From Stenomitos rutilans HA7619-LM2 (GTDB lineage: Bacteria > Cyanobacteriota > Cyanobacteriia > Leptolyngbyales > Leptolyngbyaceae), in NCBI GenBank assembly GCA_019358945.1, contig JAHHIE010000045.1, positions 1 to 53,734 of the forward strand: a stretch of 53,734 nt of DNA, written 5' to 3'. Positions 1 through 53,734 of the stretch are shown here, piece after piece; positions within the stretch are counted from its first letter, which is position 1, and each line of letters opens with the position of its first letter. Both the position numbers and the translations under genes were made by a program. The notes under the pieces are model-generated. The model searched no databases. It was given only the letters and a program-made list of their open reading frames with translations, and was not told the origin of the DNA.

Positions 1-160
1 GGTAGCGTTGGCGGTGCGGTTGGGTGTCGTCCTTGCCACGCTTAATGACTTGGGCACTGCGACATTTCGGGCAGCACACCCCAGTGCCCCACCGCAGTTG
101 GCGCACCGTTTCGTCGCACTTGGCATCATCAAGCAGGCGAGTGAGATTGAGGTTGAGCAT
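1..160 (-). CDS. IS1595-like transposase, N-terminal part (cut by window edge)
   Basis: Reading leftward from an ATG at 160, the frame stays open to the window edge for 53 residues. It holds a zinc-ribbon type pair, CCPKC near residues 34-38, within a segment reading RWGTGVCCPKCRSAQVIKRG. This arrangement of a short helical start followed by a Cys-rich ribbon is the usual N-terminus of IS1595-family (ISXO2-like) transposases, where the ribbon binds DNA ahead of the DDE catalytic domain. The catalytic part lies outside the window, so neither completeness nor activity can be judged. No terminal inverted repeat is evident to the right of the start. Family assignment is by pattern recognition. 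Confidence 0.6.
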   Translation of the reverse strand, partial: MLNLNLTRLLDDAKCDETVRQLRWGTGVCCPKCRSAQVIKRGKDDTQPHRQRY

Positions 161-261
161 GACAGCAGCTAGTTTCTTCTAAAGGCATCCTACCAATAGT
201 CCTGGTCAACGTCACCTCCCTGGATCACCGATTGAGCCAAAAAGTTTTGAGTTCAGAAGCT

Positions 262-338
262 TGCTCCCTTGTTCCCTTGCTTCCCTTGCCCCCTCTGCCT
301 TTTTTACCTTCTACCTTCTGCCCTCTGCCTTCTGCCTT
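262..338. repeat. CT-rich short tandem repeat (STRR-like)
   Basis: The stretch consists of repeated CTTCTGCC, CCTTGCCC and CTACCTTC words. The same class of repeat recurs at about 2723-2812, 3800-3925, 18075-18178, 19443-19600, 35862-35897 and 48667-48868, always between genes, or abnormally inside genes as noted for murE, valS and the glutaredoxin-like gene. No gene is supported between 161 and 496. Confidence 0.7.
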
Positions 339-340
339 TC

Positions 341-375
341 GTAAAAAAAAGAGGGAGTCGCCAAAGCGTCTCCCC
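341..375 (-). terminator. Rho-independent terminator of gatB
   Basis: On the minus strand a stem GGGAGACGC / GCGACTCCC (one mismatch, loop TTTG) is followed directly by TCTTTTTTTT. It lies about 120 bp downstream of the gatB stop codon and is oriented to end that transcript. Confidence 0.75.
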
Positions 376-424
376 CTTATCATCAGGGTGCATCTACTAG
401 ACACAGTATGCCATTAATGGGGTG

Positions 425-445
425 AGGGGTGACACCCCTTTTTTA
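425..445 (+). terminator. Hairpin with U-tract facing right
   Basis: AGGGGT and ACCCCT form a perfect 6-bp stem around the loop GAC, followed by six T on the plus strand. No plus-strand gene lies directly upstream; it may stop read-through from the IS side toward gatB. Confidence 0.5.
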
Positions 446-496
446 TGTTTTTTTGACAAAGGGCGGTTAATTTTTGCCTCAGACCTCCCTTAAGCA

Positions 497-2011
497 TTAA
501 CCGTTGAGCTGTTTGGTGAGCAGTTGGTTGGTGAGTTTGGGGTCGGCTCGACCACTTGTTTGCTTCATCACCTGCCCCACAAAGAAGCCCAGCATCTTAG
601 TTTTGCCGTTGCGGTACATCTCCAACTCTTTAGGATGGGCTGCAATGACTTCAGCGATCGCGGCTTCGATCGCGCCAGTATCAGAAATTTGAATCAATCC
701 TTTGCGTTCAACGAGTTCTTTAGACGATCCCCCTTGAGCGAGAAGGTCGGGCAAGATGTCCTTCGCAATTTTGTTACTGATCGTGCCGCTGTCGATCAGG
801 CTGATGAGTTCGGCGAGGTTGGCAGGCTTGATGGGCAAGTCGGTAATGCTCAAGCTGTTGTTGCTGTTTAGGTAGGCACTAATGTCGCCCATGATCCAGT
901 TGGCGGCTTGTTTGGGGTTGCCACCTGCTGCAACTGTCGCTTCAAAGTAGGCGGCGATCGACTGATCATCCGTTAACACCCGCGCATCATAAACGGATAG
1001 ACCCAGTTCGGTTTCGTAGCGCTGGCGCTTTTGAGCAGGCAGTTCTGGCAATTCCGATCGCCATTGCTCTAGCTGCGTTGACGACACTTCAATAGGACCC
1101 AGATCCGGTTCGGGGAAGTAGCGGTAGTCGCTGGAACCTTCCTTCACGCGCATACTGATGGTGCGCTGTGCGCCTTCTTCCCACAGGCGTGTTTCTTGTA
1201 CGATCCGTTCACCGGCTTCGATCGCTTCAATTTGGCGCTCAATTTCAAATTCGATCGCCTTCTGAATGGCGCTAAACGAGTTCATGTTTTTGATTTCGAC
1301 CTTGGTGCCAAACTCCGCACGACCGACGGGACGCACGGAGATGTTCACATCGCAACGCAGCGAGCCTTCCTGCATGTTGCCATCGCTGACACCGAGATAG
1401 CGCACAATCCGCCGGAGTTCCTGCGCGTATTCTGCCGCTTCTCGCCCACTGCGGATATCTGGCTCTGAAACGATTTCGATGAGCGGCACACCAGCACGGT
1501 TGTAGTCCACCAGCGAATAGGTGGAGCCAGAGAGACGAGTCTCGTTCCGAGAGGCTTCGCCAACGCTCCCACCATGCACCAATTTGCCCGCGTCTTCTTC
1601 CATATGCAGACGGGTGACACCAATGCGCTTGCGGGTTGCAGTGCCCGTTTCTTTGTCGTATAGCTCAATTTCCAGCCAGCCATGTTCGGCGATCGGCAGG
1701 TCGTACTGCGAAATTTGGTAGTTTTTCGGCAGATCGGGGTAGAAATACTGCTTGCGATCGAACTTGCTATAGGGGGCAATCTGACAGTTCAGCGCCAACC
1801 CTGCTTTGACGGCATACTCCAGCACTTTCTGGTTAAGGACGGGCAGCACCCCAGGTAGGCCCAGGCAGATGGGATCGATATGGGTGTTGGGTATGGCTCC
1901 AAAAGCTGTGGAGCTATTGGAAAAAATCTTGGTTTGGGTGCTGAGCTGGCAGTGTGTTTCTAACCCAATGACAGCTTCATACTGAGTTTTCACCGGAGCG
2001 GCGGTAGTCAT
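497..2011 (-). CDS. gatB: Asp-tRNA(Asn)/Glu-tRNA(Gln) amidotransferase subunit B
   Basis: This is the tRNA-binding and kinase subunit of the GatCAB amidotransferase, which converts mischarged Glu-tRNA(Gln) and Asp-tRNA(Asn) to the correct aminoacyl-tRNAs in the cytoplasm. Cyanobacteria use this route for Gln-tRNA. At 504 residues it has the usual family length. The N-terminal GLETHCQL (residues 16-23), the LPGVLPVLN segment, the DYNRAGVPLIEIVSEPD signature and SSDYRYFPEPDL are all visible and typical of GatB. The C-terminal helical and YqeY-like tail, ending in SGRADPKLTNQLL, is complete. The gene stands alone; gatA and gatC are not adjacent, which is common in cyanobacteria. A strong terminator follows. 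The start ATG at 2011 gives a natural N-terminus. Confidence 0.97.
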   Translation of the reverse strand: MTTAAPVKTQYEAVIGLETHCQLSTQTKIFSNSSTAFGAIPNTHIDPICLGLPGVLPVLNQKVLEYAVKAGLALNCQIAPYSKFDRKQYFYPDLPKNYQISQYDLPIAEHGWLEIELYDKETGTATRKRIGVTRLHMEEDAGKLVHGGSVGEASRNETRLSGSTYSLVDYNRAGVPLIEIVSEPDIRSGREAAEYAQELRRIVRYLGVSDGNMQEGSLRCDVNISVRPVGRAEFGTKVEIKNMNSFSAIQKAIEFEIERQIEAIEAGERIVQETRLWEEGAQRTISMRVKEGSSDYRYFPEPDLGPIEVSSTQLEQWRSELPELPAQKRQRYETELGLSVYDARVLTDDQSIAAYFEATVAAGGNPKQAANWIMGDISAYLNSNNSLSITDLPIKPANLAELISLIDSGTISNKIAKDILPDLLAQGGSSKELVERKGLIQISDTGAIEAAIAEVIAAHPKELEMYRNGKTKMLGFFVGQVMKQTSGRADPKLTNQLLTKQLNG

Positions 2012-2371
2012 AGACCTTTTCAGCTTGCGACTGTGGAACAGTTAGCTCTATCTTAGCCGTTGTGGGAAACTTAGCCGTCGTGGGAGACAGCTACATAATG
2101 CTCTCTTTTGAACCAGGCATGGCACATTTTAAGAAGGCATGGCACAACGAGCGTTTTTGTCGGACACTATTCTCAGTCGATCGCGCCTGACCGATCGTTT
2201 TTTAGGACGATGCAAACCTCGGAAGTTTTAACCAAGGAGTGGACATTGTAATTCACGTAGCGGTTTAAACCTCGGAGGTTTTAGTCAAAATGTATCAGTC
2301 CTATTTTGATGAGAATTGCTTTTATAAACCTTGAATCGCCCGAGTACCATTGCTGAAGAGGAGAAACGACC
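2012..2371. other. Intergenic: short direct repeats and a palindrome pair
   Basis: No gene is supported. CTTAGCCGTTGTGGGA and CTTAGCCGTCGTGGGA sit side by side near 2053-2085, and AGGCATGGCAC occurs twice near 2117-2145. The two AAACCTCGGAGGTTT-type palindromes lie at 2214 and 2267. Confidence 0.6.
2214..2281. repeat. Paired 15-bp palindrome, pair A
   Basis: Copies at 2214-2228 (AAACCTCGGAAGTTT, one mismatch) and 2267-2281 (AAACCTCGGAGGTTT) are 53 bp apart. The consensus AAACCTCSGAGGTTT also occurs in pairs at four other intergenic sites in the window. Pair A lies upstream of the small ORF at 2372, and no 21-bp array follows it. Confidence 0.8.
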
Positions 2372-2671
2372 ATGCAGAATCAGATTAATAACGAGATGCA
2401 GATCACCATTTACTATCTGGGTGGTCAAACCGAATCTTATACCTTTTCTCAATTCGCTGACCCCGCCGCACTAGAGCAAGAAGTACAGCAGGAGATTCGG
2501 CGTATTCTGGACAAAGAATGGTGGTTTTTCCATCTAGCAGAGCAGACGGTCTGTATCAATAGAGCGAACGTGGCAAAAATTGAGTTAAAACCTGCGATCG
2601 CCCAAATTCACGGAGAGGGGGTGTTTGCTAATGCTCAGCGGGTTACTCCGTTGAGTCGCGCACATTCCTAG
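2372..2671 (+). CDS. Conserved small protein of unknown function
   Basis: The 99-residue product is soluble and mildly acidic. It has a strand-rich start (MQITIYYLGGQTESYTF) and a helical centre rich in Gln and Glu. A good ribosome-binding site, GAGGAG, lies 9-14 bases before the ATG, which supports translation. An inner ATG at residue 9 is an alternative start. I recognise no domain. The mid part IRRILDKEWWFFHLAEQTVCINRANVAKIE resembles small proteins seen across cyanobacteria, but no function can be assigned. The gene lies between the pair A palindromes and a block of GGTCAGC repeats, with no obvious operon partner. Confidence 0.6.
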   Translation: MQNQINNEMQITIYYLGGQTESYTFSQFADPAALEQEVQQEIRRILDKEWWFFHLAEQTVCINRANVAKIELKPAIAQIHGEGVFANAQRVTPLSRAHS

Positions 2672-2682
2672 CTCATTTAGCA

Positions 2683-2812
2683 GTTAGCTATCAGCGGTCA
2701 GCGATCAGCGGTCAGCTATTCAAGTCAAACTCAAAACTCTTACACCTCTCACCTCACTCCTCTCTCTTCCAACTCAAAACTCAAAACTCCCTTCACCCCT
2801 CCCCATACAACG
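2683..2812. repeat. GGTCAGC / CAAAACTC short tandem repeats
   Basis: Tandem words related to AGCGGTCAGC(GATC) run from about 2683 to 2722, then CTCAAAACT and CTCCTCTC words up to the DUF362 gene. The GCGGTCA unit recurs at 12540-12603. These are non-coding, typical cyanobacterial heptamer-type repeats. Confidence 0.65.
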
Positions 2813-2822
2813 GAATCAAGCT

Positions 2823-3794
2823 ATGAAACCCGTACAGCCATCGGTTAGTTTGCTTCGCGCTCAGTCTTATGACCATACTCAACTGCGTCAAGCTCTGGAG
2901 GCGTTACTGGAGCCGCTGGGTGGCATGACAGCCTTTGTGAAACCGGGCGATCGCGTTCTCCTTAAACCCAACCTGCTCACGGGTGGTCGTCCGGGTAAGG
3001 AATGTGTTACTCGTCCAGAGATGGTTTACTGCGTGGCGCAGATGGTGCAAGAAGCGGGTGGCAAACCTTTCTTGGGCGATGGGCCAGCCTTTGGTAGTGC
3101 AAAGGGTGTGGCGAAAGCGAATGGTTATTTACCCCTGACAGAAGCGCTCAAGTTGCCGATCGTTGAGTTTCATGGCAGACGTTACGAAACGGTAGGCGCT
3201 GAGTTTAATCATTTACTACTCAGTAAAGAGGCGATCGAGGCCGATGTGGTGATCAACTTGCCGAAGGTCAAATCGCATATGCAGTTGACGCTCACAATGG
3301 GCGTGAAGAATCTCTTTGGGTGTGTTCCTGGCAAAATGAAAGCCTGGTGGCACATGGAAGCGGGTAAGGATCGGGATCGCTTTGGCGAAATGCTGGCCGA
3401 AACCGCACGGGCGATCGACCCCAATCTCACGATTCTGGATGGCATTATTGGTCATGAAGGGAATGGCCCCAGCGGTGGCGAACCTCGTCGGCTCAACCTC
3501 CTGGCAGCGTCACGGGATGTCTTTGCGCTCGATCGTGCGATCGTCGATCTTCTGAACGTCGATCCTGCGACTGTGCCAACCGTAGCGGCTTCTCAGCGCT
3601 TGGGACTCTGCTCAACCGTAGAAGCCATCCACTTCCCCTTGCTGCATCCTCAAGCACTTCAGATCACCGACTGGAAACTGCCCGATCACCTGATGCCGAT
3701 CGATTTTGGGTTACCTCGCGTCCTCAAATCCACCTTTCGCCATCTCTATATCCGCCTGATCAAAGAACCCATGCAGGCGTATGCAGAGCAATGA
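2823..3794 (+). CDS. DUF362 domain-containing protein
   Basis: The 323-residue protein matches the DUF362 family. It shows VKPGDRVLLKPNLL near residue 40, an RPEMVYCVAQMVQEAG segment, GDGPAFGSAKGVAKANGY, and the central ADVVINLPKVKSHMQLTLTMGVKNLFGCVPGKMKAWWHM block that is the family's hallmark. The C-terminal half carries ILDGIIGHEGNGPSGGEPR. Members have no settled biochemical role, though some DUF362 proteins are fused to 4Fe-4S ferredoxin domains. No Cys cluster is seen here. It is preceded and followed by repeat-rich intergenic DNA and so is probably monocistronic. Family membership is sure; function is not. Confidence 0.85.
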   Translation: MKPVQPSVSLLRAQSYDHTQLRQALEALLEPLGGMTAFVKPGDRVLLKPNLLTGGRPGKECVTRPEMVYCVAQMVQEAGGKPFLGDGPAFGSAKGVAKANGYLPLTEALKLPIVEFHGRRYETVGAEFNHLLLSKEAIEADVVINLPKVKSHMQLTLTMGVKNLFGCVPGKMKAWWHMEAGKDRDRFGEMLAETARAIDPNLTILDGIIGHEGNGPSGGEPRRLNLLAASRDVFALDRAIVDLLNVDPATVPTVAASQRLGLCSTVEAIHFPLLHPQALQITDWKLPDHLMPIDFGLPRVLKSTFRHLYIRLIKEPMQAYAEQ

Positions 3795-3799
3795 GCAGG

Positions 3800-3925
3800 A
3801 TGAGGGGTGAAGGCTAAATGGTGAAGGCTAAAGGCTAAAAAGTTGACCACTCCCTACTCCCTACTCCCGCCGCTTCCCCTGCCCCCCTTGTCCCCTTTCG
3901 CCCTGCCCCCCGCTCCCATTTACCC
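3800..3925. repeat. Intergenic short tandem repeats
   Basis: GAAGGCTAAA words are followed by CTCCCTACTCC and CCCCTGCCCC words. From 3795 to 4146 I see no convincing gene; the open frame beginning at 3957 has no family-like sequence and overlaps the better candidate at 4147. Confidence 0.6.
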
Positions 3926-4146
3926 TGAGCGACAAAAAAGAGCTTAAATGAGCTAAATGTCAAGTTATAAATCGGATGGTGAAGCTATTTGTAACTCTTG
4001 TGTTGACTTATGTGATCCCGCTTCCAGTTCCGGTCAGTTCGCTATGGTGAGCGTAGACAAAAGTATCCAGAAGATTCCAGGTTCATTAGCGTGTTACATG
4101 CAGTCTTCTCGATTACCTAGTCCTAGCCCGTCTCTGGAAAAGTTGT

Positions 4147-4371
4147 ATGTCCCCATCCATGCTGCGTCAGCTTTGGTTCATTGTGGAAACGAGTCAGTCT
4201 CAAACGCTGCTCAATTTAGACGACAACGGCTTAGTGCAATGGCTGCTCAAACAACTAAAAACGCAGCGATCGCTCGACCATGATGAAGTCAATGCGTTTA
4301 GTCACTACATTCAAGCTCGCTTGCCCCTGATTCGTGATCTGGCAAATAGCCGTCTCCTGTTTCACTCGTAA
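4147..4371 (+). CDS. Small conserved hypothetical protein
   Basis: A 74-residue helical, soluble product. The body LRQLWFIVETSQSQTLL followed by LVQWLLKQLKTQRSLDHDEVNAFSHYI and IRDLANSR has the regular hydrophobic spacing of a real small helical protein and resembles short conserved cyanobacterial proteins of unknown function. The start may be the ATG at 4147 or the one at 4159. No strong ribosome-binding site is visible before either. It lies tail to tail with hisA. A longer overlapping frame (3957-4283) is less protein-like and is rejected. Confidence 0.55.
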   Translation: MSPSMLRQLWFIVETSQSQTLLNLDDNGLVQWLLKQLKTQRSLDHDEVNAFSHYIQARLPLIRDLANSRLLFHS

Positions 4372-4423
4372 ACCCTTAGCTTCAGACTGACCAACCCCTC
4401 AGCTTGACCGCTTTCTCACTCAA

Positions 4424-5197
4424 TTACGCCAGAGCAGAAGAGCCAAAATCGGGAGGCACATCTTGCCAACGCCCCTGACCAATCGCTCGTAGCGCTTCCT
4501 TAAGCGAAATATCCCCAGTGTAAAGAGCACGCCCCACGATCGCTCCGGTTACGCCCAAGGGTTCGAGTGCCAGCAAGCTCAACAAATCAGTCACCGAACT
4601 CATGCCACCAGAGGCAATGACGGGCACTGCAACGCCTGCCGCTAAAGCTCTCAACGCTTCTAGATTTGGCCCCTGTAGGGTGCCGTCACGATGAATATCG
4701 GTGTAAATAATGGCAGCAATGCCAAAGTCTGCCATTTGCGTTGCCAGGTCGATCGCAGACACCTGAGACGTTTCTAACCAGCCTCGTGTTGCCACCAACC
4801 CATTCCGAGCATCAATTCCCACCACAATCTGTTCTGAGAATTCCTGACACAGTTCACGCACCAAATCAGGTTGTTCAACGGCAACCGTGCCCAAAATCAC
4901 GCGCTGAACGCCCAGCTCAAAAAGAGCGGCGGCACTGGCACGATCGCGCAGGCCACCCCCTACCTGTATCGGCACATCGACCGCACGCACGATCGCCTCG
5001 ATCGCCTGCACGTTGACTGGGTGCCCAACCTTCGCACCATCCAGATCCACCACATGCAGTCGGGTGGCACCCTGATCAGCCCACTGGCGCGCAACGGAAA
5101 CAGGATTCTCGTCAAACGTTTGCGCTTGAGCATAATCGCCCTGATAAAGACGTACACAGCGCCCTTCCAACAGATCGATCGCTGGGATGACCTCCAT
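4424..5197 (-). CDS. hisA: ProFAR isomerase (histidine biosynthesis)
   Basis: HisA catalyses the Amadori isomerisation of ProFAR to PRFAR, the fourth step of histidine biosynthesis, in the cytosol. The 257-residue product is a full (beta/alpha)8 barrel. The general acid and base aspartates are in place: D8 in AIDLLEG and D129 in GIDARNG. The phosphate-binding loops GGGLRD (about 80-85) and IASGGMSS near the C-terminal third are present. It is not next to other his genes, as is usual in cyanobacteria. A possible short leader lies upstream. The assignment to HisA rather than HisF follows from [17 protein letters not shown]. Confidence 0.97.
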
Positions 5198-5539
5198 ACT
5201 TTGACCTCATACGCCGCGCGAATCCAATCACCCTAACGTATCACTTCGTGAAGATCAATCAGTGACAATCAAGCGAAACTGGCTTTAATGGATCAGCCCT
5301 AGAAATAAAGATGAGTTCATGCATAAGATGAGGGTGCAGTAAGTACCCCCTGGCTAGATTGGTGGACGCTTACCAATTTCCTGGCGATTTACAGTCCTGC
5401 AAAAGAAAACCATCATACTTGAAGCAAAGTTTTTCTTTTCATACCTGGAAACAGCCAAACTCATTCCGTATAAGGCACTAGCTGCATCATATTGGAGCAG
5501 CAATAAGCTCAAGTTTAGTCACGTCATGAGGGATGCAAC
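5198..5539. other. Intergenic, divergent promoter region
   Basis: This 342-bp gap separates hisA (minus) and the hydrolase gene (plus), so both promoters should lie here. I see no tRNA, long inverted repeat or clear sigma-70 box pair. Confidence 0.4.
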
Positions 5540-7735
5540 ATGGATGTTTGGGTTGATGAGTTCAAACGAGGACAATCACTCGGCAGTCAGCCAGAAATGG
5601 TTCCTGGCTATTTTGTACGCAGTACAGCCCCAATCAACGTTGAGCAAGATGAATGCAAACCTGACGAGATCATGCCAACCGTGAGTGAAGTGGTTGAGTC
5701 CTTGTATCAAAATTCAAAGCTGAACAAAAGCTACACCGGACTGGTCATTCAAATTCATGGCTACAACACGGGGATTGAACGAGTCATTAAAGGTGGTAAA
5801 GAAGTCGAGGGTAGAGATTATGTGTTTGAAGGCTGGCAGAAGACGTGGTCATATTTAAACCAGCAAGAATCTGCAATTTTTGGTAAACCCAATAGTTTTG
5901 TTTATTTAGGTTATCGCTGGCCCTCAGAAAGCGTTCCTTCTGACTTTAAAGATGCCGATAAAGCCCTACCGATTGCGTTGAAATTTCTGTTTTGGGGTGG
6001 GTTGGTGATCGCGGCAGTTGGGTTGCTTTTACTGGTCATCTTTTCCTCGCCTCTTGTGGATGCGTTCTTGGCTATCGTGATGCTTATAAGCGTTGCCCTG
6101 ACCATGATTGTGGCAACACTCTATCTTTTGCGGATTATTGTTTATTTTCGGGATTCTTATCGTGCGAATAACTTCGGCGTGCCTGATTTAGTCGAATTTA
6201 TTCGACAGGTCGATTTGGGTCTCGTCAAACGCCGCATGAACGACTCGCTTTTTGAAACGGTGGCAAAAGAAGTGGGTGAAGGCTTGGATCTGGCTCCTGG
6301 ACTTTTGGCAGTAGCCGTCCGAAAAACGTGGGAAACGATTGAAATTGAAGCGGCATTGTTGAGCGATCGCAATGACGATGCGTTCCGTCTGTTGCTGCCC
6401 AAAATTAAACAGCGTGATCTTGCGTCTGTCGATGATGCGGTCTTTCTCAAAATTTATGCCAGCCTTGTCATCGCTGAAAAGCCAACCTATACACCAGCCG
6501 ATTTCCGCAAAGCGGCGGCTTATTGGCATGACGAAAAGCCTCGCATCCGGCTGTCATTCGTCGGTCATAGTATGGGCGGCTTTGTCACGACTCAGGTCAT
6601 CCGCATTCTGTCAGATGCTTTTGACCCAGCCGCGATCGGCGATACAAAGAGTTTAGAGAAGTTGCCGTCGCCGAATGTTGGGCGCGTGTTTGCACTAGGG
6701 CGTTTAATTCTAATTTCGCCTGATATTCCTCTGATGACCATTGTTTCTAGCCGCACAAATTTCTTACGTTCCTCACTACGACGGTTTGAAGAAGCGTATC
6801 TTTTTAGCAACGAAGGCGACTTAGCGCTGCGGTTAGCCTCTACAACCGCTAACTATTTCTCATTTCCAGCTAGCACCTATGCACAGGGTTTTCGCATGGG
6901 AAATGTAACCGTTAATCTGGATGCAAACAAACAAAACGCTACATCAAAAAGCACTTATGGCATCGTTAACCTGCCTGAGTTAATGAGTGGCGCAAAACCA
7001 TCGCCTCTACTGAACTTTATTGGTGTGCAAACGCTGAGCCGCGACACGCGTAGCCTTGGGCAAGAAGGTCAGAAGAAGCGAGAAGCCATGCGAAAGCGAA
7101 GCGCTAAAGTAGATGAAGAGTCGCTTGCTAAAGTAAACCAAGACCCCGAATCGATCGCTGATCTATTCACCTACCTCGACTGTACAGAATACCGCGACAT
7201 CACCTACTACGCCAAACGAGACAATCAAGAAGTCAATGTTTTAATTTCAGAAGGACAGCGATCGCCGCTCAATTTTGTGAACTATGTCAAGTTGCTCAAA
7301 GCGTATGTTGATTTTTCTAGCGATCCAGGTAAAGGGGTTGGAGTGGATGTACATGGGGGGTACTTCTACGGTCGCCTGAGCAACTTACTGATTCATCGGT
7401 TAGCCTTCTTGGGCTTTCAAGGACTATTGGACTCCTTGATTTTTCAACCGCCGATCGAGCTTAGTGTTAATAACAGTGAGCTACCAGTGGAGTTAAAGGC
7501 AAACTTACAGCAGGCCACGCAACTACCAGACGAACAACGGCGCAAAATTGCGTTACAGGCATTGTCCTGGCTTTGTGAACGGCGCAAAATTCAGGTAGCT
7601 GCGTCTCCAGAGCGCTACTACGTTGACGTGCTTGGGTTCAAGCGTGGTGAAACCAGAGCCAGAATTCTGACAAAAGATGTGAATGTGAAATCAGTTTCAA
7701 CTGAAACAACTGTCACTCCAGCCGATGGCAAGTAG
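5540..7735 (+). CDS. Membrane-anchored alpha/beta hydrolase, large
   Basis: The 731-residue protein has a split hydrolase domain. The oxyanion-type HGYNTG motif lies near residue 72, and the nucleophile elbow GHSMGG puts the likely catalytic Ser at 344. Between them, residues about 143-203 form two to three closely spaced hydrophobic segments, enough for a membrane hairpin inserted into the hydrolase fold. The C-terminal 230 residues are hydrophilic and of unknown fold. The general layout resembles DUF900-like esterases, but the membrane insertion and the long tail are unusual. Substrate cannot be predicted. The gene is monocistronic and precedes a convergent terminator shared with the amidase region. 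Confidence 0.7.
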   Translation: MDVWVDEFKRGQSLGSQPEMVPGYFVRSTAPINVEQDECKPDEIMPTVSEVVESLYQNSKLNKSYTGLVIQIHGYNTGIERVIKGGKEVEGRDYVFEGWQKTWSYLNQQESAIFGKPNSFVYLGYRWPSESVPSDFKDADKALPIALKFLFWGGLVIAAVGLLLLVIFSSPLVDAFLAIVMLISVALTMIVATLYLLRIIVYFRDSYRANNFGVPDLVEFIRQVDLGLVKRRMNDSLFETVAKEVGEGLDLAPGLLAVAVRKTWETIEIEAALLSDRNDDAFRLLLPKIKQRDLASVDDAVFLKIYASLVIAEKPTYTPADFRKAAAYWHDEKPRIRLSFVGHSMGGFVTTQVIRILSDAFDPAAIGDTKSLEKLPSPNVGRVFALGRLILISPDIPLMTIVSSRTNFLRSSLRRFEEAYLFSNEGDLALRLASTTANYFSFPASTYAQGFRMGNVTVNLDANKQNATSKSTYGIVNLPELMSGAKPSPLLNFIGVQTLSRDTRSLGQEGQKKREAMRKRSAKVDEESLAKVNQDPESIADLFTYLDCTEYRDITYYAKRDNQEVNVLISEGQRSPLNFVNYVKLLKAYVDFSSDPGKGVGVDVHGGYFYGRLSNLLIHRLAFLGFQGLLDSLIFQPPIELSVNNSELPVELKANLQQATQLPDEQRRKIALQALSWLCERRKIQVAASPERYYVDVLGFKRGETRARILTKDVNVKSVSTETTVTPADGK

Positions 7736-7800
7736 TTTTTGAGGCGGACGGCGAGGCAGAAGTGAGGCAGGGGGAGCAGTCGCGGTCAATTAAAGAAGAA

Positions 7801-7826
7801 AAACGCCTGCGTTAACGCAGGCGTTT
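7801..7826 (-). terminator. Terminator of amiE, perfect 26-bp palindrome
   Basis: ACGCCTGCGTTAACGCAGGC with three more A/T pairs on each side is a perfect inverted repeat. Read on the minus strand it runs into TTTTTCTTCTTT, so it should end the amiE transcript. On the plus strand only three T follow. Confidence 0.8.
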
Positions 7827-7874
7827 GGTAGGTGTAGCAATGAGTCAATGTAACCAAGCGAATGTCATCAAGCG

Positions 7875-8957
7875 TTAGTTGTTCAACAGAACCGCTTCTT
7901 TCTCTTTCACAACTAGAGGCGTTTCGATGAGTTTTTCGGTGGGCAACCCTTCGATCGGGCATTCCTTCACACCAACTGTAGGACGCGTGATGGATTCCGA
8001 AATTTCTTTCGCCTTCGCAGGATCATTAATCCAGGTGCGATAGAACTCGTAGGGACATTCCTGCACGCCTTCTGCGCCTTCACCGGAATTGATTTTGCCC
8101 GTGTAGCCGCGATGCAAGAGCTTGAACAGGTGGTTCTGCGATTGAGAATTTTTGCGAAAATCACGAATCGCAAATTTGGATAGGGCCGCGTACTGCACGC
8201 CCATGTCTTCTTCACCGCATTCGCCCAATGTCCGACCATCAAAGCTGACGATCGCCGAGTGACCAAAGTAGCTGTACACACCGTCAAAGCCAGCGGCATT
8301 AGCAACAGCAACATAGACGTTATTCATCCACGCCATCGCTTTGGACACCATGACCTGCTGCTCTTTCGCAGGATACATGTAACCCTGGCAGCGCACGATC
8401 AGTTCAGCGCCACGCATCGCGCAATCACGCCAAATTTCAGGATAGTTACCGTCATCGCAAATAATGAGGCTAATTTTCAAGCCTTTGGGGCCATCAGAAA
8501 CATAGGTACAGTTACCGGGATACCACCCTTCGATCGGCGTCCAGGGCATGATTTTGCGATACTTCTGTACAATTTCACCCTGATCATTCATCAAAATCAG
8601 AGTGTTGTATGGCACCTTGTTAGGATGATCTTCATGGCGTTCACCTGTGAGCGAAAAAACGCCCCAAGTTTTGTTGCGAATGCACGCTTCAGCAAAAATA
8701 TCTGTTTCCGGCCCAGGAATCGAGGAGGCTGTTTCCATCATCTCTTTGGCATCGTACATGATGCCATGAGTGGAATACTCAGGAAAAATCACCAGATCCA
8801 TTCCTGGCAGGCCAACTTTCATCCCATCGATCATCGAAGCAATGTTTTTGCAATTTTCGATGACCTCTTCTTTGGTGTGGAGGCGCGGCATTTTGTAGTT
8901 GACTACCGCTACGCCCACAGCATCATCACTGGACGAAATATCACCGTGATAAGACAT
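7875..8957 (-). CDS. amiE: Aliphatic amidase (nitrilase superfamily)
   Basis: This enzyme hydrolyses short aliphatic amides to the acid plus ammonia and so acts in nitrogen scavenging. It is very close to Pseudomonas-type AmiE, with [18 protein letters not shown] at the start. The catalytic triad is complete: E60 in FPEYSTHG, K135 in KYRKIMPW, and C167 in [11 protein letters not shown]. The 360 residues span the full family length, including the AmiE-type C-terminal arm. The sister formamidase AmiF is the alternative; the overall sequence looks more like AmiE. A canonical NtcA site with a -10 box sits about 80-120 bp upstream, implying induction under nitrogen limitation. fmdB and fmdA lie upstream on the same strand. 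Confidence 0.92.
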
Positions 8958-9034
8958 TCAAGCCTCCTAGATAATCTTGATTCGGTGCCACACGTCTGCA
9001 CGCAGAGCAGATCGAATCACTGGCAATGGGCTTT

Positions 9035-9076
9035 AGTCTATCGACTTCAATAGACCAGACTTGTAACAACGATTAC
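9035..9076 (-). promoter_or_regulatory. NtcA-activated promoter of amiE
   Basis: GTAACAACGATTAC at 9063-9076 is a perfect GTA-N8-TAC palindrome, extended to TGTA-N8-TACA. On the minus strand exactly 22 bases separate it from TAGACT (9040-9035), which fits the -10 consensus TAN3T. GTAN8TAC-N22-TAN3T is the established layout of NtcA class II activated promoters. Transcription should start near 9028, about 70 bases before the amiE ATG. Confidence 0.8.
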
Positions 9077-9091
9077 ATTTCCAGCAGAGCT

Positions 9092-9240
9092 ATTTCATTC
9101 CGTCAAAGGCACTGATCAGCAACGGATGTTAACGAATGAAACAGATGACGCTTGATCAGGCAGAGACAAACAATCCGCTTCATCTGTGTCTCAATCCGTT
9201 GCTCACAAGATTCGACTTTTGGAATGAAATGACCCTGCAT
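9092..9240. repeat. 149-bp imperfect palindromic element between fmdB and amiE
   Basis: The outer arms ATTTCATTCC (9092-9101) and GGAATGAAAT (9231-9240) are perfect complements. A second pair is AGCAACGGAT (9118-9127) and ATCCGTTGCT (9194-9203), with a further CAGATG/CATCTG pair inside. The structure suggests a MITE-like insertion or a large transcript hairpin. It lies directly upstream of the NtcA site. Confidence 0.6.
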
Positions 9241-9274
9241 TTCTAGTGAAGGCTGTACCGCAAGCGAAGGTGCG

Positions 9275-9541
9275 TTAGTGACTAATCATCCAGGGTCGCC
9301 CACCATTGTGCGATCGCGCTTTGGGTCGCTCTGGTTCTTGATCGTGCGATCGCTGCACAAGCTGAGGTTCTGAGCTAGCGGTTTTCAACCGTAAAGAGCC
9401 AGACAAAAGCGTAGGCGCGGCAAAAAGACGCTTCGTCGCCCCTTGGCAGGTCGGACAGCTAGCCGGATCGTTGCATTCTGCCATCGATCGCCACTGGTCA
9501 AACACACCGCAAGTATCACATTTAAATTCGTAAAGAGGCAT
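9275..9541 (-). CDS. fmdB: FmdB-type zinc-ribbon protein
   Basis: The 88-residue protein begins MPLYEFKCDTCGVFDQW and has a second CPTC pair near residue 33, the four-Cys zinc ribbon of the FmdB/CxxC_CxxC family. This family is found beside amidase and formamidase genes and is presumed regulatory, but its action is not firmly known. The tail after residue 50 is Arg- and Ser-rich and probably disordered. The gene lies 226 bp downstream of fmdA on the same strand, and amiE follows, so the three form a functional cluster. The intervening 226 bp contains a degraded MITE-like repeat, so a single transcript is uncertain. Confidence 0.85.
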   Translation of the reverse strand: MPLYEFKCDTCGVFDQWRSMAECNDPASCPTCQGATKRLFAAPTLLSGSLRLKTASSEPQLVQRSHDQEPERPKARSHNGGRPWMISH

Positions 9542-9674
9542 TGATGAGGTCTACCTTACTGGATAATTCGCTGATGAAATTAAGAGAGTTAAGAGTTTTG
9601 AGTTAGTAGCTGAAGATGCCTAGTTGAAATGTAACAACGAACTTTGGATGAATGGCACTGAAATAAGCAAAAAC

Positions 9675-9745
9675 TAGCGCCCTGAATCCCCCAATTCTAG
9701 GGGACTTCATAGTTCGGTCCCCCCAGAATTGGGGGTTGGGGGGCA
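9675..9745. repeat. Degraded copy of the CCCCCAATT MITE
   Basis: CCCCCAATTCTAGGGG and CCCCCCAGAATTGGGGG lie about 35 bp apart within the fmdA-fmdB spacer. The same two-palindrome core occurs in the better-preserved element at 36642-36810. The outer CTAG ends are only partly recognisable here. Confidence 0.55.
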
Positions 9746-9767
9746 TCAAAACTCAAAACTTTCCCCC

Positions 9768-10973
9768 TTACACAGGCAAAATGGGCTTGTCAAAGATCGC
9801 GGTGGGAATTGCCAGTGTGCAGCACGCGTTAGGAATATCCACAATGCCGCTGACTCGACCTTCTACAGGGGCACAGCTAAGCAAAAGATAGGCTTGTTCG
9901 CCCGTATAGCCAAACTTTTTCAGGTATTCGATCGCGTTCAAACACGCCCGTCGGTAGGCTATATGGACATCCATATAGTATTGCTTACCTGTGAATTCAT
10001 CGACCGAAATGCCCTCAAATACCAGGTATTCTGAGAAGCGAGGCTCAACGTTACCGGGTTTGAAAATGGGATTGACCATGCCATATTTCTCGACACCACC
10101 TTTGATGATATCTACGTGCAGGTCGATGTAGCCTGACATCTCGATCGCGCCGCAAAACGAAATTTCACCATCTCCTTGTGAGAAATGAATATCACCCATT
10201 GAAAGTTTGGCACCTTCCACATAGACGGGGAAGTAAATGCGGGTGCCTTTAGACAGGTTTTTGATGTCGCAGTTGCCGCCATGCTCACGGGGTGGAACGG
10301 TGCGAGCGCCTTCTGCCGCGACGCGATCGAACTCAGACTTGGATAACTGTCCAAGAATGGCGTTTGTAGGATTGGGCAGCGCTGCTAGCACGGGTTTATC
10401 GCCCGAAAGTCCTGCACCATAGGTTCGCAAATCGGGGGCGGTATCAACCAGTTCTTTCTCCCGCTTGTTCCACTTTGCCAACAGTTCGTGCGAGGGAGCG
10501 CAGCCAATTAAACCGGGGTGAATAATCCCTGCAAATTTCACGTCTGGGATATGTCTGGACGTGGTATAAATGCCTTGAAAATCCCAGATGGCTTTCGCTG
10601 GATCAGGATAGTGATCGGTTAAAAACCCACCACCATTCTTCTTGTCAAAAATGCCTGTGAAACCCCACTCATCGCCCTGAAGCGCACCAATATCAACCAG
10701 ATCAACAACTAGAATATCGCCAGGTTCAGCACCATTGACGTGAATCGGCCCACTCAAAACGTGAACAACCGTTAGATCAACATCGCGAATGTCGTCTGGG
10801 CTGTCGTCGTTTTTGATCTGCCCATCCGTCCAGTCTTTGCACTCAATCCGAAAAACATCACCAGGATTGACAGAAACAACGGCTGGAATATCTGGATGCC
10901 AGCGGTTGTGACCAGGCAAATCTTGCTGATCCGTTGGCTTGGTCAAATCGACTTGAAATAATGTCTTGGGCAT
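9768..10973 (-). CDS. fmdA: Acetamidase/formamidase
   Basis: FmdA hydrolyses formamide, and in some members acetamide, to ammonia and the acid; the product is cytoplasmic. At 401 residues it matches the usual family length. It carries MPKTLFQVDLTKPTDQQDLPGHNRWHPDIP at the start, then AEPGDILVVDLVDIG and IHFSQGDGEISFCGAIEMSG, all typical of the family. The C-terminus LLLSCAPVEGRVSGIVDIPNACCTLAIP is intact. It heads the fmdA-fmdB-amiE minus-strand cluster. A GTG-N8-TAC element with a correctly spaced -10 box lies about 210-250 bp upstream, so NtcA control is possible. The enzyme is unrelated in fold to AmiE, so the cluster encodes two independent amide hydrolases. Confidence 0.95.
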   Translation of the reverse strand: MPKTLFQVDLTKPTDQQDLPGHNRWHPDIPAVVSVNPGDVFRIECKDWTDGQIKNDDSPDDIRDVDLTVVHVLSGPIHVNGAEPGDILVVDLVDIGALQGDEWGFTGIFDKKNGGGFLTDHYPDPAKAIWDFQGIYTTSRHIPDVKFAGIIHPGLIGCAPSHELLAKWNKREKELVDTAPDLRTYGAGLSGDKPVLAALPNPTNAILGQLSKSEFDRVAAEGARTVPPREHGGNCDIKNLSKGTRIYFPVYVEGAKLSMGDIHFSQGDGEISFCGAIEMSGYIDLHVDIIKGGVEKYGMVNPIFKPGNVEPRFSEYLVFEGISVDEFTGKQYYMDVHIAYRRACLNAIEYLKKFGYTGEQAYLLLSCAPVEGRVSGIVDIPNACCTLAIPTAIFDKPILPV

Positions 10974-11183
10974 AGAACGCTCCTGCTCACCTCATTCGCT
11001 TTAACGAAAACGTCTAATGCTTTACCCCAAAAAGGCATTCACGATCGCAACCCTGAACTTTCTTATGCCGTTCAAGGCGAGTGCGAAACACAACTACGAT
11101 CGCAAATAACTTCAGGCTGGAATTAGCAACAATTCACTACAAATGCCTCTGAATCAGCATTCAAAGGTTCAGATAACGTTTAG

Positions 11184-11225
11184 ACTCTAGTGTCAAGGCT
11201 TAGCGCAATCTGTAACTTTCATCAC
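11184..11225 (-). promoter_or_regulatory. Possible NtcA-type promoter of fmdA
   Basis: On the minus strand GTGATGAAAGTTAC (11225-11212) departs from GTAN8TAC at one base. It is followed by exactly 22 bases and TAGAGT (11189-11184), matching TAN3T. The predicted start is near 11177, giving a leader of about 200 bases before fmdA. The spacing supports it; the variant half-site and long leader count against. Confidence 0.45.
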
Positions 11226-11454
11226 ATTTTCTGCGATCAGCATTAATTTGCCGCGTCAGCGCTTCGGTTGTACCACTAAGCTTTGCGAAAGCCTGACAGA
11301 CTAAGGGAAGTCGATCAGTCAACGGCTGTGCGATCGCGTGTGTTACTGTCGTGTCAATCAATGTAAAAAGCTTGGCAAAACAGACGTTACCAGTTGTATT
11401 TCGAGTGCTGATTGTTTAAACTAATTGGCATTAAAGCTCAAGCTATAAGTCGAT

Positions 11455-12483
11455 ATGAGGGGAGGCAACCGCTTGCATTTGAGGTTTTCTTCTGTTGGGA
11501 AACGGCATCAAAAAACAGCATTTAAATGCTTGTTGATTGTTCTGATTGCAAGCGGCTACAGCACTTCAACTTTGACAACCCAAGCCGTTGCAAAAACACC
11601 ATCAATCAGGCAATTTAAAAGCTTTGCAGATTGGTGCCTCAAGAAAGCAACACTTCCTGCACCTGCTAGACAAACCATTAATGTCCTGTTGAAACGATCG
11701 CGCACAGCAGATTGCTATCAAGCGGACGAAGTTCTTTCTAGCACCACAACGCTCGATCTTAGTGATAGTAAGATTGCCGATCTTAGTCCCCTACAAAACT
11801 TGACAGGTTTGGATGAGCTTTACTTAGGCAATAATCACATTACGAATCTAAACCCCCTCAGTACGCTCACCAACCTGACTCGACTCTATCTAAGCTATAA
11901 CCGCATTACTGATCTGTCTCCACTCCAGCCCTTACGTAAATTAAAGGCTCTTTTTTTAGGCAATAATCGCATTGTAAACATTGATTCGCTGCGGTTTTTA
12001 GAAAATCTAGTCAGTCTCGATCTGGTGTCTAATCAGATTCTCGACATCAGCCCTCTAAAGTCCCTGTCAATGTTGAATAATCTGGATTTAAGCTTCAACC
12101 GCATTGCCGATATTAGCCCGTTGCGATCACTCACAAGCCTCACAGAGCTTTCACTATCTGCTCAAAATATTTCAGACCTCACGCCACTTACATCACTCGC
12201 AGATTTAACCAATCTCGATCTCAGTGGCAATAAAATCGCCGATCTCAGTGCCTTAAAACCGTTGAGAAATCTTACTAATCTTGCGTTGGGTGGCAATCAA
12301 ATTACGAATGTCAATGCGCTCAGCACCTTGTCTAACCTTACAACGCTGTATTTGGGTGGCAATCGCATTAGTAATCTCACTTCCCTTAAAGCGCTTACCA
12401 ATCTCAACGTACTCTATCTGCAAAATAATCCCTTGCCTAACTCTATATGTCCTGTAAAACCAGAGTCAATTTGTCGTTTTTAA
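11455..12483 (+). CDS. Secreted leucine-rich repeat protein (SDS22/internalin-like)
   Basis: The 342-residue protein has a basic N-terminus and a hydrophobic stretch (about 22-38, CLLIVLIASGY) that may be a signal peptide or anchor, followed by a short linker with two Cys. Residues about 98-330 form ten to eleven 22-residue repeats of the type LxxLxLxxNxIxDLSPLxxL, the SDS22-like class found in bacterial internalins. The cap after the last repeat holds two Cys (ICPVKPESICRF), a usual C-terminal closure. It is probably a protein-binding module outside the cytoplasmic membrane. There is no other domain, so function is unknown. It lies between fmdA and ureD but shows no link to nitrogen use. Confidence 0.75.
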   Translation: MRGGNRLHLRFSSVGKRHQKTAFKCLLIVLIASGYSTSTLTTQAVAKTPSIRQFKSFADWCLKKATLPAPARQTINVLLKRSRTADCYQADEVLSSTTTLDLSDSKIADLSPLQNLTGLDELYLGNNHITNLNPLSTLTNLTRLYLSYNRITDLSPLQPLRKLKALFLGNNRIVNIDSLRFLENLVSLDLVSNQILDISPLKSLSMLNNLDLSFNRIADISPLRSLTSLTELSLSAQNISDLTPLTSLADLTNLDLSGNKIADLSALKPLRNLTNLALGGNQITNVNALSTLSNLTTLYLGGNRISNLTSLKALTNLNVLYLQNNPLPNSICPVKPESICRF

Positions 12484-12489
12484 AGCAGA

Positions 12490-12603
12490 GATATAGCAGC
12501 CCTAAAGCATTCTTGAAAAGCATGCTGCGTTTGATATAGTTAGCGGTCAGCGGTCAGCAGTCAGCCTTGAATTTAAAGCTGAAAGCTGACGGCTGACGGT
12601 TCA
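12490..12603. repeat. MITE-end-like sequence and GCGGTCA repeats
   Basis: ATATAGCAGCCCTAAAGCATT just after the LRR gene resembles the terminal sequence of the MITE at 22221-22316. AGCATTCTT and AAGCATGCT form a small hairpin at about 12508-12530. From 12540 on, GTTAGCGGTCAGCGGTCAGC is a heptamer-type tandem repeat. No gene is present. Confidence 0.45.
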
Positions 12604-12641
12604 TTCAGAATCATGTTCACAAATCAGATAGGATTGCGATA

Positions 12642-12683
12642 GTATCACCCTGTAAACTATTTTTTGATTCCGTTTCTTAAGCT
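12642..12683 (+). promoter_or_regulatory. Weak NtcA-like site before ureD
   Basis: GTATCACCCTGTAA (12642-12655) matches GTAN8TAC except for the last base. After 22 bases TAAGCT (12678-12683) fits TAN3T. The predicted start would fall at about the ATG itself (12689), making a leaderless message, so this is only a candidate. Confidence 0.3.
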
Positions 12684-12688
12684 TTTTT

Positions 12689-13522
12689 ATGACAAACGCA
12701 CCAGGCTGGCAGGGCAGCTTAAAACTCATCTATGCCAGCCGTGAACAGACCACGCACGTTGCTCATACTCAAGCACAAGCACCGCTCAAAGTGCAGCGAT
12801 CGCTCTATCCAGAAGGTCAATCCGTTTGCCACAGTATCATCTTGCACACCGCAGGCGGCATTGTAGGGGGCGATCGGCTCGACCTCGACATCCAACTGCA
12901 ACCGCAGACGAACGCATTAATTACCACTGCATCAGCGGGCAAAATCTACCGCACGAATGGGCAAGAAGCAAGACAGAGGACGCGCGTTGAGGTATCGGCT
13001 GGAGCTTGTTTAGAATGGTTTCCACAGGAAACGATCGTCTTTGACCAGGCGCTGTATCGTCAAGCGATGCACGTTGAGTTAGCGGCTGGGGCCACCTGGC
13101 TGGGTTGGGAAATTACTCGCTTTGGGCGTAGTGCAAGAGGAGAGCAGTTCTTGCAAGGTGATTGGCGATCGCACACGGAAATTTGGCAAGAGGGCTGCCC
13201 GCTGTGGATTGATCGCCAATGGCTACCAGGCAGTGAAGCCTCGTTTTATGGTGCTCATGGTCTGGCAGGGTGTCCGATTGTCGGCAGCTTTGCCTTTGTG
13301 GGGCAGGCTGTGGACACGGCAGTGGTGGAGAAGGCCCGATTGCTCTGGACAGGTGAAGCAGGAGAAATCGGCGTAACTCGCTTACAATCAGGCTTACTCT
13401 GTCGCTATCGAGGGCACTCAACCGCCGCAGTGCGCCGCTGGTTTATTGAGGTTTGGCAGCTAATCCGCTTATTATTCTTAGGTCGATCGGGTTGTGTGCC
13501 CAGGGTTTGGGGAGTGTCATAG
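12689..13522 (+). CDS. ureD: Urease accessory protein UreD
   Basis: UreD (UreH) works with UreF and UreG as a chaperone scaffold for nickel delivery and carbamylation of the urease active site. The 277-residue protein has the family signature HTAGGIVGGDRLDLDI near residues 53-68 and SAGKIYRTNGQEA near 90. EWFPQETIVFD and WEITRFGRSARGE follow. The C-terminal VWQLIRLLFLGRSGCVPRVW is usual for cyanobacterial UreD. ureA follows after 38 bp, so the genes are likely cotranscribed. A weak NtcA-like site precedes the start. Confidence 0.93.
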   Translation: MTNAPGWQGSLKLIYASREQTTHVAHTQAQAPLKVQRSLYPEGQSVCHSIILHTAGGIVGGDRLDLDIQLQPQTNALITTASAGKIYRTNGQEARQRTRVEVSAGACLEWFPQETIVFDQALYRQAMHVELAAGATWLGWEITRFGRSARGEQFLQGDWRSHTEIWQEGCPLWIDRQWLPGSEASFYGAHGLAGCPIVGSFAFVGQAVDTAVVEKARLLWTGEAGEIGVTRLQSGLLCRYRGHSTAAVRRWFIEVWQLIRLLFLGRSGCVPRVWGVS

Positions 13523-13560
13523 GGACATATCATCAAGGAGAATGTGATGAGGAGTAACCG

Positions 13561-13863
13561 ATGCAATTAACGCCGCAAGAGAAAGATAAACTGTTGATTT
13601 TTACGGCTGCACTGGTAGCAGAACGGCGCAAAGAGCGCGGACTAAAGCTGAATTATCCAGAGGCGATCGCCTACATTTCGGCTGCCATTTTAGAAGGGGC
13701 AAGAGATGGACGTACCGTTTCTGAATTAATGAGCCACGGTACCACATTGCTGTCGCGTAGTGATGTGATGGAGGGCATCCCTGAAATGATTCATGAGGTT
13801 CAGGTTGAAGCGACGTTTCCAGATGGCACCAAACTGGTTACAGTGCATGATCCCATTCGCTAG
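13561..13863 (+). CDS. ureA: Urease gamma subunit
   Basis: UreA is the small structural subunit of nickel urease, which hydrolyses urea to ammonia and carbamate. The 100-residue product begins [40 protein letters not shown] and includes [13 protein letters not shown], both diagnostic. It is full length, and the C-terminus VTVHDPIR is standard. It sits 38 bp after ureD. The next gene in the usual order is ureB, but here a GNAT gene is inserted between the two. Confidence 0.97.
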
Positions 13864-13923
13864 TACAGAGCAAATGGCACTACAGCTAACGCCAGCTAGC
13901 ACAAGCAGTAGGTAACTCAATTG

Positions 13924-14391
13924 ATGGCCGAGGTTAACTTGTCTATTCGACCTGCGAGAGTGGAGGAAGCAACATTTTTGACTGAACTACTGCTACGTTC
14001 TAAGGCTCACTGGGGCTACGATGCAGACTTTATACAGCGCTGCCGTAATGTATTCGCTATTCTACCTGAATGGATTGCCAAAGATACTTTTTTCGTGCTT
14101 CAAAAGAAGACTCAAATTATCGGTTTTTATAGCTTACAACAGCAAGATTTAACGGTGGAACTGACTGATCTCTTCATTGAGCCTTCTGTGCTTGGTCATG
14201 GCTACGGAAAATTATTGTGGCATCATGCGATTGAAACCGTTCGTTCGTTTGGGGTGAGCACGCTTCTGATTAAAAGTGATCCAAATGCTGCAGGGTTTTA
14301 TGAAGCGATGGGAGCAAAGCAGATTGGAGAGACTCCTTCAGTCATTAATGCAGGAAGGATGTTGCCGTTGTTGGAGTTTAAGTTAGTTTAA
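13924..14391 (+). CDS. GNAT-family N-acetyltransferase inside the urease operon
   Basis: A 155-residue acetyl-CoA-dependent acetyltransferase. The acetyl-CoA-binding motif A appears as LFIEPSVLGHGYGKLLWHHAIE (about 88-110; the core is GHGYGK). Motif B has DPNAAGFYEAMGA. The reading frame also permits a TTG start at 13921, but the ATG at 13924 is preferred. The gene lies 60 bp after ureA and 30 bp before ureB, on the same strand, so it is probably cotranscribed. Substrate is unknown. A GNAT gene in this place may occur in other cyanobacterial urease clusters, but I cannot confirm that here. Confidence 0.82.
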   Translation: MAEVNLSIRPARVEEATFLTELLLRSKAHWGYDADFIQRCRNVFAILPEWIAKDTFFVLQKKTQIIGFYSLQQQDLTVELTDLFIEPSVLGHGYGKLLWHHAIETVRSFGVSTLLIKSDPNAAGFYEAMGAKQIGETPSVINAGRMLPLLEFKLV

Positions 14392-14421
14392 TCTGTATAA
14401 CCTTTACTGAACGGAGGTCAA

Positions 14422-14778
14422 ATGATTCCTGGAGAAATGCTCATTGACGACGGAACCATTGAACTGAATGAAGGGCGTAAAACAGTAACACTCGTTGTGG
14501 CAAACACAGGCGATCGACCCATTCAAGTTGGGTCTCATTTTCATTTTTTTGAAGTGAATACGGCACTGGCGTTCGATCGAGCCCAGGCGCGTGGAATGCG
14601 TTTAGATATTCCGGCTGGTACAGCCGTAAGGTTTGAACCCGGTGATGAAAAAGAAGTGGCGTTAGTTGCTTTAGCAGGTAGCCGTGAAGTCTATGGCTTA
14701 AACAACAAAATCGATGGTGCTTTGGATGGGAAGAAAAGCGACAGCAAGAAGAAAAGTGACGGGAAAAAGAAAAAGTAA
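14422..14778 (+). CDS. ureB: Urease beta subunit with Lys-rich tail
   Basis: UreB is the second structural subunit of urease. [46 protein letters not shown] is a near-perfect family match, as is the [26 protein letters not shown] segment. The core ends at about residue 100 ([14 protein letters not shown]). It is followed by an extra tail of about 18 residues composed of Lys, Ser, Asp and Gly ([17 protein letters not shown]), which is unusual. An AACGGAGG ribosome-binding site lies just before the ATG. The expected neighbour ureC is missing: the tmRNA gene follows instead. Urease activity would therefore need a ureC elsewhere in the genome. Confidence 0.95.
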
Positions 14779-14947
14779 AGGCTGCTTAAATGATTCGACC
14801 AGGGCTATGCAGCTTGTCTGGACTTTTCTAAACCCTCTGCGTCCTTCCAATCTCTTGATTAACTGCTTCAAGAGAGCGTCCATTTAATCGAGAGCCTCTA
14901 CTGACTGACACAGCAACCCTAAAAACAAATTTTGCACAGCCGTATCC

Positions 14948-14984
14948 GTACCTAGCCTGGGTCAGTTGCCCAGCGTTTAGGTAC
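14948..14984. repeat. Hairpin GTACCTA...TAGGTAC
   Basis: GTACCTA plus GCCTGGG pair with CCCAG and TAGGTAC in an imperfect stem. No U-tract follows on either strand, so it is not a classical terminator. It lies between ureB and ssrA. Confidence 0.4.
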
Positions 14985-14993
14985 GAGCAAAGA

Positions 14994-15018
14994 ACAAAAA
15001 CTTGAGCCAAACCGCTCT
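14994..15018 (-). terminator. Probable terminator of ssrA
   Basis: On the minus strand, right after the tmRNA 3' end, GAGC-GGTTTG-GCTC forms a short stem followed by AAGTTTTTGTTCTTT. The stem is short but the U-rich run and position fit termination of tmRNA transcription. Confidence 0.5.
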
Positions 15019-15023
15019 TAAAG

Positions 15024-15409
15024 TGGAGCTGACGGGAGTCGAACCCGTGTCCGCCCTGGGTATTGGTACATCGCTCATTCACAGGCTTAGCTTCTCTGAT
15101 CCTCAAAGCGGGAACCGTCCCTTATCCCGGACAGTGGGATGCTCTGATAAAATCTTAGCCAAAAAGCCTACCAGAGAAAGCTTCTTGGAGCATCCGTTGG
15201 GGGTTGTCTATCATCCTTAACGGAGTCAGATGACAGACGCTCGAACCAGTTAGAGGTTGTTAGGCAGCAACAAGTGCTTGCTTACGAGCAAAAGGTACGA
15301 TGTTGTTCGCATGTACGTTGTTTTGAGCCATTGATTTATGAGAGTTAGCTCGCTCTCAGCCTGAATCACACTGTAGTGTTCGCCAAAACGTCGAAACCGT
15401 TGCAGCCCC
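15024..15409 (-). ncRNA. ssrA: tmRNA (transfer-messenger RNA)
   Basis: The RNA rescues stalled ribosomes by acting first as alanyl-tRNA and then as a template for a degradation tag. The 5' end GGGGCTGCAACGGTTTCGAC and the 3' end GGTTCGACTCCCGTCAGCTCC are the classic tmRNA termini, and GGGGCUG pairs with CAGCUCC in a seven-pair acceptor stem (one G-U). CCA is not encoded. The tag frame starts at 15310 and ends with TAA at 15262-15260, giving ANNIVPFARKQALVAA, a cyanobacterial-type tag ending in the usual Ala-Ala. Length is 386 nt. A TATAAT box lies 14-19 bases upstream (15428-15423). A CAST end follows upstream of the promoter. Confidence 0.96.
15390..15409 (+). other. Protospacer and PAM for the CAST homing spacer, in the ssrA 5' end
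   Basis: On the plus strand, GTC at 15390-15392 matches the 5'-GTN-3' PAM of type V-K Cas12k systems. The 17 bases that follow (15393-15409) match the solitary spacer at 15652-15668 at 16 positions; only position 10 differs (G in the target, A in the spacer). The protospacer ends exactly at the first nucleotide of mature tmRNA. Confidence 0.75.
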
Positions 15410-15475
15410 GAGTCGTTTCTTTATTATAACTGCTCTTGGCTGCTGTGTATGTTGCTGGCTAAACACGAAGCCTAC

Positions 15476-15613
15476 TGTGGAGTAACACTTTATTTGTCAG
15501 CGTTAACAAGATCATGTCGTCGAAGTCCCGGTTGTAACAGAATCGTGTCGCTTTAACAATTTAGTGCCGTCCAAACTTTTTGAGACAGTGTTAACAGCTT
15601 AATGTCGTCGAAT
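15476..15613 (+). mobile_element. Left end of a type V-K CAST (Tn7-like), remnant
   Basis: Four copies of TAACA-N6-TGYCG lie in the same direction, at 15504, 15535, 15554 and 15592, preceded by a terminal variant TAACA-N7-TGTCA at 15484. The presumed terminus is TGTGGAGTAACA at 15476. From established knowledge, V-K CAST left ends start with TGTACAGTGACA and carry TnsB sites of the form TGACA-N7-TGTCG then TGACA-N6-TGTCA, which is the same layout and spacing. The end faces ssrA. No right end with inverse sites is seen before murE, and no transposition or cas gene remains, so this is a decayed single end. Confidence 0.75.
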
Positions 15614-15651
15614 CAGCTTCAGCTATCAGGGATTAAAGCATCTCCATGTTT

Positions 15652-15686
15652 GGGGCTGTAACGGTTTCCTTTCAATCCTTCCTAAT
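15652..15686 (-). CRISPR. Solitary degenerate CRISPR repeat plus ssrA-matching spacer (homing crRNA)
   Basis: Read on the minus strand, a truncated repeat ends in AGGAAGGATTGAAAG (15683-15669), and the spacer GAAACCGTTACAGCCCC (15668-15652) follows. V-K CRISPR repeats end in a GGGTTGAAAG-type sequence, and delocalised homing units in these transposons have a shortened repeat and a spacer of about 17 nt. The match to ssrA stops exactly after 17 bases, as expected for such a unit. It lies about 190 bp inside the transposon end. There is no array and no cas gene. Expression cannot be judged. Confidence 0.7.
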
Positions 15687-15777
15687 ATCTATAAATACAA
15701 GACCATAATTTTAGTAGGAAAAGAAAAACCGAGTGAAGAGCAGGTGTCTTACCAAACTTGAGTTATGCTTTAAGGCT

Positions 15778-16126
15778 AATATAGCGTTTTCATACTAGTG
15801 GGGCACAGTAACAGCAATGAGAGAACCAATTCCTTAAGTCGCTCAATGACACTTGGTAGAAAGCTGCATCAATGGCTTCGTTAAGCTCTGGATAACGCCG
15901 TGCCCCAATCGAACGCAGAATGCTGTTAAGCTTTGAAAAGCAATTCTTGATCGACGAAAAGTCTGGCGAGTACGGCGGTAGGAAGATCAGCTTGGCACCT
16001 GCATCCTCAATCAACTTTCTCACGTCTTCACCGAGATGAAGCGAGCAGTTATCAATGATGACACAGGCACCTTGCCACAGCTTAGGCACGAGTTTCTGGG
16101 GAATAAACACCCTGAATTACTATATC
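15778..16126 (-). pseudogene. IS630-family transposase remnant (C-terminal half)
   Basis: The open frame (15790-16110) encodes 106 residues of the C-terminal DDE_3 domain: VIIDNCSLHLGEDV holds the second catalytic Asp and LIFLPPYSPDFSSIKNCFSKL is the region of the third acidic residue. In active members this reads SPDFNPIEHCW; here the Glu is replaced by Lys (SIKNC), so the copy is catalytically dead. The N-terminal half with the HTH and first Asp is gone. ATATAGCG at the left and CTATAT at the right resemble the ends of the MITE at 22221. It lies between the CAST end and murE and may have caused loss of the rest of that transposon. Confidence 0.75.
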
Positions 16127-16138
16127 TAATACGCCTCA

Positions 16139-17677
16139 CTAGACTGGAAATTGCTGTAGACGCTGTTCCAAAGCCTTTTGCGCCTGTTCTCGATCGTCAA
16201 AATGAATCTTTTCAGTCCCTAGAATCTGATAATCTTCGTGGCCTTTTCCCGCGATCAAGATGCCATCACCCGGTTGAGCTTCTAGAATTGCCAGACGAAT
16301 GGCCTCAGCCCGATCGCCAATCACCGTAGGTTCGACGGCTTCAGGAATGCCAGCCGCCACATCCTGCAAAATGCGCTGTGGGTTTTCAGTACGTGGATTG
16401 TCGGACGTGACAATCACTCGATCGGCCAGATCGGCAGCAATGCGACCCATCTGGGGACGTTTGCCTCGATCGCGATCGCCTCCACACCCAAACACACAGA
16501 CCATCTTGCCTTGAATGAACGGTCGTGCAGCTCGCAACAAATTCTCCAGACTGTCGGGCGTGTGAGCATAGTCCACAATCACGCTGATATCCTGATTGGG
16601 CGATACCTGCACCTGTTCCATCCGTCCTGGTACGCCACCAAACTGCGGCAACGCTGCCACAACATCACCTAGCTCTAGCCCAATATGCAACACCGCACCA
16701 ACGGCTGCCAGCAGATTAGCGAGATTAAATTGACCGACGAGGGGCGATCGAAAAGCAGCTTCACCACGAGGGGTATGCAGAACGCCAGTCACTCCATCTG
16801 CACCGTACTGCAAAGCACTGGTGTACAAGTCTGCCGTTGCATCTTCGGTGCTATAGCTCCAGGTGCGAGTTTGCTCAAGGTGCTGAATTAACTGTTGTCC
16901 ATACGGATCATCCAGGTTAACGATCGCACGCCCTTTGAGATAACCAGGACTAAACAGCAGCGCTTTAGCCGCAAAATAATCATCCATATCACGATGAAAA
17001 TCCAGATGATCTTGCGTCAGGTTAGTGAAGACTGCAACCTCAAAGCTACAACCCAGCACTCGTCCCTGTGCTAAAGCGTGGGAACTCACTTCCATCACAC
17101 CAAACTCACTTCCTGCGGCCAGAGCCTCTGCCAACTGTCGCTGTAACTCCACCGCAAACGGAGTCGTGTGCAAAGCAGTTTGCTGATAGCCCTGCCATCG
17201 CGTGTAAAGCGTGCCCAAAAGCGCCGTAGACTTGTGCGCCTGCTGCAACAGAAACTCAATCAGATGCGTCGTTGTCGTCTTGCCATTAGTACCCGTCACG
17301 CCCACCAGCTTCAACTGCTGCGCTGGGTTGTCGTAGAATGCCGCTGCCAGTTGAGCCGACACCTGCACCATATCGTTAGCGGGAATGATGCAGAGAGTTA
17401 GGAGTCGGGAGTCGGAAGTCGGGAGTGGAGCGCGTTGTTCACTCGCTGCCTTTTGTGCCGCTTGAGGAGACACAATGGCCGCGATCGCTCCTGCCGCGAT
17501 CGCCCCTGTCCCAAAATCACCCCCATCAACGCGCGTTCCCGGTAGCCCAATAAACAAATCTCCTGGCTGACAGGTATGAGAATTTGTCGCCAACCCCTTT
17601 ACCTCAGCCTCCAGCGCAGGATGGTCAGGCAATGGTGCCATACCCGGAACGATCGCCAGCAACTCTCGTAACTTCAT
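16139..17677 (-). CDS. murE: UDP-MurNAc-tripeptide synthetase
   Basis: MurE is the cytoplasmic Mur ligase that adds the third residue to the peptidoglycan stem peptide. The 512-residue product has the three Mur domains. The ATP loop GVTGTNGKTTTTH places Lys at 133, NLTQDHLDFH lies in the central domain, and DNPRTENP is the motif of meso-diaminopimelate-adding enzymes. GKGHEDYQ lies near the C-terminus. At residues about 83-95 the sequence APLPTSDSRLLTL is encoded by GGAGTCG heptamer repeats, an in-frame copy of an intergenic repeat inside the N-terminal domain. An IS630 remnant abuts the 3' end. Confidence 0.95.
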   Translation of the reverse strand: MKLRELLAIVPGMAPLPDHPALEAEVKGLATNSHTCQPGDLFIGLPGTRVDGGDFGTGAIAAGAIAAIVSPQAAQKAASEQRAPLPTSDSRLLTLCIIPANDMVQVSAQLAAAFYDNPAQQLKLVGVTGTNGKTTTTHLIEFLLQQAHKSTALLGTLYTRWQGYQQTALHTTPFAVELQRQLAEALAAGSEFGVMEVSSHALAQGRVLGCSFEVAVFTNLTQDHLDFHRDMDDYFAAKALLFSPGYLKGRAIVNLDDPYGQQLIQHLEQTRTWSYSTEDATADLYTSALQYGADGVTGVLHTPRGEAAFRSPLVGQFNLANLLAAVGAVLHIGLELGDVVAALPQFGGVPGRMEQVQVSPNQDISVIVDYAHTPDSLENLLRAARPFIQGKMVCVFGCGGDRDRGKRPQMGRIAADLADRVIVTSDNPRTENPQRILQDVAAGIPEAVEPTVIGDRAEAIRLAILEAQPGDGILIAGKGHEDYQILGTEKIHFDDREQAQKALEQRLQQFPV

Positions 17678-17787
17678 GTCAGCGCTCCCTTTCTATGGAA
17701 TGAACGATGCACGACCACCAAAGTCTAGATTTTAGAGCGTCGGCAGCGCTTTGCGACGAGAAGCGAAAACCTCACGCCATCTAACCA

Positions 17788-17853
17788 AAACCTCGGAGTT
17801 TTGCCCTCCGTGTCGATGGTCCATCTTATTACCAGTACAAAACTCCGAGGTTT
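17788..17853. repeat. Paired palindrome, pair B
   Basis: AAACCTCGGAGTTTT (17788-17802) and AAAACTCCGAGGTTT (17839-17853) are exact reverse complements of each other. Both differ from the AAACCTCSGAGGTTT consensus at the matching position, so the departure is shared by the two copies. The spacer is 36 bp. The 21-bp array begins 15 bases later. Confidence 0.85.
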
Positions 17854-17867
17854 GTGTCAGCCTCATT

Positions 17868-18056
17868 GAAAGACTCCTCAGCTATCCCAGAGACTCTTGC
17901 ACGAGTAGTAAAGACTCTTCGGACACTCCCAAAGCCTCTCGCGTGAGTATCGAAGACTTGTGAGTAAGTATCAAACACTCAACAACGAGTAGTAAAAACT
18001 CTCCAGACTATCCCAAAGACTCTCCAGCCACCCTCAAAAACGTTTTGAGACAGTTC
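17868..18056. repeat. Degenerate 21-bp tandem array, array B
   Basis: Nine units of exactly 21 bp run without gaps. Typical units are AAAGACTCTTCGGACACTCC(C) and AAAAACTCTCCAGACTATCC(C), with consensus AAAGACTCTCNNNNGAGTATC. Stops occur in the frames seen, so it is unlikely to be coding. It lies between murE and the glutaredoxin-like gene, directly after pair B. Confidence 0.8.
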
Positions 18057-18177
18057 AGAACGCCTTCAACGTGCCTCCAACTTTATCCTTTTCCTTCTCC
18101 TACCCTCTACCTTCTGCCCTCTGCCCTCTGCCTTCTGCCTTCTGCTCTCTTTTCCCGCCTTCTTCTCTCCCTTCTCC

Positions 18178-18564
18178 CTACAAATACCGCCGCAACATCT
18201 GCTCCAACTGCTGCACCGTTGCACGCGGTGATGGACGAGGAAGAGGGATGAGGGATGAAGTTTTGAGTTCTAAGCTTTGAAATGCTCCCCCTGCCTCTGC
18301 TTCCCCTGCTTCCCCTGCTTCCTCTGCTCTCTCTGCTGCCTTCCCCGCTTCTTGACTCCTGACTCCTGACTCCTGACTCCTCTTCTCCTTCACCAATACC
18401 AGCACCGGAACCTCATACTGATACACCTGGAACCAATCATCACGAGTGGTAATGTCCCGCACGTCCAGAACTAAATCGAAGCTCTTGATCTGCGTGAGCT
18501 TTTCTTGCAGTCCTTCACACAAATGACAGCCCGGCTTGCTGTAAAGAATTAGATGAAGGCTCAA
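18178..18564 (-). CDS. Glutaredoxin-like protein with an expanded repeat insert
   Basis: The 128-residue product begins LILYSKPGCHLCEGLQEKL, with the redox pair C13-H-L-C16 of the glutaredoxin-like DUF836 family. Such proteins are normally about 80-90 residues. Here residues about 61-107 (KRSQESGVRSQEAGKAAERAEEAGEAGE...) are low complexity and are encoded by CTGACTCC and CCCTGCTTC heptamer repeats of the kind found between genes. The C-terminus SPRATVQQLEQMLRRYL returns to family-like sequence. The insert is in frame and adds about 45 residues before the final helix. Function is probably thiol redox; effect of the insert is unknown. Confidence 0.75.
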   Translation of the reverse strand: MSLHLILYSKPGCHLCEGLQEKLTQIKSFDLVLDVRDITTRDDWFQVYQYEVPVLVLVKEKRSQESGVRSQEAGKAAERAEEAGEAGEAEAGGAFQSLELKTSSLIPLPRPSPRATVQQLEQMLRRYL

Positions 18565-18714
18565 GCTTTACTCCTTGCTGCTTAACGCTCGATCGATACC
18601 GTTTTGACACAGCGACGATGCCAAAAGAGATCGATTCCTAGCGATCGTGCTGACACAACGTTACCCTAGTTCGCTATCGTAGAGAATGCAGAAGACTTGA
18701 GGTAACTCGTCGCG

Positions 18715-19446
18715 ATGACCCAATCTACGAAGCCGCTTATTCAACCTACCAGCCTCGACCTGAAAAAACTCAACCAGCGTTTTGAGAACGCTCATCCTAG
18801 AGATATCCTTGCCTGGAGTGTCGAGAACATCCCTACAGGGTTGGTGCAAACCAGCGCGTTTAACGTCGATGACATCCTGATTACCGATCTGTTTTACCGA
18901 GAACTCAAGCCAGCTACACCCGTACCCGTGCTGTTTTTAGACACGCTCTTTCACTTCCCCCAGACACTAGAGCTAGTTGCCAAAGCCAAAGCCTTATACA
19001 ACCTTGACTTAAAGATCTACAAAACGAACGAAGCGAATAGCCGCGAAGCCTTTGCTGCCAAATACGGCGAAGCCTTGTGGGATGCTGATATCGCCAAGTT
19101 TCATCAAGTCACCAAAATTGAGCCACTTCAGCGAGGGTTGGCAGAGCTAGGTGCGATCGCCTGGATTACCGGACGTCGCCGCGATCAGGCAAATACTCGT
19201 GCCGATATGCCGATCTTTGAAATCGATACGCAAGAGCGGCTGAAGATTAACCCGATCGCCAACTGGACGCGCAAAGAAACCTGGGCCTACGTGTTTGAAC
19301 ACGATGTCATTTACAATCCACTCCACGACCAAGGCTACCCCAGCATCGGCGACGAACCCATCACCACAGCTATTGCTGAAGGTGAAGACGAACGCGCTGG
19401 ACGCTGGCGGGGGATGGGCAAGACAGAGTGCGGCATCCATATTTAG
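18715..19446 (+). CDS. cysH: Phosphoadenylyl-sulfate reductase
   Basis: CysH reduces PAPS to sulfite with thioredoxin or glutaredoxin as donor, in assimilatory sulfate reduction. The 243-residue protein has the PP-loop type fold: SAFNVDDILITDLF with VLFLDTLFHFPQT, then WITGRRRDQANTRADM, and the C-terminal active Cys in ECGIHI. The paired Cys motifs of iron-sulfur APS reductases are absent, so PAPS is the likely substrate. A glutaredoxin-like gene lies head to head, 150 bp away, which may be functionally relevant but is not proof. Repeats follow the stop codon. Confidence 0.95.
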   Translation: MTQSTKPLIQPTSLDLKKLNQRFENAHPRDILAWSVENIPTGLVQTSAFNVDDILITDLFYRELKPATPVPVLFLDTLFHFPQTLELVAKAKALYNLDLKIYKTNEANSREAFAAKYGEALWDADIAKFHQVTKIEPLQRGLAELGAIAWITGRRRDQANTRADMPIFEIDTQERLKINPIANWTRKETWAYVFEHDVIYNPLHDQGYPSIGDEPITTAIAEGEDERAGRWRGMGKTECGIHI

Positions 19447-19600
19447 GGAATCGGGAGTGGGGAGTGGGGAGTAGGGTAGAAAGGCTGAAGGCTGAAGGCT
19501 AAAAGAGACGAGAGAGAGTAGAGGGGAGAGGGGTCAGACTCAAACCTTAGAACTTGAAGCTAAACGCTAAAACACCTCACTCCTCTCTTGAAACTCAAAA
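19443..19600. repeat. GGGAGTGGGGAGT / AAAGGCTGAAGGCT tandem repeats
   Basis: Short tandem words GGAGTGG and GCTGAAG fill the gap between cysH and the SDR gene. Similar repeats occur within coding sequence in murE, valS and the glutaredoxin-like gene. Confidence 0.65.
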
Positions 19601-19657
19601 CTCGAAACTTTCCTTGCTGTCATTGGTTCCACTTCCTCCTTACTCCTCACCCTATTT

Positions 19658-20473
19658 ATGACCAAAACCATTCTGATCACAGGTGCTTCCACAGGCATTG
19701 GGTATGAAACCGCACGCTTGTTTCAGCAACGAGGCTGGAATGTGGTGGCAACCATGCGTTCACCGGAGAAGGCTGAAGCCTTGGCAGCACTGGAAAACGT
19801 CTGCTGTTTACGAGTGGATGTGACTGATCCAGAATCGATTTCGCAGGCGATCAGGCAGACCTTAGAACGCTTTCAGTCGATCGATATTTTGCTCAACAAT
19901 GCAGGTTATGGTTTGGTCGGTGCGTTTGAAGCGTGTAGCCTGGAGCAAATTGAACGTCAGTTTGCGACGAATGTGTTTGGCTTGATGGCGATGACACGAG
20001 CACTCTTGCCGCACTTTCGCGAACAGCGATCGGGCATCATTATGAATGTGTCATCCATTGGTGGACAGATGGGGTTCCCGCTTTACAGCCTTTATCATGC
20101 TACCAAATGGGCAGTGGAAGGCTTTTCCGAATCGCTGCAATACGAACTGGAAGCATTCAATATCCGCGTCAAAATCATTGAGCCGGGACCCATTAAGACC
20201 GATTTTTACGAGCGATCAGCAGAGCTTGCCAGTAAACCAGGGCTGACTGCCTATGATGCGTTCGTTGCAAAAGTGATGACAGCCACGAGAAAGGCAGACG
20301 CTACCGGATCGCCACCAGCGGTTACGGCACAGGTAATTTATCGAGCGGCGACAGATGGTTCACGGCGGCTCCGTTACCCAGCAGGGGGAAACGCGGGAGC
20401 CTTGATTTTCCTGCGCAAGCTGTTACCCGATCGCCTGTTCAGTGGCATCATCCGAGGGGCAATGATGCGCTAA
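19658..20473 (+). CDS. Short-chain dehydrogenase/reductase
   Basis: A 271-residue classical SDR. The cofactor motif TGASTGIG is at residues 8-15, the structural NNAG near 84-87, the catalytic Ser in MNVSSIGGQMG, and the active-site Y146-H-A-T-K150 pair is in place. The C-terminus has KIIEPGPIKTDF, common to SDRs. The N-terminal ATMRSPEKAEAL suggests NADP preference (Arg after the second strand), an inference only. Substrate is not determinable; broad SDRs of this type are often annotated as oxidoreductases. It is followed by pair C repeats. Confidence 0.92.
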   Translation: MTKTILITGASTGIGYETARLFQQRGWNVVATMRSPEKAEALAALENVCCLRVDVTDPESISQAIRQTLERFQSIDILLNNAGYGLVGAFEACSLEQIERQFATNVFGLMAMTRALLPHFREQRSGIIMNVSSIGGQMGFPLYSLYHATKWAVEGFSESLQYELEAFNIRVKIIEPGPIKTDFYERSAELASKPGLTAYDAFVAKVMTATRKADATGSPPAVTAQVIYRAATDGSRRLRYPAGGNAGALIFLRKLLPDRLFSGIIRGAMMR

Positions 20474-20479
20474 TTACGC

Positions 20480-20545
20480 AAACCTCAGAGGTTTTGCCAA
20501 GAATCAAGCATCGTAAGAAGCTGATCGCTTAAACCTCCGAGGTTT
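20480..20545. repeat. Paired palindrome, pair C
   Basis: AAACCTCAGAGGTTT (20480-20494, centre base changed) and AAACCTCCGAGGTTT (20531-20545) are separated by 36 bp. No 21-bp array follows; sbcD begins about 100 bp later. Confidence 0.8.
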
Positions 20546-20647
20546 TGGTCAAAAGTTGTAAGTTCTGGCTCTTGATAATTTTGTACTATCTAGAACAGTG
20601 GCTCTACACTGGATAGCAACAACTGTCAGCTATTTCGAGCCAAGCGT

Positions 20648-21955
20648 GTGATCAAACTTCTCCATCTGTCAGATATCCACATGGGCAGCGGGTTTTCGCA
20701 CGGGCGAGTCAACCCTGAAACCGGACTCAATTCCCGTTTAGAGGATTTTGTTGGCACGTTGGGACGCTGCATCGATCGCGCCCTTGCCGAACCCGTCGAT
20801 CTCGTTTTGTTTGGTGGCGATGCCTTCCCTGACGCGACTCCACCACCCTTTGTGCAACAAGCCTTTGCCAGCCAGTTTCACCGATTGGTCGCCGCGCAAA
20901 TTCCGGCAGTGCTGTTGGTGGGAAACCATGACCAGCACGCCCAGGGGCAAGGTGGCGCAAGTCTGTCTATTTACCGGACGCTGGATGTACCTGGCTTTGT
21001 GGTGGGCGATCGGTTGGAAACCCACCGTATTCAAATACAGAATGGTCTGGTGCAGGTAATTACGCTGCCCTGGCTAACACGATCAACCCTACTCACGCGT
21101 CCCGATGCGGAAGGGCTGTCGCTGGGTGAAGTCGGTCAATTATTGATTGATCGCCTCCGCGTTGCCCTGGAAGGCGAGATTCGTCGCCTCGATCCAGACA
21201 TTCCCACCGTGCTACTGGCACACCTCATGGCAGACAATGCCCGCTTTGGAGCCGAGCGCTTTCTGGCAGTGGGCAAAGGTTTTACCGTCCCATTAGGATT
21301 GCTCTCGCGAGACTGTTTCGATTACGTGGCATTGGGGCACGTCCACCGCCATCAGGTACTCTGCGAAAGCCCGCCGATCGTCTACCCTGGCAGCATTGAG
21401 CGCGTCGATTTCAGCGAAGAAAAGGAAGACAAAGGCTTTGTACTGGTCACGCTGGCAAAAGGACAGACCACCTTTGAGTTTTGCCCGTTGCCCGTCCGAG
21501 CCTTTCGCACGATCGAAATAAACCTCTCTGAAGCGGACGATCCTCAGAGCAAGCTACTCCAAGCGCTCAAACCAGAGGTGATTCAGGATGCGGTAGTGCG
21601 TCTGGTATATCACCTGCGATCGGAGCAGCTTGAACAGATTGATACCAATGCCATCCATCAGGCACTGAACAACGCCCACACCTACACCATTCATCCTGAA
21701 ATCGTTAGCCAGTTTTCTCGCGCACGTCTGCCCGAACTGGGTAGCGGCACCACCATTGCACCTCTTGATGCCCTCAAAGCCTATCTCGCTAACCGGGAAG
21801 ACTTGCAGGAGCTTGAAGACGATATGCTTGCTGTCGCTGAGAGCCTACTGGCAGAAGAAGAACATGCCTGGTTTCAAGCCGCGATCGCGGCTGAAGAAGA
21901 AACTGCACTCAACGCTCAAGCGGAACCCCAAGAGACCCAATTACGGTTGCTCTAA
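20648..21955 (+). CDS. sbcD: DNA repair exonuclease SbcD-like metallophosphoesterase
   Basis: The 435-residue protein has the Mre11/SbcD nuclease motifs: LSDIHMG near residue 7 (metal ligands D, H), FGGDAFPDA near 57, GNHDQH near 94, LLAHLM and GHVHRHQ in the phosphoesterase core. SbcD acts with the SbcC ATPase to process DNA hairpins and blocked ends. The family's capping domain and an acidic C-terminus (LQELEDDMLAVAESLL) follow. The start is GTG at 20648. sbcC is not adjacent, so pairing is inferred. In a genome rich in palindromes and inverted repeats a hairpin nuclease would be fitting, but this is speculation. Confidence 0.9.
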   Translation: MIKLLHLSDIHMGSGFSHGRVNPETGLNSRLEDFVGTLGRCIDRALAEPVDLVLFGGDAFPDATPPPFVQQAFASQFHRLVAAQIPAVLLVGNHDQHAQGQGGASLSIYRTLDVPGFVVGDRLETHRIQIQNGLVQVITLPWLTRSTLLTRPDAEGLSLGEVGQLLIDRLRVALEGEIRRLDPDIPTVLLAHLMADNARFGAERFLAVGKGFTVPLGLLSRDCFDYVALGHVHRHQVLCESPPIVYPGSIERVDFSEEKEDKGFVLVTLAKGQTTFEFCPLPVRAFRTIEINLSEADDPQSKLLQALKPEVIQDAVVRLVYHLRSEQLEQIDTNAIHQALNNAHTYTIHPEIVSQFSRARLPELGSGTTIAPLDALKAYLANREDLQELEDDMLAVAESLLAEEEHAWFQAAIAAEEETALNAQAEPQETQLRLL

Positions 21956-21974
21956 CATTAAAAAAACGATTCCA

Positions 21975-22214
21975 CTATGTCGGAATTGCTCCAGGAGTGG
22001 CGAGATTCAACAATTTTCCCTGCGTTGATTCTAAAATTACGTCGTGGATAAAGGCGCTGGCGTGGAGAATTTCAATACCAATCAGTTCCCCTGCATCATT
22101 AAGTTCAGCCGTAATAGTTGGGCTAATCTCGACGCTGTTTGCTTCCGGTTCATCCAAAAGCGTGACGTACAGCACATCTTCCGCCTCAAAGTAATTCATT
22201 TTGGCATTAGTCAT
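21975..22214 (-). CDS. DUF2283 domain protein
   Basis: A 79-residue protein with the DUF2283 pattern: MNYFEAEDVLYVTLLDEPEANSVEISPTI followed by LNDAGELIGIEILHAS. These small proteins often lie near toxin-antitoxin or mobile loci; their function is unknown. The start may be at residue 6 (MNYF, position 22199). A MITE lies immediately upstream and may supply or interrupt the promoter. The vapBC pair lies on the far side of the MITE. Confidence 0.8.
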   Translation of the reverse strand: MTNAKMNYFEAEDVLYVTLLDEPEANSVEISPTITAELNDAGELIGIEILHASAFIHDVILESTQGKLLNLATPGAIPT

Positions 22215-22220
22215 TGAGTG

Positions 22221-22316
22221 TATATAGCGATCCTATTTGGATTGTGAGAAAGGATTCCAGTGGAATCCTTTCTCACAAAGCCTCTCAATCTCACAAATGA
22301 TTTAGGACTGCTATAT
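22221..22316. mobile_element. MITE, 96 bp, IS630-related
   Basis: TATATAGCGATCCTA at the left and TAGGACTGCTATAT at the right are imperfect terminal inverted repeats. The centre is a nearly perfect hairpin: TTGTGAGAAAGGATTCCA pairs with its reverse complement around one base. The ends resemble the boundary ATATAGCG of the IS630 remnant at 15778, consistent with mobilisation by that family. It is non-coding. Confidence 0.75.
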
Positions 22317-22456
22317 CTCCCACTTTTCAGGCGAAAGCGAATTTGCTGACGGGTTGTGACATGAATAATGCTGTCTTCAGATGCTTCGTAAGGGATAACA
22401 ACTAAACTGTCATTGTGCTTGCAACGGCTTTAAGGCGATCGAAGATTTTTCTAGCT

Positions 22457-22861
22457 TTAAATTGACAATAAAACAATTGGAATGCAGGTCTGGAAATTTT
22501 GCAAATCGTGGTCGGTGGTAAGAATACTGAAACTGCGACGATGAGCAACTGCACAAATCAGAAAATCAGTATTTGAGCCTTGAATACCTCTGCTTCGACA
22601 GGTATTAAAAAAATCTGCGGCAAGTTCATAATCATCGCTAGATAGCGTTAAATCTGGAAAGGATCTCAAGTAGCTTCGCAAGCGAGTGAACTGTTCAGAA
22701 CTACGAATGCCTGAGAGAATCTCTTGGCGAATCGCGCCTAACAACGCAACTTGGTCATTCACGATCAGATCTCGCAAGGTCGTGACGATCGGAGAGGATG
22801 CAGGCGGTGTTTGCCGACGCAACGCGAGTGACCAAACGGATGTATCAACAATGACGCTCAT
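22457..22861 (-). CDS. vapC: VapC-type PIN ribonuclease toxin
   Basis: A 134-residue PIN domain toxin of a type II toxin-antitoxin pair. The catalytic acidic residues expected for VapC are visible: D6 in VDTSVWS, E48 region (RQEILSGI), the D of SNTDFLICAVA, and the C-terminal LTTDHDLQNF. VapC enzymes cleave RNA, often initiator tRNA. The start overlaps the antitoxin stop by 4 bp (ATGA), indicating translational coupling. The module is complete. Confidence 0.92.
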   Translation of the reverse strand: MSVIVDTSVWSLALRRQTPPASSPIVTTLRDLIVNDQVALLGAIRQEILSGIRSSEQFTRLRSYLRSFPDLTLSSDDYELAADFFNTCRSRGIQGSNTDFLICAVAHRRSFSILTTDHDLQNFQTCIPIVLLSI

Positions 22862-23055
22862 GCCTGCTGTCGTTGCTGCTTGTAATCGTAGTCTTCGTAA
22901 TCAACAGTACCAAAAAGGTCTAGCAGTTTGAGCCGCTTACGGCGTTGAACGTACTCGCGCAAAGCCGTCTCAACTAAAGTATCGACGGTTGCCTGGTCAT
23001 CGAGTGCTAGTGCTTCTTGTAGCAAAGATTCGTTGATATTGAGCTGAGTCACCAT
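22858..23055 (-). CDS. vapB: VapB-family antitoxin
   Basis: Antitoxin of the vapBC module. MVTQLNINESLLQEALAL followed by TVDTLVETALREYVQRRKRLKLLDLFG is the pattern of the VapB/DUF2191 group: an N-terminal DNA-binding part and a C-terminal arm that blocks the PIN active site (VDYEDYDYKQQ). An in-frame start at 23115 would add 20 residues (MGERRKHITIEL...), but the family normally starts at the position chosen. It probably autoregulates the operon. The stop overlaps vapC. Confidence 0.88.
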   Translation of the reverse strand: MVTQLNINESLLQEALALDDQATVDTLVETALREYVQRRKRLKLLDLFGTVDYEDYDYKQQRQQA

Positions 23056-23190
23056 AACTGATTCTAAAGAGCGCTTGCTTAGTTCAATAGTAATGTGCTT
23101 TCTCCGTTCACCCAAAAGTGCTGACTGATTGAGCAGAATTGCTGCGATCGCCTACTTTTGCCCTTTTGCATCCCATGCCATACGCCCTCT

Positions 23191-23297
23191 TCACTCCGCT
23201 CTCAACTGCTTCAACTCCGCCTCCGCCCGTTGCTTGAGCGTCGGATCACCCAATCCCTTGAGCGCGGCTTTCAGATCATCAATCGCCTTCTGCTTCA
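23191..23297 (-). pseudogene. Fragment of a TPR-type protein C-terminus
   Basis: The minus-strand reading from an ATG at 23297 gives MKQKAIDDLKAALKGLGDPT and then LKQRAEAELKQLRAE before a stop. This is the usual last repeat and tail of a TPR protein. The upstream part is missing: a MITE-like element (23302-23423) abuts it. I read it as a relic of a gene broken by that insertion, but a short real gene cannot be excluded. Confidence 0.45.
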
Positions 23298-23301
23298 TGA
23301 G

Positions 23302-23423
23302 GTAAGTAGGAAAGCACAATTATTTGTAGGATGGGTTACGCTACCGCTAACCCATGCGTAGGTTGGGTTTTATGCTTCAACCCAACCTACGCCCATCTTA
23401 TATTTAATTTCACCACCTACTTA
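23302..23423. mobile_element. MITE-like element, 122 bp
   Basis: TAAGTAGGAAAGCACAATT at the left matches the reverse complement of the right end, TAAGTAGGTGGTGAAATT, with gaps. Inside, GCGTAGGTTGGGTT (23356-23369) and its complement (23379-23392) form a perfect 14-bp stem. It separates the TPR fragment from the pentapeptide gene. Confidence 0.6.
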
Positions 23424-23486
23424 ATAAGACCAGAAGCAGCTTTGAGCGGTCAGTTGATTCGCGTCAACCGTCCTGCTTGATATCAG

Positions 23487-25406
23487 CTACAGCGCAATCC
23501 CCCAGGCTGCCAAAACGGTTTTAATGCCTGCCGTAATGGTGGGCAAGTATTTCTCAGAGAACTCCAGCAGCCCATTGCCACGCTTGACGATCGTCGGCAA
23601 CGCATCCAACGCATCACCTGCGCGTTCCAGCAGATCAGGATTTTTACGATCGCCCCCCAACTTTGCGATCGCATCGACATGCTTCAGCGCTTTCTCTTTG
23701 TCTTTTGCGTCCAAGCCAGCGTCGGGTGTTTCGATCGCCGTTTTCAATTGCTTCAGCAGGTCTGCCAGCTTCAGTGCGTCAGGGTCTTTGGTGGCTTCCA
23801 ATTGACCGAGGGTGAGGGTGAGCGTGCCGCTGATGTCGCCGCCTGCTGCACCCGTGATTTCTTTGCCTGCCACGCCGCTATTGTCGCCGCCTACCAAACT
23901 ATTAATGCCGCCTGTCACGTTGTTTAGTTCGATGTTGCTGCGTTTGTCTGACATAGGATCTCCTGTGAATTGAGCGTTGGGAGCGTTGAGGATTGGTCTG
24001 CTGAATTGGTCGGTTTGATGATAAACGAAGCCTTGCAAGAACACGGATTGCTCTCGATAGACGGTGAGTTGCCCTTCAGCATGGGCTAACTTTTGCTGCG
24101 CTGCCTGCTCTGCTTCTCGTGATGCCGCCAGTTGTTTATGCAACTCGTAGTCGTGCGTAAACTGCGCGTGCATTGGCGCTTTGTCCGCTTCAGGATTGGC
24201 AACGGCTAGTTTGACGAACCGATTGCCATCGCCTACATCCACCAGCGAATGCAGCGACAAGCCTGCATCCTCGTACTCCGTGAGCAAATTTCGCAGTGCT
24301 ACATCAAACGCCTGCGGTTCAATGCCATTGTGAAAAAGAAAATCGAGCGTATTTGAAACCAATGTATCTGAGAACTGGCGCACCAGCTTCGCAAAATCTC
24401 CTGGCTGGAAGATACCGCTGGCAGGTCTACGTTCTTGCTGGTTTGGTTCTAAATAAATGTAGTCACAACGCACATCATTGAAGCGAGTCGCGGCATTGAT
24501 TCCCCAATGTTGAATGCAGGCTCCGGTTAAGACAGCATGAGAAAAATCGGTGCCTAATGCCTGTGTGCTTTCTAAGTGGGCGTGTTTTAAGTTAGCGTTC
24601 TGCAAATTCGCATCATTCAAGTTTGCCCTCAGTAAATTAGCGCCCTCTAGCTCAACCCCTGCCAGGTGAAGGCGCTGTAAGTTGACTTGGCTGTAATCTT
24701 GACTGCAACCGTTGCGGCTTGTGCAGAGTGCCCGGATGGTGTCATTAAAGTCGTTGGGGAATTTGCATCGAGCAAACGAGACGTGAGTCCAGTCCACAAA
24801 GTCAAGGGTTGCATTTGAAAAATCAGCATTATGAATAGTGGCATCAGAAAACCTTGCATTGGTCAGATCAGCAGCCTCGAAGATAGTGCCACGTCGATAG
24901 CGAATCGTTTTGATTTGCTCTCTAAACCAGTAGATGGCGAATCCAGCAAAGAGAATTGCAACACTACCCCCAGCAATGCCTTCCGCTATTGCGCCTCTGC
25001 AAAAGGCAGAGATTGCAGCGATAGCGAGAGCGCCAGCGACGACGACAGCAATAGCGAAAAGGACAACGCCAGTGCCAGTGCCAGCGACAACGACAGCGAA
25101 AACGCCAGCGACGGCGAAAAGGACAACGGCAGCGACAGCGAAAAGGGCAACGGCAAAGGCAGCGATGCCATTGGTAGCTAAAAAGACAGCGAAACCGACA
25201 ACGAGAACGAAAATTTCAACAAACTGGAGTATAAGTTGCTTACGGCTTTGCCCAGTTTTAACTTGCTGAAAGTCTGCGCCTGCTAACATAGCATCGCTGA
25301 AATTGCAGCCTCGGATGTCAGATTTGCTGAAGTTTACGTCTGCAAGGTTTTGCTGCTTGAACGATCGGTTTTGCAAATCTTGCTTATGGTAGTGCAGTTG
25401 GGGCAT
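23487..25406 (-). CDS. Membrane pentapeptide-repeat protein
   Basis: The 639-residue protein starts with pentapeptide-like repeats (LANVNFSKSDIRGCNFSDAMLAGADF, about 20-46). It continues with a very hydrophobic region of about 58-165 built from Ala, Val, Phe and Gly (AVALFAVAAVVLFAVAG), enough for four or five membrane helices. More pentapeptides occur at about 175-305 (ANLLRANLNDANLQNANLKHAHL). The C-terminal third has a helical part, then NIELNNVTGGINSLVGGDNSG and a domain with GGDISGTLTLTLGQL that ends in LPTIVKRGNGLLEFSEKYLPTI. I recall this tail from cyanobacterial signalling or defence proteins, but its role is unknown. The membrane part is encoded by GCGACAGCGAAAAC-like DNA repeats. 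Confidence 0.75.
   Translation of the reverse strand: MPQLHYHKQDLQNRSFKQQNLADVNFSKSDIRGCNFSDAMLAGADFQQVKTGQSRKQLILQFVEIFVLVVGFAVFLATNGIAAFAVALFAVAAVVLFAVAGVFAVVVAGTGTGVVLFAIAVVVAGALAIAAISAFCRGAIAEGIAGGSVAILFAGFAIYWFREQIKTIRYRRGTIFEAADLTNARFSDATIHNADFSNATLDFVDWTHVSFARCKFPNDFNDTIRALCTSRNGCSQDYSQVNLQRLHLAGVELEGANLLRANLNDANLQNANLKHAHLESTQALGTDFSHAVLTGACIQHWGINAATRFNDVRCDYIYLEPNQQERRPASGIFQPGDFAKLVRQFSDTLVSNTLDFLFHNGIEPQAFDVALRNLLTEYEDAGLSLHSLVDVGDGNRFVKLAVANPEADKAPMHAQFTHDYELHKQLAASREAEQAAQQKLAHAEGQLTVYREQSVFLQGFVYHQTDQFSRPILNAPNAQFTGDPMSDKRSNIELNNVTGGINSLVGGDNSGVAGKEITGAAGGDISGTLTLTLGQLEATKDPDALKLADLLKQLKTAIETPDAGLDAKDKEKALKHVDAIAKLGGDRKNPDLLERAGDALDALPTIVKRGNGLLEFSEKYLPTITAGIKTVLAAWGIAL
25015..25160. 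repeat. Tandem DNA repeat encoding the membrane segment
   Basis: Imperfect repeats of GCCAGCGACGGCGAAAAG-type sequence lie inside the pentapeptide gene. On the coding strand they give alternating Ala, Val, Phe and Leu. It suggests that the transmembrane region grew by repeat expansion. Confidence 0.6.
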
Positions 25407-25494
25407 GGGGGCGCAGAGCAGTGGGTGCAGCAGGCTTCTCGTTCATTATTGCCTTGCCAAAAGATTTCGTCATCATAGTGGTCAGGGCTGACGC

Positions 25495-25527
25495 AAACCT
25501 CGGAGATTTATAAAACCTCCGAGGTTT
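25495..25527. repeat. Paired palindrome, pair D
   Basis: AAACCTCGGAGATTT (25495-25509) and AAACCTCCGAGGTTT (25513-25527) are only 3 bp apart, closer than the other pairs. Array D starts about 40-66 bp downstream. Confidence 0.8.
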
Positions 25528-25567
25528 AGTCCGGGACAATCCTGATGCATTGCCATACATTGCGATC

Positions 25568-25824
25568 GGATCACGATTCATTACAAATGGATCGGGTCAC
25601 ATTACCAATCGATCGGGTCACAATCCTTCTGCATTGCGTCGCATTGGCATTGTGTCGGGTCACAATCCTTGTGTATTGCCCCACAATGCTGTTGTAATGG
25701 GTCACATTGGCAATGTATCGCCTCGCAATCGCATTGTGTTGGGTCACGTTGCTTTTGTATGGCATCACAATGCTTCTGCATGGACTGACATTGCTTCTGC
25801 ATGGACTGACATTGCTTTTGTTAG
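25568..25824. repeat. Degenerate 21-bp tandem array, array D
   Basis: From 25594 to 25824 there are eleven units of exactly 21 bp, such as GGGTCACAATCCTTCTGCAT(T) and GGGTCACATTGGCAATGTAT(C). An irregular unit precedes them from 25568. Several frames on both strands remain open because the unit has few stops, giving heptapeptide-like reading frames (for example MQKQCQS, MQKHCDA), which I take as by-products. Its right end lies 80 bp before valS. Confidence 0.85.
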
Positions 25825-25903
25825 CTCGACGCGCCATCCCGTTCGCATCCCAACCGCGCGTCGTGGCAGAATGTATCAAAGTTAAACACACGTAGCTGCT
25901 CCC

Positions 25904-28717
25904 ATGACCGCCGCAACCCCAAATCTGCCCAGCCAATACGACCCTGCAACCGCCGAAGCCAAATGGCAGCATTTATGGGAGGCAAACGCGGTCTTCAAAG
26001 CTGACCCCAATCATCCCGGCGAACCGTACTGCATCGTGATTCCGCCGCCCAACGTCACGGGCAGCTTGCACATGGGTCATGCCTTCGAGCATTCCTTAAT
26101 TGATGTGCTGATTCGCTATCACCGGATGCTGGGGCGCAACACCCTCTGGCTACCGGGCACCGACCACGCCAGTATTGCCGTCAGCACCATTCTGGACAAG
26201 GAACTGAAGGCGCAGAAGAAAAAGCGGCAGGATGTGGGGCGAGAGGCATACCTGAAACGCGCCTGGGAGTGGAAAGAAGAATCGGGCGGCACGATCGTCG
26301 GTCAATTGCGCCGTTTGGGGCTGTCGGTAGACTGGTCGCGGGAACGTTTCACGATGGACGAAGGCTTGTCTGAAGCGGTGGTAGAAGCGTTTGTGCAACT
26401 CTATGACGAAAAGCTGATTTATCGCGGCGAGTACCTCGTCAACTGGTGCCCTGCCACGCAATCCGCCGTGTCGGATACCGAAGTGGAGAACCAGGAAGTC
26501 AACGGGCATCTGTGGCATTTCCGCTATCCCCTTACGGATGGGTCTGGCTTTGTGGAAGTGGCAACCACACGCCCCGAAACGATGCTGGGCGATACGGCTG
26601 TGGTGGTGAATCCCAACGACGATCGCTACAAATCTCTAATCGGCAAAACGCTGACCTTACCTCTCGTGGGTCGGCAGATTCCCATCATTGCGGATGAGTA
26701 CGTCGATGCCACCTTTGGGACGGGTTGCGTGAAAGTCACCCCTGCCCACGACCCCAACGACTTTGAAATGGGCAAGCGCCACAACCTGCCGTTCATCAAC
26801 ATCATGAACAAAGACGGGAGCCTGAACGAGAATGCAGGCGCGTTTCAGGGACAAGATCGCTTTGTGGCGCGGAAGAACGTCGTTGCGCAGTTGGAGTCAG
26901 AAGGCTTCCTGGTCAAAACTGAGGACTACAAGCATACGGTGCCCTATAGCGATCGCGGTAAGGTGCCCGTTGAGCCGTTGCTTTCAACCCAGTGGTTCGT
27001 CAAAATTCGCCCGATGGCAGACCAGACGCTGGAGTTTCTGGATGGTCAGCAGTCACCCGCCTTTGTGCCCGATCGCTGGACGAAAGTGTACCGCGATTGG
27101 CTGGTGAGCCTGCGCGACTGGTGCATCTCGCGCCAACTCTGGTGGGGGCATCAAATTCCGGCCTGGTATGCCGTGAATGAAACAGGCGGCGAGATTCAAG
27201 ACAACACGCCGTTTGTGGTGGCACGGAATGAGGCAGAGGCAAGGGAAAAGGCGATCGCCCAATTCGGTGCAGACGTTAAACTCGTCCAAGATCCCGATGT
27301 GCTCGACACCTGGTTCTCATCGGGACTGTGGCCCTTCTCCACGCTCGGCTGGCCCGAACAAACCGCCGATCTCGCGCGCTACTATCCCACCACCACGCTC
27401 GTCACAGGGTTCGACATTATCTTCTTCTGGGTCGCCCGTATGACCATGATGGCAGGGCACTTCACCGGAAAAATGCCCTTTCAAACCGTCTACATTCACG
27501 GCTTGGTGCGGGACGAAAACAACAAAAAGATGTCCAAATCCTCCAACAACGGTATCGATCCACTGTTGCTGATCAACAAATACGGCACCGATGCGGTACG
27601 CTATACCCTCATCCGCGAAGTCGCAGGGGCAGGGCAGGACATTCGCCTGGAATACAACCGCAAAACCGACGAATCCGCCACCGTCGAAGCCTCCCGTAAC
27701 TTTACGAACAAGCTGTGGAATGCATCCCGGTTTGTGTTGATGAATGTGGGGAGTGGGAGTTTGGGAGGCAGGGAGGCAGGGGAGGCAGGGGGCAATAATC
27801 AAGAACCTTTTCATCCTTTATCCTTTATCCTTCATCCTTCATCCTTCACCCCCACACCCCACACCCTCGAACTCGCCGATCGCTGGATTCTCTCTCGCTT
27901 CCACCAGGTGACGCAGCAAACCCGTGACGCGATCGACCATTTCGGTTTAGGAGAAGCCGCCAAAGGGCTGTATGAATTTATCTGGGGTGATTTCTGCGAC
28001 TGGTATATCGAGCTAGTGAAGCCGCGCTTACAGGGCGATGATGCTGAGTCCAAACAGACGGTTCAACAGGTGCTAGTCTTCGTTCTGGAAGGCATTCTCA
28101 AGCTGCTGCATCCGTTCACACCGCATATTACAGAAGAGATCTGGCATACGCTGACGCAAGCAGGCGACGATCGCTATCTGGCGCTGCAACCCTATCCTGA
28201 GTCGGATACTAGCCTGATCGATCCTGAACTAGAGCAACAGTTTGATTTGCTCATCGGCACCATTCGCACCATTCGTAACTTGCGTGCCGAAGCGGAGATC
28301 AAGCCAGCGGTGAAAGTGACGGCGATTTTGCAGACTGAGAGCGATCGCGAACAGCAAATCCTTAATGCAGGTCAGGCTTACATCAAAGACTTGGGGAAAG
28401 TAGAAACGCTGACCATCACGACCATCAATGATGCCGCGCAGGTAGCTACCGATGCGTCTCAGGCGATCGCGGGTGTAGTCGGCACGGTGCAGGTGGTGAT
28501 TCCACTGGCAGGTGTCGTTGACTTGGGAGCACAACGCATTAAGATTGAACGCGATCTAAAACGGGTGGAGGCGGAAATTCAATCTCTCTCTGGTCGTCTC
28601 AGCAATCCGGGGTTTGTCAACAAAGCGCCTGCGGATGTCGTTGAGAACGCACGGGCAACCCTGGCAGAAGCTGAGAAACAAGCAGAGCTTTTGGGCGATC
28701 GGCTCAGCAAACTTTAG
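25904..28717 (+). CDS. valS: Valyl-tRNA synthetase with in-frame repeat insert
   Basis: ValS charges tRNA(Val). The 937-residue protein has the class I signatures HMGH (56-59) and KKMSKS (K542-S546), the GTDHASIAV segment, and an editing domain with [16 protein letters not shown] and HDPNDFEMG. The C-terminal coiled coil ([17 protein letters not shown]) is present. Residues about 614-656, [18 protein letters not shown] then [17 protein letters not shown], are low complexity and are encoded by GGGAGGCAGGG and TCATCCTTTATCC repeats of the intergenic type. They lie exactly at the junction of the catalytic core (ASRFVLMN) and the anticodon-binding domain ([12 protein letters not shown]). The frame is intact. 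Confidence 0.95.
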
Positions 28718-29167
28718 TGCTTCTACAGGCACCCAAACACCAGCTCCAGTCTACCAACATGTGTTTCTTCCTCAACTTTAGGACGGAAGACTCAGAACAC
28801 CACAAGGGGCAATGCGCTTCTCCTCCTACCGACAAAGCCCAACTGTCTCAGCATGTAGGTTTAATCCAACCCTACATTTTTTGGGGCTAGCAGCAACAGG
28901 TGGAGTCTGTGTCTTGCGATCGCATTACCCCGGCAACGATTGTTTAGATCTCTGGCAACTTCACGCTACGGTAGTAGGATATGTTGGGCCTCGTCGTTAC
29001 GCACCCTTAAGCCTGGTTTCGGTGCGTGACGCTGTCGCTTTTCTTGAATGCCGAAGGCTATACGGCACCCTCTAACTCATGTCGTACCAGATTAGATTGA
29101 AAATGCGACACATTTTGTAGGGGCAAGGCATTGCCTTACTGACGTGGAAGCAGCTGTAGGATGGCTA
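28718..29167. other. Intergenic 450 bp with degenerate GTAGG repeats
   Basis: TGTAGG and CCCTACA form a weak stem near 28853-28877. GTAGGGGCAAGGCATTGCC and GTAGGATGG words are degenerate forms of common cyanobacterial intergenic repeats. An open frame at 28812-29075 lacks protein-like sequence. I see no gene. Confidence 0.5.
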
Positions 29168-29923
29168 CTAGGGTTCAGAATTTGATGAGGCATTTGATGA
29201 GTCTTCGGAAACCAACTCTGCTTGTTGTGTAGCTTCCTCTGAAGCACAAGTTGGTTTCAACGCTTTTTGGGCAAGCCGTGTAGTGTAAACAGCCGCACCC
29301 ATCGCCAAAACTACCCCCCCTGTTTGCAAGGCCAATTTTCTAGGCGTTAGCCCTTCTTGTAGGAGCGCAATGCCAAACGAGCCTAAATAAACGTACAGAG
29401 TGATGACAGGCAACATACCTAACCATGAAAAGAAACAGTACTGCCAGAAATTGACTCTTGTACAGCTAAACCCATAATTGAGAATGTTAGAAGGAACTAG
29501 CGGCGAGAGGCGAGTGAGCAACAATATCTTCCACCCCTTCTTACCAACAGCTTGATCAAGCTGGGCAAAACGAGGGTGTTTACTAATCCACTTTTTAATT
29601 CGTTGTCGAGCGATTGTACGACCCAAGAGGAAGCAGACGATCGCGCCCAAGGTATCGGCGATCGAAACGGTGAGAGTGCCTTTAGCTAACCCAAAAATTG
29701 TGCCTGCAACTAAAATCAGAAGAATGTTGGGAAATCCCAGCACGGTGGCAAACAGATACATGGCAATAAATGCAGGCATCGCTGCTGGCCCCAGCTTAGC
29801 CAGCCAGTCTTTCAAAACCGTAAACCAGTCTTTAAGAGGAAGCGTGCTGGCTAGTAGAGCAAGCAGTATACACCCACCAATTAGCAACCAGAATTTTCGG
29901 CTGCGAAGCCAATTTAATTTCAT
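29168..29923 (-). CDS. TVP38/TMEM64 (VTT domain) membrane protein
   Basis: A 251-residue inner-membrane protein with five to six hydrophobic segments. The first, LLIGGCILLALLASTLPL, follows a basic N-terminus. The VTT/DedA-like core shows FPNILLILVAGTIFGLAKGTLTVSIADTLGAIVCFLLGR, with the Gly-rich re-entrant loop, then LLTRLSPLVPSNILNYGFSCTRV, a family hallmark. The family is linked to lipid scrambling or membrane homeostasis in other organisms; in bacteria its role is open. The C-terminus is a Ser- and Glu-rich tail of about 35 residues. The gene is monocistronic. Confidence 0.88.
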   Translation of the reverse strand: MKLNWLRSRKFWLLIGGCILLALLASTLPLKDWFTVLKDWLAKLGPAAMPAFIAMYLFATVLGFPNILLILVAGTIFGLAKGTLTVSIADTLGAIVCFLLGRTIARQRIKKWISKHPRFAQLDQAVGKKGWKILLLTRLSPLVPSNILNYGFSCTRVNFWQYCFFSWLGMLPVITLYVYLGSFGIALLQEGLTPRKLALQTGGVVLAMGAAVYTTRLAQKALKPTCASEEATQQAELVSEDSSNASSNSEP

Positions 29924-30479
29924 GTTTATATCAATTGTTAGCTTGCGTATGGGTGTAGCAATTCTGAACTCAGCCTTTCAATTGGTTATAAGCGAGAAGG
30001 GGATGCATACTTTCTCAAAAGAAAACAATTCAAAAGTTGTATAGCTTTATACACCTTTGCTTGTTTGGTAAAAACTGGCGTTGCTAGCCATATGTTTTAG
30101 GAAAACCGGAATTGAGTAAGTAATTCAGATCAGCATAAGCATTATATCTATTCAACTTTAAGCCGATAAGTACGATCGCTACTTTCTTTTGGAAAGGGGT
30201 CATCATCAATTCAGCCTCAAGATAGAATGCGCATCAGAAGTAAATGCCTACTCTTGTGAAATATGTGTTCAAGAGGGGAAAGTCATGCTATCAAACGATT
30301 TATTAAAACGAGCGACAAGATGGCCTCGATATTTCTCTCAAGATAATTCTGGACCCAAATCGCTGTGTCGGCTACTAAATAAGGAGATTATGCTATCAGA
30401 TGAGAGATAGCGTATAACGCAATCAATAAAGGCATACACAATAAAAACATGCACCGGACTACAGCTTTACATGTGAAAA
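29924..30479. other. Intergenic 556 bp before crtW
   Basis: The DNA is AT-richer than its surroundings. The words ATGCTATCA near 30286 and 30390 form a direct repeat. An open frame at 30189-30410 has no recognisable sequence and is not supported. The crtW promoter should lie here; I see no certain boxes. Confidence 0.4.
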
Positions 30480-31271
30480 ATGACACAGACATTATTTTCT
30501 TTGAAAGAGCCTGTGGAAGCGATAGAACACCCAGCGCAAAAGATAGAGGCTCAATCTATTAAAGGTTTTATTATTGCAATCACGATCTTAATATTGTGGC
30601 TTGTTAGTTTAATTTTTCTTCTTTCAGCCAATGTTTCTAATTTCAGTATTTGGCTAACTGGAAAAGCGTTGATCTGGCAGAGCCTCCTTTACACGGGCTT
30701 ATTCATTACGGCTCATGATGCCATGCATGGAGCAGTTTTTCCTGTCAACCTTAAAGCCAACAATGCCATTGGCTCTCTGTCAGTATTCTGCTACGGATTA
30801 TTCTCTTATCAAGAACTGCTTAGAAAGCATTGGTTACACCATAAATATCCCGCTACACAGCGTGATCCGGATTTTCACAATGGTAGCAGACCCAATGTTT
30901 TTATCTGGTATTTCCAGTTCATGAAGCGCTATTGGAACTGGAGTAGGACAGCAGTCTTAGTGCTCTCACTGGGTATCATCCATTATCTTTTGCATGTTTC
31001 TGAAGCAAATTTAGCGCTATTTTGGGTGATTCCTTCGATTTTAAGCTCAGTGCAGCTATTTTACTTTGGTACTTATTTACCTCATCGTGAACCAGATACT
31101 GGTTATAGCAATTGCCATCGTGCTCAGAGTACAACGTTTCCTCTCATTTGGTCGTTCTTGACTTGCTATCACTTTGGTTATCACGAAGAACACCATGAAT
31201 ATCCTCACGTTCCCTGGTGGCACCTCCCTAAAATTTACCAACTAAAGCAGACCAGACACTCACAGCGCTAA
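30480..31271 (+). CDS. crtW: Beta-carotene ketolase
   Basis: CrtW is a membrane di-iron ketolase that turns beta-carotene into echinenone and canthaxanthin, with roles in photoprotection and as a supplier of ketocarotenoid for orange carotenoid protein. The 263-residue protein contains all three His motifs of the ketolase group: H79-D-A-M-H83, H117-W-L-H-H121 with KYPATQRDPDFHNG after it, and HEEHHEYPH from about 235. Four hydrophobic segments are visible. The base composition is AT-richer than its neighbours, consistent with separate transfer, although that is only an impression. No other carotenoid gene lies nearby. Confidence 0.92.
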   Translation: MTQTLFSLKEPVEAIEHPAQKIEAQSIKGFIIAITILILWLVSLIFLLSANVSNFSIWLTGKALIWQSLLYTGLFITAHDAMHGAVFPVNLKANNAIGSLSVFCYGLFSYQELLRKHWLHHKYPATQRDPDFHNGSRPNVFIWYFQFMKRYWNWSRTAVLVLSLGIIHYLLHVSEANLALFWVIPSILSSVQLFYFGTYLPHREPDTGYSNCHRAQSTTFPLIWSFLTCYHFGYHEEHHEYPHVPWWHLPKIYQLKQTRHSQR

Positions 31272-31796
31272 GCTCACTGAAGGAGAATCAGAAAGCATGG
31301 CTCGTAAAGCTTTCTGAAACATTGGCTTAGCTGACTCAGAGTTTCTAAGGTGTGCAGATTTTTACAGAGATAAAAAGTTTACCTGTTTTATTTGCTGGCA
31401 GTTTCACACAGATAGTCAATGAAATAGCCTTCATTTGTTGGTTGTTGAACTTCGCAACAGCTAATGTTATTGATAGCAAAAGTGGATAGGCAAACTCTGT
31501 TGCTGCCGATGATGCACAGAAGAATATAACTGGGATGTTCCCAACAGAATGTGCAGAAAATGGCACAGCAGTTGATCCACTGGTCTGGTCATTCAGCCAT
31601 CTTTTTCTTTCGGAGTCGTTTACTGCTTTCTCACTGATCTCTCACCAGGATTGAAGGATATCTAAGATTGCGATCGTCCGTGCAGGCCTCGCCGGATGCT
31701 CAGCGGGTATCACCTGGCAAGCAGCGGACATGACCATGCGGTTACAGGTGTGGTGCCCTACAACGAAGTCCTGGCTTCGCTTAAGCAGTGATGGAT
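31272..31796. other. Intergenic, 525 bp, with gene debris
   Basis: CAGAAAGC and GCTTTCTG form an 8-bp hairpin at 31289-31316, possibly ending crtW. No full gene is seen. One strand reads without stops for short spells (for example FAGSFTQIVNEIAFICWLLN near 31390), which may be decayed coding sequence of unknown origin. Confidence 0.4.
31664..31753 (+). pseudogene. Possible relic of an FAD-dependent oxidoreductase N-terminus
   Basis: The plus strand reads KIAIVRAGLAGCSAGITWQA, close to the dinucleotide-binding start KIAIVGAGLAG of FAD oxidoreductases, with the first Gly of GxGxxG replaced by Arg. No start codon, Rossmann acidic residue or downstream domain remains. I take this as a degraded fragment with low certainty. 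Confidence 0.3.
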
Positions 31797-32420
31797 TTAG
31801 CTTGAACCAATAACATAGGGGAGAAACGCACGCCGTATTTCTGATGCACCCCGCAGGCTAGGCTCGATCGTCGCTGTAAACCAGGATGGATCGCCCTTGA
31901 GAAAATGTGCGTGAAGATCAACACATTGCCCATAGCGATCTGCAGCGTCCTTAATCGCTGTATTAATGCGTTGGAGGTTTGTACGAGCGATCGTGGGATC
32001 AATCCCTGAAAAGTTGCGTCGATCGTCTCCCAGTGTAGGGTCATAGACTGTACCCAAGCAGACGGGACGAATGGGTAATTGCTGTACAAAGGCATCGAGG
32101 ACACTGGCAAAGGTGGCGATTCCTGGGCCTGTATCCTGCATGAGTCCCCGCAGCAGATCATTACCGCCCACAGTGATCAGAGCGATCGCCTTCTCCTCAA
32201 CCCTTAAACCCTGTACCTGAGCGGGCAAACCCGCAACCGTCGCCCCATCACGAGCACGATGTTCTAAGCGGGCCGATCCACGTGAAGTGAGGTCTTGACC
32301 CTTAAAGTCGGGAAACAGGCGATCGTCATTTTGCACAAGGAGCTGTCCTGGATGCACACCGAACTCGTTGTAGCGACCGCAATCGAGAATTGAATCACCA
32401 AATGTATAGAGAGTTACCAT
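31797..32420 (-). CDS. SGNH/GDSL-type esterase
   Basis: The 207-residue form starting at ATG 32420 has the four SGNH blocks. GDSILD supplies the nucleophile Ser near residue 9, a Gly follows, ALITVGGNDLLR gives the Asn of block III, and DLHAHFLKGDPSW contains the Asp-His pair of block V. A longer frame from 32462 adds 14 residues (MALTLLGCKQRAQL) and is less likely. Substrate may be an ester or acyl group; it is not predictable. There is no signal peptide on the short form. Confidence 0.85.
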   Translation of the reverse strand: MVTLYTFGDSILDCGRYNEFGVHPGQLLVQNDDRLFPDFKGQDLTSRGSARLEHRARDGATVAGLPAQVQGLRVEEKAIALITVGGNDLLRGLMQDTGPGIATFASVLDAFVQQLPIRPVCLGTVYDPTLGDDRRNFSGIDPTIARTNLQRINTAIKDAADRYGQCVDLHAHFLKGDPSWFTATIEPSLRGASEIRRAFLPYVIGSS

Positions 32421-32462
32421 TAATTGTGCCCGTTGCTTACAGCCCAAAAGCGTTAGAGCCAT

Positions 32463-32791
32463 TGCTCCTCCAACCGCTTGAATCCATCGTCGTCGTGTTA
32501 GGGCGCGTTATCAATTAAGCTCAAAAGCCTTGTGCCTCAGTCTTACCGCGCCCGTCCTCACAGATAGGCTAGGGGCTGGAACCCTTGCTGCCAGTTATGT
32601 GTACGAGTAATTGATGGCAGCCCCTAGTTGAAAGGTAGCCATCATACTAACCGTTTAAAGCAAAATTGAGTCAGGCGGTCTAATGATTTCAGCCATCTGC
32701 ATCTCTTCTACGTTAGAAGAAGTGAATAAAGCAAATTAGATTTGCGGAATGAGCAACGAGTAGGCTGTAGTTCAAGGCTGCTCAAATTTTA
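32463..32791. other. Intergenic with a 10-bp inverted repeat
   Basis: CTAGGGGCTG (32569-32578) and CAGCCCCTAG (32618-32627) are perfect complements with a 39-bp loop. No T-run follows. I see no gene in the 329 bp. Confidence 0.45.
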
Positions 32792-33673
32792 GTGGCTTAC
32801 AAGATGGTTATGAAGCGAGTATTGCGCTGGGTCATTGCGTGTTTAATGGTGTTGAGTTGCATCACGGCTGTTCGCTCTCAGGCGGTGCGATCGGGGTCGA
32901 TAGCAAGCTCAGCACCTGAAGCTTCTCCCATTGCAGTGACTCAGACAACCAACTTGAGCCAGGAATTTCAAACCCTGGGAGTGAATGGCTCAATCCTCAT
33001 TTATGATGCAACGAGCGATCGCACATATGAACATAATTCCAAGCGTAATACAACACCGTTCTTACCGGCATCAACGTTTAAGATTCTCAACTCCTTGATT
33101 TCGCTTGAAACAGGCGTGATTGCCGATGAAATCGCTGTTTTGACATGGGACGGCATTGCAAGACAGCTTCCTGAATGGAACCGTGACTTAAATATGAGAG
33201 AGGCAATCAAACTATCAGCCGTTTGGTTTTATCAGGTGCTTGCCCGTCGAGTGGGGCACGAGCGGATGCAGAAATGGGTGACGCAAGCGGGATACGGAAA
33301 CCAGAAAATTGGCAATCCAGCCGAAATTGATCGCTTTTGGTTAGAAGGTGATCTTCGCATTACACCCCAACAGCAAGTTCAATTTCTTCAGCGCTTTTAT
33401 AAGCATGATTTACCATTCTCTGAGCGATCGCTGGCGATCGTCAAAGATATTCTCGTCATCGAGAAAACGCCTGATTATACCATCAGGGCAAAAACAGGCT
33501 GGGCGGGGTTTGGTAGTCAAACAACCCCTCAAATCGGCTGGCTAGTTGGCTACTTAGAGCAAGGTAAAAACGTCTACTTTTTTGCCACTAATATTGACCT
33601 TCAGACCGAGGCTGACGCACCCAAACGGATGCAAGTTACACGCCGTTGCTTTAAAGCTTTGGGACTGCTGTAA
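32792..33673 (+). CDS. Class D beta-lactamase (OXA-type)
   Basis: A 293-residue serine beta-lactamase with an N-terminal signal peptide (VLRWVIACLMVLSCITAV). The active-site motif is S94-T-F-K97, followed by the S142-A-V144 box, a YGN motif (GYGNQKIG), and K234-T-G236. All are the expected positions for class D enzymes, and the Lys in STFK would be the carboxylated general base. Chromosomal class D enzymes occur in several environmental bacteria; substrates are unknown. A penicillin-binding relative is unlikely given the size and the YGN motif. An inner ATG at residue 7 gives an alternative start. No regulator is adjacent. Confidence 0.9.
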   Translation: MAYKMVMKRVLRWVIACLMVLSCITAVRSQAVRSGSIASSAPEASPIAVTQTTNLSQEFQTLGVNGSILIYDATSDRTYEHNSKRNTTPFLPASTFKILNSLISLETGVIADEIAVLTWDGIARQLPEWNRDLNMREAIKLSAVWFYQVLARRVGHERMQKWVTQAGYGNQKIGNPAEIDRFWLEGDLRITPQQQVQFLQRFYKHDLPFSERSLAIVKDILVIEKTPDYTIRAKTGWAGFGSQTTPQIGWLVGYLEQGKNVYFFATNIDLQTEADAPKRMQVTRRCFKALGLL

Positions 33674-34018
33674 GTGTTCGTTGTTTGCCTCCTGACCACC
33701 GCATTAGGATCTTCACGATCGCATCATTGCAGCGACCGCAACACAAGACAGCGCAAAACTCATCACCAGAGACGAAGTGCCTCGCGGTTCAGCCAGGATG
33801 GAAACAGTCTGGGGCTAAAAGCACAGCGATCACTCACAGCTATTGGCGACTGAGGCACGATCGCGGTTTGTTGTTGAGCTGAGTGATCGTATTTTGCCTC
33901 GTTTTCGTTAAAGGGGCGATCACTCTCAGCAAGTGCTTTATCCCAGTAGAGTTTATGGAAATTAACAGCGTTAACTGAGCGCTTTTCATAAAATTATGTA
34001 GCTGATCTTACTGAACAA
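33674..34018. other. Intergenic, 345 bp
   Basis: No gene, repeat family or tRNA is apparent. It holds the promoter region of the DUF485-actP operon. Confidence 0.35.
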
Positions 34019-34330
34019 ATGCACATGGACGCTTCCGAGACGGATCGCGCTACGAATCGCGCGAGGGCGTTAACCGCTTTGGCTGCTACACGCTGGCGAG
34101 TGTCCCTTTGGCTGACCGTTGCCATGATGGTCATCTACTTTGGGTTCATTCTCCTGATCGCTTATAACAAACCGCTGCTGGGATCGTTGTTGGCACCCGG
34201 ACTATCGCTGGGCATTTTGCTGGGAGCCTTGGTCATCGTTGCAGCGTGGGTATTGATTTATGTTTACATTCGCTGGGCAAACACCTATTACGATCGCCAA
34301 CTTGCAAAGATTCAGGCAGGTGAACTGTGA
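34019..34330 (+). CDS. DUF485 membrane protein (YjcH-like)
   Basis: The 103-residue protein has two membrane helices (LWLTVAMMVIYFGFILLIAY and LGILLGALVIVAAWVLIYVYIRWA) separated by a short loop, followed by ANTYYDRQLAKI, the DUF485 signature. In enterobacteria yjcH lies between acs and actP and is assumed to help the acetate symporter. Here it overlaps the following symporter by 4 bp (GTGA), strong evidence for coupling. An ATG at 34025 is an alternative start. Confidence 0.9.
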   Translation: MHMDASETDRATNRARALTALAATRWRVSLWLTVAMMVIYFGFILLIAYNKPLLGSLLAPGLSLGILLGALVIVAAWVLIYVYIRWANTYYDRQLAKIQAGEL

Positions 34331-35862
34331 ATACAACGCTGGGACAGTTTAACTCACTGGCGATCGTCTTTTTCTTTCTGTTTATCGCCATTTCGCTGGG
34401 TGTCACTTATTGGGCCGCACAAAAAACCAAAAATACGGCACATTACTATGCCGCAGGTGGTAATGTGAGCGGCTGGCAAAATGGGCTGGCGCTTTCGGGC
34501 GACTTTATGAGTGCCGCGAGTTTCCTGGGCATTGCAGGTTTGGTGTCGCTGAATGGCTTTGATGGGCTGATCTATTCCATCGGCTTTTTGGTGGGTTGGC
34601 CGATCGTGATGTTTCTCATTGCCGAACCGCTCCGCAATCTAGGCAAGTACACCTTTACCGATGTGGTGGCCTATCGCTTGAAGCAAACGCCTGTGCGGGT
34701 AGCATCGGCGATCGGCACTTTAGCGGTTGTAAGCTTCTACCTCATCGCACAGATGGTGGGTGCAGGCAATTTGATCAAGCTGCTGTTTGGGCTTGAGTAC
34801 GAACTGGCAGTGGTGATTGTGGGTTGTGTGATGCTGGCCTACGTTATTTTTGGCGGCATGATTGCTACCACCTGGGTGCAGATTATCAAAGCCGTGTTGT
34901 TGATGGCGGGTACGTTGCTGCTGGCAATCATTGTGCTGTCAAAGTTTGGCTTTAACCCGATCGCCCTTTTCGATGCCGCCTCTGTCAAATATGGCGCGAC
35001 TGTTTTAGCTCCTGGCAAACTGGTGTCCAATCCGCTGGATGCCATTTCGCTGGGAATGTCGCTGATGCTGGGAACAGCAGGATTGCCACACATTCTTATG
35101 CGCTTCTACACGGTGCCCAATGCTAAGGAAGCGCGGGTTTCGGTGATGTATGCAACGGTGATTATTGGCATTTTCTACCTGCTCACCTTTATTCTCGGCT
35201 TTGGGGCAATGGTGCTGGTGGGGCAAGATCCCATCAAGGCGATCGACAAAGGGGGCAATATGGCAGCCCCGATGCTGGCAGAAGTGTTAGGTGGTGATGC
35301 GTTTTTAGGCTTCATTGCCGCCGTTTCTTTTGCAACGATTCTGGCAGTCGTCGCGGGACTGACGCTCTCTGGTGCTGCGGCACTCTCCCATGACCTGTGG
35401 GTCAATGTGGTGCGCGGGAGCCGTGCGGATGAAACGGAACAGTTGAAAGTGGCGCGTGCGGCGACGCTATTGTTAGGGGTGCTGGCGATCGTTCTGGGCA
35501 TTGTTTTCAAAGGACAGAACGTGGCATACATGGTGGGCTTGGCGTTTGCGATCGCCGCGAGTGCGAATTTTCCTGCACTCCTGTTGTCGATGCTCTGGCG
35601 ACGGTTCACGACCAATGGTGCAGTTGCCAGTATTCTGGTTGGCACGATCGTCTCTTTGGTGCTGATTTACCTATCGCCCACCATCCAGGTAGATATTCTG
35701 AAGCACTCAACAGCGATTTTTCCCTTAAAGAATCCCGGCCTGGTGACGATTCCACTTTCGTTTGCGGTGGGCATTATCGTATCGCTTCTCACCACTGAAC
35801 GCGCTGCTGTAGAAGGGTTTGATGAAGTGGAACACCGGATTCATACGGGTGAGGTGGTGTAG
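34327..35862 (+). CDS. actP: Cation/acetate symporter of the SSS family
   Basis: A 511-residue sodium:solute symporter with 12-13 membrane helices. It shows the ActP-like pattern AAQKTKNTAHYYAAGGNVSGWQNGLALSGDFMSAASFLGIAGL near the N-terminus and LMLGTAGLPHILMRFYTVPNAKEAR at the centre, typical of monocarboxylate (acetate, glycolate or pyruvate) carriers. The start codon is GTG, overlapping the DUF485 gene. There is no acs gene adjacent, so the substrate is inferred. In a phototroph it would salvage excreted organic acids. Confidence 0.9.
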   Translation: MNTTLGQFNSLAIVFFFLFIAISLGVTYWAAQKTKNTAHYYAAGGNVSGWQNGLALSGDFMSAASFLGIAGLVSLNGFDGLIYSIGFLVGWPIVMFLIAEPLRNLGKYTFTDVVAYRLKQTPVRVASAIGTLAVVSFYLIAQMVGAGNLIKLLFGLEYELAVVIVGCVMLAYVIFGGMIATTWVQIIKAVLLMAGTLLLAIIVLSKFGFNPIALFDAASVKYGATVLAPGKLVSNPLDAISLGMSLMLGTAGLPHILMRFYTVPNAKEARVSVMYATVIIGIFYLLTFILGFGAMVLVGQDPIKAIDKGGNMAAPMLAEVLGGDAFLGFIAAVSFATILAVVAGLTLSGAAALSHDLWVNVVRGSRADETEQLKVARAATLLLGVLAIVLGIVFKGQNVAYMVGLAFAIAASANFPALLLSMLWRRFTTNGAVASILVGTIVSLVLIYLSPTIQVDILKHSTAIFPLKNPGLVTIPLSFAVGIIVSLLTTERAAVEGFDEVEHRIHTGEVV

Positions 35863-36118
35863 GGAAAGGCTAAAGGATGAGGGATAAAGGCTAAAGAGTT
35901 GGTGCGATCGCACTTCCCATCGATCGCATTTTCAACGAAGTCCAACACCACTATCGATGTTGGGTTTTTGATTGTTGCAGTTATGAGTGGGTACGTATCT
36001 GCAATCCTGAGTACGGCTGCGACTAGCGAACGGATTGAGTACCATCAATGTAGTGCGATCATGATGGCTTGCAGGTATTTAGAGTCATTCTTCAACATCC
36101 AAAAGAGGAGAGAGTTCG

Positions 36119-36364
36119 TTGCTTTACAAAGTTCCCTTAATGCTCTCACCCCAGCCTGAAGGTGGTTTCACGGTGACATCCCCCCTGCTGCCTGAACTTG
36201 TTACAGAAGGCGAGACTGTCGAGGAAGCGTTAGAAAATGTCCGTGATGCATTAGCGGCTGTCGTGGAAGCGTATGAAGATATGGGGCGACACTTGCCGCT
36301 GAATATGCAGGTTGTGGATGCTGAACATTCGCTCTGGCTCGAAACCCTCGTGACGGCTCCATGA
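36119..36364 (+). CDS. hicB: HicB-type antitoxin
   Basis: An 81-residue partial RNase H-fold antitoxin: VPLMLSPQPEGGFTVTSPLLPELVTEGETVEEALENVRDAL is the classic HicB pattern. The start is TTG at 36119, with AGGAG about 12 bases before it. No separate DNA-binding domain is visible, as in the short HicB class. It lies before hicA in the reversed order hicB-hicA, and the genes overlap by 4 bp (ATGA). Confidence 0.9.
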   Translation: MLYKVPLMLSPQPEGGFTVTSPLLPELVTEGETVEEALENVRDALAAVVEAYEDMGRHLPLNMQVVDAEHSLWLETLVTAP

Positions 36365-36573
36365 AGTACCGCGATGTTACACGTAAGCTAAAAGCACTTG
36401 GCTGTCAGGAGTTGCCTCGACGTGGTGGCGGTTCTCATCGTAAATGGTTCAATCCAGAGACACAGCAGGTTACCGTACTGCCAGATTGGGGCAGCCGTGA
36501 TCTCAAACTTGGCACTGTGCGGGCTGCGATTCGACAATTAGGCATCGATTGGAATGCGTTTGATGATGCGTAG
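36361..36573 (+). CDS. hicA: HicA-type mRNA interferase toxin
   Basis: A 70-residue double-stranded-RNA-binding-like toxin that cleaves mRNA. The catalytic His sits in RRGGGSHRKWFNPETQQVTVLP, and LKLGTVRAAIRQLGID is the C-terminal family signature. It is full length with an intact active site, so the hicBA module is presumably functional. Its antitoxin lies just upstream with overlapping start. A MITE follows and an LRR-Roc-TIR gene lies next to it. Confidence 0.92.
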   Translation: MKYRDVTRKLKALGCQELPRRGGGSHRKWFNPETQQVTVLPDWGSRDLKLGTVRAAIRQLGIDWNAFDDA

Positions 36574-36641
36574 CGCCACTGATTATAAAACTGCTCTTCT
36601 CTAAATAAAGCGATCGCAGTCCTTTATGTTAGAAAGATGCC

Positions 36642-36810
36642 CTAGGCTGTGTTTTAAAACTCCTAATCGCTTCGTTGCTGAAGCTTCTGCCCCCTTTTCT
36701 TGTATGCCCAAAGGGCTTTAAGCCCCCAAAATTGGGGGACTTTGAAGCCTGTTTGGAAGCCCCCAGAATTGGGGGTGGGGGGCTTTCGAGGGTTTTAAAA
36801 CACGCCCTAG
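36642..36810. mobile_element. MITE of 169 bp with CTAG-flanked ends
   Basis: CTAGGCTGTGTTTTAAAAC at the left and its complement-like GGTTTTAAAACACGCCCTAG at the right are terminal inverted repeats. CTAG at both ends can be the target duplication, as in the IS5 group. Inside, CCCCCAAAATTGGGGG and CCCCCAGAATTGGGGG are two palindromes. A degraded copy lies at 9675-9745. Confidence 0.75.
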
Positions 36811-36889
36811 TTTAAGATCTCTAAGAAAGTGTTCCTTCGTGGCTAGCTAGAAGCCAGCCACGAGAAGGCTATCACGATCACCCCTGGAG

Positions 36890-39800
36890 CTAGAACGGAA
36901 AGTCTCCAAGCGGTGGTCGATCGCGCCCTAACTCTCGCAGGGATGACCCCATTTTCGCCTCAATAATGCGCTGGATGCCCTGCTCTACGTTGAGCCACGC
37001 CCTATCTTTATTGGACCAGTCGGTAATCGGGTTGAGATCAAGGGGGAGTGCCTGAATGCTGATGCCGAGTTTTGAGTGGAACAAGTCCCAGTTGACCGGA
37101 CGGATCAGGATGGGCACCACCGTTGCCCCGCCTGCCTTGTGTCGTTCCAGGGCGCGAGTCATTTCGCGGTTGAAGCAGTAGTCAGAGTTGATGAAGTCGG
37201 GGCTGATGAGCAGCAGAATGATGTCGGCTTGCTCCAGGTTAGTGTCGAGTTCTTGCTGCCAATCTGCACCTGGCATAATGCGCCGATCGTGCCAATTTTG
37301 GATCAAACCATAGCGCTGGAGCAGCTTGAGATGCACTTCGAGTTCGTCGCGCAACAGTTCGTCCTGGTGAGAGTAGCTGTAGAACAGCCGCAGGGCAAGC
37401 TTTTCTTTGTCGGCTAGGCGGGTAGGCTTGCGGATGCCATCCAGATCCACGCCATTGAGCAACTCACGGACGTTGACCGTGAGCAAGCGTTTGCCTGTGA
37501 AAATATCGAAGGTGGTTTGTCCATGCTCCTCGCGCATCAGCAACTCGTTGTAATCAACGGAAACGTCTGGATGTTCAGGTACGGGCACCTTTTCTAGTGG
37601 TTTGAACTTGAAGCTGCTGTGGATGCGATCGAAGTCGTAGCGAATCACAGCCAGGAGGCGACGGCGGCTGTTGAGCGTCCCGTTGATGCTGATGGTGACG
37701 CAGCGGTCGACGCGATCGGCTTTGACCAGTGCCCGATTGCCCTCCAGGGTGAGCATGACACCCGTGCGCCAACGGTCTTGGGGCGTACTCAACACGTGGG
37801 TACGGACGATAAAGCGGGGCAGCAGTCCTTCGGGCAGGATGGGATACTCGTAGCGAAAGTTAAGGCATTCGGCAACATCGAAGTCTTCGGCGATCGGGGG
37901 CTGCTGTTTGTCGAGCAGGTCGGGGATGAGGTAGCGCCCTTCCTCTTCGGGGAAGCGAACGCATAGCTCAAATTTCCGCATCAGTTCCAGCAAAAAGCCG
38001 TGACGTTCGGGAGGGTACGCCGTTTGGTCGAGGATCTGCGTTAGACAGGCGATCGCCAAGTCGCCCTTTGTATCAGCAAGGGTGTGGGCGTTGAGCAGTT
38101 GGTAAATGCCGCGCGTGACCCAGTGGGGATTGAGCACATGGGTATCGCGCAGGCGGGGGTCGTCTTTATAGTTGAGGGCGATGCCGAGGCTGTGGAGGTG
38201 GATTGCCAGCGAGTCTTGAGCGCTGCGATTGGTTTCACCGTCCTGCTGGCAGACGTGGCGGAACTGCTCAAAGGAGATGTAGTTCTCTCGCATGTCGGTC
38301 AGGCGCTGTTTGATGGCAACCCAACTGGCGGGAAAGGGGGCACGCAGATGCTCCAGTTGGTCGGTTTCGCGCTCAATGGCAGCCTGGAGTTGATCCAGTC
38401 CCTGCTGGGTATGGCAATCGGTGGCAATGAACTCACGAATGTTGGGAAACTTTTGCCGGAGAGCGCTGCGGTTCACGTCAAAGGGGTGTTCCTGCACTTT
38501 GTTGAGCACTACCAAAACGGGGGAGTTGCCGCCAAAGCTCTGGATTAACTCTAGCCAGTATTCGGCATCGGTGTCTTCGTGCCCTTGCCGACCGTTGAGC
38601 ACCAGCAGATAGAGGCTGCGTTCGGTGAGGAAAAACTGATGGGTGGAGTGCATAATTTCCTGCCCACCAAAGTCCCACACGTGGAGGGTAATGTCTTCGG
38701 TGTCGTGCAGCCGCAATTGCCAGGGGGTAATTTGGATGCCTTCGGTCTTTTTGGAGTCGGGGTCGAAGGTTTGGTGAAGCAGGCGGTTGACGAGGGAGGT
38801 TTTGCCCACGTTGCCGTACCCCACCAGAATGAGCTTGGCTTCGTTGAGGGGTTGGCGCTCTGCCTGGATGCGGAAGTAATAGTCCAGAATGGCTTGAGGA
38901 CTGGCTGGTGTAGCGCCTTCACTGATCTCTCGATCTGTGGGTCCAAGAATCTCGTCAGAAAGACCGAGTGGCTCATTGCCGTGCAGCAAGAGTGCCTGCA
39001 AGTGGGGCAGTTCCGTTAAAAACGCTGGCAGATCTGTGAGCGCGTTATCGTTTAAATCAAGCCGTTCTAGCCGGACGAGCTGAGCAATCCAACCCGGCAC
39101 ACTCGTCAGTTGATTTTGGAAGAGGTAAAGCTGCGTTAGCTTAGACAAGCTGCCCAACGACTCGGGCACACGCGTTAATTGATTTCGATCAAGGGTAAGC
39201 CACATCAGCTTGGATAGATTGCCTAGCGATTCGGGCACACGCGTCAGTTGATTTTGGTTAAGGGAAAGCCCCGTCAGGTTGGACAGATTGCCTAGCGTCT
39301 CAGGCACACGCGTCAGTTGATTTCGGGAGAGGTAAAGCTCCGTCAAACTGGACAGGTTGCCCAACGTCTCAGGCACGCTCGTCAGTTGATTTTGGGCAAG
39401 GGAAAGCGCCGTCAAATGGGACAGGTTGCCTAACGTCTCGGGCACGCTCGTCAGTTGATTTCGGGAGAGGGAAAGCACCGTCAAATGGGACAGGTTGCCT
39501 AACGTCTCGGGCACGCTCGTCAGTTGATTTTGGTAGAGGTCAAGCGTCGTCAACTGGGACAGGTTGCCCAGCGACTCGGGCACGCTCGTCAGTTGATTTT
39601 GGTAGAGGTCAAGCCGCGTTAACTGGGTGAGTTGGTCGATCGCCTCTGGAATACGAGACAAGCCCAACCGTGATAAATCTAAAAAAGTGGCATTGCTTCG
39701 TCGTGCCTCTTGTATCCGTCGCTCTGCTTCTGCCAGCGGATCGTCATACTGCCACTCTCCTTCAGGCACAATGTCTTCTGGCAGCAGGGTTAGCGCGTGA

Positions 39801-39991
39801 GCAATGGCAACCACATTCGCTCTACTCACCCGCTTGCCCCGCTCCGGTTGCCACAAGCGCCTCGCAGTATCGGTACTTACCCCTGCCCGTTCGGCAATGG
39901 CAGCGGTTGTCAGATTCAACCGTTCCTTGGCATCGTTTAAGCGCTCTACACCTTCCGGGCTGGCGAGAAAATTGCGTGGGTTGTCGGGCAT
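36890..39991 (-). CDS. HTH-LRR-Roc-COR-TIR protein
   Basis: The 1033-residue protein begins at the ATG at 39991 (MPDNPRNF); an upstream start at 40081 would only add repeat-encoded residues. Residues about 10-65 are a lambda-repressor-like helix-turn-helix (LTTAAIAERAGVSTDTARRL). Residues about 95-345 are eight to ten 23-residue leucine-rich repeats (NLSxLTxLxLxxNQLTxVPE). The Roc GTPase has the P-loop GYGNVGKTS (Lys 397), WDFGGQE (switch II) and LNKVQ in place of NKxD. The COR dimerisation domain follows, and a TIR domain (about 868-1000) has FYSYSHQDE and SDYCFNREM, whose Glu could be the NADase residue. Fused TIR and DNA-binding domains suggest signalling or phage defence; this is inference. 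Confidence 0.9.
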   Translation of the reverse strand: MPDNPRNFLASPEGVERLNDAKERLNLTTAAIAERAGVSTDTARRLWQPERGKRVSRANVVAIAHALTLLPEDIVPEGEWQYDDPLAEAERRIQEARRSNATFLDLSRLGLSRIPEAIDQLTQLTRLDLYQNQLTSVPESLGNLSQLTTLDLYQNQLTSVPETLGNLSHLTVLSLSRNQLTSVPETLGNLSHLTALSLAQNQLTSVPETLGNLSSLTELYLSRNQLTRVPETLGNLSNLTGLSLNQNQLTRVPESLGNLSKLMWLTLDRNQLTRVPESLGSLSKLTQLYLFQNQLTSVPGWIAQLVRLERLDLNDNALTDLPAFLTELPHLQALLLHGNEPLGLSDEILGPTDREISEGATPASPQAILDYYFRIQAERQPLNEAKLILVGYGNVGKTSLVNRLLHQTFDPDSKKTEGIQITPWQLRLHDTEDITLHVWDFGGQEIMHSTHQFFLTERSLYLLVLNGRQGHEDTDAEYWLELIQSFGGNSPVLVVLNKVQEHPFDVNRSALRQKFPNIREFIATDCHTQQGLDQLQAAIERETDQLEHLRAPFPASWVAIKQRLTDMRENYISFEQFRHVCQQDGETNRSAQDSLAIHLHSLGIALNYKDDPRLRDTHVLNPHWVTRGIYQLLNAHTLADTKGDLAIACLTQILDQTAYPPERHGFLLELMRKFELCVRFPEEEGRYLIPDLLDKQQPPIAEDFDVAECLNFRYEYPILPEGLLPRFIVRTHVLSTPQDRWRTGVMLTLEGNRALVKADRVDRCVTISINGTLNSRRRLLAVIRYDFDRIHSSFKFKPLEKVPVPEHPDVSVDYNELLMREEHGQTTFDIFTGKRLLTVNVRELLNGVDLDGIRKPTRLADKEKLALRLFYSYSHQDELLRDELEVHLKLLQRYGLIQNWHDRRIMPGADWQQELDTNLEQADIILLLISPDFINSDYCFNREMTRALERHKAGGATVVPILIRPVNWDLFHSKLGISIQALPLDLNPITDWSNKDRAWLNVEQGIQRIIEAKMGSSLRELGRDRPPLGDFPF
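39060..39640. repeat. Nearly identical 69-bp coding repeats in the LRR
   Basis: About eight consecutive 69-bp units share GTCAGTTGATTTTGG and GACAGGTTGCC(TA)AACGTCTC at the same spacing, with only a few substitutions. High identity points to recent duplication of the LRR. Confidence 0.75.
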
Positions 39992-40129
39992 GACGTGAAG
40001 GAAGGGATAAGGGATGAAGGATGAGGATAAAAAAGTAGACTCTTTACTAGCAGCAGGGCTGAGGCACGATAGCTGTCCCAACGGTCTCTTCGGTTGCTAT
40101 CGATCTGGCGCAAACTATAGCCGTTCCTC

Positions 40130-40194
40130 AAACCTCGGAGGTTTACCGTCAATGGATTGTGAGGTTCAAGGTCTGACACAAACCTCCGAGGTTT
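40130..40194. repeat. Paired palindrome, pair E
   Basis: AAACCTCGGAGGTTT (40130-40144) and AAACCTCCGAGGTTT (40180-40194) are both perfect palindromes apart from the centre base. Spacing is 35 bp. The 21-bp array E begins about 92 bp to the right. Confidence 0.85.
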
Positions 40195-40286
40195 CGTTCA
40201 AAGGGTTTGTTCACGCCTGTTATAGCCTTATTTTTTCTCTTGTAGGCAACGGTTCGCATGGCGATCGCCGTTTAATTTGGTATCAA

Positions 40287-40496
40287 ACTCGATGCGATCG
40301 TTGTGTTACTCAATTCGATCGTCGTCAAACTCGATGCGATCGTCGCGTTACTCAGTTCGACCATCGTCATACTGGATTCGATCGTCATCTTACTAAGTAC
40401 GAGCGTGATGTTAGTCGATGCGATCAGCGTGTAACTCGATTTGATCATTACCTAACTGAGTGCGATCGACGTGTGACTCGATGCGATCGTGATCAT
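40287..40496. repeat. Degenerate 21-bp tandem array, array E
   Basis: Ten units, each exactly 21 bp, start with ACTCGATGCGATCGTTGTGT(T) and ACTCAATTCGATCGTCGTCA(A). The consensus is ACTCGATGCGATCGTCGTGTT. One frame reads as a heptapeptide repeat (RCDRRVT, QFDRRQT), but start and ends do not suggest a real gene. The gap 39992-40866 holds no supported gene. Confidence 0.85.
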
Positions 40497-40866
40497 CCAA
40501 ACGAAGTGCCGCCCATTTCTAAACTGGTTTGGACTTTGCACCTACGTTTGCAGCCAAACCACCGACAACGCGAGATTGAATTGAAATCATGAATTCAATT
40601 ACATCAGCAACTCCAATTGTGAGGGCTTAGCATTTGGCAGGTATGCTTTCAGTGGTGGCAGAGTTTTTTGCCCAAATGCCAAGCCCCTACAAGAATAGAA
40701 TTGTAACTTTGTAGGACTTAGCTTAAACGGAGAGCGATCGCCTAGAGAAAAACAACGAAAAAGTTTTTATCTTTTCTTTAGATTTTACTCAATTTCACTC
40801 AGGTTAGGCGATTGGCACGATCGATAGAGTGTAAAGGTACGTTGATTTCTACCAGAGGACTTTACG

Positions 40867-41328
40867 ATGGCGCGACCCAAACGATCATCAGCCGTGCTGC
40901 AAAAAGCAGAAAAACGCGAGGCTGGTTTGCAATCCATCAGTGACAGTCTTGATCTGGGGAATGAGTTGACTCTACAGACATACACTCAACGCATTCAAGC
41001 GCTGCGATCGCAAATTTTTACCTACAACAGCACCCTATCAACGCTGGACAATCTCTCCCGCGACATCAAAAGCGCAGAGCAGTCATTGCGTGACCTGTCA
41101 GAGCAGATGTTGCTAGGTGTTGCCGCTAAGTACGGCAAAAATAGCGGTGAGTACGGCAAAGCGGGTGGTGTCCTCAAACGTGAGCGTCGTCGTCCAATGC
41201 GGAAAAAGACAGAGCTTGCAACTGAACCATCGCAGGCTACAACAGCAAAACCAATCACTACAGTTCCTTTCAAAGCAACAAGCGAACCTCAACCAAGAAA
41301 CGGAAACGGAAACGTGCTTGTTTCCTAA
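40867..41328 (+). CDS. Conserved hypothetical protein, small coiled coil
   Basis: The 153-residue protein is basic. Residues about 1-65 form a helical part (ALRSQIFTYNSTLSTLDNLSRDIKSAEQSLRDLSEQML) that could be a coiled coil. It is followed by GVAAKYGKNSGEYGKAGGVLKRERRRP, which I recognise from many short cyanobacterial proteins of unknown function. The final 45 residues are rich in Thr, Pro and Lys. No ribosome-binding site is strong. A second frame with protein-like sequence overlaps the end (41327-41413). Confidence 0.72.
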   Translation: MARPKRSSAVLQKAEKREAGLQSISDSLDLGNELTLQTYTQRIQALRSQIFTYNSTLSTLDNLSRDIKSAEQSLRDLSEQMLLGVAAKYGKNSGEYGKAGGVLKRERRRPMRKKTELATEPSQATTAKPITTVPFKATSEPQPRNGNGNVLVS

Positions 41329-41413
41329 TATTCAAGACGTTCGTCAGGACGTTGCAAACGGCAGTATTAAATATGGCTCCGTGAAGGACTTTCTAGCGGA
41401 GTTGGATGCTTGA
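41327..41413 (+). other. Protein-like frame overlapping the end of the previous gene
   Basis: In another frame the 3' end reads NIQDVRQDVANGSIKYGSVK then DFLAELDA and stops. It looks like the C-terminus of a small antitoxin-like protein. It may be the tail of a frameshifted longer form of the preceding gene, or a relic. No own start is visible. Confidence 0.35.
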
Positions 41414-41451
41414 GACAAATTGCCTGGTTCCCTTGATCGAGCAATCGTCGA

Positions 41452-42033
41452 TTACTCACTTGCGCCTGCTTGGAGCACTTGTGCTGGAGTCAGATTTAAG
41501 TTTGGCAGTGTGGTAGAAAGGAGGCGATCGTTCCCTTTGAAAACAGCTTCCTCATACAATCCATCAACTAGCGTCAAAATCGTCATCTGTGACTGCTGCG
41601 GATCGACAATCCAATATTCGGCAATGCCGCGTGCGGCATATTCAGAACGCTTGTAACGGTAGTCTCGCGCTTCGTTAGCCGTGCCAGGAGAAACGATCTC
41701 GACTACGAGGGCAGGTGGTGGCATATCGGGCATGACAACGCTCCGCTTTGAGCCAGATAGGGCAGCCGCCAGATCTTCGGTTAGCACCATCAGGTCAGGA
41801 ATCCGCGTCGTGGTGCGATAGCCATTGACCACAATTTCAGTACCACGTCGCAAGAGTTTGGGATTGATAAATTGACCGATCGCAAAGAGCAGGATCATCG
41901 CAATCTCATTGTTCAGGTCACTTTCAGAAGGCACTTCAGCCAACTCCCCGTTCACTAATTCATAGCGAGTATCAGTCCCATCGTCATAGTCCAGATATTC
42001 TTCCAAGGTCATGCGGCGCGTGGTGGTCGTCAT
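41452..42033 (-). CDS. Uma2-family putative restriction endonuclease
   Basis: A 193-residue DUF820/Uma2 protein, a family very numerous in cyanobacteria with a PD-(D/E)xK-like nuclease fold. MTLEEYLDYDDGTDTRYELVNGEL includes the conserved ELVNGE. RIPDLMVLTEDL supplies the catalytic Asp and ALVVEIVSPGTANEARDYRYKRSEY holds the Glu and Lys residues. Members are frequent singletons of unknown role. The start at 42033 (MTTTTRRMTLEEYL) is conventional. Confidence 0.9.
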   Translation of the reverse strand: MTTTTRRMTLEEYLDYDDGTDTRYELVNGELAEVPSESDLNNEIAMILLFAIGQFINPKLLRRGTEIVVNGYRTTTRIPDLMVLTEDLAAALSGSKRSVVMPDMPPPALVVEIVSPGTANEARDYRYKRSEYAARGIAEYWIVDPQQSQMTILTLVDGLYEEAVFKGNDRLLSTTLPNLNLTPAQVLQAGASE

Positions 42034-42527
42034 GGCGATTCTTCCTGTACGGATGCAGCATATCCATTAATCTACCGTATCGTTCTGATAGCTCATTACC
42101 CTGAAGCGTGGCGTGTTTTCGCAACCTGGCGAAGTACTGAGAGAGACACAAACCCGGTGATGAACGTCTTGCTTCAGCCCAGTCGATAAGATCTCGCTTT
42201 CTTCCTGTTAAGTGCAACCTTTGCAGGTCTTTCCGACTTTAGGCAAAGGGTGATTGTCGCTTTTGGCTTTCGTTGGGGCACTTTAGGGCAGGTCGATCCG
42301 GATGCATCAAATGTCCTGGGAACAAAGTCATAGTATTGCGGTCAGGGATTAATAAGTGATCAATGGCTTTGCTATCCAAACCAAGTTATCAACTTGCACG
42401 CACAGGCCACAGTTGCATCATCCATTCTTGTTGACCGTATAGATAAACGCTCACAAGGAAACTGCTTTTTACCATCGCTCATACGTCTTGTTCATCAGTA
42501 TCGCTTCAGCGTTTACGGAGTTTTTTT
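42034..42527. other. Intergenic, 494 bp
   Basis: The gap lies between divergent genes and should contain the promoters of Uma2 (minus) and the SLH protein (plus). I see no repeat array or RNA gene. Confidence 0.4.
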
Positions 42528-43820
42528 ATGTCTCATGTTCGTCATTGGTCTTCAGCAAGTGCAGTACTGCTGGCAGTGGGTCTGACCTCCAGCGCCATTG
42601 CACCGTTTGTCGTTTCGGCTCCTGCCAGTGCCGCCAACTTTTCCGATACTCGATCGCACTGGGCGCGCCCCTTCATCGACACGCTGGCTGACAGGCAGAT
42701 TATTGCAGGCTTCCCCGATGGCACATTCAAACCCGATGCGCCCGTGACTCGTGCTCAGTTTGCCGCGATCGTCAAAAACGCGTTTAGTAACGGTGCGGTG
42801 CGGGGCTCGCGTGGGTTTGGTGATGTTCCCAACACCTATTGGGGTGCAGCGGCGATCGGCAAAGCGTATGAAACGGGCTTTATGAGTGGCTATCCGGATG
42901 GAGCCTTTAAACCAGAACAGCAAATTCCGAAAGTACAGGTATTGGTTGCCCTGTCCAGCGGTTTGAACTTCACGCCTGCACGCGCTGCCGATACAACTCT
43001 GGCAACGTTTAGAGATGGCGGCGAAATTCCTGCTTATGCAAGAACTGGCGTGGCAGCAGCGGCAGAGCGGGATGTGGTGGTCAATTACCCCAACGTCAGC
43101 TTCCTCAACCCGAATGAAACCGCGACCCGCGCCGATGTTGCGGCCTACATCTATCAGACGTTGGTGAATCAGGGCAAACTTCCCCCGATCGCCACCAGCG
43201 AAGGTGCAAACAACTACATTGCTCGACTCAACGGCAGCACGCCAACCACAGGCGGTAATAATCCCACACCAACCACTCCTCAAACGGCGCTGAATCCTCG
43301 TTATTTGGTGCCACAAGGAACATCGTTTGGCATTCGCTACCTCGGTTCGCAAAAAATTGTGGTAGCTCCTGGCGAAACCATCAATAATCTGACGCTACGA
43401 GTCGTGGATGATCTCAAGAATCCGCAAGGGCAAATTGTGGTGCCGAGAGATAGCGATATTGTCGGTCAACTGATTCCAGTGACCAGTAATGGACAAGTCT
43501 TGGGCACTCAGTTTATTGCTCAACGGGTGACGATCGGCAACCAATCCTATCCTTTCAGTGCGCGATCACAGGTGGTGAACGGACAACCCGTAACCCAAAA
43601 CACTAGCCCTGGCACGCTCAAAGATGCAGCAACCTCTGCGGCAACAAGCGCGGTACTGGCAACCATTTTGGGACAAAAGATTGATCTGGGTAACATTCTG
43701 GCGGGTGCCACGGGTGGACAACCTGCTAGCCAATCGCAAACTCCTCAAAACGTAATCTTGATTGACCCCTCTGCTGATCTGCGCTTGACAGTGAGCAACG
43801 ATTTCTACGCCAATCCATAG
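42528..43820 (+). CDS. SLH-domain exported protein
   Basis: The 430-residue protein has a signal peptide (ASAVLLAVGLTSSAIAPFVVSAPASA). Three S-layer homology motifs follow: FSDTRSHWARPFIDTLADRQIIAGFPDGTFKPDAPVTRAQFAAIV, then FGDVPNTYWGAAAIGKAYETGFMSGYPDGAFKPEQ, and a more divergent third at about residues 160-215. These bind cell-wall polymer. A Thr- and Pro-rich linker leads to a C-terminal domain (residues about 258-420) that I do not recognise. It contains NLTLRVVDDLKNPQGQIVVPRDSDIVGQL. The protein probably resides at the cell wall. A terminator follows. Confidence 0.9.
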   Translation: MSHVRHWSSASAVLLAVGLTSSAIAPFVVSAPASAANFSDTRSHWARPFIDTLADRQIIAGFPDGTFKPDAPVTRAQFAAIVKNAFSNGAVRGSRGFGDVPNTYWGAAAIGKAYETGFMSGYPDGAFKPEQQIPKVQVLVALSSGLNFTPARAADTTLATFRDGGEIPAYARTGVAAAAERDVVVNYPNVSFLNPNETATRADVAAYIYQTLVNQGKLPPIATSEGANNYIARLNGSTPTTGGNNPTPTTPQTALNPRYLVPQGTSFGIRYLGSQKIVVAPGETINNLTLRVVDDLKNPQGQIVVPRDSDIVGQLIPVTSNGQVLGTQFIAQRVTIGNQSYPFSARSQVVNGQPVTQNTSPGTLKDAATSAATSAVLATILGQKIDLGNILAGATGGQPASQSQTPQNVILIDPSADLRLTVSNDFYANP

Positions 43821-43865
43821 TTGGCTGTTGGGCGATCGCCGCTCTAGTTGATCGCGTTGGAACAC

Positions 43866-43900
43866 AAACCCCGACATGCATTCGTGCAGTTGGGGTTTTT
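43866..43900 (+). terminator. Terminator of the SLH gene
   Basis: AAACCCC(G)AC pairs with GT(T)GGGGTTT around a 14-base loop, then TTTT on the plus strand. Confidence 0.7.
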
Positions 43901-44026
43901 AGCATTTATTCCACTACAAAGGTACGTGGGCACCCAACAATTGCTATGTATCTTAGATTGCAAAACGCAACAGCTAGATTTGTTTGCATACAGTATATTG
44001 ATTCATCGTTCTTCACCTATAGCTGT

Positions 44027-45475
44027 ATGACACAAACAAATACCGATCTTGCCTTAGAAGATGCTCAAAGGGACGATCGCCCCCTCAGACGCTCAGAACT
44101 CATTTACGGTTTGACAGACAAACCTCCGATTGGAGAAGCTATTTTTGTCGCTTTTCAGCATGTGCTGGCGGCCTTTGTCGGTATTATTACGCCTCCCATC
44201 ATTATTTGCAGCAGCCTGGGCTTGGATGCTGCAAATACGAGCTATTTGATTAGCATGTCGCTGTTTGCCTCTGGGATTTGCACCTTTATTCAATGTAAAA
44301 AAATTGGTCCTGTTGGGTCAGGTTTGCTCAGTCTTCAGGGCACAAGCTTTGCGTTTCTTGGGCCCATTTTAGGCGTTGGTACTGTTGCCTTGCAGGGCGG
44401 CAAAACACCCGAACAGGCGCTAGCGCTCATTTTTGGCGTTTGCTTCTTTGGCTCGTTTGTGGAAATCATTCTGAGCCGCTTTCTGCATTTGATGAATAAA
44501 ATCATCACGCCCGTCGTGTCTGGAACGGTTGTAATGATTATTGGTCTAGGTTTGATCAAGACTGGCATCATCAGTCTGGCGGGCGGGGCGGGTGCTTTGG
44601 CTAAAAATGATGGTTCCTTTGGCAGTTGGCAAAATTTGGCGCTTGGCAGCACTGTGCTACTGATTGTTGTCGTCCTCACCCTGGCAAAGAATCGGTTTTT
44701 GCGGATGGGCGCGATCGCGATCGGGCTGGCAGTGGGTTATGTCATCTCGCTCTTTTTGGGCATTGTCAATTTCAGCGCGTTGAGCACACTGCCTGTCTTC
44801 AGCTTGCCCATTCCATTCCGCTATGGCATGAGCTTTGATTGGGCGGCATTTGCTCCGTTTATCCTCCTGTATGTGCTAACTGCAATTGAAACAGTTGGCG
44901 ACTTGACTGCAACCTCTGCTGTTTCAGGTGAACCTGTGAAGGGGGCGCTTTACGTCCGACGTATTAAAGGTGGAGTACTGGGCGATGGTGTTAACTCGCT
45001 CATTGCCGCTGTGTTAAACACCTTCCCAAATACCACTTTTAGCCAAAATAACGGTGTGATCCAAATGACAGGGGTTGGTAGCCGTTATGTAGGCTTCTTT
45101 GTGGCAGGGATTTTTGCCATTTTGGGCTTGCTTCCTATTGTGGGCGGTGTGTTTCAAGCCATTCCTCAGCCTGTGTTGGGCGGTGCCACGCTGGTGATGT
45201 TTGGCTCCATTGCAGTTGCCGGATTGGGCATTGTTGCCTCAGCAGGGTTAGATCGCCGATCGATGATTATTGTGGCGGTTTCGCTTGGCTTAGGGTTGGG
45301 GGTTGTTTATGCACCCCAGATCTTTGCGAATAAGCCACCCCTGTTTAGCAACTTATTTGGCTCAGCTATTTCCACAGGCGGACTAACAGCAATCCTCCTG
45401 AGTTGGCTGTTACCGCAGAGTGAAAGTGCTGAGAATGCTGAAACAGAAGCCGTCACGTCAGAAGTAGAGACTTAA
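44027..45475 (+). CDS. Xanthine/uracil permease (NCS2)
   Basis: A 482-residue nucleobase:cation symporter with about 14 membrane segments. The NAT signature is FPNTTFSQNNGVIQMTGVGSRYVGF, and FQHVLAAFVGIITPPIIIC carries the QH motif of TM1. The sequence resembles xanthine or urate carriers more than the uracil carrier UraA. The start is at ATG 44027; the longer frame from 43946 would add 27 non-conserved residues. It may supply purine nitrogen, alongside the amide and urea genes, although it is not linked to them. No gene of purine breakdown is adjacent. Confidence 0.9.
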   Translation: MTQTNTDLALEDAQRDDRPLRRSELIYGLTDKPPIGEAIFVAFQHVLAAFVGIITPPIIICSSLGLDAANTSYLISMSLFASGICTFIQCKKIGPVGSGLLSLQGTSFAFLGPILGVGTVALQGGKTPEQALALIFGVCFFGSFVEIILSRFLHLMNKIITPVVSGTVVMIIGLGLIKTGIISLAGGAGALAKNDGSFGSWQNLALGSTVLLIVVVLTLAKNRFLRMGAIAIGLAVGYVISLFLGIVNFSALSTLPVFSLPIPFRYGMSFDWAAFAPFILLYVLTAIETVGDLTATSAVSGEPVKGALYVRRIKGGVLGDGVNSLIAAVLNTFPNTTFSQNNGVIQMTGVGSRYVGFFVAGIFAILGLLPIVGGVFQAIPQPVLGGATLVMFGSIAVAGLGIVASAGLDRRSMIIVAVSLGLGLGVVYAPQIFANKPPLFSNLFGSAISTGGLTAILLSWLLPQSESAENAETEAVTSEVET

Positions 45476-45525
45476 AACTGCTTTGATGTAGGTTCAGAGC
45501 CAAGCTGATCGCGACTTCTAGATGC

Positions 45526-45557
45526 AAAACCCAGGATCGATCGTGGTGTTGGGTTTT
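45526..45557. terminator. Shared hairpin between NCS2 and GT2 genes
   Basis: AAAACCCA (45526-45533) and TGGGTTTT (45550-45557) form an 8-bp stem with a 16-base loop. It lies between convergent genes and could work on both strands. T-tracts are inside the stem. Confidence 0.5.
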
Positions 45558-47388
45558 ACCAGAGTTCAAATGTGACGGCTCGGTGCGAGAGGTTGGGGTT
45601 GTAGTACGGGTCGCCGTTAAGCTGCTTGAAATAGTCCTGCCATTTTTGGTTCAGGGTTTCCCATTCTTTAGGTTGTAGCCCTGGCTGTCGGCTCAGCGAC
45701 TCGTAGTGAATCAACTGAGCGTAGGGCACTACCACATTGCGGTAGCCAGCTTGATGTACCTTTAAGCACAGGTCTACATCGTTGTAGTTCAGCGGAAAGA
45801 TTTCGTCCATGCCGCCAACCTGCTGAAACACCGATCGACGCAGCATCAGGCAAGCCGCCGTCACTGCTAAATAATTGCGATTGACCAGATTCGAGCAGTA
45901 GTAGCCAGGATGGTCACGATCGAAACCGTGATAGGCATGACCTGGGTTGCCATCCAGCACCATCACTCCGCCATGCTGAATTTTGCCATCGGGATAGAGT
46001 AGTTTTGCGCCGACAGCACCAACGTCTTCCTGCTGGGCAAACTCAAGCATCGATTCCAGCCAATCGGGTGTGATGACTTCGGTATCATCGTTCAGCAGCA
46101 GCAGAAATTCTCCCTTGGCATGAGCGGCACCCTGATTAATGCGATGAGCAAAGTTAAAGGGTTCTCGGCAGCGAACCAGGCGAATCGCTCGATCAGCAGC
46201 ATCCTCAGACGGTGGCATCACCCTGGCGATCGTGTCATCGGGAATATCGTAACCATCGACTAACACCACCTCAAACTTGCGGTACGTGCTGCGCTCTTGA
46301 AGGCTGCGGAGACAATTTTCCACGGCAATGAAGGAACCTTCTGATGTCGTTGTGCCTTTGCCTGCACTGGGGATGATGATGCTGATCAATGGTTCGCCAA
46401 TAATATGACGACGCACACGCCAAAACCCCGGTCGATCGGGGACGGTTTCGACCACACCAGGATAAGCGCTTCGTGTCAGCATTTCCTCCAGTGACTTACG
46501 CGCCGCATCGTAGGCCCAAGGCTTTGCTTGCTCTCCACCAGCGGTGACCGATGCTGAAATCACTCGCCAGTGATACAGGATCTTGGGAATGTGATAGATA
46601 TGTTTGGTTTTTTCGGCTACTCGCAGCACCAGGTCGTAATCCTGAGCACCATCGAAACCCGCACGAAACCCCCTGATCGCGCGCACCAGGCTCGTCCGAT
46701 ACACCCCTAGATGGCAGGTGTACATGCACGCATGAAAGTAGTCGGGCGACCAATCGGGCTTGAAAAATGGATCAATCCGCCTTCCCCTTGTATCCATTTT
46801 GTCTTCATCGCTGTAGATGAAGTCGGCATCAGGATGCTCATTGATGAGCTTGGCGTTCTCAAAGAGAGCGTTGATCGCCAGTTCATCGTCGTGATCCAGT
46901 AGCGCAATATAATCGCCTGTCGCCAGCTCAAGCGCGGTATTGCTGGCAGCGGCAATCTGCCCATTTTCGGGCCGAAAGGCCACTTTAATGCGGGCATCCG
47001 ATTTGCTGTAGTGGGTCAGAATCCGTTTAATGTGCGGTTTGGGTGACGCATCATCAGCAATACACAGCTCCCAATCGGGGTAAAGCTGGTTCTGTACCGA
47101 CTGGATAGCTTTTTCGAGCCACCGTGCCTCGACGTTGTACACGGGCATGATGATTGAAAACGTGGGGCGTAATGACCATTGCTCGATCGCCCGTTGAGCG
47201 GCAACGATATCTTGCTTGGTCAGGCGATCGCGGGCTATCCACTTTTGGTACGAGACCCGGCCTCGAACCTTCTCTAAACTCCGTCGATACAGAAATTTCA
47301 GCAGCCCCAGCGTATTGCGCTCTTGCCAGACCTTGACCAACTTGCCGAGTTTTTTGCTCACAAAAAGAATGGGATTTGAATCACTCAT
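45556..47388 (-). CDS. Two-domain family 2 glycosyltransferase
   Basis: A 610-residue protein with two GT2 (GT-A) domains. The first begins PTFSIIMPVYNVEARWLEKAIQSV near residue 75, with DDASPKP and the DHDD metal motif (LLDHDDELA), and EDKMD. The second begins PLISIIIPSAGKG near 340, with LNDDTEV and the HGGVMVLDG segment. Such bifunctional GT2 enzymes build extracellular polysaccharides or O-antigen. No other polysaccharide genes are near. There are no membrane helices. Confidence 0.92.
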   Translation of the reverse strand: MSDSNPILFVSKKLGKLVKVWQERNTLGLLKFLYRRSLEKVRGRVSYQKWIARDRLTKQDIVAAQRAIEQWSLRPTFSIIMPVYNVEARWLEKAIQSVQNQLYPDWELCIADDASPKPHIKRILTHYSKSDARIKVAFRPENGQIAAASNTALELATGDYIALLDHDDELAINALFENAKLINEHPDADFIYSDEDKMDTRGRRIDPFFKPDWSPDYFHACMYTCHLGVYRTSLVRAIRGFRAGFDGAQDYDLVLRVAEKTKHIYHIPKILYHWRVISASVTAGGEQAKPWAYDAARKSLEEMLTRSAYPGVVETVPDRPGFWRVRRHIIGEPLISIIIPSAGKGTTTSEGSFIAVENCLRSLQERSTYRKFEVVLVDGYDIPDDTIARVMPPSEDAADRAIRLVRCREPFNFAHRINQGAAHAKGEFLLLLNDDTEVITPDWLESMLEFAQQEDVGAVGAKLLYPDGKIQHGGVMVLDGNPGHAYHGFDRDHPGYYCSNLVNRNYLAVTAACLMLRRSVFQQVGGMDEIFPLNYNDVDLCLKVHQAGYRNVVVPYAQLIHYESLSRQPGLQPKEWETLNQKWQDYFKQLNGDPYYNPNLSHRAVTFELW

Positions 47389-47678
47389 AGATTCGGTCAG
47401 ATCTAGGGCACATCAACAGTCACTCTACTTGCATAGCAATCCTAAACTATTCCTGAATGCAATTCGCTAGATTTAACGATTAACAAATAGCTACGAGCTT
47501 GCGAGGTCTATCTACGCGAGACGATCGCAACATCTCAGACATTCTCTTGGTACGATTGGGTCAATCAACCCAAGGGCACGCGTTAACTCAGCGGCTCCAA
47601 CCACCTGTTGCTAAAGTTTCTTGAGTTAACTGAACCTTTGTATTGATTGGTTTACAACAGAATTATTAGGCAGCGCTT

Positions 47679-48116
47679 CTAATCATACTCAAACATCACA
47701 ATGTCATCAGGACTCGACCTTTTGCCACCTGTAGATTGATACAGTTGCTTAGCGGCAAGATTGCTTTCATTGGTGAAAACAAACGCCTCAGAGCAACTCT
47801 CTGCTTGCCCAAGTGATCTGGCTGCCTTGATTAAAGCTGTTCCAATTCCTTGATGTCGGTAGGCTTCTTCTACATCAATGGAATACAAGAACAGCATTGG
47901 TTCATCTCTGTCCCAACGCTCAAGCATATAGGCAATGGCTTGACCAGCCAGCACCTCACCGACTTCTGCTGAAAGCAGAATGTTTTGAGGATTACTTAGA
48001 AATTTGGCAATTGTTTCGTGACTAGGCGTTGTATCCCAAAACAGCATGATACTTGCCCGTGCTTTCTCCCACTGATCAATTGTCAGACGCGTGATGGAGA
48101 ATTGTGCCGTATCCAT
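47679..48116 (-). CDS. GNAT acetyltransferase, AAC(3)-I-like
   Basis: A 145-residue GNAT protein. YSIDVEEAYRHQGIGTALIKAA contains the R-x-x-G-x-G acetyl-CoA motif (RHQGIG). ETIAKFLSNPQNILLSAEVGEVLAGQAIAYML resembles aminoglycoside 3-N-acetyltransferases of group I, but substrate cannot be predicted. The C-terminus NLAAKQLYQSTGGKRSSPDDIVMFEYD is complete. It stands alone on the minus strand. Confidence 0.85.
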   Translation of the reverse strand: MDTAQFSITRLTIDQWEKARASIMLFWDTTPSHETIAKFLSNPQNILLSAEVGEVLAGQAIAYMLERWDRDEPMLFLYSIDVEEAYRHQGIGTALIKAARSLGQAESCSEAFVFTNESNLAAKQLYQSTGGKRSSPDDIVMFEYD

Positions 48117-48178
48117 TTTTAGGCTATACCCCTGCGCCCTGCACGTTGCAGTTTCACTTGCTGTATAACACTAACCAA

Positions 48179-48216
48179 TAATTTCACAAGACTCTGCAAT
48201 TTCACAAGACTCTGCA
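48179..48216. repeat. 18-bp direct tandem duplication
   Basis: AATTTCACAAGACTCTGC occurs twice in tandem upstream of the GNAT gene. It may be a recent duplication. Confidence 0.6.
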
Positions 48217-48332
48217 TCGAGAACTTTGTGATCGGCCACGAAGCCAGAATATTGGACGACAATGTGGGCGTTGACCTAGGTAGAGATTTTACCCTGCGCT
48301 AGTGATCTGACAGCTTGCTAAAACGCTGACCA

Positions 48333-48614
48333 TCAAAGTTCTGAGGGCGAATCGGGTGCAACAACCTCTCCTTCTCCCAGCGTCAGAATTCTTTGCTGAT
48401 CCGTAATCAAATCACTGAGTTCGTGGAATTCGACTCCCATTGCATCACAGGCTTGTTGTAGCTCCTGCTTAAACGTGTTGAGATCAGCACCATAGCCGCA
48501 TAGGTTAGCAGCCGTTTCGGCTCCCTGCTTTGCGTTTGCTCGCGCGCAATCGACTAGCTCTAGCCCTTTAAGCGGTGTGCTTGCTGCCATAAAATCCTCT
48601 GGAATAACGGACAT
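48333..48614 (-). CDS. Conserved hypothetical protein
   Basis: A 93-residue acidic helical protein, ALVDCARANAKQGAETAANLCGYG-like in its core (LELVDCARANAKQGAETAAN). It has two Cys (DCARAN and ANLCGY) and a second helix NTFKQELQQACDAMGVEFHELSDLI. It resembles small conserved cyanobacterial proteins without assigned function. The ATG at residue 9 (48590, MAASTPLKG) is equally plausible as a start. No partner gene is close. Confidence 0.65.
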   Translation of the reverse strand: MSVIPEDFMAASTPLKGLELVDCARANAKQGAETAANLCGYGADLNTFKQELQQACDAMGVEFHELSDLITDQQRILTLGEGEVVAPDSPSEL

Positions 48615-48666
48615 CTCCTTATCTTTAGCAAAGGGCGGTCGGCAGGTACTCCATCAATGGGCAGAT

Positions 48667-48868
48667 TCGTGTGGGAGAGGGTGCAGGGGGTTGGGGCGTG
48701 GGGTATAGGGTGTGGGGAAGCGGAGGAGGCAGGGGAAGCAGAGGAGGCAGGGGAAGTAGAGGAGGCATGAGGCAGAAGCTAAACTCAAAACTTCCTACGC
48801 CCTACGCCCCTTCTACAACTCAAAACTTTCCCCGCTCCCCTGCTTCTTCTGCCCTCTGCCTCCCTACG
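48667..48868. repeat. GGAGGCAGGGGAAGCAGA tandem repeat and CTCAAAACTT words
   Basis: GGAGGCAGGGGAAGCAGA is repeated nearly three times, preceded by GGGGTGTGGGG words. It is the same repeat kind that is translated inside valS and the glutaredoxin-like gene. Confidence 0.7.
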
Positions 48869-50042
48869 CCTGCTGCCAATACTGACAGGCTGCATAAGCA
48901 AGGGTTACAACCCCTGTTGTAATGGCAGCCTCATCTACTTCAAATTGAGGATGGTGGAGGGGGTAGTTGTGCTGGTCTTTAAACCCAACTCCTAGCCGAA
49001 ACATGCTTCCTGGAGCGTGTTGTAAATAGACTGAGAAATCTTCTGCCCCAAGGGATGGTTCGTGAATGAGCTGCACGCCTTGGGCACCCCACGCCGCTCT
49101 GGCAGACGACTCTAGAAGTTGGGTCATGCTTTTGTCGTTCTGCACAGACGGTGTACCGCGTCGGTAGTGGAGTTCATAGCGAGCGCCATAGGTCTGGCAG
49201 GTATTTGCCACGATTTGTTCAATCCAGGCGGGCAAGGCGGCGCTTGTTTCAGGGTGGAGCGATCGCACCGTCCCTAGCAGATGCACCTGATCAGCAATGA
49301 CGTTGGGCGCACGTCCCCCATTGATTTGGCCGATCGTCAGCACGACGGGGCGCAAGGGATTTTGGGTTCGGCTGATAGCCTGTTGCAGTGCCGTAATGAT
49401 TTGAGAGGCAATCCAGATAGCGTCGATCGCCTCATGCGGGCGTGCTCCATGCCCCGACTCACCCAAAATCGTGACTTCAAGATCATCTGCTGCCGCTGTG
49501 AGTGCTCCATAGCGAATGCCTACAACTCCAGCGGGAATAGATGGAAACACATGCACCGATAAGATATTTGTTACGGTTGCCATTGCGCCATCATCTACCA
49601 TCCATCTGGCACCCTGAGCAATCTCTTCTGCTGACTGAAACAGAAACCGCACGTTGCCCGGTAAAACGTGCCCCAGTTGGGAAAGCACCATCGCAGTTCC
49701 CAGCCCCACTGTTGTATGTACATCGTGACCACAGGCGTGCATGGCTCCGGGGTGCTGTGACGCAAAAGCCAGACCAGTGCGCTCACGAATCGGCAAGGCA
49801 TCCATATCAGTGCGGATTGCCAGCAAGCGAGGATCTGCCCCTTGACCGGGTAATTCTCCAACAACGCCAACTTTGCCAACCCCTTCTTTGACCTGAAGCC
49901 CGCAGGATGAAAGCACCCCTGCAACATAGGCGGCTGTCTGATGCTCTTGCCCGCTAAGTTCGGGGTGGCTATGCAAATGACGACGAATTTTGACTAACCG
50001 TGGAGCGAGGCTGTCAGCAAGCGCTTTGATTTGGGCGAGCAT
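48864..50042 (-). CDS. M20-family amidohydrolase
   Basis: A 392-residue zinc peptidase of the M20 (M20D) group, which includes hippurate hydrolase, N-acyl amino acid amidohydrolase and IAA-amino acid hydrolase. The start RRHLHSHPELSGQEHQTAAYV is the family hallmark. HACGHDVHTTVGLG carries the Cys and His metal ligands, SAEEIAQGARWMVDDGAM the catalytic Glu pair, and GESGHGARPHEAIDAIW the dimerisation domain. LIHEPSLGAEDFSVYL gives the C-terminal Glu. The substrate is probably an N-acyl amino acid; not certain. Confidence 0.92.
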   Translation of the reverse strand: MLAQIKALADSLAPRLVKIRRHLHSHPELSGQEHQTAAYVAGVLSSCGLQVKEGVGKVGVVGELPGQGADPRLLAIRTDMDALPIRERTGLAFASQHPGAMHACGHDVHTTVGLGTAMVLSQLGHVLPGNVRFLFQSAEEIAQGARWMVDDGAMATVTNILSVHVFPSIPAGVVGIRYGALTAAADDLEVTILGESGHGARPHEAIDAIWIASQIITALQQAISRTQNPLRPVVLTIGQINGGRAPNVIADQVHLLGTVRSLHPETSAALPAWIEQIVANTCQTYGARYELHYRRGTPSVQNDKSMTQLLESSARAAWGAQGVQLIHEPSLGAEDFSVYLQHAPGSMFRLGVGFKDQHNYPLHHPQFEVDEAAITTGVVTLAYAACQYWQQA

Positions 50043-50897
50043 GAATCAAATGTATGGTGCTTTACCTACATGATACGGATTGTTACAAGGTTCTGAACGT
50101 GGACGATGTGCAGCGCTTTTGGGTGGTAAGAGCGGACAATCGCCGTCTAAACCAGGTGGAGTAGGACTGGTGGCCGCAAGGCGTGGAGGCTGTGGCTTAG
50201 AACACAACCAACACGATCGCGATCGATTCTTGTCGCCTTTCTTGCTCCTAATAAATGGTCAGGATGAAAGGCTGTGTGCCGTTGCATCATCTGGATCATC
50301 AGGCAGTAACATCTGCACGCAGAGATGTTAATCTATCACTGCTTGTTGCCAGATCTGCTAATGCGGTTGTCTTCAGAAATGCTGCCTAGGTCTTAGGAAA
50401 CGTTTTGCTCTTAAGTGTGGTTTGCCTTGCACAAAACTGCCGTTTTTCGTTCAAAGTTTGCCAGGTGTGCGCTTAGCCAATACACTAGTATCTCGATCGG
50501 GTGCCGCCTTCTAGAAGTCGCGCAGTCGTTGCAGTTGTACAGTGATCGTTGGATGCAGCGATTCGAGTACGCAAAGGTGAGGAGTGGAGAGAATGTCGTT
50601 AGCTAATGCCTTGGCGAGGCGCTGTATTGTGTTACTTCAGGGGATGCATGCTGCTTATTTGCCGTCTGCCAATTGCTTTCTATATCGGTACTTGAGCGAT
50701 CGTTGGCACGTTTGTAGCACCCGATCGTGGCACCTATCTAGTCACAGGTTTAGCATCGAGTCTCAATGATTGAAATCGATCGGAATTGAAATCGATAGGA
50801 ACCTCTTCAGGGCATCCTGATATTGCAGTTGCAGGCGGAAAAATGAGAATGTTCGGCTGCCTCAATGTTTGATGAACCTGGAGTCGCTTAACTAAAC
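50043..50897. other. Intergenic, 855 bp
   Basis: The longest gap in the window, between the M20 gene (minus) and the kinase gene (plus). It has three short open frames, none protein-like. ATTGAAATCGAT occurs twice near 50770-50800. No tRNA, clear array or palindrome pair was seen. Confidence 0.4.
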
Positions 50898-52748
50898 ATG
50901 ACTCACCAACTTCAACAGGACAGCCCCACCGCAGTGGTGGGCAAGCGCTACAAGCTCATCAGTCAATTAGGCATTGGCGGGTTTGGTCAGACGTTTCTGG
51001 CGCAAGATCTCCATTTGCCAGATTGCCCTCGCTGCGTCGTTAAGCGGCTGTTAGTGAAGACAAACGAGCCTAAAAATCTTCATACCGCGAGGCGATTGTT
51101 CAACACTGAAGCTAGAGTGCTCTATCAACTGGGCAATCACGACCAGATTCCCTCATTGTTCGCCCACTTTGAGGAGAATCAGGAATTTTACCTGGTTCAG
51201 GAGTTTGTCGAAGGCGAACCTATGACGCGGCAGATTGTCAAAGGCGAGCCGTGGGAAGAAACGCGGGTGATTACACTCTTGAAAGACATTCTGGAAGTGC
51301 TGGTCTTTGTCCATCAGCAGAACGTCATTCACCGAGATGTGAAGCCGTCTAACCTGATGCGTCGCCGACGGGATGGCAGGTTGGTGCTGATCGATTTTGG
51401 CGCGGTGAAGCGCGTTAGCGTTCAGGCGGCTGACCCCAATACGGATATAGCTGACTCTACGGTGTCGATCGGCACTCATGGCTACATTCCCAATGAGCAG
51501 CTTGCTGGAAAGCCCCGCTTTAGCAGTGACATCTATGCGGTGGGGCTGGCGGGCATTCAGGCTTTGACGGGCGTGCTGCCACGCGACTTGGGCGAAGATG
51601 CTCAAACCAGCGAGCTAGACTGGCGCGTGCATGCCCCGCAGGTTAGCCCTGAACTGGCTGTGATACTTGATCGCATGGTCTGCTACGATTTCCGCGATCG
51701 CTATCCCACGGCAGTAGAAGCCCTGGAAGCACTCCGGAGCATCGCTCCAGATGCCGCCGAGCAAGGGCAATCGACGGAGCTTGGGGCCGATTTGGCCTCG
51801 ACCGTCCTGCTTGATCCGTCTCAATCGCCGCTCATGACGTTAAAGCAGCCCAGTGCGACCTATGACTTTGTGCCGACAGACCCGAAAGATGAAACGCTAA
51901 CCTTATCTGGTCGCACAGCTTCTGAATCGTTCTTGAGAGCATCGGCACTGGCAGCAGCACCAGCACAGCCATCCTTCAGCGATCGACTACCTGCTTTTTT
52001 CCAGAAAGCCTCTCTTAAGCAATGGATGCTGCTATCTACCGCTGCGGTGGGACTGGTGTTTTTGGGCTTCAAAGTAAGCCCCATGTTGCGCATTCGCCAA
52101 CCAGCGACACCCCTGAGCGCGATTACCTACCCTACTCCCAAGCGATCGCCCCTTACCAGTCCCACACCGCTGACACCTGAGCAACAAGCGGCAACACTTT
52201 TAGAGCAGGCAAATCGTCAGCGCCAGCAGCGGCAGTATGCAGAAGCGTTAGCCAACTACGATAAGGTGATCAAGCTGAAGCCCAAGATGGCAAAGGCGTA
52301 CTGGGGGCGTTGCGATGCTCTGACTGGTCTGAAACGCCCCGATCAGGCGATCGTGGCCTGCAACGATGCCCTTGCGCTTAATCCCGACTATGCTGAAGCG
52401 ATGTGGAGCCAAGGGAAGGCGTTAAAGCTCCAAGAGCGATCACTTGAAGCACTCGGACTGTTTGAGCAAGCTACGTTGATTAAACCAAAGCTCATGGAAG
52501 CATGGGTCGATCGCGGTATCACCCTGCAAGAGTTTGGGCGTTCATCCGAAGCGATCGATGTACTCGACCAAGCGATCGCGCTTAACCGTAACTCTGCGGA
52601 AGCCTGGAGCACCAAAGGAGCGGCACTCTGGAACCTGGGACGATTTGACGAGGCGATCGCCGCTTTAGACAAAGCCTTGCAGATTCAACCAAAAGCCGAA
52701 GGTGCCCGTGCCCTACGGCAACAAGCCCGCGATCAGTTGGGCTATTAG
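50898..52748 (+). CDS. Ser/Thr protein kinase with C-terminal TPRs
   Basis: The 616-residue protein has a Hanks-type kinase domain (about 20-290). LGIGGFGQTFLAQD is the Gly-rich loop, VVKRLL the ATP-binding Lys, HRDVKPSN carries the catalytic Asp 147, and DFG starts at 166. GTHGYIPNEQ is the activation-segment end. Residues about 370-393 (QWMLLSTAAVGLVFLGFKV) form a single membrane helix. The extracytoplasmic part has four TPR motifs (AEALANYDKVIKLKPKMAKAYWGRCDAL and following). Such kinases are frequent in cyanobacteria and sense unknown signals through the TPRs. It is probably monocistronic. Confidence 0.94.
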   Translation: MTHQLQQDSPTAVVGKRYKLISQLGIGGFGQTFLAQDLHLPDCPRCVVKRLLVKTNEPKNLHTARRLFNTEARVLYQLGNHDQIPSLFAHFEENQEFYLVQEFVEGEPMTRQIVKGEPWEETRVITLLKDILEVLVFVHQQNVIHRDVKPSNLMRRRRDGRLVLIDFGAVKRVSVQAADPNTDIADSTVSIGTHGYIPNEQLAGKPRFSSDIYAVGLAGIQALTGVLPRDLGEDAQTSELDWRVHAPQVSPELAVILDRMVCYDFRDRYPTAVEALEALRSIAPDAAEQGQSTELGADLASTVLLDPSQSPLMTLKQPSATYDFVPTDPKDETLTLSGRTASESFLRASALAAAPAQPSFSDRLPAFFQKASLKQWMLLSTAAVGLVFLGFKVSPMLRIRQPATPLSAITYPTPKRSPLTSPTPLTPEQQAATLLEQANRQRQQRQYAEALANYDKVIKLKPKMAKAYWGRCDALTGLKRPDQAIVACNDALALNPDYAEAMWSQGKALKLQERSLEALGLFEQATLIKPKLMEAWVDRGITLQEFGRSSEAIDVLDQAIALNRNSAEAWSTKGAALWNLGRFDEAIAALDKALQIQPKAEGARALRQQARDQLGY

Positions 52749-52887
52749 TTGAATGTGATAGAAGGATACATTTACAAATCTAAAGAGTACAAATCAAAAG
52801 GTTCTGTGTCTCAAGAGTACTTCAACAGCTATACAGGCCGACTGCACTCTGTTGCAATCAACCTGCACGCTCTAGCACTGAACGCCT

Positions 52888-53433
52888 TTACTTCCCAGCA
52901 CCGACAGGGAACTTCACATTAGCAGGAGGCTGTTGATTATCTGTCTGTACGGCCTTACCTTCGATGAAGGAACGAAGCATCCACGCCATTTCTTCGTGTC
53001 CTTCCATCAACCCTGTAAGGAAGTCAGCCGTACCTTCGTCATGGAACTCTTCTGAACACTGATCGATGTGTTCGCGCAGGTTCCGAATGATCTGCTCGTG
53101 GTCATTCACCAGATTTGCGACCATTTCGTAAGAAGGCGGTACGTCACCTGTATGCTCACTGATCGAGCCATACTTCAAGAAGCCTTCTGCGGTACCAAGG
53201 GGATAATTGCCCAGAGCACGCACACGTTCTGCGATTGCATCAATCGTTTCGTTCAAAACTTCGTATTGCTCTTCCCAAATCTGGTGCAAGGAGCGAAACT
53301 CAGGCCCAGTGACATCCCAATGATACTTTTTGGTTTTGATCAATAGCAGGTTTGCATCCGCCAAGTCTTTGTTCAGCAGTTCAGAGACACCGCTGCGTTG
53401 CTCGTCCGTCAACCCAATATTTAGCTTCCGCAT
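52888..53433 (-). CDS. dps: Dps-type mini-ferritin
   Basis: The 181-residue protein binds iron and protects DNA from oxidative damage as a dodecamer. KYHWDVTGPEFRSLHQIWEEQYEVLNETIDAIAERVRALG contains the ferroxidase ligands of Dps (His in KYHW, Asp and Glu in the following helix). SYEMVANLVNDHEQIIRNLRE and FLTGLMEGHEEMAWMLRSF are the next helices. The short Gln-, Pro- and Lys-rich C-terminus may bind DNA. The start MRKLNIGLTDEQR is natural. It faces the incoming insertion sequence on the right. Confidence 0.93.
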   Translation of the reverse strand: MRKLNIGLTDEQRSGVSELLNKDLADANLLLIKTKKYHWDVTGPEFRSLHQIWEEQYEVLNETIDAIAERVRALGNYPLGTAEGFLKYGSISEHTGDVPPSYEMVANLVNDHEQIIRNLREHIDQCSEEFHDEGTADFLTGLMEGHEEMAWMLRSFIEGKAVQTDNQQPPANVKFPVGAGK

Positions 53434-53608
53434 TATTCTAGCTCCTGTTCAAGATCGTTTTTGGTCATCAGCTACAGTTGACCAGATTCACCGCGATCGG
53501 AGCATCAACCAGATGGAGGATTATTGCAGAGCAACCGTTACACCTTGGATAGAACAGAGTCTGCAAGACGTTACTGCCACTTGTCCATCAATCAACTCTA
53601 AATAACCT

Positions 53609-53734
53609 AGGACTTACGCAGTTGGGGCGTAGAAAGGTGACATAAGACTTGAGGAAATCGCTAGAGTGAAGGTATGAAAGACACCGTGACACGGCTGGAC
53701 TACTGCCAATATTTGCTAGTCAGCCAAATCAACT
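53609..53734 (+). mobile_element. Left end of an insertion sequence
   Basis: AGGACTTACGCAGTTGG at about 53609 resembles the GGACTTACGCA terminal repeat shared by several cyanobacterial insertion sequences. A transposase start follows 65 bp later. The right end is outside the window. Confidence 0.55.
53674..53734 (+). CDS. Transposase, N-terminal 20 residues
   Basis: MKDTVTRLDYCQYLLVSQIN opens the frame at ATG 53674 and runs off the window. I recognise this start from cyanobacterial transposases of the IS701/IS4 superfamily. Only the first 20 residues are visible; family certainty is limited. Confidence 0.5.
   Translation, partial: MKDTVTRLDYCQYLLVSQIN

Follow-up and report, generated by a model that had tools for sequence, protein, structure and literature searches.

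Slippage and mobile elements are the usual explanations for the noncoding repeats of bacteria. Among cyanobacteria, heptanucleotide repeats go by the name of STRR. The small dispersed repeats (SDRs) of Nostoc, which Elhai and co-workers are said to have described in 2008, reportedly form dispersed families of 21-27 nt, single mobile units that have a hairpin-like symmetry in common despite their unrelated sequence. Iterons, the direct repeats of plasmid replication origins, lie about two helical turns apart and are bound cooperatively. The accessible parts of the literature contain TAACTGA arrays as an instance of the cyanobacterial heptanucleotide repeats (PMC4679880), a citation of the SDR work of Elhai et al. 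2008 (PMC3116915) and accounts of MITEs and REPINs (PMC3116915, PMC10969869).

The DNA analysed here (the window, 53,734 nucleotides) is contig C37 of the 7.28 Mb draft genome of Stenomitos rutilans HA7619-LM2, called G000 below; G001, G002, G003, G006 and so on are the genomes compared with it. Between a pentapeptide-repeat gene and valS lies a tandem array (array D; Table 1), with units such as ACATTGCTTCTGCATGGACTG and ACAATCCTTCTGCATTGCGTC. The exact 21-bp period described by the first-pass annotation stands, as does the 3-bp distance between the two neighbouring palindromes; its count of eleven units has to be raised to about 14 (13.6 by HMM), the first few being more diverged than the rest. 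The period far exceeds chance: mean identity is 0.60 at lags 21, 42, 63 and 84 and 0.20-0.32 for every further period in the range 15-30, and none of 1000 dinucleotide shuffles reached the observed identity at any period of that range (largest value 0.34). Judged by ValS, the nearest named relative among 80 retained loci is Leptolyngbya sp. FACHB-321 (91% identity), whose valS upstream region resembles that of G003.

Table 1. Coordinates of array D, its surroundings and the other 21-bp arrays of the window
Feature	Position	Strand	Pfam	Remarks
Pentapeptide-repeat protein gene, 639 aa	23487-25406	-	PF00805	Neighbour of array D
Intergenic region holding array D and palindromes	25407-25903			Between pentapeptide-repeat gene (-) and valS (+)
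Copy D, remnant of the element read as a MITE	25484-25532	.		Both palindromes between left end AGGGCTGACGCA and right stub AGTCC
First 15-bp palindrome	25495-25509	.		AAACCTCGGAGATTT, one mismatch
Second 15-bp palindrome	25513-25527	.		AAACCTCCGAGGTTT
Array D, family F2	25536-25829	.		Some 14 units with an exact 21-bp period; orthologous arrays precede valS in G001 and G006
valS, valyl-tRNA synthetase, 937 aa	25904-28717	+	PF00133, PF10458	Neighbour of array D
21-bp array, different consensus (ACTCGATKCGATCGTCGTCAA)	40282-40500	.		About 10 units; orthologues in G006 and G004
21-bp array, family F1 (GACTC/GAGT)	17872-18050	.		8 to 11 units

Arrays of this kind are dispersed in the genus. Repeats were scanned in 442 kb of G000, in 400 kb of G002 and as much of G003, and in 200 kb of each of two further genomes, G011 and G028; the G000 stretches were mostly picked around palindromes, which biases their array density, and those of the other four genomes were not so picked. 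The sampled noncoding tandem repeats of the genus mostly have a unit length of 7 or 21 bp. By fundamental period, the nine noncoding repeat regions of G000 comprise eight of 21 bp and one of 42 bp, the 19 of G002 ten of 7 bp, six of 21 or 42 bp and three others, and the four of G003 one of 7 bp, one of 21 bp and two others, while the 200 kb of G011 yielded none and those of G028 two, of other periods. At least four families of unrelated sequence have the same 21-bp period and recur at many intergenic sites: F1 (20 arrays, 298 units), F2 (10 arrays, 89 units, array D included), F3 (12 arrays, 161 units) and F5 (6 arrays, 84 units). Arrays outside them include that at 40282, L067, L078-L081 and L103. 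An array has 13.8 units on average (range 6-21, 58 arrays).

The distribution is uneven. Arrays are many in G000, G001, G002 and G006 and very few in G003, which belongs to the same genus, so that the arrays are dispensable. Of 42 genomes examined from the order, 10 carry F1, namely six of the seven in this genus (not G003) and four in three other genera. Upstream of valS an array was found in 4 of 24 genomes, the G005 locus being too short to tell. There is none at this place in G003 and G004, and G002 (L046/L078) carries a 21-bp array of AACGATCGTTCCTGTTTGA type, with a consensus unrelated to that of array D. Different arrays have few distinct units in common (5 of 277 in F1, 0 of 88 in F2, 3 of 129 in F3 and 0 of 82 in F5), and for this reason we rejected the idea that units had spread from array to array as exact copies. 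Searches of F1 and F2 against plasmids, and of F3 against phages only, gave no match. A noncoding 21-bp array mixed with other repeat units was also seen outside the genus, in an uncultured Nostoc MAG (L159 20013-20321).

The intergenic placement of the arrays has no promoter bias. Genes were called from the length of open frames alone. Of the 50 arrays for which both neighbours could be called in this way, 14 lay between divergent, 6 between convergent and 30 between same-direction genes; the baseline is 28% divergent, 18% convergent and 54% same direction for intergenic bases, and 40, 19 and 47, respectively, for 106 gaps of at least 350 bp. A promoter-associated operator array is therefore not favoured.

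Among the papers listed from an incomplete literature, none describes such arrays. Like the STRR heptamers they are intergenic and abundant, occur in the same genomes and keep a fixed unit length; the heptamers, however, have a nearly uniform unit of 7 bp, whereas the units here measure 21 bp and are heterogeneous, and the shortest period that scores within 0.05 of the optimum is 21 or 42 rather than 7. Regions of period 7, of the common cyanobacterial heptamer kind, lie in the window at 2672-2804, 3785-3917, 18049-18181, 19439-19571, 27738-27870 and 48677-48809. The arrays resemble the Nostoc SDRs as reported in unit size, in their cyanobacterial host, in forming dispersed families and in a symmetry kept despite unrelated sequence. 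The SDRs, however, are reportedly single mobile units, whereas here the units stand in long, in-phase tandem arrays with no conserved ends seen. With iterons the arrays have in common direct repeats in phase, about 20-22 bp apart, but they occupy many sites per genome and belong to several unrelated families. Iterons lie beside a replication initiator at a single origin; array D has the pentapeptide-repeat gene and valS as neighbours and no replication initiator gene beside it.

The period is held even though the units vary widely, as the first reading of the sequence had proposed: 49 of 58 fitted arrays have no indel at all, and about a quarter of the bases depart from the consensus. A cyclic HMM that allows indels placed none in 35 of the 40 arrays fetched by similarity, a mode of sampling that favours phase-regular arrays, and 7 steps in all over their 12,080 bp. 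In the 18 first-found arrays it placed none in 14 and 5 steps over 5,094 bp, two of them 1-bp insertions in L080 and the rest in three other arrays, giving 12 non-unit indel steps over the 58 arrays. Those numbered L260-L299 were selected by their similarity to four arrays and represent those families only. Mismatches of the 40 similarity-fetched arrays to their own consensus, counted gap-free with the five indel-bearing arrays included, amount to 3082 of 11,697 bases (26.3%).

Comparison of orthologous arrays points the same way. Six such comparisons contain six internal whole-unit length changes (five of 21 bp and one of 42 bp), one internal 1-bp length change and 245 substitutions; the orthologues gain or lose whole units. 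Six comparisons of flanks contain 197 substitutions and about 10 indels, a number reduced from 13 raw runs of gaps because some of these fall at the ends of alignments, and none of the indels is a multiple of 21; non-unit indels thus differ between arrays and flanks (1 against 10, Fisher p 0.003). Gaps of 18 and 1 (array D, G000/G001), of 5 and 28 (40282 array, G000/G004), and of 7, 36, 69 and 26 stem from where the sequences were cut, the unit events there having been read separately, and the right flank of the 40282 array in G000/G004 could not be cut and was left out of the flank comparisons. Substitution is no slower in the arrays (14.6-26.1%) than in the flanks (7.8-29.3%), which argues that constraint falls mainly on register. 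Columns conserved in the other arrays of a family changed between orthologues at 52 of 365 sites and the remaining columns at 105 of 399 (p 3.6e-5 pooled; p 0.014, 0.46, 0.81 and 0.0005 singly, two of the four pairs being significant). This slower change suggests some constraint on sequence as well, an effect that unit turnover moving existing variants could mimic.

Our preferred reading, which we advance tentatively, is that array D is one of many intergenic, helically phased DNA scaffolds in which register is constrained above sequence. Twenty-one base pairs equal two helical turns and seven codons, as had been pointed out for this array; the helical turns fit better, and for the codons no frame is open throughout in three of four families. 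Quasi-repeated sites held two turns apart would face the same side of the helix, and a putative DNA-binding protein, or a filament of one, might read them cooperatively. A unit out of phase would be selected against, single-base and whole-unit changes would be tolerated, and unit number would vary through slippage or unequal recombination, the palindromes being a separate, MITE-like remnant next to the array. As the family consensus sequences are unrelated, one sequence-specific protein could not read them all. A broader proposal, which we consider rather unlikely as it stands, is that the arrays are lineage-specific elements of chromosomal architecture, phased scaffolds of about 300 bp in several independent sequence families, under selection for helical register and not for sequence, that would nucleate or anchor putative DNA-binding filaments organising or insulating the chromosome. 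That several unrelated families converge on a unit length of two turns, and keep it through sequence drift, offers a test set up by nature of whether selection can act on the geometry of DNA, and the arrays are numerous and variable enough between close relatives for explanations by selection and by mutation to be directly testable.

The main rival, and a real possibility, although we lean away from it, is a functionless mutational satellite. An extruded quasi-palindromic unit would stabilize slipped strands and make the array grow or shrink in 21-bp steps, and the phase would only seem to be kept, through unit-wise copying and conversion between units that removes odd lengths. Such a satellite agrees with the whole-unit events between orthologues, with the quasi-palindromic units of several sequence-unrelated families, with the missing bias towards any gene orientation, with the lack of visible common array flanks and with the very few arrays of G003, and the heptamer arrays demonstrate that copying of fixed units does occur in these genomes. 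It also agrees with an array of G002 (L080 15376-15816) that has two 1-bp insertions in a seemingly duplicated segment; they resemble a single insertion copied along with its segment. However, it leaves unexplained why unrelated families all have units of 21 bp rather than anything from 18 to 25 bp, and why indels are so few at a consensus divergence of about 26%. The period common to unrelated families and the scarcity of indels lead us to favour the scaffold over the satellite; the scattered families, the incomplete symmetry and the near-absence from G003 keep the satellite alive.

Quasi-palindromes are frequent among the units, their axes following one another every 10.5 bp; GACTC...GAGT of F1 is an example. 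Against column permutation, the dyad symmetry of 19 arrays gives a combined Z of 6.9; singly, 8 of the 19 reach p <0.05 and 11 are not significant, and two coding 21-bp arrays used as controls gave p 0.70 and 0.23. On the best axis of each family, and with no permutation test applied to these values, bases pair in a proportion of 0.59 (F1), 0.58 (F2), 0.59 (F3) and 0.37 (F5) of those compared; F5 has no clear symmetry axis. Taken with the patchy covariation described below, the symmetry fits symmetric half-sites in DNA better than stems in RNA, but it is not common to every family. Curvature at 10.5 bp was rejected, as the A/T content of the 19 arrays has no raised harmonic 2 at that period. 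The fourth harmonic (5.25 bp) of A/T-G/C content is raised in these arrays, and also in one coding control.

It is improbable, in our view, that the array acts as a structured or regulatory RNA with one small hairpin per unit. Besides the dyad symmetry, Watson-Crick covariation at three pairs of F1 (z 3.8, 2.5 and 5.1) and weaker covariation in F2 (double changes, z 2.3-3.0) speak for such an RNA. However, covariation is absent on the main axis of F3 and takes the form of isolated pairs in F5, in both directions, and the unit-level covariation of the 19 arrays combined is z 0.24, to which one array whose reading crosses a phase shift contributes with z -5.4; L080b was read across a 1-bp phase shift in both the dyad and the unit-covariation tests. 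Folding is only slightly better than that of column-permuted sequences (mean z -0.76 for 18 arrays on both strands, the strands being alike), and Rfam finds nothing in the window but tmRNA, the gene of which lies at 15021-15409 (-).

The first-pass annotation had treated the palindromes and the array as one composite element, and we find it very improbable that they form a single mobile element. The idea draws on the palindrome-guided sample of G000, in which a palindrome is at most 130 bp away from 9 of 11 noncoding arrays, and on the 12 of 50 arrays with either a palindrome or a terminal repeat no more than 150 bp away; random windows of 600 bp, drawn from genes as well, contain one or the other in 8.7% (G000) and 4.5% (G002) of cases. 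Two array families gave 8 and 21 match rows in G000, and dropping four rows that adjoin others left 25 arrays of F1 and F3, three of them already in the sample and some matches being short (53-100 bp); a palindrome lies within 200 bp of 4 of these 25 (p 0.006), and within 150 bp of only 3 of 40 arrays of other genomes (p 0.12). The expectation in both cases, 3%, is an estimate made without simulation from the genome-wide palindrome count and an assumed intergenic share of 20%. Against a composite, the orthologue of array D upstream of valS stands without palindromes in G001 and with them in G006, the orthologue of the 40282 array in G004 has none, the palindrome pairs at 2214/2267 and 20480/20531 of the window adjoin no array, G002 has many arrays and few palindromes, and the array flanks reveal no common ends by eye. 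A larger mobile element carrying the array was likewise rejected, the flanks being unlike by eye save for orthologues and the ends of some F2 arrays. The palindromes and the array are two separate things, and their description as a composite reflects mainly adjacency. The excess of palindromes near G000 arrays may come from an insertion preference or from long intergenic gaps common to both, with no fixed composite.

We read the palindrome pair as the core of a dispersed miniature transposon (MITE), of which copy D is a truncated remnant. At up to one mismatch, AAACCTCNGAGGTTT occurs at 131 places in the genome (5 for the reversed control), and 13 of the 39 genomes examined have exact matches, all but one of these 13 belonging to this family. 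The palindrome is usually paired, at a spacing of about 50-54 bp within an element some 100 bp long. Five pairs lie in the window, four of them spaced by 50-53 bp. Several copies of the element end in the terminal inverted repeats AGGACTTACGCA/TGCGTAAGTCCT, and these or near copies flank palindrome pairs, but not all pairs. Over about 1.44 Mb of stretches, clear 5-bp target duplications accompany 5 of 8 terminal-repeat pairs, 2 of which enclose palindromes (L022, with a target duplication, and L027, without). The pair resembles MITEs and REPINs in being short, dispersed and made of paired palindromes, with terminal inverted repeats AGGACTTACGCA, and perhaps in the 5-bp target duplications of some copies; it differs in that copy D is truncated, the array is no part of the element and no autonomous partner turned up in the stretches searched, the same 1.44 Mb containing no terminal-repeat pair (up to one mismatch) 300-3000 bp apart. 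Of its two ends, copy D retains a degenerate left one (25484-25495) and, on the right, a stub of 5 bp, with no target duplication seen. Its 18-bp palindrome spacing is common to the G006 orthologue (L137) and so is probably an inherited internal deletion.

Related stretches were noted elsewhere. A 295-bp stretch (L031 4500-4794) has the terminal repeats of the MITE and a 5-bp duplication. Inside an F1 array, a 110-bp element with MITE ends (L021 8480-8589) has F1 units on both sides and the 5-bp duplication AAAGA. At the 40282 locus of G006 a third palindrome adjoins the pair (L125 1473-1529), and the pair with its neighbouring DNA is identical to that of G000 over about 100 bp.

That the array encodes a heptad-repeat protein, with 21 bp as seven codons, is extremely improbable: frame +2 of F2 is open in 10 of 10 arrays and F2-family arrays carry a weak codon signal (p 0.09, 0.11 and 0.04), but the best frame is open in only 7 of 20 arrays of F1, 8 of 12 of F3 and 1 of 6 of F5, the F2 frame with the most variable third positions is open in 3 of 10, codon conservation in the other eight noncoding arrays tested gives p 0.11 to 0.93, and coding is not supported, codon-level conservation being not clearly above column-permuted controls in a low-power test that gave no better than p 0.054 for a genuine coding array used as positive control.

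Repeats of other kinds adjoin the arrays of the window. A 6/12/24-bp repeat lies at 25016-25165, within the pentapeptide-repeat gene next to array D. The gene at 36890-40081 (-), whose start adjoins the 40282 array, encodes a Roco-type protein with leucine-rich repeats, Roc-COR and a TIR domain (Pfam), and it carries a 69-bp coding repeat.
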